The position numbers and the translations under genes were made by a program. Below the pieces are notes generated by a model, which was not told the origin of the DNA, made no database searches, and saw nothing but the letters and a program-made list of their open reading frames with translations. 32,445 bases of DNA from Chitinophagaceae bacterium (lineage in GTDB: Bacteria > Bacteroidota > Bacteroidia > Chitinophagales > REEL01), in assembly GCA_007695095.1 (NCBI GenBank), contig REEL01000070.1, forward strand, positions 1 through 32,445, in the 5' to 3' direction. This document shows positions 1-32,445 of this stretch, piece after piece (within the stretch, counting starts at the first letter, position 1; every line of letters starts with the position of its first letter).

Positions 1-109
1 CATCTGAATGAAGAAATTAGAAATTAGAATGTTACTAAAATTAATCGGTTTCTTTACTTTTTTCCTGATGCAGTATTTATATATTATTTTCTTTCAATTT
101 ACTTCACTA

Positions 110-136
110 TTCGATTGTTCGAATGTTCGAATGTTC
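110..136. repeat. Short 8-bp tandem repeat TTCGAWTG, 3.4 copies
   Basis: Units at 110-117 (TTCGATTG), 118-125 and 126-133 (both TTCGAATG), then a partial TTC at 134-136. It lies just upstream of the 5S-like remnant. A similar small duplication of AGAAATT is at 12-29. No function is visible; it looks like low-complexity intergenic DNA. Confidence 0.6.
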
Positions 137-165
137 TATTATTTTAAAACCCTGATTCTGTAAAT

Positions 166-265
166 GTTGGTAGATGCATGCAGCAAATTAAAAACTACTT
201 CATGAAACAAAAATATAGAACCGGGTGACCCGTTGCAAAAAATAGGAGAGTAGGTCGTCGCCAAC
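166..265 (+). pseudogene. Degenerate 5S rRNA-like remnant
   Basis: The 3' part carries the highly conserved 5S rRNA end GGAGAGTAGGTCGTCGCC at 245-262, preceded by a short hairpin at 222-232 that resembles helix IV. GTTGG at 166-170 can pair with CCAAC at 261-265 as a helix I closing stem, giving about 100 nt, slightly shorter than a normal 5S. The 5' half lacks the expected loop C signature (CCGAAC followed by the AGAAGT-like stretch), and no 23S sequence lies upstream within the window. I therefore read it as a truncated or decayed copy. A strongly divergent functional 5S is less likely. The 3' match is direct; the pseudogene status is inference. Confidence 0.55.
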
Positions 266-277
266 CCTTTAAAGTAA

Positions 278-309
278 AAGCCTGTAGCTCTAAGTTACAG
301 GCTTTTTTT
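278..309 (+). terminator. Rho-independent terminator after the 5S-like remnant
   Basis: AAGCCTGTAGC pairs with GTTACAGGCTT around a five-base loop (TCTAA), and a run of seven T follows. The stem is about 11 bp with one wobble. On the minus strand the same hairpin is followed by a shorter T run, so it may also stop transcription leaving the Nudix gene that ends at 329. Confidence 0.75.
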
Positions 310-328
310 ATGTATACACTCTAGCTTT

Positions 329-919
329 TTAAATTATGATGTGAGCATTAGATACACTTAACAATCCGGCAATCACTGTTTTAGCATCTGCTACTCTACC
401 ATCAGAACAGCTTTTGTAAAATTCTTTTACCGGGATTTCAACGGTTTCAATATATTCATTTTCTGTTTCAACGCCGGCTGTTTTTTTAATTTCAATATCC
501 TCATCTATTAGTCCCAGATAGATAAATATCTTCTCAGATGTATATCCCGGTGAAGGAAATATTTCTGTCAAAAAAATTAAGTTTTCTTTCTTTAGCCTAA
601 TCCCTGTCTCTTCTTTTAATTCCCGAATAGCTGCCTGTTCCGGTGTTTTATCATGACTATCTACTATACCGGCAACAGCTTCAAGCAAGGGCTCTTTAAT
701 TCTGTCATTTACTGCATATCGGAATTGAGATACTAAGATTATAGTTTTTCTGATTTTATGGTATAGTAAGACACAGACAGCATCCTTTTTATCAATTTTT
801 TCTCGCTTATATTCAACGGTTTTCCCGCCCGGCAATTTATGCTTGATACTTCCCTCTTTGATTTTTAAGTATCCACTATATACTATACCTTCTTTTTCAA
901 GTTCTATATTTTCTGCCAT
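329..919 (-). CDS. Nudix hydrolase, ADP-ribose/sugar-nucleotide pyrophosphatase type
   Basis: A 196-residue cytosolic hydrolase that probably cleaves nucleoside diphosphate sugars such as ADP-ribose or GDP-mannose. The Nudix box is complete: G-x5-E-x7-RELKEETG, beginning near residue 83 (AGIVDSHDKTPEQAAIREL then KEETGI). The catalytic glutamates of REx2EE are present. The N-terminal beta-rich domain and the phrase FPSPGYTSEKIFIYLG after the box are typical of the ADP-ribose pyrophosphatase/NudK branch. It ends close to the hairpin at 278-309. It is separated from the upstream lipoprotein gene by 54 bp and may be cotranscribed with it. The exact substrate cannot be read from sequence. Confidence 0.9.
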   Translation of the reverse strand: MAENIELEKEGIVYSGYLKIKEGSIKHKLPGGKTVEYKREKIDKKDAVCVLLYHKIRKTIILVSQFRYAVNDRIKEPLLEAVAGIVDSHDKTPEQAAIRELKEETGIRLKKENLIFLTEIFPSPGYTSEKIFIYLGLIDEDIEIKKTAGVETENEYIETVEIPVKEFYKSCSDGRVADAKTVIAGLLSVSNAHIII

Positions 920-973
920 AAGAATTTAATGTTTTAACTTTCTAAAAACTAAAAACCCTTGTCTGCTTTAAAA

Positions 974-2299
974 TTAGTCAGGAAAAATAATGGACTTTCT
1001 GCCTGTAATGTTAACTCCTTTAAGACCTGATTGATATTTTTTATTAATACTACTTACAATTTCATTTATGATAAGCCCATATCCTCTGTGAGTGGGATAT
1101 AAGCCATCTAAAGAGAAAAACTGCCCGGTTAGATAATCAAAGTTAAAATCAATTCCTTTTTCCAGATATCCACTTCCAATTTTTTTAAACAAAGCATGAA
1201 AATCAACTAATGCATAGTTATATTCTAATGCAATGCGATTCAGTTCAGCATTATACTGATTGATTCTGTTTTGTAGAAATTGTTGCTCTTCTAAGTCTAA
1301 GTAGTATTGGGTAGGTAAAGGGGATAAGGAACCGAGAAAATTACACTTAACTCTTTCTAAAGGTAATGAAAAAAGAATAAAATCATTTTCAGTTGCAAAT
1401 CTATTTCCTTCAGCATTTTTTCCTTTTAGCAGAAAAGGATTATTCCCTTTTTGATAATCATAATTTAGAGGTGATACTTGAGTTAATAGTTGAGCTTGCT
1501 CTTCATCTAATTCAAGACCATTCCATTGAACTACATGAAAAAAGGGAAAGTCAAGTACGTCCGGAATTGTTGCTATTGCCCCAAAATTATTTTCAGTATA
1601 AATACTATCAAGCAATACCTCTACTGCATTAGCAAATTCAGCAGGGGAGAGAAGACTTTGAAGTGAACCTTTGAGTATATTGTCAACTATCATTTCTGTA
1701 CCTATATTCAGATATACAAAGTCTGCTGTAAAGTCTGCCAGATAGTGTAAAAAAGATTGAATTGTATCATTAAAAAAGCTTTGAACAAAGGGTTTTTGAG
1801 AAATATCAGCAAATACAAAAGGGTCAATAAAAATATCAGGTGTTAAACCCGGTAAAGAAATATTATTTACAAAGGTATTTTCAGCAGGAGAAAACCAATT
1901 TCCGGCGGGTATGTCCTTTTCTATTTTACGAGGGAAAGTAATGGTATCTCCAAGGCAGTCAACCCATTCTTCCAGATTAAAAGCAGAATGAAAAACACTG
2001 TCAGTAAAACCAATTTTTAAGTCTGATTCTAATTCAGCAGAGTTTATGTTTGAAATACCAATGCTTGCGAAAGCATTTATGATACCTTGAGAAGGACTAT
2101 TATTCATATCATCTTCTGAAAGAGCAGCATTAGATAAACCGGCTGAATAAGAATCTCCGATGATTAATACATTTTGAACATCCAAATCTCCGGAGAAGGG
2201 GTCTGTGCTTTCAATTTCAGGAGTGCAAGAAAGTAAGTACAGAGCAGTAACAGTAAATAAGCATTTTTTCATCTTTTGGTATGTATGTTTAAAGTTCAA
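974..2299 (-). CDS. SGNH/GDSL-like outer-membrane lipoprotein, possibly catalytically degenerate
   Basis: A 441-residue lipoprotein. The N-terminus ends in a lipobox (LYLLSC, Cys25), and a second Met at residue 10 would give a more typical short signal peptide (start at 2272). Just after it is the SGNH block I motif IIGDSYSAG with the nucleophile Ser. The C-terminus has the family ending SLDGLYPTHRGYG, but where relatives normally carry DGxH the His position is Tyr, and a His occurs three residues later. The central block where GNND is expected reads YLNIGTEMIVDN. It lies 2 bp after the FadL porin gene, clearly the same operon. The pairing suggests handling of lipids or other hydrophobic substrates at the outer membrane. 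Whether it still hydrolyses anything is uncertain. Confidence 0.8.
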   Translation of the reverse strand: MNFKHTYQKMKKCLFTVTALYLLSCTPEIESTDPFSGDLDVQNVLIIGDSYSAGLSNAALSEDDMNNSPSQGIINAFASIGISNINSAELESDLKIGFTDSVFHSAFNLEEWVDCLGDTITFPRKIEKDIPAGNWFSPAENTFVNNISLPGLTPDIFIDPFVFADISQKPFVQSFFNDTIQSFLHYLADFTADFVYLNIGTEMIVDNILKGSLQSLLSPAEFANAVEVLLDSIYTENNFGAIATIPDVLDFPFFHVVQWNGLELDEEQAQLLTQVSPLNYDYQKGNNPFLLKGKNAEGNRFATENDFILFSLPLERVKCNFLGSLSPLPTQYYLDLEEQQFLQNRINQYNAELNRIALEYNYALVDFHALFKKIGSGYLEKGIDFNFDYLTGQFFSLDGLYPTHRGYGLIINEIVSSINKKYQSGLKGVNITGRKSIIFPD

Positions 2300-2301
2300 T
2301 T

Positions 2302-3546
2302 TTAATAAAAGAAAGAAAGTCCAAAACTTCCAATAAGGGCTTTCCCTTTATAACTGCCTCCCAGTCCTGCATAATTAAGCTCAGTTTTTTCAGTTCTTTG
2401 CATAGTTTCGGTATACAAAACACTTAAATCTGCCATAAGTGATTTGCCTAATTTAAAACTTAAGCCGGCACTAAGACCAATTCTATCTGAATCAGGTGTT
2501 TCAGGGGATAAAAAATTATCCTGCACAGGAGTCATGTCAAAATAGGTTCCAAAACGTATTATTAAATTATTAGCAGGTTTATAACTCCCTCCAAATCGAA
2601 AAGCAAAATTATTTTTATAAAGGCGGGGTTCTCTGGTATCATTTAAAACGCTTGTTGTATTTTCAAATTGAACAATTAAAGAGTCATAGGATGACCAGCC
2701 GGTATAATTTAGATCAAAGTTTAAGCTAAATTTTTCACTTGGTTTAACTTGAATACCCAAACCGGTATGAAAAGGTAATCGTAATCTGGTAGAAATATTT
2801 CCATCAGGAAAAGAATCTCTCAAAAGTGCAGGAACATTAAAAGTAGCAGTACCATCATTAGGCGCTACATCTACATTTGATATAAATGAAACGCCCAGAT
2901 TTATAAAATCGTTTAAATCATAAAAAATACCTGCATTAAACCCCCAACCTATAGCATTGCCTTCCAACAAGACTTCTCCGTCAGTCATATCATTAATAGC
3001 TAAGGGTATATCTTTTCTTATTAAAACATCTCCGTAAGCCAATATTGGCCCAAGACCGATGCCTAATCTTTCAGTAACTTTATAGCTAACTGTAGGCTGA
3101 AAATAGAATGTTTTTAAATCTATCTCACTGGTAACAAAGCGACCCGGCCAATGGTCCTGCCAATCCAAATTGTTTCCGAAGGGATTGTAAATTCCCATTC
3201 CGACTCTCCATCTGCTTGTTGAGTCTAGTGCCCAGTCTCCATAAAAATATAAAGGGAAAGAGTTCCCATATTCATTAGTATATTTTTGTCCTGAAATTTC
3301 ATCTTCAAATTCCATTCTTAAATCTACTAAACTGAAACCGCTTATTATAGAGCGCTTGGGGTTGTGAACTAAAGAACCCGGATTAAAATATATTCCGGAT
3401 GCATTTTCAGCATTTGCTATTCCGGTATGCCCCATGGCAATATTTCCGGCTGCATTTAAAGAAATTTGAAATCCACCGGCTTTTAATGAAGTTGAAGTCA
3501 CCTGTAATATAATCAGTAAGATTGCAAACGATAGGTAATACTTCAT
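2302..3546 (-). CDS. OmpP1/FadL-family outer membrane transport protein
   Basis: A 414-residue beta-barrel protein with a Sec signal peptide (cleavage likely after LKA, near residue 23). The mature start GGFQISLNAAGNIAMGHTG followed by ENASGIYFNPGSL is the hallmark N-terminal plug region of FadL/TodX porins, which import long-chain fatty acids and other hydrophobic molecules. Many alternating aromatic strands follow, and the protein ends in Phe-Tyr (GLSFFY), a typical outer-membrane barrel terminus. The SGNH-like lipoprotein gene follows after 2 bp, so the pair is one transcription unit. Substrate is not known. Family call is firm. Confidence 0.92.
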   Translation of the reverse strand: MKYYLSFAILLIILQVTSTSLKAGGFQISLNAAGNIAMGHTGIANAENASGIYFNPGSLVHNPKRSIISGFSLVDLRMEFEDEISGQKYTNEYGNSFPLYFYGDWALDSTSRWRVGMGIYNPFGNNLDWQDHWPGRFVTSEIDLKTFYFQPTVSYKVTERLGIGLGPILAYGDVLIRKDIPLAINDMTDGEVLLEGNAIGWGFNAGIFYDLNDFINLGVSFISNVDVAPNDGTATFNVPALLRDSFPDGNISTRLRLPFHTGLGIQVKPSEKFSLNFDLNYTGWSSYDSLIVQFENTTSVLNDTREPRLYKNNFAFRFGGSYKPANNLIIRFGTYFDMTPVQDNFLSPETPDSDRIGLSAGLSFKLGKSLMADLSVLYTETMQRTEKTELNYAGLGGSYKGKALIGSFGLSFFY

Positions 3547-3651
3547 GTTTTAATATTTTAGGATATTCAATGTGAAACCGGTTTTCAGAAATTTATATAA
3601 GTTAATATTATGAAGATAATGTTTTTTATAAATTGCATCTAACTTGAAAAA

Positions 3652-3667
3652 ATTTCTTTAAAGAAAT
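3652..3667 (-). terminator. Palindrome after mazG, possible weak terminator
   Basis: A perfect 16-bp AT-rich palindrome (ATTTCTTTAAAGAAAT) begins 2 bp beyond the mazG stop and is followed on the minus strand by a T run (complement of A 3647-3651). It has only two G-C pairs and no unpaired loop bases, so termination activity is doubtful. Confidence 0.3.
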
Positions 3668-3669
3668 GG

Positions 3670-4458
3670 TCAATTTTTTTTCAGTTTTTTAGCTTCATTC
3701 CAAAGGTTATCCATTTGGTCGAGTGTCATATCATTAAGATTTAAACCACTATTTTCTGCCTCTTTTTCAATGTAACTAAATCGGCGGATAAATTTTTTAT
3801 TAGTTTTAGTAAGTGCATTATCCGGATCTACTCCTATAAATCTTGCATAATTTACTAAAGCAAAAAGTATATCTCCAAACTCTTCTTCCAGTTTTTCTAC
3901 TCCGGCATTTTCTTTTCGGGCCTCTTCAAGTTCATCTATTTCTTCTTTAACTTTTTCCCAAACTTGTTCTGTTTTGTCCCACTCAAAACCAACTTTTGCA
4001 GCCTTCTCCTGAATTCTTTGTGCTTTAATTAGACTCGGTAGTGATTGAGGAACACCACTTAAAACAGATGTCTTTCCTTCTAAAAGCTTAAGTTTCTCCC
4101 AGTTTTTTTTAACATCTTCTTCATTTTCAACCCGGGTTTCGCCATATACATGTGGATGTCTTCTAACAAGCTTCTCTGAAATTTCATTCAGTACTTCTGT
4201 TATATTAAATGCCTTTTCTTCTTGCGCAATTTTAGCATAAAAAACGATATGGAGCATAAGGTCACCTAATTCTTCTTTTACACCGGGTAAATCATTATTT
4301 ATAATTGCATCTGAGAGTTCATATAATTCTTCTATAGAAAGAGGCCTGAGCGTTTCCATGGTTTGTTTTTTGTCCCAGGGACACTTTTCCCTCAGCTCAT
4401 CCATAATGATAAGTAACTTTTCAAAAGCTTGACTTTCTTGAGTTTTATTTATTTTCAT
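3670..4458 (-). CDS. mazG: Nucleoside triphosphate pyrophosphohydrolase MazG
   Basis: A 262-residue cytosolic enzyme that hydrolyses (d)NTPs to monophosphate and pyrophosphate, cleaning the nucleotide pool. It has both MazG domains of the long form: the first opens with CPWDKKQTMETLRP and carries the metal-binding EEL-x-EL and KEELGDLMLH motifs; the second has WEKVKEEIDELEEA and EEEFGDILFALVNYAR. Length fits E. coli-type MazG (about 263 residues). The start is the only good Met in frame. Divergent from the nqrM-like gene, whose promoter begins 7 bp upstream of the mazG start codon. No clear minus-strand promoter was found. Confidence 0.95.
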   Translation of the reverse strand: MKINKTQESQAFEKLLIIMDELREKCPWDKKQTMETLRPLSIEELYELSDAIINNDLPGVKEELGDLMLHIVFYAKIAQEEKAFNITEVLNEISEKLVRRHPHVYGETRVENEEDVKKNWEKLKLLEGKTSVLSGVPQSLPSLIKAQRIQEKAAKVGFEWDKTEQVWEKVKEEIDELEEARKENAGVEKLEEEFGDILFALVNYARFIGVDPDNALTKTNKKFIRRFSYIEKEAENSGLNLNDMTLDQMDNLWNEAKKLKKN

Positions 4459-4464
4459 TGCAGC

Positions 4465-4498
4465 TTTGTTTTTCAGTTGCTAAAATACGTTATCTTTG
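4465..4498 (+). promoter_or_regulatory. Bacteroidota-type promoter for the nqrM-like gene
   Basis: A TTTG element at 4465-4468 and a perfect TAnnTTTG -7 box (TATCTTTG, 4491-4498) are separated by 22 bp, close to the 19-21 bp reported for Bacteroides promoters. Transcription would start near 4505, leaving a leader of about 65 nt before the ATG at 4572. It supports the plus-strand reading of this interval. Confidence 0.55.
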
Positions 4499-4571
4499 CT
4501 TTCCTTTTCGAAATTCAATGAACAAGAAGATTGAAATTGGTGTTGTATAAACAAATAAAAGTACAAAACTT

Positions 4572-4784
4572 ATGCTGACAACAATATTATTTACAATTAT
4601 TACAGTTTCATTAGCGATTGGAATGATTTCTCTGCGCCTGATTTTTGTTAAAGATGGAGAATTCCGTGGGACTTGTGCATCGAACAATCCTATGTTAAAA
4701 AATCAGGTAGGGGATTGTAGTGTTTGTGGTAAAAAAGCAGAAGAACCTTGTCAGGGGGATGAGTTAGATAGAGTAAAAGGTTAA
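4572..4784 (+). CDS. nqrM: NqrM-like Na+-NQR maturation protein (DUF539)
   Basis: A 70-residue membrane protein: one N-terminal transmembrane helix (residues 2-26), then a short tail with four cysteines (35, 49, 52, 60; GTC, GDCSVCG and EPC). One helix plus four conserved Cys is the known plan of NqrM, which is required for assembly of Na+-translocating NADH:quinone reductase, probably by delivering iron to the NqrD/NqrE site. The gene is convergent with apbE, whose product flavinylates NqrB and NqrC; nqrM and apbE are neighbours in other bacteria too. The bases TTAA at 4781-4784 supply the stop codons of both genes. The nqrA-F genes are not in the window. The overlapping minus-strand frame (4490-4687) has no family features. 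Assignment is by recall of the family pattern, not by search. Confidence 0.75.
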   Translation: MLTTILFTIITVSLAIGMISLRLIFVKDGEFRGTCASNNPMLKNQVGDCSVCGKKAEEPCQGDELDRVKG

Positions 4785-5833
4785 ATTTCAATAATCAAAT
4801 CACTCATTTTTTCAGTCATCATCACTTCAATTTCACCGTTCTCTCCCAAATAAACCAATAAAGCCTCCAATATAGGATTCGATTCGATTAATTCGAACGC
4901 TTTTTCGTGTCCTAATACCATAGCTGCTGTGGCATAGGCATCAGCTCTCATTGCATTGTCGGCTATTACAGTAATGCTCAAAAGTCGGTTAGTTTCCGGG
5001 AAGCCTGTTTTTGGATTCAAAGTGTGACCTATTTTTTCACCATTTATCTCATGATAATTTCTATAATTACCGGATGAAGCAAGAGCACTATTATTTAACT
5101 CAATTATGCTTTGAAATTCATTATCATCATTTCCAAATTCTGTAGTAGGTTTTTCTACTCCAATACGCCAAACTCTGTCATTAACATTTTTTCCCATAGT
5201 GCGAACTTCGCCACCAATTTCAACCATAAAATTTTGTATTCCTCTACTAACTAAGTAGTCAGAAACTACATCAACACCATATCCTTTAGCTATGGCACCA
5301 AAATCAAGAGATACGTTTGGATGTTTTTTTCTTAGTACCAATTCCTGATTGGGGTTAAAATGATAATCAATGAGATCGAGTCCCGTAAATTTCAAAATGC
5401 TATCTACAGAAATAGTATCCTTAAGACTCAAGTTTTTATAAGCGTCTTCAAACCCAAAGCCCCAATAATTAACCAAATTCATAACAGTAGGATCAAAAGC
5501 ACCTGATGATTGTACATAAACATCAACACTTTCCATAAAAACTATCTGGAAATGGAGATCTACAGCATGCCAGTGGGTAGTGTCTTTGCTTTTATTGAAA
5601 ATGCTGATTATAGAAGTATCAATATAGGTTGACATAGATTGATTTACAACTCTTAATACAGAGTCTATACCTTCCTGATAAGAAACCGGTTGCCCCGGCA
5701 TAACATACTTAATATCGTAAGTGGTGCCCATTGTCCTGCCGTTAATCTCAATTTGTGAGGGCCTGTCTTGTTGAGAGCAGGAGTTTAAGCTTAATATAAA
5801 AAGGAGAAAAGGAAAAAGAATGCGATTGTTCAT
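4781..5833 (-). CDS. apbE: FAD:protein FMN transferase ApbE
   Basis: A 350-residue lipoprotein (lipobox LSLNSC, Cys19) facing the periplasm. It transfers FMN from FAD to Thr/Ser of target proteins such as NqrB, NqrC and RnfG/RnfD. Family landmarks in order: the GRTMGTTYDI start, MSTYIDTSIIS, SGAFDPTVMNLVNYWGFG, VSLDFGAIAKGYGVD, EIGGEVRTMG, ASSGNYRNYHE with GHTLNPKTG, and the metal-site ADAYATAAMVLG near residue 300. Length is normal. It lies 11 bp after the ABC ATPase gene, so both are likely cotranscribed. It converges on the nqrM-like gene, pointing to Na+-NQR as a target. Confidence 0.95.
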   Translation of the reverse strand: MNNRILFPFLLFILSLNSCSQQDRPSQIEINGRTMGTTYDIKYVMPGQPVSYQEGIDSVLRVVNQSMSTYIDTSIISIFNKSKDTTHWHAVDLHFQIVFMESVDVYVQSSGAFDPTVMNLVNYWGFGFEDAYKNLSLKDTISVDSILKFTGLDLIDYHFNPNQELVLRKKHPNVSLDFGAIAKGYGVDVVSDYLVSRGIQNFMVEIGGEVRTMGKNVNDRVWRIGVEKPTTEFGNDDNEFQSIIELNNSALASSGNYRNYHEINGEKIGHTLNPKTGFPETNRLLSITVIADNAMRADAYATAAMVLGHEKAFELIESNPILEALLVYLGENGEIEVMMTEKMSDLIIEI

Positions 5834-5844
5834 TTAGGGATAAT

Positions 5845-7638
5845 TTACAGATTTCTATTCAGGACTCTGGCTTTTATTTCTTCAATATTGCCTTTAGGTA
5901 TTGCATCTACTAACTTTTTAGTATACTCACGTTGAGGATTATTATATATATCATCAGCTTTACCCATTTCTTCAATTTTTCCCTGGTTCATTACGATCAT
6001 TCTGTCGGACATAAATTTCACAACTGAAAGGTCATGAGAGATGAATATATAGGTGAATTTAAACTCCTCTCTCAATTCAATTAAAAGATTTAAAACCTGA
6101 GCCTGAACAGATACGTCCAAAGCAGATACAGACTCATCACAAACGATAAAGCTTGGGTTAAGTGCAAGAGCTCTGGCGATACATATTCTTTGGCGCTGGC
6201 CACCTGAAAATTCATGAGGATACCTGTTAAACTGGTCTGCTTTTAGGTTTACTTTTTCCAGTAAATCAATTACTTTTTGCTTTCTTTCTTTTTGACCGCT
6301 ATACAATTTATGAACCTCCATTGGCTCCATAATTGCATCTCCTATTGTCATTCTGGGGTTTAAAGATGAGTAAGGATCCTGGAAAATAATTTGCATTTCT
6401 TTTCTCAGTTTTGTTAATTCACTTTGAGAAACATCAAGAATATTTCTGCCTTTGTAAATTACTTCACCACCAACCGGGTCGACCAAACGTAAGATAGTTC
6501 TTCCTAAAGTAGTTTTTCCACAACCTGATTCCCCAACAAGTCCGAGCGTCTCTCCCGGATAAACATCAAAGGTAACATCATCTACTGCTTTCACATGTTC
6601 CAAAACTTTTCCAAAAAAGTTTGTTTTAGAAGGGAAATAAGTTTTTAAATTTCTGACACTTAATACCGGTTCGTCCTGCATAAGTTTATCATATCTTTGA
6701 GCGGTATGTTCAGAAGTAACCTCAACTTCAGCAAGAACTTTTTCAAGGTCAGACTCAAGTTCAATAATATTCCCCTCTTCATCTTCTTTCATAAAGTCAG
6801 AAACAGTAGGTAATTTACTGTATCTTTTGCCCAGAGGTGGTCGGCAGGCAAGTAGTCCTTTTGTATAAGGGTGTTGTGGATTGCTAAAAACATCCAAAAT
6901 ATCTCCGGATTCTACGATATTACCCTTGTACATAACGATAACTTTATCAGCAATTTCAGCTATTACACCCAAATCGTGCGTAATAAACATCATACTCATT
7001 TCTATTTCATCGCGCAACTCTCTCATTAGTTCAAGAATTGTAGCCTGAACAGTAACATCAAGGGCAGTTGTAGGCTCATCGGCTATCAGCAGACTTGGAT
7101 TGCAGGACATAGCCATCGCAATCATAACTCTTTGTTTTTGTCCACCGGAAAGTTGGTGTGGATAAGCTTTGAAAATTCTTTCCGGGTCCGGCAATTTTAC
7201 TCTTTCGAAAAGGGCTTTAACAAGATTTTTTGCCTCATTATAAGATTTCTTTTGATGCAAAATAATTGCTTCTGCTACCTGATCGCCACAGGTAAAAACC
7301 GGATTCAGAGATGTCATGGGTTCCTGGAAAATCATAGAAACATGATTTCCCCTGTACTTTCGCATGACTTTATCAGGTGCGCTAACCAAATCTAAAACTT
7401 TTCCGTCTTTATGATGAAAAAGTATCTCACCATTTGTAATTCTTCCGGGTGGGTCAGGAATTAATCGCATAACAGATAGAGAAGTTACAGATTTACCTGA
7501 ACCGGATTCTCCTACTATTCCTAAGGTTTCACCCCTTTTTAAAGTAAAACTTACGTCGTTTACTGCTTTAACAATCCCTTCTTCTGTACTGAATACAGTT
7601 TGTAAGTCTTTTACTTCTAATAACAATTTATCGCTCAT
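5845..7638 (-). CDS. Duplicated peptide-type ABC transporter ATPase (DppD-DppF fusion type)
   Basis: A 597-residue cytosolic protein with two complete ABC cassettes, like GsiA/YejF, which energise uptake of oligopeptides or related solutes. Cassette 1: Walker A GESGSGKS at residues 43-50, signature LSGGQKQR, Walker [13 protein letters not shown]. Cassette 2: Walker A GESGCGKT near residue 368, signature FSGGQRQR, Walker [13 protein letters not shown]. Each is followed by the oligopeptide-ABC C-terminal motif ([16 protein letters not shown]). An acidic linker of about 60 residues joins them. Cassette 2 has DES where DEP is usual; the catalytic Glu is kept. No permease or substrate-binding gene is in the window. 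It is followed at 11 bp by apbE. Confidence 0.92.
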
Positions 7639-7769
7639 AAAATCAGATTAAGTATAAATAGCAAATTAATGCGTTAATATTGATGCTTATTAATTGAGGG
7701 TTAAAATTAAATGTAAATTTAGCATTACCAAAATTTTAGCCTAAAAGATGGTTTCCAATTTCCAATTTT

Positions 7770-8720
7770 CTATTTATTTTTCAATAAATTGTAGTTTTTA
7801 AAGCCTAAAATTTCTTCTCCGCCAAAAAATGTATTCTCTATTAACGTCATAAATCGGTTTTTAAATCGCTCATGTCTGTGTTCTTTTCTTTTTTTATTGT
7901 CACTTCCGGTATAGTTTAACATATCTGCCCAATCAAAACTTTCTATTTTGTTTTGCATAACAGCCGGATGTGTTTCTTTGAACTTCTCGAGCTTTCCTAA
8001 TGGACCGTAGTCAAAAAGGGCAAACTCTTTTTTATTTTTTTCATCAGCACCTCTACTTTGATGAATATCAGCCAAAGCTTTAGTTTTATTTTGCATAAAA
8101 TCAGGTGGTCTGACAAACCCGTAATGATATATCTCAGCGTCTACCAAAGCCACATTTAATTTATAAGTACCTTCTTTTTGTCTGTAATTTAACATATCAA
8201 ATCCCGGAATTCTTCTAAAAGACTGAGCCGATTCCCAGGAATGAATTTCAGGATCATTTCGGACAATTCTTATTTCATAGGGATACCAGCCATGGGCTCT
8301 ATGATAGTGATTGTAATCGCCCCAAAAATGTTTGTATTTAAATAGTAAACCTTCTACTTCTTTGTCTTCATATAGTTCTTCACACCTTTTGGTAATGACA
8401 TCCAGATATTTTTCATGAACCACTTCATCAGCTTGCAAATAAAAAAGCCAGTCTCCTGTGCATGCTGATTTTGCTATGTCTGTTTGGTGTGCATTTTCCA
8501 TACCCCGAGGATATTTTTTTAAATCCCATTTGGTATGTATTATTTTGATTTTTGAAGAGTTAATACCTTCAATAATTTCTATGGTTTTATCATCTTCATC
8601 ACAATCGCCTACAGCAATTACAAATTCATCAACTATTGGGAGGATTGATTGGATAGCTTCTTTAATTGGATAATACAGCTTATATCCGTTTTTTACCATT
8701 GAAAAACCACTAATTTTCAT
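7770..8720 (-). CDS. Glycosyltransferase, GT2-like (GT-A fold)
   Basis: A 316-residue cytosolic protein. It starts with the GT-A pattern ISGFSMVKNG, continues with VDEFVIAVGDCDEDDK (nucleotide-binding region), and has GDWLFYLQADEVVHEKY near residue 92, where ADE takes the place of the metal-binding DxD. Beyond about residue 130 the sequence is rich in Trp, Tyr and His and resembles other uncharacterised Bacteroidota family 2 transferases. No transmembrane segment is seen. It is the last gene of a three-gene unit (10 bp after the exonuclease gene). Donor and acceptor sugars cannot be inferred. Confidence 0.8.
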   Translation of the reverse strand: MKISGFSMVKNGYKLYYPIKEAIQSILPIVDEFVIAVGDCDEDDKTIEIIEGINSSKIKIIHTKWDLKKYPRGMENAHQTDIAKSACTGDWLFYLQADEVVHEKYLDVITKRCEELYEDKEVEGLLFKYKHFWGDYNHYHRAHGWYPYEIRIVRNDPEIHSWESAQSFRRIPGFDMLNYRQKEGTYKLNVALVDAEIYHYGFVRPPDFMQNKTKALADIHQSRGADEKNKKEFALFDYGPLGKLEKFKETHPAVMQNKIESFDWADMLNYTGSDNKKRKEHRHERFKNRFMTLIENTFFGGEEILGFKNYNLLKNK

Positions 8721-8730
8721 TTTTTAATTT

Positions 8731-9471
8731 TTATTCGGGATTTTTTTCATCTGCATATATAACGTTTTCAGGTTGGATCAAAGGAAACCCGGAAAGCGCA
8801 AGATACAATTGAGCAGTTGCAGCTACATCTTTGTTGCAATAATTAACTATACGGGCGAGATTTTTTTCATTCCAATATACTTCAGCTACTTTGCTGCCAT
8901 CAATATCATCTTTGGGTGTGGGGATTTCAAAAAGCTCAGTTAACAGCTTTAGAGATGTGAAGTTTTTATAATCACCAAATCTCCATAATTGCATGGTATC
9001 AATATGATTCACTTCCCACGGTTTTTTTTCATGAAGCCTGAGGGATTGAGGCAATTGAATTCTATTAATTAACATTCTTCTGGAAATGTAAGGAATATCA
9101 AATTCTTTGATGTTATGCCCACAAAAGAAAAAAGCTGATGGATTAGGATAAAACTGATTTAGCATCTTAGCAAAAGAGCTTAAAAGATTTTTTTCGTCAT
9201 TTCCTGAAAAAGATTTTATCTTAATTTGGAGATTGTTTTCCTCATTGTTGCGTATAAAAATGCCCACTGAAATACAAATGATTTTGCCAAATTCAGAATA
9301 AATACCCCCACGTTTAAAAAATAATTCATCTGCCGGTACTTCAGGGTCTACTCTATTAGCCTTTTCAGTCCAAATTTCTTGCAATGCAGGTGAAAGCTCA
9401 TTAAATGCAGGTTTTACCGGCACCGTTTCAACATCAATAACTAAAATTTTATTTAATTCAGGAGTTAACAT
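8731..9471 (-). CDS. Predicted 3'-5' exonuclease, PolB-exonuclease-like (DnaQ fold)
   Basis: A 246-residue protein of the DnaQ/RNase H fold, PolB exo-like family (PF10108 type). All three exonuclease motifs are visible: Exo I ILVIDVETVP near residue 10 (Asp, Glu), Exo II GHNIKEFDIPYISRR near residue 130, and Exo III YCNKDVAATAQLY near residue 212 (Tyr, Asp). It should trim single-stranded 3' ends in a metal-dependent way, but its cellular role in Bacteroidota is not established. The start overlaps the end of the methyltransferase gene by 14 bp, which indicates translational coupling. Confidence 0.85.
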   Translation of the reverse strand: MLTPELNKILVIDVETVPVKPAFNELSPALQEIWTEKANRVDPEVPADELFFKRGGIYSEFGKIICISVGIFIRNNEENNLQIKIKSFSGNDEKNLLSSFAKMLNQFYPNPSAFFFCGHNIKEFDIPYISRRMLINRIQLPQSLRLHEKKPWEVNHIDTMQLWRFGDYKNFTSLKLLTELFEIPTPKDDIDGSKVAEVYWNEKNLARIVNYCNKDVAATAQLYLALSGFPLIQPENVIYADEKNPE

Positions 9472-10063
9472 TTGATAAAGTTCTTTTTTTTAAAATCATG
9501 AAAATTTCATTCCCTATCCTTGCAGGGTGTGAGTTTTTGGCTGTTTCAAAGGTAATAAACTCAAAGAAAGGACTAAAATAATCAATATATTCTTCTTTAC
9601 TGCCTCCAAAAGGAGGTTTGTCAGTATTTAAGGGTATTTGAAACAATAATCCGACCAGTTTTGCATTTGGTTTTAATAGTTGGTATATTTTTTGACTATA
9701 CGATTCTCGCATGGAAGGTGGTAAGGCACAAAAAAAAGTTTGCTCGATTATTAAATCATATTCCCCTGACAGTTTGAAAAAGTCTTTTTGCAAAAGTTGT
9801 TTTTCAGGGAAGTCGGGGTTTCGTTCTTTAAACTTTTTAAGTGGCAAAATAGCCCAATCCAGTAAAAAAATATTTTTGAATCCTTTTTTATATAAATATT
9901 CAACTTCGTATGCGTTTCCGGCACCGGGAACTAATATCTTTAGTTGTTTATCCGTTAACTGATCAAAATATTTTTTTAATGGCGGCGATACCATACCTAA
10001 ATCCCAACCGGTTTGTTCAGTTGCATAACGTTCATTCCAAAATTCGGGATTTAATTCTTTCAT
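9458..10063 (-). CDS. SAM-dependent methyltransferase, TPMT-like
   Basis: A 201-residue class I methyltransferase of the thiopurine S-methyltransferase (TPMT/PF05724) family. It begins PEFWNERYATEQTGWDLG, the typical TPMT opening, followed by the SAM-binding ILVPGAGNAYEVEYL near residue 44, the acidic LLDW at the end of strand beta-2, and YDLIIEQTFFCALPPSMR near residue 105. Such proteins in bacteria methylate small thiol, selenium or tellurium compounds or other soft nucleophiles; the substrate here is unknown. First gene of the unit with the exonuclease and glycosyltransferase. Divergent from the coiled-coil gene at 10125, with 61 bp between them. Confidence 0.88.
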   Translation of the reverse strand: MKELNPEFWNERYATEQTGWDLGMVSPPLKKYFDQLTDKQLKILVPGAGNAYEVEYLYKKGFKNIFLLDWAILPLKKFKERNPDFPEKQLLQKDFFKLSGEYDLIIEQTFFCALPPSMRESYSQKIYQLLKPNAKLVGLLFQIPLNTDKPPFGGSKEEYIDYFSPFFEFITFETAKNSHPARIGNEIFMILKKRTLSNVNS

Positions 10064-10091
10064 AAAAGTTTTTATTTTTTAATTATTAAAA

Positions 10092-10099
10092 TAGATTTG
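10092..10099 (+). promoter_or_regulatory. -7 promoter box (TAGATTTG) for the coiled-coil gene
   Basis: Perfect match to the Bacteroidota -7 consensus TAnnTTTG, 25 bp before the ATG at 10125. Transcription would start near 10106, leaving a leader of about 20 nt. No clear TTTG element lies at the expected upstream distance. Confidence 0.45.
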
Positions 10100-10124
10100 C
10101 AGTAAAGTTAAAACATCCTCAACT

Positions 10125-11069
10125 ATGGAAAACAAAATGGACAAAGGAAAAGAAAAAAACAATAGCAAAAGGCCATTATATATCGGCTTAATTGTTTTGT
10201 TGTTACTGATTAACGGGTTTTTAGCCTATAATACGCTTTCTACTAAGAAGAAAGCGGATCAGTTAGAAATTGAAAGAACTGAATTGCAGACAATGTATGA
10301 CAGCGTTTTGGTGGAATACAATTTGACAAAAGCCGATATTGAGGAGTTAATGGGAATTAATGATGAACTTGACAGAGAGCTGGAAATGAGACTTGCAGAG
10401 TTGGAAAGTGCAAGAACTGAAATTGAAGATTTGCTTCAAAAAAATCAGGTTACTTCCAGACAGTTAGCCGATGCTCAGCGATTAATCAGGAGCTTAAGAG
10501 CAGAGAATGAGCGTTTCGCAAGTCAAATTGATTCACTAACGACTGTAACTGCAGATTTGATGTTGGAGAGAGAGTCGCTTACAGCAGATTTGGAGCAGGA
10601 GAGAAATATCAGACAGGAATTGCAAGATGAGCGAGTAGGGCTTTCAAGAAAAGTTGAATTAGGTTCTCTTTTTGATTTAGAAGGTTTAGAGGCCGAGGGT
10701 GTACGCTATAGAAATAATGGAAGAGAAGTAAGTACTAGAAATTCCAGAAGAGTTGAGAAATTAAAAGTTTGTTTTACAGCTCTGGAAAATAGAGTTGCAG
10801 ATGAAGGACAGAAAAGCTTACATATCAGGATTATAAGTCCGGAAGGTTCAACAATTGCAGTTCAAAACCTTGGTTCAGGTACGTTTGTAAATGCTGAAAC
10901 CGGAGAGCAAATGCAATTCACAACTAAGGCTGATTTTGATTATCAGGGAGACTCCAGAAATTTATGTGTGTATTGGTCACAAACAGCTGCCTTTTCCGGA
11001 GGCAATTACAATGTTGAGATTTATCAGTCAGGTTATTTAATTGATAAAACTGAATTCAGTTTGAGATAA
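10125..11069 (+). CDS. Membrane-anchored coiled-coil protein of unknown function
   Basis: A 314-residue protein I do not recognise at family level. Order of parts: a short Lys-rich cytosolic N-terminus, one transmembrane helix (about residues 18-36, LYIGLIVLLLLINGFLAYN), a long charged coiled coil (about 40-175, rich in Glu, Leu, Arg, Asp), then a beta-rich C-terminal domain (about 195-314) with SLHIRIISPEG and NYNVEIYQSGYLIDK. By the positive-inside rule the coiled coil and C-domain lie in the periplasm. Met5 could be an alternative start. Own promoter box at 10092 and strong terminator at 11097, so it is a single-gene unit. Perhaps an envelope scaffold; this is only inference from shape. 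Confidence 0.82.
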   Translation: MENKMDKGKEKNNSKRPLYIGLIVLLLLINGFLAYNTLSTKKKADQLEIERTELQTMYDSVLVEYNLTKADIEELMGINDELDRELEMRLAELESARTEIEDLLQKNQVTSRQLADAQRLIRSLRAENERFASQIDSLTTVTADLMLERESLTADLEQERNIRQELQDERVGLSRKVELGSLFDLEGLEAEGVRYRNNGREVSTRNSRRVEKLKVCFTALENRVADEGQKSLHIRIISPEGSTIAVQNLGSGTFVNAETGEQMQFTTKADFDYQGDSRNLCVYWSQTAAFSGGNYNVEIYQSGYLIDKTEFSLR

Positions 11070-11096
11070 GTTTATTAAAAGATATTTTATTAGAAG

Positions 11097-11125
11097 GGGC
11101 GGTATTTTTTTACTGCCCTTTTTTT
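11097..11125 (+). terminator. Rho-independent terminator of the coiled-coil gene
   Basis: GGGCGGTA at 11097-11104 pairs with TACTGCCC at 11111-11118 (one G-T wobble) around a loop of six T, followed by seven T. It starts 27 bp after the stop codon. Confidence 0.8.
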
Positions 11126-11306
11126 ATGAATATACCCCAAGTAAGGAATAAAGGCCGCATGCCTTCTGCAAAAGGGCTTCTTTATGGTCTTTCTGCATGG
11201 AGTTCATATCCATTTTACATTTGCAATTTGCCATCATAATTTTGACATTTTTCTTGGGTCTTCGAATTCTTGGAATTTGGGCTCTTGGGACTTTGAACTT
11301 CCCTGC

Positions 11307-12695
11307 CTACTCAAATGTCCGTTTTGAACGAACTTTCACTTCTTCCACCAAAGCTGTTTTGGCAAAGCCTTCTTCATAAATATGAACAAAACCTCCCTGA
11401 CCATTTTGGGCTGTGCGCTCCATAACATTAATTCCGGATTCATCTGTTCCTATGCATACTACCGAAAGTAAAATGTCATTTTGCCTGTATTCCCTTCTAA
11501 TCATTCTATAAAGTGAACGGGGAGTGTAATTAGGATCATTAAAAAGTCCGTCAGTAATGATTATGATTTGATTGTTGCCTCCTTCTATGAAATGTTTGTT
11601 TGCTTTACTATAAGCTACTTCAAGGCCTCTAACTCCATGCGTTACACCTCCGGGCTCTAAATCATTTACCTTTTTCTGTAAATTCACTTTTGAATTCCCT
11701 GTCTGATTTTCAGCAAGTACGTTTGTATTGCCGGCATAGGTTATTAATGTAACATTATCAATATCCCGAAATGCATCCAACAATGAATTGACAGATTGCT
11801 GCATCAATTCAAATCTGTTTTCTAATGACATAGAAATTGATATATCTAATAGTAAGACTATGTGGTTTGTTTTATACAAATCATATGAAAATGTTCCATC
11901 CTCATTTATTTCAGGTAAATCATCCAACTGTTCAAAAACAAATTCATCTTCTGTAAAAGTCTCTTCCGGCTCTGAGGTTTCTGTTTGAGTTTCAGTTTGA
12001 ACAATTTGAGGGCTTATGGGAGTAAGTTCCAGTATAACTGACTTTTTTTGAGCATTAAATGAAAACCTCTTTTCATTCGGTATATAATTTTCTTTTTCAG
12101 CATTGAGATTATAAATTCCGGCAGATAAATCTACATTATGGCTTTCCGTATTTTTCCATCTTTGAGCAAAGGTTCCCTGAAATTGTGTAATCTTAAGGTT
12201 TGCTCCGTAAATATTTTCTTTACTCTCAGCATCTATCACTATTATCTCTAAAGGATAGTGAGGTGTATAGCGATTTGGTGTTCCCATTACCGGGCATTCA
12301 GTAAGAGCTGAAGGATGCAATGACTTAATGTTTCCTTTTAATGTAAATCGAAGCGGTTCGTTGGAGGCATTTGTATATATTTCGGCATTTTTAGAAAAGC
12401 TACCGGTATTTTCAGTGTAATAATAAACCTGCAAAGAAAAAGTTTCACCGGGTGGTACTCGTCTTTGTGGGTACTCTATCATCATATCTCTTTCTGCCCT
12501 GGTAGGTAAAAAAACCAAATCAGCATTCCCGGTATTTTTAATATAAAAAACGGCCGGCTCATTATTCCACATTTCTACTTCTCCAAAATTAAATTCAGTC
12601 TCAGCTACCTCAATTTTAGCTTGAGCAAAGAGAGTACCATTAAGTAAAATCTGACAAAGAAAAAAAAGTTTAAATGACAAAAGGAAGTGAGTCAT
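11307..12695 (-). CDS. Secreted von Willebrand factor A protein with N-terminal Ig-like domain
   Basis: A 462-residue exported protein (signal peptide to about residue 25, FAQA). Three parts are visible: (1) residues 27-130, an Ig/ASH-like domain of DUF1573 type (EFNFGEVEMWNNEPAVFYI, KNTGNADLVF); (2) residues 145-225, a beta-sandwich resembling carboxypeptidase regulatory or PEGA modules (VIDAESKENIYGANLKI); (3) after a Thr/Glu-rich linker, a vWA domain from about 278. The MIDAS residues are present: DISIS (DxSxS), TYAGNT and IIIITDG. It probably binds a protein ligand through a divalent metal in the periplasm or at the surface. No lipobox or T9SS tail was seen. It is 71 bp downstream of tsaC and may be cotranscribed. 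Confidence 0.85.
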   Translation of the reverse strand: MTHFLLSFKLFFLCQILLNGTLFAQAKIEVAETEFNFGEVEMWNNEPAVFYIKNTGNADLVFLPTRAERDMMIEYPQRRVPPGETFSLQVYYYTENTGSFSKNAEIYTNASNEPLRFTLKGNIKSLHPSALTECPVMGTPNRYTPHYPLEIIVIDAESKENIYGANLKITQFQGTFAQRWKNTESHNVDLSAGIYNLNAEKENYIPNEKRFSFNAQKKSVILELTPISPQIVQTETQTETSEPEETFTEDEFVFEQLDDLPEINEDGTFSYDLYKTNHIVLLLDISISMSLENRFELMQQSVNSLLDAFRDIDNVTLITYAGNTNVLAENQTGNSKVNLQKKVNDLEPGGVTHGVRGLEVAYSKANKHFIEGGNNQIIIITDGLFNDPNYTPRSLYRMIRREYRQNDILLSVVCIGTDESGINVMERTAQNGQGGFVHIYEEGFAKTALVEEVKVRSKRTFE

Positions 12696-12766
12696 AAAGC
12701 CTGTTTTAAAAGTTTGAGATGTTTAAATATATAAATTGTCCGGAAATGAAATGCTCATTCTGCAAT

Positions 12767-13735
12767 TTATTTATTTGCAGATGCTCTTCTAAGCTTATCA
12801 TTTATAGCTATCCCTATACCTTTTTCAGGCAAAAATTCTGCCAAAATAAGTTCACTATCCATTTCATCGAGTTCGTGAAGCATATTAAATAAATTACGGG
12901 CAGCTTCTAACTCATCTTTTTTCACAGATAAAAGACGTTGGTTGGGGGTAGGAATTGAATCAATATAAGTGTCAAAAGCCAGAATACAAATTTCTTGGTT
13001 TTTTGAATTTTTAATGAATTCTTCCAGTTCTTCACGATTAAAGGCAAGTAGTTTTTTTTGTGGGGCATAATGGCTCCTTAGCATGCCTGGGCTTTGGATA
13101 GACCTGTCTATATTGTTTTTAATTACTTTAATTCCACATTTTTCTTCTATTTCTTCAGCACTAATTGTACCTGCTCTCAGCAAATAAACTTTTTCTTTAT
13201 CTATTTTAAGAATAGTTGATTCAATTCCAATTTGACAATTGCCTCCATCAAGTATATAGGGAATCTTCGTGCCAAGTGTTTTCTCAACATGTCCGGGCAT
13301 TGTTGGGCTGATACTTCCGGAGGCATTTGCACTGGGTGCTGCAAGCGGAAATGGTAATTTGCTGAGTAGCTCTAATGTTAAAGCATGATTTGGAATCCTG
13401 ACGGCTATGGTGTTTAATCCGGCACTGGTTATTTCAGGTACTGAAGCGGATTTGTCTAATACCAAAGTTAACGGACCCGGCCAGAAAGTTTTGGCAAGTA
13501 ATTCTGCATTTGGAGGAAAAGTATCAACAATTTCCCGGACTTTATCGATGGAGTTAGTATGCAGGATTAACGGATTAAAAGCAGGCCGGTTTTTAGTTTG
13601 GTAAATTTTAAGAACGGCATTTTCATCCAGTCCGTTTGCTGCCAGCCCATAAACTGTCTCTGTTGGAATGGCTACTAACTCACCTTTGATTAAAAGTGAA
13701 ACAACTTTTTCAATATCCTTACCAATGATGCTCAT
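12767..13735 (-). CDS. tsaC: L-threonylcarbamoyladenylate synthase (TsaC/Sua5)
   Basis: A 322-residue cytosolic enzyme making threonylcarbamoyl-AMP from Thr, bicarbonate and ATP, the first step of the universal t6A37 tRNA modification. The YrdC domain has IPTETVYGLAANG, the YQTKNRPAFNPL substrate loop (K-x-R) and PLAAPSANASGSISPT; residues from about 210 form the Sua5 extension, opening with SPGMLRSHYAP. The length and extension make it the long Sua5 form rather than the short TsaC. Start is 33 bp after the uvrB stop, so it probably shares the uvrB transcript. Confidence 0.95.
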   Translation of the reverse strand: MSIIGKDIEKVVSLLIKGELVAIPTETVYGLAANGLDENAVLKIYQTKNRPAFNPLILHTNSIDKVREIVDTFPPNAELLAKTFWPGPLTLVLDKSASVPEITSAGLNTIAVRIPNHALTLELLSKLPFPLAAPSANASGSISPTMPGHVEKTLGTKIPYILDGGNCQIGIESTILKIDKEKVYLLRAGTISAEEIEEKCGIKVIKNNIDRSIQSPGMLRSHYAPQKKLLAFNREELEEFIKNSKNQEICILAFDTYIDSIPTPNQRLLSVKKDELEAARNLFNMLHELDEMDSELILAEFLPEKGIGIAINDKLRRASANK

Positions 13736-13768
13736 AATAAAAGAATTACCATATTAATTGAAATACAA

Positions 13769-15799
13769 TTACTTTTTGCTGTCCATCAATTTTTTTAAAG
13801 CATACAGTTCATCTCTCAATCTGGCAGCTTCCATAAAGTGAAGTTCTTTAGCAGCTTTTTCCATTTTTCTTTTAGTATTATCCATCATTTTTTTAAGCTG
13901 ATCTTTATTCATATACTGAACCACAGGGTCTTCGGCAACCAAAGCGACTTCCGGTTTCCCTTTATAGTTTTTATCCCTGTTTAGTGCTCTTATATCCAAA
14001 ATAGAGCTCTGGCTCATAATTTCTTCTTTAGTTTTTGTGATAGTAGCCGGCTGAATATTATGTTTTCTGTTGTATTCCAATTGTTTTTCTCTACGCCTGT
14101 TAGTTTCGTCTATAGTTCTTTGCATAGAACCGGTAACTTTATCTGCATACATCACAACCAGGCCATTGATGTTACGGGCTGCACGACCTGCAATCTGGGT
14201 AAGAGATCTTTCAGAGCGTAAAAAGCCTTCTTTGTCGGCGTCTAAAATGGCTACTAAAGATACTTCCGGCAGGTCAAGCCCTTCTCTTAACAGGTTTACC
14301 CCAACCAATACATCAAATTTCCCTAATCTTAAGTCACGCAGTATTTCAACTCTTTCCATAGTATCTACTTCAGAGTGTATATACCTGCATTTTATTGAAT
14401 ATCTGGTGAGGTATTTAGTGAGTTCTTCTGCCATTCTTTTTGTTAATGTTGTCACCAGAACCCGTTCGTTGGATTTTATTCTTTCATCTATTTCTTCCAA
14501 TAAATCATCTATCTGATTAAGGCTGGGTCTGATATCAATCACCGGATCCAATAAACCCGTTGGCCTTACGACCTGTTCAACAATAATACCCTCTGAATCC
14601 TGAAGTTCAAAATCAGCCGGAGTAGCACTAACATAAATTATCTGGTTGATTTGATTCTGAAACTCATCAAAATTCAACGGCCTGTTGTCTAAAGCTGAGG
14701 GTAATCGAAATCCATAATCAACTAAGTTTCTTTTTCTGGCTCTGTCACCGGCATACATTCCTGTGATTTGGGGAATAGTCACATGACTTTCATCAATAAT
14801 CATTAAGTAATCATCAGGAAAATAATCCAACAAACAAAATGGCCTTTCACCCGGATTTCTTCTGTCTAAAAATCTCGAATAGTTTTCAATTCCGGAGCAA
14901 TACCCCAATTCACGCATCATTTCAATGTCAAAATTCACTCTTTCTTCCAGTCTTTTTGCTTCCAAAAACTTATGACTTTCCTTAAAATATTCAATCTGCT
15001 CATGCATTTCATCCTGGATTTGGAAAATAGCATTAGTAAGATGATCCTTGGGAGTCATATAGAGATTTGCCGGATAAAGGGCAATGTGTTCCATAGCTTC
15101 TAATGTTTTGCCGCTTTCAGGATCAAAACTTTCAATTTCTTCAATATCGTCACCCCAGAAAATAATTCGGTAAGCAAAGTCAGCATATGGCAGAAAAATT
15201 TCAACAGTATCTCCGTGTACCTTAAATGTTCCCCGCTTAAATTCAACTCCGGCTCTCGAATATAATGATTCGACCAGTTTATATAAAAATTGGTTTCTAT
15301 TAATAGTTTGTCCTACCTGCAACCGGATAATCCCATCTTTAAAATCTTTTGGATTACCAATTCCGTAAATACAGGAAACAGAAGCAACTACTAAGATGTC
15401 TCTTCTTCCGGAAAGCAAACTTGTACTTGCTTTTAATCTTAATTTTTCGACTTCTTCATTAATGGAAAGATCCTTTTCAATAAAGGTATCTGTAGAAGAA
15501 ATATATGCCTCAGGTTGATAATAGTCGTAGTAGGAAACAAAATATTCCACAGCATTATCGGGAAAAAAACTTTTAAATTCTCCATATAATTGGGCTACCA
15601 AAGTTTTATTGTGGCTAATAATAATAGTGGGGCGTTGAACTTCTTTTATAACATTGGCCATAGTATAAGTCTTGCCGGAACCGGTTACTCCAAGGAGTGT
15701 TTGAGCCCTGTCCTTTCGATTCAGCCCTTCTATCAGTTGTTTTATGGCCTCCGGCTGATCCCCGGTAGGCTTATAGTTTGAATGCAGTTTGAATTTCAT
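13769..15799 (-). CDS. uvrB: UvrABC system protein B
   Basis: A 676-residue DNA damage-recognition helicase of nucleotide excision repair, partner of UvrA and UvrC. Walker A is GVTGSGKTYTMA near residue 39; the beta-hairpin that clamps damaged DNA lies at YYDYYQPEAYISSTDTFIEK (about 92-111); the Walker B-like motif is IIDESH near residue 339; motifs V and VI (LLREGLDLPEVSLVAILD and QIAGRAARN) follow; the UvrC-binding UVR domain closes the protein (AAKELHFMEAARLRDELY). Length and all helicase motifs are normal. First gene of a probable uvrB-tsaC unit. Confidence 0.98.
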   Translation of the reverse strand: MKFKLHSNYKPTGDQPEAIKQLIEGLNRKDRAQTLLGVTGSGKTYTMANVIKEVQRPTIIISHNKTLVAQLYGEFKSFFPDNAVEYFVSYYDYYQPEAYISSTDTFIEKDLSINEEVEKLRLKASTSLLSGRRDILVVASVSCIYGIGNPKDFKDGIIRLQVGQTINRNQFLYKLVESLYSRAGVEFKRGTFKVHGDTVEIFLPYADFAYRIIFWGDDIEEIESFDPESGKTLEAMEHIALYPANLYMTPKDHLTNAIFQIQDEMHEQIEYFKESHKFLEAKRLEERVNFDIEMMRELGYCSGIENYSRFLDRRNPGERPFCLLDYFPDDYLMIIDESHVTIPQITGMYAGDRARKRNLVDYGFRLPSALDNRPLNFDEFQNQINQIIYVSATPADFELQDSEGIIVEQVVRPTGLLDPVIDIRPSLNQIDDLLEEIDERIKSNERVLVTTLTKRMAEELTKYLTRYSIKCRYIHSEVDTMERVEILRDLRLGKFDVLVGVNLLREGLDLPEVSLVAILDADKEGFLRSERSLTQIAGRAARNINGLVVMYADKVTGSMQRTIDETNRRREKQLEYNRKHNIQPATITKTKEEIMSQSSILDIRALNRDKNYKGKPEVALVAEDPVVQYMNKDQLKKMMDNTKRKMEKAAKELHFMEAARLRDELYALKKLMDSKK

Positions 15800-15887
15800 T
15801 ACTGGGTTTTCTGGTAAACGTTAACTATGTACAACGACAAAAAATACCTAAATTTATATACGAAGCCGGACAGTAGTTTAAGACTTG

Positions 15888-15895
15888 CAAATTTA
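15888..15895 (-). promoter_or_regulatory. Possible -7 box upstream of uvrB
   Basis: On the minus strand this reads TAAATTTG, a perfect TAnnTTTG match, 88 bp before the uvrB start codon. No -33 element stands at the right spacing, and such short AT-rich matches arise by chance, so this is only a candidate. Confidence 0.3.
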
Positions 15896-16176
15896 CAAAC
15901 TTAAGTCTCTCTTTTTCATTATACAGGTGGAATAAAATGTGATAAGGTTAAGCTTACTCTAAAAATTTGAGTACTAAAATTTTTGATAGTGGTTAACGAG
16001 ATTTGATATTTTTCAGAAGGCAATTACCTGAGAAAGCTTCTTTTTCTAAATATTTAATCGGATAACTTGTTAAAACTTTATAACATTTTAATATAATTTC
16101 GTTTCTAAAATATAAGTAGTTGCGAAGTCTTATTTTACATTGATTTATTAACTTAAAAAAAGAAGATACCTTTTTT

Positions 16177-16184
16177 TATCTTTG
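16177..16184 (+). promoter_or_regulatory. -7 promoter box (TATCTTTG) for the DUF5606-oligoendopeptidase unit
   Basis: Perfect TAnnTTTG match. Transcription would start near 16191, giving a leader of about 70 nt before the ATG at 16259. A TTG at 16140-16142 is too far upstream (34 bp) to be a standard -33 element. Confidence 0.5.
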
Positions 16185-16258
16185 TAACAAGATTAAAGAT
16201 GTTTACAGATATTAAGCATGCTTAACTAAATCTAAATTATTTAAATAAAACGGAATAT

Positions 16259-16807
16259 ATGAAATTTGAGGACATCGTATCAATAAGTGGAATGCCCGGA
16301 CTTTTTAAAATTTTAACTAAGCGTCCTGACGGATTAATAGTTGAACCACTCGGAGAAGGGAAATCTAAATTTGTATCTAACAGGGTACATTTTTTCTCTC
16401 CATTGGATTCAATTACGATATATACAGAAACGGATAGTTTGGAGTTGGTAAAAGTTTTTCAGGAAATGCAAAAAAAGGAAGGTGAAGTAAAGCCTCCTTC
16501 TGCAAAAGACAGCGCTGACAAGCTAAAAGCATATTTTTCGGATGTGGTTCCTGAATATGATAAAGAGCGTGTTTATATCAGTGATATAAAAAAAGTGTTA
16601 AAATGGTACGTTGATTTGAAAAAACATAATGTTCCATTTGAATTAGAGGAAACTGCTTCTGAGGCTGAGGATGCAGATAAACCTAAAAAGGAAGAAGACA
16701 AAACGGCAAAAGCCAAAAAACCTGCCCAAAAAAAGGTAGAAAAGCCGGTAACAGCAAAAGCTACAAAAGCCAAAAAGAAGCCGGACAATAAAAAGAATAA
16801 AGTTTAA
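16259..16807 (+). CDS. DUF5606 protein with Lys/Ala-rich tail
   Basis: A 182-residue cytosolic protein of unknown function. Residues 1-125 match the DUF5606 pattern known from Bacteroidota (MKFEDIVSISGMPGLFKIL, then DGLIVEPLGEGKSKFVSNR and VHFFSPLDSITIYTE, then a helical YISDIKKVLKWYVDLKKH). The first 70 residues look like a small beta-barrel. From about residue 135 the tail is almost only Lys, Ala, Pro, Glu and Thr (AKAKKPAQKK), resembling histone H1-like tails, which suggests nucleic-acid or polyanion contact; that is inference. It stops 26 bp before the oligoendopeptidase gene, so both are probably one transcript. A minus-strand frame in the tail is a shadow. Confidence 0.85.
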   Translation: MKFEDIVSISGMPGLFKILTKRPDGLIVEPLGEGKSKFVSNRVHFFSPLDSITIYTETDSLELVKVFQEMQKKEGEVKPPSAKDSADKLKAYFSDVVPEYDKERVYISDIKKVLKWYVDLKKHNVPFELEETASEAEDADKPKKEEDKTAKAKKPAQKKVEKPVTAKATKAKKKPDNKKNKV

Positions 16808-16833
16808 TTTTCATTAAAAAAATTGAGAAGTAT

Positions 16834-18552
16834 ATGTATGACATTATAGAGAAGCCTGTAGATTTCAGATATTTAAAAGAGCTGCCGGACTCCTTAAAAT
16901 GGGAATATTTTGAACCTTTTTTTAAAGATTTAGAGTCAAGAGATATTAATGACAAGGAATCCTTAGTTCAATTTATAAAAGATTGGAATGAAATAAGTGT
17001 TTACTTAGGTGAGGAGGTTCGTTGGGTGTATGTCCAAATGAGTCAGGATACTGAGAATAAAGATGTTAGAGAAAAATTTTCAGATTATCTGACAAATATA
17101 GAGCCTAAATTAAGAGAGATAAGTTTCGAGTTAGAGAAAAAATTGTTGTTATCCCCGGCTATTAAAGAATTAGATAATGGGAAGTATGGCATTTTTATCA
17201 GAAATGTAAAAAATCAGGTTGAGCTTTACAGAAAAGAAAATCTTGAGTTACAAAAAGATTTAAAGCTGCTTGAAAAAGAATATGGTGTTATTTCCGGTAA
17301 AATGACTATTGAGTTAGACGGAAAAGAAGTACCACTTTCTGCCGCTCAAAATAAACTTAAAGATCCGGACAGATCTATTCGGAAAGAGGTATTTGAAAAA
17401 GTACAGGGAAGGAGATATCAGGATAAAGAAGAACTGAATTCCTTATTCAATAAGCTTTTAAATCTGAGAGCAGAAATAGCGAAAAATGCCGGTTTTGATA
17501 ACTTTAGAGATTATAAGTTTAAAAGCATGAATCGTTTTGATTATTCAGCGAAAGACTGCTTTGAATTTCATGATTCTATAGAAGCCTTAATTGTGCCCTT
17601 GCTTAAAAAGAATTATGAAGAAAAGAAAGCCGCGCTGAAACTGGATGTTTTTAAACCATATGATTTAGACGTAAACCCGGACGGAAGTGCTCCATCAGTG
17701 CCTTTTAAAAGTCAGGATGAGTTGGTTCAGAAGACGGTTAAGTGCATGTCGAAGGTAAATCCTTTCTTTGGAAAATGTCTGCAAAAGATGTCTGACAGAG
17801 GGCATTTGGATTTAGAAGGCCGTAAAGGCAAAGCTCCGGGTGGTTTTAATATGTCCCTGCCTAAAACAGGTGGTGCATTTATATTTATGAATGCTTCCGG
17901 TTCAGAGAGAGATGTTAGAACCATGTTGCACGAGGCAGGTCATGCAGTGCATTCTTTTTTAATGGATAATCAGCAGTATGATTTTCAGAAAAGTATTCCT
18001 TCTGAAGTAGCTGAACTGGCATCTATGTCAATGGAACTGTTTACATTTGATTATTGGGATATCTTTTACAATGATGAAAAGTCATTAAAAAAAGCAAAGA
18101 AAAATCAACTGGAAAGTATTTTGCAAATACTACCCTGGGTAGCAACTATTGACTCTTTCCAGCATTGGATTTATACGAATCCCGGTCATACAGATGAAGA
18201 GAGAAGTGAGTATTGGTTAAAGTGTTTTAATCGTTTTTCTCCTGATATTGTTGATTGGACCGGTTATGAAAATTATAAAGAAGTTAACTGGCAGAAGCAA
18301 TTACATTTGTATCAGGTGCCATTTTATTATATTGAATATGCGATGGCTCAGTTAGGAGCGGTAGCTATGTGGAAACAGTACAAGACAAATCCTGAAGAAG
18401 CAATCAATAACTATATGAATGCTTTGAGTTTAGGAAACTCCAGAAGTATTCCGGAGCTCTATGAAACCGCCGGAATTAAATTTGATTTCAGCAAAAAGTA
18501 TCTGGAAGAACTGAAAGATTTTTTACTGGATGAAATTAGTAAATTAAAATAA
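16834..18552 (+). CDS. M3-family oligoendopeptidase
   Basis: A 572-residue zinc metallopeptidase, cytosolic (no signal peptide), degrading short peptides. The zinc motif HEAGH is at residues 366-370, and the third ligand Glu is E391 in SEVAEL, as in thimet oligopeptidase-type M3 enzymes. The N-terminal helical region and C-terminal VPFYYIEYAMAQLGAVAMW are typical of the oligoendopeptidase F-like branch. Length is normal. It follows the DUF5606 gene at 26 bp and ends 6 bp before a strong hairpin terminator. Confidence 0.93.
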   Translation: MYDIIEKPVDFRYLKELPDSLKWEYFEPFFKDLESRDINDKESLVQFIKDWNEISVYLGEEVRWVYVQMSQDTENKDVREKFSDYLTNIEPKLREISFELEKKLLLSPAIKELDNGKYGIFIRNVKNQVELYRKENLELQKDLKLLEKEYGVISGKMTIELDGKEVPLSAAQNKLKDPDRSIRKEVFEKVQGRRYQDKEELNSLFNKLLNLRAEIAKNAGFDNFRDYKFKSMNRFDYSAKDCFEFHDSIEALIVPLLKKNYEEKKAALKLDVFKPYDLDVNPDGSAPSVPFKSQDELVQKTVKCMSKVNPFFGKCLQKMSDRGHLDLEGRKGKAPGGFNMSLPKTGGAFIFMNASGSERDVRTMLHEAGHAVHSFLMDNQQYDFQKSIPSEVAELASMSMELFTFDYWDIFYNDEKSLKKAKKNQLESILQILPWVATIDSFQHWIYTNPGHTDEERSEYWLKCFNRFSPDIVDWTGYENYKEVNWQKQLHLYQVPFYYIEYAMAQLGAVAMWKQYKTNPEEAINNYMNALSLGNSRSIPELYETAGIKFDFSKKYLEELKDFLLDEISKLK

Positions 18553-18558
18553 AAAAAA

Positions 18559-18588
18559 GGGAGTACCTGATTAGGCACTCCCTTTTTT
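18559..18588. terminator. Bidirectional terminator between oligoendopeptidase and the giant gene
   Basis: GGGAGTACCT pairs with AGGCACTCCC (one A-C mismatch) around the loop GATT, with T6 after it (18583-18588) and A8 before it (18551-18558). It lies between two convergent stop codons, so it can end transcripts from both sides. Confidence 0.85.
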
Positions 18589-18599
18589 ATTAAAGCTTT

Positions 18600-21500
18600 T
18601 TAGCGAAGCAGGGTAACGTTACCATACTTCTCAACTATCTGACCATTTCCACAAGTTGCTCTTACATGATAAGCGAAAACATCAGCATTTAGCATTATGC
18701 CATTATGTCTTCCATCCCAACCCTGGCTCATATCATTCGTTTCAAATAAAAGCTCACCCCAACGGTTGAATATTCTAAAGAAGATAATATCCTGTACTTC
18801 TCTTGAGCGAACATAAACTTTATCATTAATCTCATCTCCATTAGGTGTAAATGTATTCGGGACAAAAATATCAGCACCACATTCGGTAATTGTAGTTATG
18901 TATAAGCTGTCTCTTGCTACACAACCATATTCATCAGTAACATTAACGTGTACATAGCCATCATTTTCCGCAAAATAAGTTGTTTGAGGGCACTCAGGAC
19001 AATCAATGTTTTCATATGGCTCCCACTCATAAATCCAACTGTTATTGTTAGGAGTAGCTTGCAAGTCAACAGTTGAGCCGCTGACAACTATCTGGTCATT
19101 ACCTGCATTTACATGTGGCGGTAAATAAACATTTACAGTAACGCTATGAGTGTCAGGTGCGCAGCTTCCACTGTATACTATAATAGAGTATTCAGTATTT
19201 TGAGTAGGGCTGACTACCGGATTTAAAACACCCTGTCCGATTTCTTCAGCAGGTAACCAAACAAAGCCGGTACCTAAACTACTACTGTCTAATATCTCTG
19301 CCTGTAATTCAACGCTTTGACCCAGACATATATCATAGTGTTCTGTAACTGATACATCCAATACATCTATAACATTTACTACAACTGCATCCTGATTTGT
19401 ACAACCGAATTCATTTTCGACTTCCACGAAATAGATATCTTGTCCACTTGCAGTCACTTCTATATCTTCTGTGTTTGCTAAAAGATCGCCGCTAATATTA
19501 AACCATGAAAAATGGACAGCTGTTTCAGAGTAAGCTGAAATAATAGTTTCATCATCTTCGCATAGAGTTAAATCCGGAGAAGTTTGAACATCAGGAATTG
19601 GATTTACTATAACACTTAAGCTATCCTGTCCAAAACAACCAAATTGATTTATGGCAACTACATTATAAACAGTATTGTAAACAGGACTTACTTCCGGGTT
19701 TGGGCAATCAGTACAACTCATCTCAGTACCAACCCAGCTGTAGAAAAGTGCACCATTTGCATCTAAAGTAGCTGTTTCGCCAAGACATATTTCAATATCC
19801 GGGCCGGCATCAATTTCCGGTTTAGGGTGAATAACAACCTGAACACTATCTCTAACAATGCAATTTGGTGTGTAATATACTTCAAGTATGTATTGAGTTG
19901 TAGAATCAGGTTTAGCAATTACAGTAGTGCAATCTTCACAATTCAAACTTTCTGAAGGGCTCCAGCTGATATCGCCGTCACCATATGCCTGTATAGTTAC
20001 TTGCTGATCCGGACAAACAGCAAATGGGCCATTTAATATTCCACCGTTAATACTATCTGTAATTACATTAATGTTCTCTACATGAACACATCCGTTATTA
20101 TCTGTTATTGTTAACTCATAAATACCACCGGATAAATTGAATAAGTCTGTACCATTTTGTCCGTTATCCCAGTTAAATTGATAAGGAGCGTTTCCACCAA
20201 AGGCAAAAGTAGTTATATATCCGTCTTTTGCATCCGGGCATGACTCATTTGTTACAGCATATATACTTTCTATAGGTGCTGGTTCTACTATTGGAATGCT
20301 ATCAGCATTAATTGTACATCCGTTATCATCAACTACTGCCAGGTCATAATAGCCGGGAGTCAATGATAATATGGTAGAATCTGTAGACCCGGTATTCCAA
20401 AGATAACTATAAGGCGCTGTTCCACCTCCGGCAAAAGCATAAATTGCTCCGTTATCTTCTCCAAAACATCTTATATCGTGAGTATCAATTGTTAGCTCCA
20501 AATCAAGCGGTTCTAGAATCTCTACCTGACTTAAAACAAATTCACACTCATTAGAATCAGTAATAATCACTTCATAAGTCCCGGCAGTAAGATCTATTGC
20601 TGTTTCTGTAACCTGTACAGGGCTTGTAAGCCATTCGTAGGTATAAGGACTTGTTCCTCCGCTTGGCAGAACTGTGGCAGAGCCGTCATTTCCACCAAAA
20701 CAACTTACATCTGTCGTTGAAACAATAGCATCTATAGGTGTCGGTTCGAATATTTCCAAACTTTGAACAGAAATACAATTATTAGCATCTTCAATAGTTA
20801 CTTCATAGTTACCGGCATATAGATTTGTAACCTGAGGAGTAGTTTGTGGTGGGCTTGTATTCCACAGGTAAGTGTACCCACCTACTCCACCAAAAGCTGT
20901 AACGCTTGCAGTTCCATCACTTCCATTGAAGCAGCTCACATCTTCAGTAATCGTGTTTATTGCTATAGAGTCCGGTTGTGAAACTATTGCATTAGCTGAT
21001 ATTAAACAGTTATTTTGATCATTTACAATTACATTATAATTCCCAGCCGGTAAATTAGTTGCAGTAGAATCAGTTTGTGTCGGATTAGTATCCCAAATAT
21101 ATGAATATTGACCGGTGCCCCCTGTTACAGTTGCATTTACTTCACCGTCAAAATATCCAAAGCAGCTCACATCAGCAACCTGAGTACTGATTTCAAGTTC
21201 ATCCGGTTGATTTATCTCAGCAGTAATTATGGATTCACACATGTTTGAATCTAAAACGCTTACCGTATAAGTACCAATTCCCAAATTAGTTGCTAAAGCT
21301 GAATTTTGTACAGGATTGGTATTCCATTCATAGGTATAATTTCCGACCCCACCTATAGCATGAACTTCAGCTGAACCATTTGTTTCACCAAAACATAATA
21401 CATCTTCAGTTACCAAAGTCAGCGTTATTGAGTCCGGTTGTGTTACTTCTACTGTTCCGGTTGACTCACAAAGTAAACTATCTCTAACGATTACACTATA

Positions 21501-24500
21501 AAATCCGCTTTCTAACTGTGTTGCAGTAGTAGTATTTTGAGTGGGACTACTTAACCACTCATATGTATAACCTCCATTACCACCATTGGCAATAACACTG
21601 GCAGTTCCATTATTTTCTCCAAAGCAAGCAACAGGAGTTGAAGAAAGTTGTAAAACAATTGGATCGGGTTCTGTCAGCTCTATACTCTGTATTTGCTCAC
21701 AACTGTTTTCATCAGTTACTGTAACATTATAGTGACCTGCCACTAAATTGCTTGCAGTTTGTGTATACTGAGTAGGAATAGAACTCCAGTAATATTGATA
21801 TCCGGGTGTTCCTCCTACAGGATTTACCGTTATTGAACCATCGCTTTCTCCATTACAACTTACCGGTATGATATCATAATGTATTATTATTGAATCGGGT
21901 TGAGAGATTTCTATTGAATCTGTTATTAAACAGTTATTTGCATCTATAGCGGTAAGATTGTACCAACCGGCTGATAATGAATTGATAGAATCACTATTTT
22001 GCACCGGATTAGTGTTCCATTGATAAGAATAGGGAGCAGTTCCACCTGATATAATTGTTGATGCAAAACCGTCAGAACCATCAAAACAAGTAACATCTGA
22101 AGAAGTAATATCTGAAGTTAAAGGTGCCGGTTCCGTTATTTCTGCCGTCACAGATATTTCACAATTGTTACTGTCTCTAACAATCACTGTATACATATCA
22201 GCTGTTAAATTTATGGCAGTTTCTGTAAATTGAGGAGGATTTGTATTCCATTCATAAGTATAATTACCTACACCTCCATTAGCTGAAACAGTTGCCAATC
22301 CGTCATTCCCTTCATAACAGCTTACGTTTTCAGTGCTTACTGTAGCTGAAAGAGTATCGGGTTGAAATACTTCAACATCACCACTTATCAAACAGTTATT
22401 TCCATCTGTTACTTCAACAGTGTAAGTTCCTGCAAATAAATTTTGTGCAACAGAATCAGTTTGAGGAGGATTTGTCAACCAATTGTATTGATAATTACCC
22501 ACGCCTCCACTTGCATTGACGGTTGCGGTACCATCATCAAAACCAAAGCAGCTAACATCTGTAGAAGCAAAGCTTAGCTCTAATGGATCCGGTTGGCTAA
22601 GAGTTACACTATCAGTCAAAACGCAATTATTTGCATCAGTAACAATCAAAACATAAGTTCCAATCTCTAATTGTGAAATTGAAGACCCTGAAGAAACAGG
22701 ATTAGTATTCCACTGATAAGTATATGGAGCAGTTCCTCCGGAAATATTTGCATCTATGGATCCATCATTTCCTTCAAAACAACTAATGTTTTCCGAATCA
22801 AAAACAACCTCAAGATTATTAGGTTGATTAATTGTGAAGTCAACCGTATGCAAACAATTCATAGAGTCTACAATTGTTACTGAATGGTTGCCGGCTGTCA
22901 ATCCACTGATAGAGTTACTGTTTATTGTTGAATCAGCACTCCATATAAATGAATAAGGTGATGTTCCACCAAAAGCTGAAATAGAAGCGGTACCGTCACT
23001 TCCATTAAAGCAACTAACATCAGTTGTAACCAAATCGTGTGTAATGGCATCCGGTTCTGAAATCGTAATGCTGTCTGTTATCTCACAAGAATTTTCATCT
23101 GTTACCAAAACCTGATAAGTGCCGGCTGTTAAATCATTTGCCACTTGTGTTTGCTGAGTTGGGTTGGTGTCCCAACTAAAGCTGTAGCTTGGTGTTCCAC
23201 CGGAAACTAAAGCAGTTATTTGTCCATCGTTTCCTTCAAAACAACTTACATCTATAGTTTCAAATGCTAAGTTTAAAGGATCCGGTTGGTTGATTTGCAA
23301 AGTTGTATCACTAAAGCATCCGTTGCCGTCAGTAACTGTTACTGTATAGCTGCCGATACTAAGGTTAGTTGCTACTGAATCATTTTGTGAAGGATAAGTA
23401 CTCCATACATAGTCATAACTTCCATTTCCTCCTTGCCCGCTAACGATAGCCATACCATCATTCCCGTCAAAACAGCTTACATCTTTTATACTATCAATGC
23501 TTACAAAAGGGACATCATTTATTAGTATGTTGACAGATTCGCTATTGACACAGTTGTTTGCATCAGTAACTATAACAGTATATGTATTGTTATTTACAGG
23601 TGCTGCTGTTGGGTTTTGACAATTTAAACAACTTAAAGTTGAATCACTTACCCACTGGTAATTTACTCCTCCGTCTGCAAATAAATCCACAGTTTCTCCC
23701 GGGCATATTGCTGTATCCGGACTTATGCTAACGGTTGGAAGCTGATTTACAACTACTTCAATCAGAGCACTGGACTGACAATTGTTTGTGTCTGTTACCA
23801 CTACTGTATAAGTAGTTGTAGTAGTTGGAAATGCAAAAGGTGATGAAGTGTTACTTCCGATTAGTGAAGCAGAAGGAGACCAATCGTATGATATTCCACC
23901 ACCGGCATTTAATTGCACAGTGTCTCCCGTACAAATGATTTCATCATTTCCGGTTGTAACTATTGGTAAATCAAGAATTTCAATTTCTCTTGTAAAAACA
24001 TCCTGACAGCCATTTATATTTGTTACGCTGAGTGTAATTGTATATTGACCTGCAGTGGTATAAGTATGAACCGGGTTCTGGCTGGTAGAAGTTTGTCCGT
24101 CACCAAAATCCCATTCCCAGCTTTGTATAGGATGTAAAGAAGTACTTTCGTCAGTAAAAATAACTGTTGCCGGTCTGCAAACTACAGAATCCGATTTTGA
24201 AAAATCAGCTACCGGTCCCGGATCAACTTCTAAGAAAGCAGGCAATGTCAAGGTATCGCTGCAAATATCATTTGCTACATATAGGGTAACGTCATAAACT
24301 CCGGCTGCACCATAATTATGTACAGGTGAAAAACTATTAGATGTATTGCCGTCTCCAAAGTGCCATTCCACATAGTTTAGAGCCGGTTCAGATGTTGTAA
24401 GGTTTCCAAAATATACATCTCCGGGCTCACATAATAAATTAGAATTTGAAGTAAAATCAGGCTGAATAGTTCCAACAACTATTGAATCCGGGCTTGGAAC

Positions 24501-27500
24501 AGAAAACTGACAACCAATTCCATTATCAAGTATCAATACCGGATAAAAAACACCCGGATTTGTATAAGTATGCGTAGTAGTAGAGTCTGATGATGATGTT
24601 ACACTTCCATCTCCAAAATCCCAGGTATAAAAAGCCGTATTTTCAGAAGTTGCTTCAAAATTCACTTCCAAATCTGTACAACCAATATTTACATCAAAAA
24701 CAAATTCTCCAAGAGGACCGTTAATTACCGTTTGTTCCGGAATAAAAATAGTATCAGTACATCCAAACTCACTGGTTACTATTAAAGTCAAATCGAATCC
24801 TCCGGGTAAAGTATAGATGTGCGAAGGGTCTTGCATATTACTTCCACTACCATCTCCAAAATCCCATTGCCATTGATTTACAAAGCCTGTGGAAGCATCT
24901 TCAAAATTCACCAATAAAGGTGGACAAGTTGCAAAATTTGTATCGGCCACGAATCCGGCTACAGGATCTTCAATCCAGACGTAGTCATCGTAAGTAATAG
25001 TACTGTCGCAACCATTTTCATCAGTTACGGTAAGTGAAACGCTAAAAAAGCCTTCAGTTAAGTAGCTGTGAACCGGGTTTTCGTCAGTACTGGTATTTCC
25101 ATCTCCAAAGTCCCAAAACCAGCTTAGCCCGTTACCGGTAGATTGATTGTTAAAGCTCACAGGGGCTCCGGTACAAGAAATGGTGTCACCGGTAAAAGCC
25201 GGAGAAGGAAATGTTACTTCTATTAAGTCCGGGTATGTTATGTTATTCACACAACCATTGTCATCTTCAACTTCCAGTGTTACCGTAAAAACTCCGTTTT
25301 GTGTATACGTGTGAGAAGTATTTTCACCACTACCTGTATTTCCGTCTCCAAAATCCCAGTTGTAACTTAAAACATTACCTCCAAAATTTAATGTAGAGCT
25401 CTCAAAATCAACTTCAAGAGGCCTGCAACCAACCAGAGGGTCGGCAGTAAAATCTACCTGTGTACCTAATACGGTAACATATTCTTCAATGATTAAAGTG
25501 TCAGTACAACCATTAACATCTTCTATGATAAGCGATACATCATAAACACCCGGTGTATTATAGATAAAGTTAGGGTTTTGTTGGTTTGATGTTATGCCAC
25601 CGCTTGTCCATGTCCAGTTATTTGCATCTGTAGAACTATCTGTGAATTGAACATTCAGAGGAGCGCAGCCAATAAGAGGATCCCCGGAAAAATTAGCCTC
25701 GGGATCTGTTATGGTCACCGACATGCTGTAGGTGTCTTCACAGCCTGAAGGTATATGTTCGACAGTTAAACTAATAGTATAATTGCCTGTAGATGCATAA
25801 GTATGCGTAGGGTTTTGGTCAGTACTTGTATTTCCGTCACCGAAATCCCAGAACCAGGTATCAGGAGCCAGGGATAAATCATTAAACTCTATGAAGTAAG
25901 GAGTATCACAACTTCTCACAATTTCAAATTCTGCCCTTGGCGGTGCAATGTAAATGTAATCCGGAATGATAAGTGTATCCGGACAGCCTAAATTATATGT
26001 TATTAAGCTGACATCAAAGGATCCGGTATCATTATATGTATAGGTTGGGTTTTGATCCCATGACGTACCGCCATCTCCAAATTGCCAAAACCATTGATCT
26101 CCAACGTTAGATAAATCAGTAAAACTGATAGGATCTTCAAGGCATGCTTGAGTAGGAGTACCTACAAAATCAACAATTGGTGGCTCACCTACCATGATAT
26201 AATCTGCAATAGTAATTGTATCTGAACAACCTAAATCATTCATAACAATTAAACTAACGTCATAGATACCCTCATCTTCATAAGTATGAAGAGGGTTTTG
26301 AGCAGTGCTTGTATTTCCATCGCCAAAATCCCATATCCATGAGGTTGCCGCCGGGTTTATGTTTGATAAGTCTGTGAACTGAACATCTAAAGGTATACAA
26401 CCTTGTGTCGTATCAGAGGTGAAATTTGCAACCGGATCCTCAATGTTTATATAGTCAGGCAGCGTTAAAGTTTGGCTACAACCATTGATGTCAGTAACTT
26501 CTAAAGTAACATTAAAGCTTCCGAACTGCTGATATGTATGAGTTGGATTTTCTTGTGTGGATGTGTTGCCGTCTCCAAAATTCCATTGATAATCGACAAT
26601 GTCAGGAGTGTGATTGGTAAATCCAACCTGAAAAGGAGTACTGCAAAAATCTGTTTCATCGGCACTAAAATCAACAATAGGTGATGGCAAAACATTTATG
26701 TAAGTAGTTTTGGTCTCGATTCCATAACAACCAAGTGAATTCCATGCTTGTAGTGATATCGTATAAAATCCCGGGCTGGTAAATACTTTAGTTGGATTTT
26801 GAAGACTACTGCTAGTCCCATCTCCAAAGTCCCAGTTCCACGAAGTTGTAGATGAACTGCTTGTATTATTAAATTGAATTGATTGACCTTCACAAGCAGT
26901 AGTGTTAGTAACGTTAAAATCAACATCTATTGGCTCTATGTTGATGTAGTCATAGTATGTAATCTGATTGGAGCAGCCATTATTATCTGTAACCGTTAGA
27001 GTTACATCGTAATTGCCAAATTGATTGTATGTATTAGTAGGCGTTGGATCGGATGATGTATCTCCATTTCCAAAATCCCATTCAAAAGTATAATTTGATA
27101 TGGGGGATATATTTGGTGTAAACTGTACTTCATGTGGTATTAGACAAGAGTTTGGTTCGTCAGCTGTGAAATTAGCATCAGGAAGCGGACTAACTTGTAT
27201 ATAATTACTGAAAGTTCTTTCATGTCTGCAACCATTGGCATCAACTGTTACTAATGTTACATGATAACTGCCGGAAGAAGTGTAAGTATGAGTTGGGTTT
27301 TGTTGATTGCTGGAGCTTCCGTCTCCAAAGTTCCAGTTGTAGGTTGTAATAGGTGCTGACCCTACTGTTGTGAGGTCTGAAAAGTTTACTGTAAGTGGAG
27401 CGCAGCCTGATAAAACATCTGCTTCAAAGTTAACATTAGGATTTTCAAAAACAGTTATGTAATTTGGCCTGACTAAGGTGTCGAAATTAGTGCCATCACT

Positions 27501-27752
27501 TACAACCAGTGTAACATCATAGGTCCCCGGAGTTATGTAAACAGCCCCCGGGTTCTGTTGAAGAGATTGATTGCCATTGCCAAAAAACCATCTTTGATAA
27601 GTGATATTTCCGGTTGATTGGTTATTAAACTGTACAACCAGCGGACTACAATCTTGGGTATTATTAGCAGTAAAGTCAGCAACAACTTGTGCTTCTGACA
27701 GTCCTACAAATAGTAAGAAAGATATTAAAAAGGTGTAAAAATTTCGAACCAT
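18600..27752 (-). CDS. Giant secreted PKD/SprB-repeat protein with T9SS type B C-terminal domain
   Basis: A 3050-residue surface or secreted protein. Order: signal peptide (1-21, cut after SEA); 15 PKD domains of about 82 residues (22-1256; core WDFGDGNTS-x-NP-x-HTY); two Ig-like domains (1257-1419); 15 SprB repeats of about 77 residues (1420-2568; core VSCF-x-GNDG, GG-x-x-x-Y-x-Y-x-W, DxNxC, QPD); five Ig-like domains (about 2569-2955); and a gliding motility-associated/CHU_C C-terminal domain (2956-3050) opening with ADIFVPNTFTPNGDEIND and containing IFNRWGELLFET and WDGRHNG. This last domain directs export by the type IX system (type B sorting). SprB itself is the mobile gliding adhesin of Flavobacterium johnsoniae; a role in adhesion or cell-surface filaments is inferred. 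No PorP/SprF partner gene is adjacent. No frame break is seen over 9.1 kb. Confidence 0.95.
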   Translation of the reverse strand: MVRNFYTFLISFLLFVGLSEAQVVADFTANNTQDCSPLVVQFNNQSTGNITYQRWFFGNGNQSLQQNPGAVYITPGTYDVTLVVSDGTNFDTLVRPNYITVFENPNVNFEADVLSGCAPLTVNFSDLTTVGSAPITTYNWNFGDGSSSNQQNPTHTYTSSGSYHVTLVTVDANGCRHERTFSNYIQVSPLPDANFTADEPNSCLIPHEVQFTPNISPISNYTFEWDFGNGDTSSDPTPTNTYNQFGNYDVTLTVTDNNGCSNQITYYDYINIEPIDVDFNVTNTTACEGQSIQFNNTSSSSTTSWNWDFGDGTSSSLQNPTKVFTSPGFYTISLQAWNSLGCYGIETKTTYINVLPSPIVDFSADETDFCSTPFQVGFTNHTPDIVDYQWNFGDGNTSTQENPTHTYQQFGSFNVTLEVTDINGCSQTLTLPDYINIEDPVANFTSDTTQGCIPLDVQFTDLSNINPAATSWIWDFGDGNTSTAQNPLHTYEDEGIYDVSLIVMNDLGCSDTITIADYIMVGEPPIVDFVGTPTQACLEDPISFTDLSNVGDQWFWQFGDGGTSWDQNPTYTYNDTGSFDVSLITYNLGCPDTLIIPDYIYIAPPRAEFEIVRSCDTPYFIEFNDLSLAPDTWFWDFGDGNTSTDQNPTHTYASTGNYTISLTVEHIPSGCEDTYSMSVTITDPEANFSGDPLIGCAPLNVQFTDSSTDANNWTWTSGGITSNQQNPNFIYNTPGVYDVSLIIEDVNGCTDTLIIEEYVTVLGTQVDFTADPLVGCRPLEVDFESSTLNFGGNVLSYNWDFGDGNTGSGENTSHTYTQNGVFTVTLEVEDDNGCVNNITYPDLIEVTFPSPAFTGDTISCTGAPVSFNNQSTGNGLSWFWDFGDGNTSTDENPVHSYLTEGFFSVSLTVTDENGCDSTITYDDYVWIEDPVAGFVADTNFATCPPLLVNFEDASTGFVNQWQWDFGDGSGSNMQDPSHIYTLPGGFDLTLIVTSEFGCTDTIFIPEQTVINGPLGEFVFDVNIGCTDLEVNFEATSENTAFYTWDFGDGSVTSSSDSTTTHTYTNPGVFYPVLILDNGIGCQFSVPSPDSIVVGTIQPDFTSNSNLLCEPGDVYFGNLTTSEPALNYVEWHFGDGNTSNSFSPVHNYGAAGVYDVTLYVANDICSDTLTLPAFLEVDPGPVADFSKSDSVVCRPATVIFTDESTSLHPIQSWEWDFGDGQTSTSQNPVHTYTTAGQYTITLSVTNINGCQDVFTREIEILDLPIVTTGNDEIICTGDTVQLNAGGGISYDWSPSASLIGSNTSSPFAFPTTTTTYTVVVTDTNNCQSSALIEVVVNQLPTVSISPDTAICPGETVDLFADGGVNYQWVSDSTLSCLNCQNPTAAPVNNNTYTVIVTDANNCVNSESVNILINDVPFVSIDSIKDVSCFDGNDGMAIVSGQGGNGSYDYVWSTYPSQNDSVATNLSIGSYTVTVTDGNGCFSDTTLQINQPDPLNLAFETIDVSCFEGNDGQITALVSGGTPSYSFSWDTNPTQQTQVANDLTAGTYQVLVTDENSCEITDSITISEPDAITHDLVTTDVSCFNGSDGTASISAFGGTSPYSFIWSADSTINSNSISGLTAGNHSVTIVDSMNCLHTVDFTINQPNNLEVVFDSENISCFEGNDGSIDANISGGTAPYTYQWNTNPVSSGSSISQLEIGTYVLIVTDANNCVLTDSVTLSQPDPLELSFASTDVSCFGFDDGTATVNASGGVGNYQYNWLTNPPQTDSVAQNLFAGTYTVEVTDGNNCLISGDVEVFQPDTLSATVSTENVSCYEGNDGLATVSANGGVGNYTYEWNTNPPQFTETAINLTADMYTVIVRDSNNCEISVTAEITEPAPLTSDITSSDVTCFDGSDGFASTIISGGTAPYSYQWNTNPVQNSDSINSLSAGWYNLTAIDANNCLITDSIEISQPDSIIIHYDIIPVSCNGESDGSITVNPVGGTPGYQYYWSSIPTQYTQTASNLVAGHYNVTVTDENSCEQIQSIELTEPDPIVLQLSSTPVACFGENNGTASVIANGGNGGYTYEWLSSPTQNTTTATQLESGFYSVIVRDSLLCESTGTVEVTQPDSITLTLVTEDVLCFGETNGSAEVHAIGGVGNYTYEWNTNPVQNSALATNLGIGTYTVSVLDSNMCESIITAEINQPDELEISTQVADVSCFGYFDGEVNATVTGGTGQYSYIWDTNPTQTDSTATNLPAGNYNVIVNDQNNCLISANAIVSQPDSIAINTITEDVSCFNGSDGTASVTAFGGVGGYTYLWNTSPPQTTPQVTNLYAGNYEVTIEDANNCISVQSLEIFEPTPIDAIVSTTDVSCFGGNDGSATVLPSGGTSPYTYEWLTSPVQVTETAIDLTAGTYEVIITDSNECEFVLSQVEILEPLDLELTIDTHDIRCFGEDNGAIYAFAGGGTAPYSYLWNTGSTDSTILSLTPGYYDLAVVDDNGCTINADSIPIVEPAPIESIYAVTNESCPDAKDGYITTFAFGGNAPYQFNWDNGQNGTDLFNLSGGIYELTITDNNGCVHVENINVITDSINGGILNGPFAVCPDQQVTIQAYGDGDISWSPSESLNCEDCTTVIAKPDSTTQYILEVYYTPNCIVRDSVQVVIHPKPEIDAGPDIEICLGETATLDANGALFYSWVGTEMSCTDCPNPEVSPVYNTVYNVVAINQFGCFGQDSLSVIVNPIPDVQTSPDLTLCEDDETIISAYSETAVHFSWFNISGDLLANTEDIEVTASGQDIYFVEVENEFGCTNQDAVVVNVIDVLDVSVTEHYDICLGQSVELQAEILDSSSLGTGFVWLPAEEIGQGVLNPVVSPTQNTEYSIIVYSGSCAPDTHSVTVNVYLPPHVNAGNDQIVVSGSTVDLQATPNNNSWIYEWEPYENIDCPECPQTTYFAENDGYVHVNVTDEYGCVARDSLYITTITECGADIFVPNTFTPNGDEINDKVYVRSREVQDIIFFRIFNRWGELLFETNDMSQGWDGRHNGIMLNADVFAYHVRATCGNGQIVEKYGNVTLLR
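20049..23495 (-). repeat. Array of 15 SprB repeats (protein-level)
   Basis: Codes residues 1420-2568 of the giant protein: 15 modules of 74-78 residues, each with a Cys in the opening VSCF-like motif and almost always a second Cys in DxNxC near the end. Modules differ at many positions, so the array is old rather than freshly duplicated. Best preserved are GGVGNYTYEWNTNP (modules 6 and 10) and GGTAPYSYQWNTNPV-like stretches (modules 4 and 7). Confidence 0.9.
23985..27689 (-). repeat. Array of 15 PKD domains (protein-level)
   Basis: Codes residues 22-1256: 15 beta-sandwich modules of 78-86 residues with the core W-x-FGDG. Most carry one Cys before the second strand (GC-x-PL-x-V-x-F) and one near the end (NGC), suggesting a disulphide per module. 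Module 1 lacks the second Cys, and module 9 has WTWTSGG where WDFGDG is expected. At DNA level the complement of the WDFGDG core (for example CCATCTCCAAAATCCCA) recurs but is interrupted by divergence. Confidence 0.9.
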
Positions 27753-27897
27753 ATTGCTTTCTTTAGGCCTTTTTATACGTGAAAAATATAAATTTGTTCG
27801 GAAGTTTGTTCCTTAAAAATATCAAGTTGATAGTCAGTGCCAGGAAGTTATTTTCTAATATTGTAAATGATTTTTTTTAATAAAGCTGCTCCGATAA

Positions 27898-28923
27898 ATG
27901 GAATTTGAAATACAGAAAAATGTGTCACTCAAAGAGTTTAATACCTTTGGTATAGATGTCAAGGCTAAGTATTTTGTGACTTTGACAGAATTAAAGCAAT
28001 TGAAAGACTTGTATGAATCGAAGTATTGGTCTGTAAAACCGCGTATGATATTAGGTGGAGGAAGTAATATTCTTTTCTTAAACGATTTTGAGGGTTTGGT
28101 CGTAAAGGTTGATTTGAAAGGAATAGAAATTTCAGAAACAGACTCTCCTACAGTTTATATAAAAGCAGGTGCAGGTGAAAACTGGCATAATCTAGTAGAA
28201 TTTGCTATACAAAAAGGCTTAGCAGGAATAGAAAATCTTTCTTTAATACCCGGACAGGTTGGCGCTGCTCCCATGCAAAATATCGGAGCCTATGGAGTTG
28301 AACTGGAAAGTTGTTTTGTTGATTTAGAAGCATTTGATATGGAAAATGGAACCTTTGTTACTTTTGATAAGGAAGCTTGTAAATTCGGTTACCGGGAATC
28401 TGTATTTAAAAATGTCTATAAAAACAGGTTTATAATCACTTCTGTTAGGCTTAAGTTAAGCAAAGTGCCTTCGTTTAAGTTAGATTACGGGGCTATAAAA
28501 GAAACGCTAAATGAAATGCAGGTAGAAGAAATTTCAATTAAAAAAATAAGTGATGCAGTCATTAAAATCAGACAATCAAAGTTACCTGACCCGGCTGTTT
28601 TGCATAATGCCGGCAGCTTTTTTAAGAACCCTCTGGTAGAGGATGAAAAATTCAAAAAGCTGATAAAACAATTTCCGGATATGCCTTATTATGAAGCAGA
28701 AAAAAATCTGAAAAAAATACCTGCCGGTTGGCTTATTGATAATGCCGGTTTGAAGGGATATCGGAAAAAATCTGTGGGAATTCATCAAAAGCAAGCCTTA
28801 GTGATTGTGAACTACGGGGGTGCAGAAGGAAAAGAAGTATTTGATTTTTCGCAATTTATCGTAGATGAAATCAAAGCAAAATATGGTATCAAACTTGAAA
28901 GAGAAGTGAATATAGTTGAATGA
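27898..28923 (+). CDS. murB: UDP-N-acetylenolpyruvoylglucosamine reductase MurB
   Basis: A 341-residue FAD enzyme that reduces UDP-GlcNAc-enolpyruvate to UDP-MurNAc in peptidoglycan synthesis. FAD-binding motifs ILGGGSNILFLNDFEGLVV (residue 51 onward) and LIPGQVGAAPMQNIGAYG (about 118-135) are intact; the catalytic Ser is in NAGSFFKNP near residue 239; PAGWLIDNAGLKGYRKKSVG and the C-terminal catalytic Glu region complete the E. coli-like (type I) form. It is divergent from the giant gene (145 bp apart) and converges on pyrD with only 4 bp between stops. A near -7 box, TAATATTG at 27856-27863, has one mismatch. Confidence 0.97.
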   Translation: MEFEIQKNVSLKEFNTFGIDVKAKYFVTLTELKQLKDLYESKYWSVKPRMILGGGSNILFLNDFEGLVVKVDLKGIEISETDSPTVYIKAGAGENWHNLVEFAIQKGLAGIENLSLIPGQVGAAPMQNIGAYGVELESCFVDLEAFDMENGTFVTFDKEACKFGYRESVFKNVYKNRFIITSVRLKLSKVPSFKLDYGAIKETLNEMQVEEISIKKISDAVIKIRQSKLPDPAVLHNAGSFFKNPLVEDEKFKKLIKQFPDMPYYEAEKNLKKIPAGWLIDNAGLKGYRKKSVGIHQKQALVIVNYGGAEGKEVFDFSQFIVDEIKAKYGIKLEREVNIVE

Positions 28924-28927
28924 ATAC

Positions 28928-29953
28928 TTAAATACTCTTCAAAATATTTTTAATCAAAGCCGGTCCTTCATAAACAAAGCCACTATATACCTGAATTAAA
29001 TCTGCACCACAATCAATTTTCTTTTTTGCATCTGTTCCGTTTAAGATTCCACCTACTCCAATAATCGTTTTATCCGGGCTCAAACGACTTCTTAATTTTT
29101 CGGTAATTTCGTTAGACTTTTCTAATAAAGGTTTTCCACTTAATCCACCCATACCAATTTCGTCAGACTTTTGTTGTTCAATCAGATTCGATTTGTCAAT
29201 AGTCGTATTAGTTGCAATTATTCCCTGTATATCTACCGAACCGACAATGTCAATGATATCATTAAATTGAGTATCATTTAAATCAGGAGCAATTTTTAAA
29301 AAAATGGGTTTTGGTGTTTTTTTATGATTCAGCGTATTAACTTCTGATAAAATTCTGGTTAAAGGTTCTTTGTCTTGCAATTCTCTTAAACCGGGAGTGT
29401 TTGGGGAACTTACGTTCACAGTAAAGTAATCTACATATGGATATAGTTTTTCAAAACAATAGAGATAATCCTGAACTGCATTTTCGTTGGGGGTGTCTTT
29501 GTTCTTCCCGATATTTCCACCAATAATTTTATCCTCAAATTTATTTCTCCATTTTTTCAGATTTAAAACAGCAGCATCTACACCGGCATTGTTGAAACCC
29601 ATTCTGTTTACAATTGCCCGGTCTTTTTTTAACCGAAATAGTCTTGGCTTAGGGTTTCCCTGCTGAGGTCGTGGAGTTAAGGTTCCGACTTCTATAAATC
29701 CAAAGCCTAATTTAAATAACCAGGGAAAATAAAGAGCATCCTTGTCAAAACCCGCTGCGAGTCCAAGCCTGTTTGGAAAGTTCAACCCACAAACCTCAAT
29801 CGGATTGTAAGTCAAATTTTTATTAGGTGCACCTATGAGGCTAAGTCCGCCCGGTACAGAGGAAGCAATTTTTAAAGCTTTTAAAGCTACATTGTGAGCA
29901 TCTTCCGCATCCAGCTTAAAAAGTATAGAACGAAGCAGTGATTTATACATCAA
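28928..29953 (-). CDS. pyrD: Dihydroorotate dehydrogenase (quinone), class 2
   Basis: A 341-residue FMN enzyme oxidising dihydroorotate to orotate in pyrimidine synthesis, passing electrons to the quinone pool at the inner membrane. The N-terminal amphipathic extension (LLRSILFKLDAEDAHN), found only in class 2 enzymes, is present. Other motifs: LAAGFDKDALYFPWLFKLG, EVGTLTPRPQQGNPKPRLFR, NRMGFNNAG, the catalytic Ser loop NVSSPNTPGLRELQ, ATNTT, and GGLSGKPL before the FMN phosphate-binding IGVGGI. Two adjacent Met codons begin the frame; either could be used. A -7 box lies at 29980-29987 on this strand. Confidence 0.97.
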   Translation of the reverse strand: MMYKSLLRSILFKLDAEDAHNVALKALKIASSVPGGLSLIGAPNKNLTYNPIEVCGLNFPNRLGLAAGFDKDALYFPWLFKLGFGFIEVGTLTPRPQQGNPKPRLFRLKKDRAIVNRMGFNNAGVDAAVLNLKKWRNKFEDKIIGGNIGKNKDTPNENAVQDYLYCFEKLYPYVDYFTVNVSSPNTPGLRELQDKEPLTRILSEVNTLNHKKTPKPIFLKIAPDLNDTQFNDIIDIVGSVDIQGIIATNTTIDKSNLIEQQKSDEIGMGGLSGKPLLEKSNEITEKLRSRLSPDKTIIGVGGILNGTDAKKKIDCGADLIQVYSGFVYEGPALIKNILKSI

Positions 29954-29979
29954 TAAATTCTTTCAGTAAACATAATGTG

Positions 29980-29987
29980 CAAATTTA
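29980..29987 (-). promoter_or_regulatory. Possible -7 box for pyrD
   Basis: Reads TAAATTTG on the minus strand, a perfect TAnnTTTG match 26 bp before the pyrD start codon, implying a leader of about 20 nt. No clear -33 element is seen. Confidence 0.4.
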
Positions 29988-30100
29988 AAAAATAAGTTCT
30001 CTAATTTTTGCTTACATTTAAAAACGATTGTGCTATTATTAAATTAACCGGCTAAATGACGTTTGTTCTTTTTATTTTAGCATTACAAACAGTAAATCTA

Positions 30101-31369
30101 ATGACAAATTCAGGGAAGCAGATTCCGTTAGCCGAAAGATTACGTCCCGATACAATTGATATGTTCAGAGGGCAGCAGCATTTAGTGGGTAAAGGGAAAG
30201 TGATTCGGAACATGATAGAGGCCGGAAAAATTCAGTCGATGATACTTTGGGGACCGCCGGGCTCAGGAAAAACAACTTTAGCGAGTTTACTGGCAAATCA
30301 TTTATCCATGCCTTTTTACAAACTATCTGCTATTCGTTCCGGGGTGAAAGAGGTAAGAGAAATAATTGATAAAGCTAAAGACGGAAGCATTATTTTATTT
30401 TTAGATGAAATTCATCGTTTTAACAAATCGCAGCAAGATGCCCTTTTGGGAAGTGTAGAAAATGGCAGCCTCATTTTAATCGGAGCGACAACTGAAAACC
30501 CTTCTTTTGAAGTAAATTCAGCACTTTTATCCAGATGTCAGGTATATACTTTACAAGCTTTGGATGAGAGTGTTTTAACAGAAATTTTAAATCATGCCAT
30601 TCAGAATGATGAAGTTTTAAAAAATAAAAACATTGAAGTACAAGAAACTGCTGCACTATTCCAATTGTCGGGTGGGGATGCCCGAAAATTATTGAATTTA
30701 TTGGAAATTATCGTTGAACATAGTAGAGAGAAAGTGGTAATTACCAATGAACAAACGCAAAAAATAGCTCAGCAAAATATGCTCAGGTATGATAAAGACG
30801 GTGAGCAGCATTATGATATAATTTCTGCTTTTATCAAGTCAATGCGTGGTAGCGACCCGAATGCATCTGTTTACTGGTTGGCCAGAATGATTGCCGGTGG
30901 TGAAGATCCAAAGTTTATAGCCAGAAGAATGTTGATTTTTTCATCAGAAGATATTGGTAATGCAAATCCAACGGCTATGATTTTAGCTAATAACTGTTTT
31001 CAGGCGGTACAGGTTATTGGTTACCCGGAGTGTCGCCTGGTTTTGTCACAAACGGCAATTTACCTCGCTCTTTCACCTAAAAGTAATGCTTCGTATATGG
31101 CAATTAATGCTGCTGAAAAGCTGGTGCATAATACCGGTAACCTATCAGTACCATTGCATTTGAGAAATGCTCCCACTAAATTGATGAAAGATTTGAATTA
31201 TAGTAAAGGCTATAAGTACCCGCATGATTTTAAAGATAATTTTGTGTTTGAAGAGTACCTGCCTGAAGAACTGAAAGGGAAAACTTTTTATAATCCTCAG
31301 AATAATGCAAAAGAAAACAGTTTTCGAAATTGGTTGAAAAAGCTTTGGAATAAAAAGTATAACTACTGA
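30101..31369 (+). CDS. rarA: Replication-associated recombination protein A (RarA/MgsA AAA+ ATPase)
   Basis: A 422-residue AAA+ ATPase that acts at stalled replication forks. Walker [12 protein letters not shown], Walker [20 protein letters not shown], sensor 1 [21 protein letters not shown], and the C-terminal tetramerisation domain ([35 protein letters not shown]) are intact. The frame is open from an ATG at 30056, but the extra 15 residues are hydrophobic and not family-like. The ATG at 30101 gives [16 protein letters not shown], the usual RarA N-terminus, so I use that start. Divergent from pyrD, followed 31 bp later by the MscS gene. Confidence 0.95.
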
Positions 31370-31375
31370 TTTTCT

Positions 31376-31383
31376 TATATTTG
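31376..31383 (+). promoter_or_regulatory. Possible -7 box for the MscS gene
   Basis: TATATTTG matches TAnnTTTG and lies 17 bp before the ATG at 31401, which would leave a leader of only about 10 nt. The only upstream TTTG (31344-31347) is 28 bp away, so a role is uncertain; readthrough from rarA is equally possible. Confidence 0.35.
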
Positions 31384-31400
31384 GATACAAATAACAATTA

Positions 31401-32291
31401 ATGAGAGCATTTTTAAACGATAATATTAATAAAGCTTGGGAATTTCTAAATGAACCGCTATTTAAATTAGGCAGTACAGAGATTACATTTATTTTTTCTG
31501 TTTACCTTTTAGTTGTTATATTCCTGATATTTTATGTCTCTAAAAAATTATCAGAATTACTAAGAGACAAAATTCTTACAAAATATAATGTTGAGTTAGG
31601 AGTCAGAGAGGCAATTAGCACCATTTTTAGATACTTTTTTGTTTTTATAGCTTTTATCGTTATTGTTCAGGCTTCAGGCATAGATTTGAGTGCATTAACA
31701 ATACTTGCCGGAGCTTTGGGAGTAGGTATTGGTTTTGGTCTGCAGTCAATCACCAATAATTTTGTAAGTGGACTAATTATTTTGTTTGAAAGGCCTATCA
31801 AAGTTGGAGATAGAATTGAAGTAGGGGATACTTACGGTGATGTAGCACAAATATCTGCCCGCTCTACAACGATTTTAACTAATGACAATATTTCTATTAT
31901 AGTCCCAAACTCAAAATTCATTGAAAATGAAGTTATAAACTGGAGTCATAATGACAGGATAATTAGATTTAAAGTGCCTGTGGGAGTGAGTTATAGCAGT
32001 GATGTAAACTTAGTGAAGAAAATTTTACTGGAAGTTGCTGATGAACATGATGCCGTACTTAAAAATCCACCACCCAGTGTTCAGTTTTTAGAGTTTAATG
32101 ATAGTAGTCTTGATTTTATACTATTGGTTTGGACGGAAAAAGCCATAAAAAGAAGGTCCCGACTTACAAGTGATCTCAATTTTGCAATTTTTAAGAAATT
32201 TGCGGAGCATGGAGTAGAAATCCCTTTCCCACAACGTGACCTGCATATCAAATCCGGATTTAAAGATGCTGTAGCTAAAAATCAAGATTGA
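31401..32291 (+). CDS. Small-conductance mechanosensitive channel, MscS family
   Basis: A 296-residue inner-membrane channel that opens under membrane tension to release solutes during osmotic downshock. Transmembrane helices lie at about residues 24-45 and 65-87, followed by the pore-lining TM3 (LTILAGALGVGIGFGLQSIT, Gly/Ala-rich, about 94-113). The cytosolic beta domain follows with FERPIKVGDRIEVGDTYGDV, ISARSTTILTNDN and IIVPNSKFIENEVINWS, then the alpha-beta C-terminal domain. Length matches the E. coli MscS class (286 residues). All family features are complete. Confidence 0.95.
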   Translation: MRAFLNDNINKAWEFLNEPLFKLGSTEITFIFSVYLLVVIFLIFYVSKKLSELLRDKILTKYNVELGVREAISTIFRYFFVFIAFIVIVQASGIDLSALTILAGALGVGIGFGLQSITNNFVSGLIILFERPIKVGDRIEVGDTYGDVAQISARSTTILTNDNISIIVPNSKFIENEVINWSHNDRIIRFKVPVGVSYSSDVNLVKKILLEVADEHDAVLKNPPPSVQFLEFNDSSLDFILLVWTEKAIKRRSRLTSDLNFAIFKKFAEHGVEIPFPQRDLHIKSGFKDAVAKNQD

Positions 32292-32432
32292 AATCAAGAA
32301 TTTTTTCTTTAGGAATAAAGTCTCCCGGTTCTGTGTAGTTCCATTTCAAAAAAATGCTGCAATTTTTAAATTATTGTTATATTGAATATAGTAAGCTTTA
32401 TAAATATAACACAGATTTTGTATCTTTACACA

Positions 32433-32445
32433 ATGGCAATATATC
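32433..32445 (+). CDS. Possible 5' end of a gene cut by the window edge
   Basis: An ATG (Met-Ala-Ile-Tyr) lies 4 bp after TATCTTTA (32421-32428), which differs from the -7 consensus by one base. If that box is used, transcription would begin at or next to the ATG, giving a leaderless message. Only four codons are visible, so no product can be named. Confidence 0.25.

Follow-up and report, generated by a model that had tools for sequence, protein, structure and literature searches.

On the window, the whole 32,445-nucleotide stretch of DNA analysed here, a single giant gene encodes what appears to be a conserved T9SS surface protein enlarged by an insertion. We propose, at a probability of about 0.62, that an array of SprB modules was spliced into a conserved protein made of 15 PKD domains, seven Ig-like domains and a type B C-terminal sorting domain (CTD), and that the product is a surface fibre with a distal PKD head, a stalk of SprB and Ig-like modules and a C-terminal anchor. 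Sequence comparison establishes the insertion site, the descent and identity of the PKD modules, the recurrence of arrays in relatives and the presence of a T9SS and PorP/SprF genes in the genome; the function assigned to the fibre is our reading of these results. The anatomy of the protein is firmly established, and its evolutionary history provides a clearer finding, and one of wider scope, than the symmetry of module counts to which the preliminary description of this DNA drew attention. PKD heads of this kind occur in about half of the order's sampled genomes, yet our searches of the literature on PKD domains and T9SS type B proteins found no study of this head family.

Domain anatomy of the 3050-residue protein

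ORF calling in the window finds one open frame with an ATG start and 3050 codons for amino acids. The preliminary description had listed 15 PKD, two Ig-like, 15 SprB and five Ig-like domains followed by a type B sorting domain, with no mixing of modules, and this description is exact: Pfam and NCBIfam recognise the domains, and the order is reproduced by our own HMMs, which were built from modules of the protein itself (Table 1). The domain count by HMM that the description had suggested as a check gives 15 stretches of PKD_4 (E=6e-212), 15 PKD domains of PF00801 and 15 SprB domains (E=4e-145), together with Ig_7 and CHU_C; TIGR04131 clears its NCBIfam cut-off of 35 bits, so that a type B sorting domain is present. 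These domain scores exclude chance. Our own models return the architecture PKDx15 Igx2 SprBx15 Igx5 CTD and find no interleaved or hidden extra module in the protein. The residues AQ (21-22) at the end of the predicted signal peptide are invariant across 10 aligned homologues, and the domain content supports the earlier view of a T9SS-exported surface protein composed of two separate blocks. The supported Pfam matches are PKD, SprB, Ig_7 and CHU_C, with no recognised adhesive domain among them. A match to the polycystin model TIGR00864 was rejected, as it falls far under its cut-off and is due to the PKD repeats alone.

Table 1. Features of the giant gene, in positions of the window and residues of the encoded protein.
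Feature	Residues	Positions	Strand	Basis
Whole ORF, giant T9SS type B protein		18600..27752, stop included	-	Pfam, NCBIfam
Sec-type signal peptide, ends ...EAQ (predicted)	1-22	27687..27752	-	sequence by eye and homologue alignment
PKD block, 15 modules, conserved N-terminal head common to the PKD13-15 family	23-1260	23973..27686	-	HMMs, alignment, AF2 model
Ig-like 1 and 2	1262-1415	23508..23969	-	Ig_7; homologues are Ig1-2 in the PKD15-Ig7 relatives
Inserted SprB array, 15 modules, 77-aa period	1416-2568	20049..23507	-	Pfam, motifs, alignment, AF2 model of modules 5-6
Ig-like 3 to 7	2572-2962	18867..20039	-	own HMMs and alignment to PKD15-Ig7 relatives
Type B T9SS C-terminal sorting/anchoring domain	2963-3050	18603..18866	-	TIGR04131 52.9 bits, CHU_C 47.8 bits

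Both arrays are regular in spacing and diverged in sequence. By motif position, the PKD cores lie at residues 55, 140, 225, 307, 390, 474, 556, 635, 715, 799, 880, 963, 1044, 1130 and 1214, the core of the ninth module being altered, and the SprB modules begin at residue 1424 and recur every 77 residues, with slips of one to two residues in the last two. Pairs of PKD modules are on average 38% identical (maximum 53%) and pairs of SprB modules 40% (maximum 57%). TRF detects no tandem repetition of module length in the DNA, and no offset within either array stands out as a sign of block duplication (permutation P=0.28 for SprB, 0.48 for PKD). The modules are not recent copies; because they have diverged and the DNA lacks a tandem repeat of module size, collapse or expansion of the arrays during assembly is unlikely. 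The protein is very acidic (388 D+E vs 31 K+R). With the module borders used here, every SprB module (15/15) and 14/15 PKD modules hold two cysteines, which suggests one disulfide per module.

Descent of the PKD block and insertion of the SprB array

The PKD block is a conserved family in its own right, an ancient and strictly ordered row of domains whose number, 15, is fixed by descent. A search of 60 relatives yields ORFs co-linear with residues 5-1416 at 35-50% identity, most of them without SprB. Refined HMM architecture calls recognise a leading run of 13-16 PKD modules in 123 ORFs (15 modules in 85, 14 in 21, 13 in 12 and 16 in 5), some clades carrying 13 or 14 modules in place of 15. 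We define the PKD13-15 head family, in this analysis, by 13-15 PKD modules that match by position-specific HMMs; the window protein is one of its 85 members with 15 modules. Such models place held-out modules correctly in 97% of cases (five-fold, 85 proteins) against 7% by chance, a figure inflated by close relatives; the safer value is the 62-87% obtained, against the same 7%, when models trained on the two largest families only are scored on other families. For the window protein, 10 of the 15 modules are correctly placed by models from two other families only. That every module keeps its identity across families is unusual and suggests selection on the whole block.

At a threshold of E<=1e-30, a probe made from PKD11-13 matches in 202 of 398 genomes of the order (Chitinophagales, GTDB) and in 175 of 395 sampled genomes of the class, a match alone not being equivalent to a complete head, since in family f23 the matches fall in PKD-only giants. 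The ORFs of that family (G599, G714, G480, G694, G398; loci L234-L239) consist almost wholly of PKD modules, each ORF holding from 29 to at least 69. Another family, f18, carries in one genus three tandem PKD15-Ig genes in each of three genomes (G238:C69, G294:C102, G354:C302; loci L219-L221); because each copy groups in the tree with its counterparts in the other genomes, the tandem is older than the species split.

The SprB array has a different history. The nearest relatives of the window protein are PKD15-Ig7-CTD proteins of about 1910-1950 residues, one of which is encoded in the same genome (contig C112, locus L036). Once residues 1416-2568 are removed, the remainder aligns to PKD15-Ig7 relatives over about 1890 columns at 43-46% identity and with no internal gap of five or more residues, the exception being the N-terminus around the start codon, where the relatives' ORFs were taken from stop to stop. 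Because this alignment is nearly gap-free, the array was inserted into an existing protein, between Ig2 and Ig3. The Ig-like pair, which had been regarded as a spacer between the blocks, is not purpose-made: it comprises the first two of seven ancestral Ig-like domains, split from Ig-like 3-7 by the insertion. Measured against four relatives, the PKD block is 47-50% identical, Ig1-2 36-44%, Ig3-7 30-32% and the CTD 49-63%; the two ends are conserved and the middle is free. PKD-block trees pair the window protein with its SprB-free paralogue L036 (support 0.995 and 1.0) and nest the pair among SprB-free PKD15-Ig7 proteins. Because one genome holds two paralogues that align almost without gaps, one with SprB and one without, the effect of adding SprB modules can be studied in a clean natural experiment, which is hard to do in the 669-kDa SprB itself.

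The SprB modules, unlike the PKD modules, show no positional match to other SprB arrays; a search of viral contigs for the Ig2-SprB1 join returns no relatives; and gene order is not shared between the window locus and PKD15-Ig7 loci in other families. The genome assembly is a draft in 186 contigs, and the family of the window is otherwise unrepresented in the genome sample.

SprB arrays recur behind the same head. Relatives with the same PKD block carry 5, 9, 10, 13, 23, at least 36 and at least 54 SprB modules. Four giants of genus g38 (family f3) begin with PKD15-Ig1 and continue with at least 23 SprB and many Ig-like domains; they measure 3120 (ending at a contig end), 5374, 6579 and 7785 residues, and two of the stretches that carry them are likewise truncated. 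Outside the order, families f45 and f46 have the layout PKD14-SprB(5-13)-PKD2-CTD, in which Pfam finds 4-12 SprB stretches. Most proteins of the PKD13-15 family lack SprB, and parsimony on a 71-tip tree requires at least three gains from a SprB-free root, a lower bound under a tree with several weak deep nodes rather than an observed rate. In further relatives this region holds arrays of up to 17 Ig-like domains or additional PKD modules; the stretch behind the head is thus a common site of module gain.

These results alter how the arrangement is to be read. The preliminary description had attached meaning to the equal size of the two blocks; as the PKD number is fixed by descent (15 in 85 of 123) and the SprB number in relatives is free (5 to at least 54), we reject designed symmetry and regard 15 = 15 as a coincidence. 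Its remark that the arrangement was unfamiliar holds for the exact string PKD15-Ig2-SprB15-Ig5-CTD, found only in the window protein among the architectures called, and does not hold for the layout of PKD head, SprB array and sorting domain, which recurs in at least two other clades; with the window's own, three separate clades bear SprB.

Predicted structure, export and proposed role

AlphaFold2 models SprB modules 5-6 as all beta at a pLDDT of 97.6 and PKD1-14 at a pLDDT of 86.5 and a pTM of 0.32, which indicates well-formed PKD beads whose mutual placement is unsettled in the model. Among solved structures, the best match of the SprB model is a fragment of GhpA, and that of the PKD model is the GhpA neck (E=1e-38; global TM low). 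The protein is very probably an extended string of beads, given the confident all-beta modules; of the extended rod suggested earlier this much stands, the rod shape itself being unproven at such a pTM. The 'two different faces' attributed to that rod do not fit, for the blocks run end to end, one after the other. With some 37 beads of about 3.5-4 nm, a typical size for Ig and PKD beads, the fibre would be about 130-150 nm long.

The genome encodes a T9SS (SprA, 2747 bits; PorU, 1375 bits), 14 PorP/SprF matches and 32 type B CTDs. A cognate PorP/SprF neighbour is usual for type B cargo, and orphans are known in F. johnsoniae. PorP/SprF genes directly adjoin PKD13-15 genes in several relatives; the 32-kb contig of the window holds none. 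The gene is flanked by housekeeping genes, an M3 oligoendopeptidase on one side and murB on the other, and the next gene downstream in its direction of transcription is the oligoendopeptidase, on the other strand, with no sprF there. With respect to PorP/SprF the gene is an orphan. PorP-like barrels retain type B CTD proteins on the cell surface in F. johnsoniae and P. gingivalis (PMC9143113); secretion and destination are decided by the type B CTD with its shuttle, and substrates without an adjacent shuttle gene exist (PMC12618676).

Near PorU and a PorP/SprF gene, the genome also contains a GldJ-like gene, whose match of 383 bits lies below the family cut-off of 458. The SprB load of this 3.5-Mb genome is heavy, with 147 matches on many ORFs and contigs; on contig C94 a protein with 23 SprB modules has a PorP/SprF gene directly behind it. 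Elsewhere in the window, ORFs of 316 and 314 residues (7770-8720, -, and 10125-11069, +) have no Pfam match at E<=1e-5.

In the mechanism that we propose, the protein would be exported by Sec and then by the T9SS, and its CTD would keep it bound to a PorP/SprF-like barrel. Because the anchor is C-terminal, we infer that the PKD block forms the distal end, where it may act as a functional head for adhesion or capture; we call it a head for its conservation and position, not for a known binding fold. The SprB and Ig-like region would serve as a swappable stalk, the reach of the head being set by the number of modules, and one predicted disulfide per module may add to the stalk's rigidity. A broader and more tentative proposal, possible at best, is that the PKD13-15 block forms an order-dependent working tip of widespread Bacteroidia T9SS surface fibres, to which different lineages have time and again added stalks of SprB, Ig or PKD modules that change its reach, and that some lineages could use the tip in prey capture or gliding, like GhpA or SprB.

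Alternative readings and known systems

The roles of head and stalk could be reversed, with the SprB array as the working part, binding for example polysaccharide or surfaces like the gliding adhesin SprB, and the PKD block as a rigid carrier rod. SprB repeats take their name from that adhesin, some 147 of them occur in many proteins of this genome, at least one with PorP/SprF directly behind (C94), PKD domains are often spacers, and the SprB array could itself bind. However, no other long part of the protein is as well conserved as the PKD block, whose module order and number are kept across families, as a generic spacer would not need; most family members do without SprB, and those that have it range from 5 to 54 modules. 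We consider this reversal unlikely.

Nor do we think it probable that the protein is a mobile gliding adhesin, moved along the cell by the T9SS motor as in F. johnsoniae, with its SprB modules a by-product of that role. Type B CTDs can suffice to direct cargo to the gliding machinery (PMC12618676), and both the GldJ-like gene described above and the absence of a porE-like gene beside the window gene would suit such a function, but the GldJ match stays below its cut-off (383 vs 458 bits), the sprF-like neighbour is absent, SprB is missing from most relatives that share this head, and mobility is not something that sequence can reveal.

The wide variation in length among relatives and the strong acidity, as in matrix proteins, would also be expected of a passive filament of a matrix or surface layer whose blocks have no separate functions and gain modules by the neutral drift of long repeat proteins; conserved ends around a free middle, and PKD modules that keep their positional identity and near-fixed number across families, argue instead for selection on the head and make this quite improbable. 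An assembly artefact, in which a PKD15 gene and an SprB gene of the same genome were misjoined, keeps only a very small residual probability: although SprB and PKD paralogues are numerous in the 186-contig draft, the reading frame runs through without a stop, each join keeps the frame and coincides with a module border, array modules at most 57% identical cannot easily mislead an assembler, and PKD heads with SprB occur in two other clades in other genomes.

SprB, the gliding adhesin of Flavobacterium johnsoniae, is a 669-kDa protein with a type B CTD, and SprF is its cognate barrel. The window protein resembles it in its SprB repeats, giant size, signal peptide and type B CTD, and differs in the ordered PKD head, most relatives of which lack SprB, in the Ig-like domains around the array and in having no sprF-like gene beside it. 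This comparison is one of sequence features and claims no orthology; with a different head and no sprF-like neighbour, an SprB orthologue was rejected as an identification, and the two proteins may still work alike.

The array is matched, at some 30% identity, by the whisker (wac) proteins of pseudo-T-even phages RB16, RB43 and Lw1, and also by a phage neck-whisker protein of solved structure (9occ, E=6.5e-4); SprB-like modules therefore occur in phage whiskers as well. LR756502.1 (642 kb, deposited as uncultured phage) carries at L254:6918-11942 (+) a 1675-residue ORF with 13 SprB modules, Ig, PKD and a type B sorting domain (50.0 bits against a cut-off of 35) and the same tail as the f45 proteins; this phage-deposited record encodes a protein addressed to the host's T9SS. 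A second such record, LR745206.1 (635 kb, deposited as uncultured phage), has at L255:6552-9050 (+) an 833-residue ORF with Ig, PKD and a type B sorting domain (45.8 bits against 35) and a weak glycine-rich ALK/LTK-like match.

GhpA, the grappling hook protein A of Aureispira sp. CCB-QB1 (Saprospiraceae; PDB 9flp and others), shares with the window protein its giant size, its phylum and its chains of Ig-like beads, and members of the Saprospiraceae presumably fall within the window's GTDB order. By phmmer, GhpA matches the whole window protein at E=4e-47, owing to the Ig-like modules and the C-terminal Ig/CTD region; neither the PKD block with Ig1-2 alone nor the SprB block alone matches it. 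Kinship in sequence being limited to those parts, GhpA is ruled out as a full-length homologue, and a similar mode of action may still apply. It has been described as a T9SS-secreted hook (PMC11205867).

The Periscope Proteins (PMC8201768, PMC9704523) offer a third parallel, with a head on a tandem-repeat stalk, an anchor at the far end and a module number that varies among relatives. Their stalk repeats, however, are highly identical and vary between strains, whereas the SprB modules here are on average 40% and at most 57% identical and the variation is seen between species and families. A Periscope Protein was on this account rejected as an identification; the two could nevertheless operate alike.

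The closest counterparts are Chitinophagales PKD15-Ig-CTD proteins such as those of Chitinophaga cymbidii (L089) and Niastella vici (L142). These direct homologues have the same 15 ordered PKD modules and sorting domain and, in place of an SprB array, 1 to 17 Ig-like domains. The window protein is a variant of known T9SS fibrillar surface proteins.
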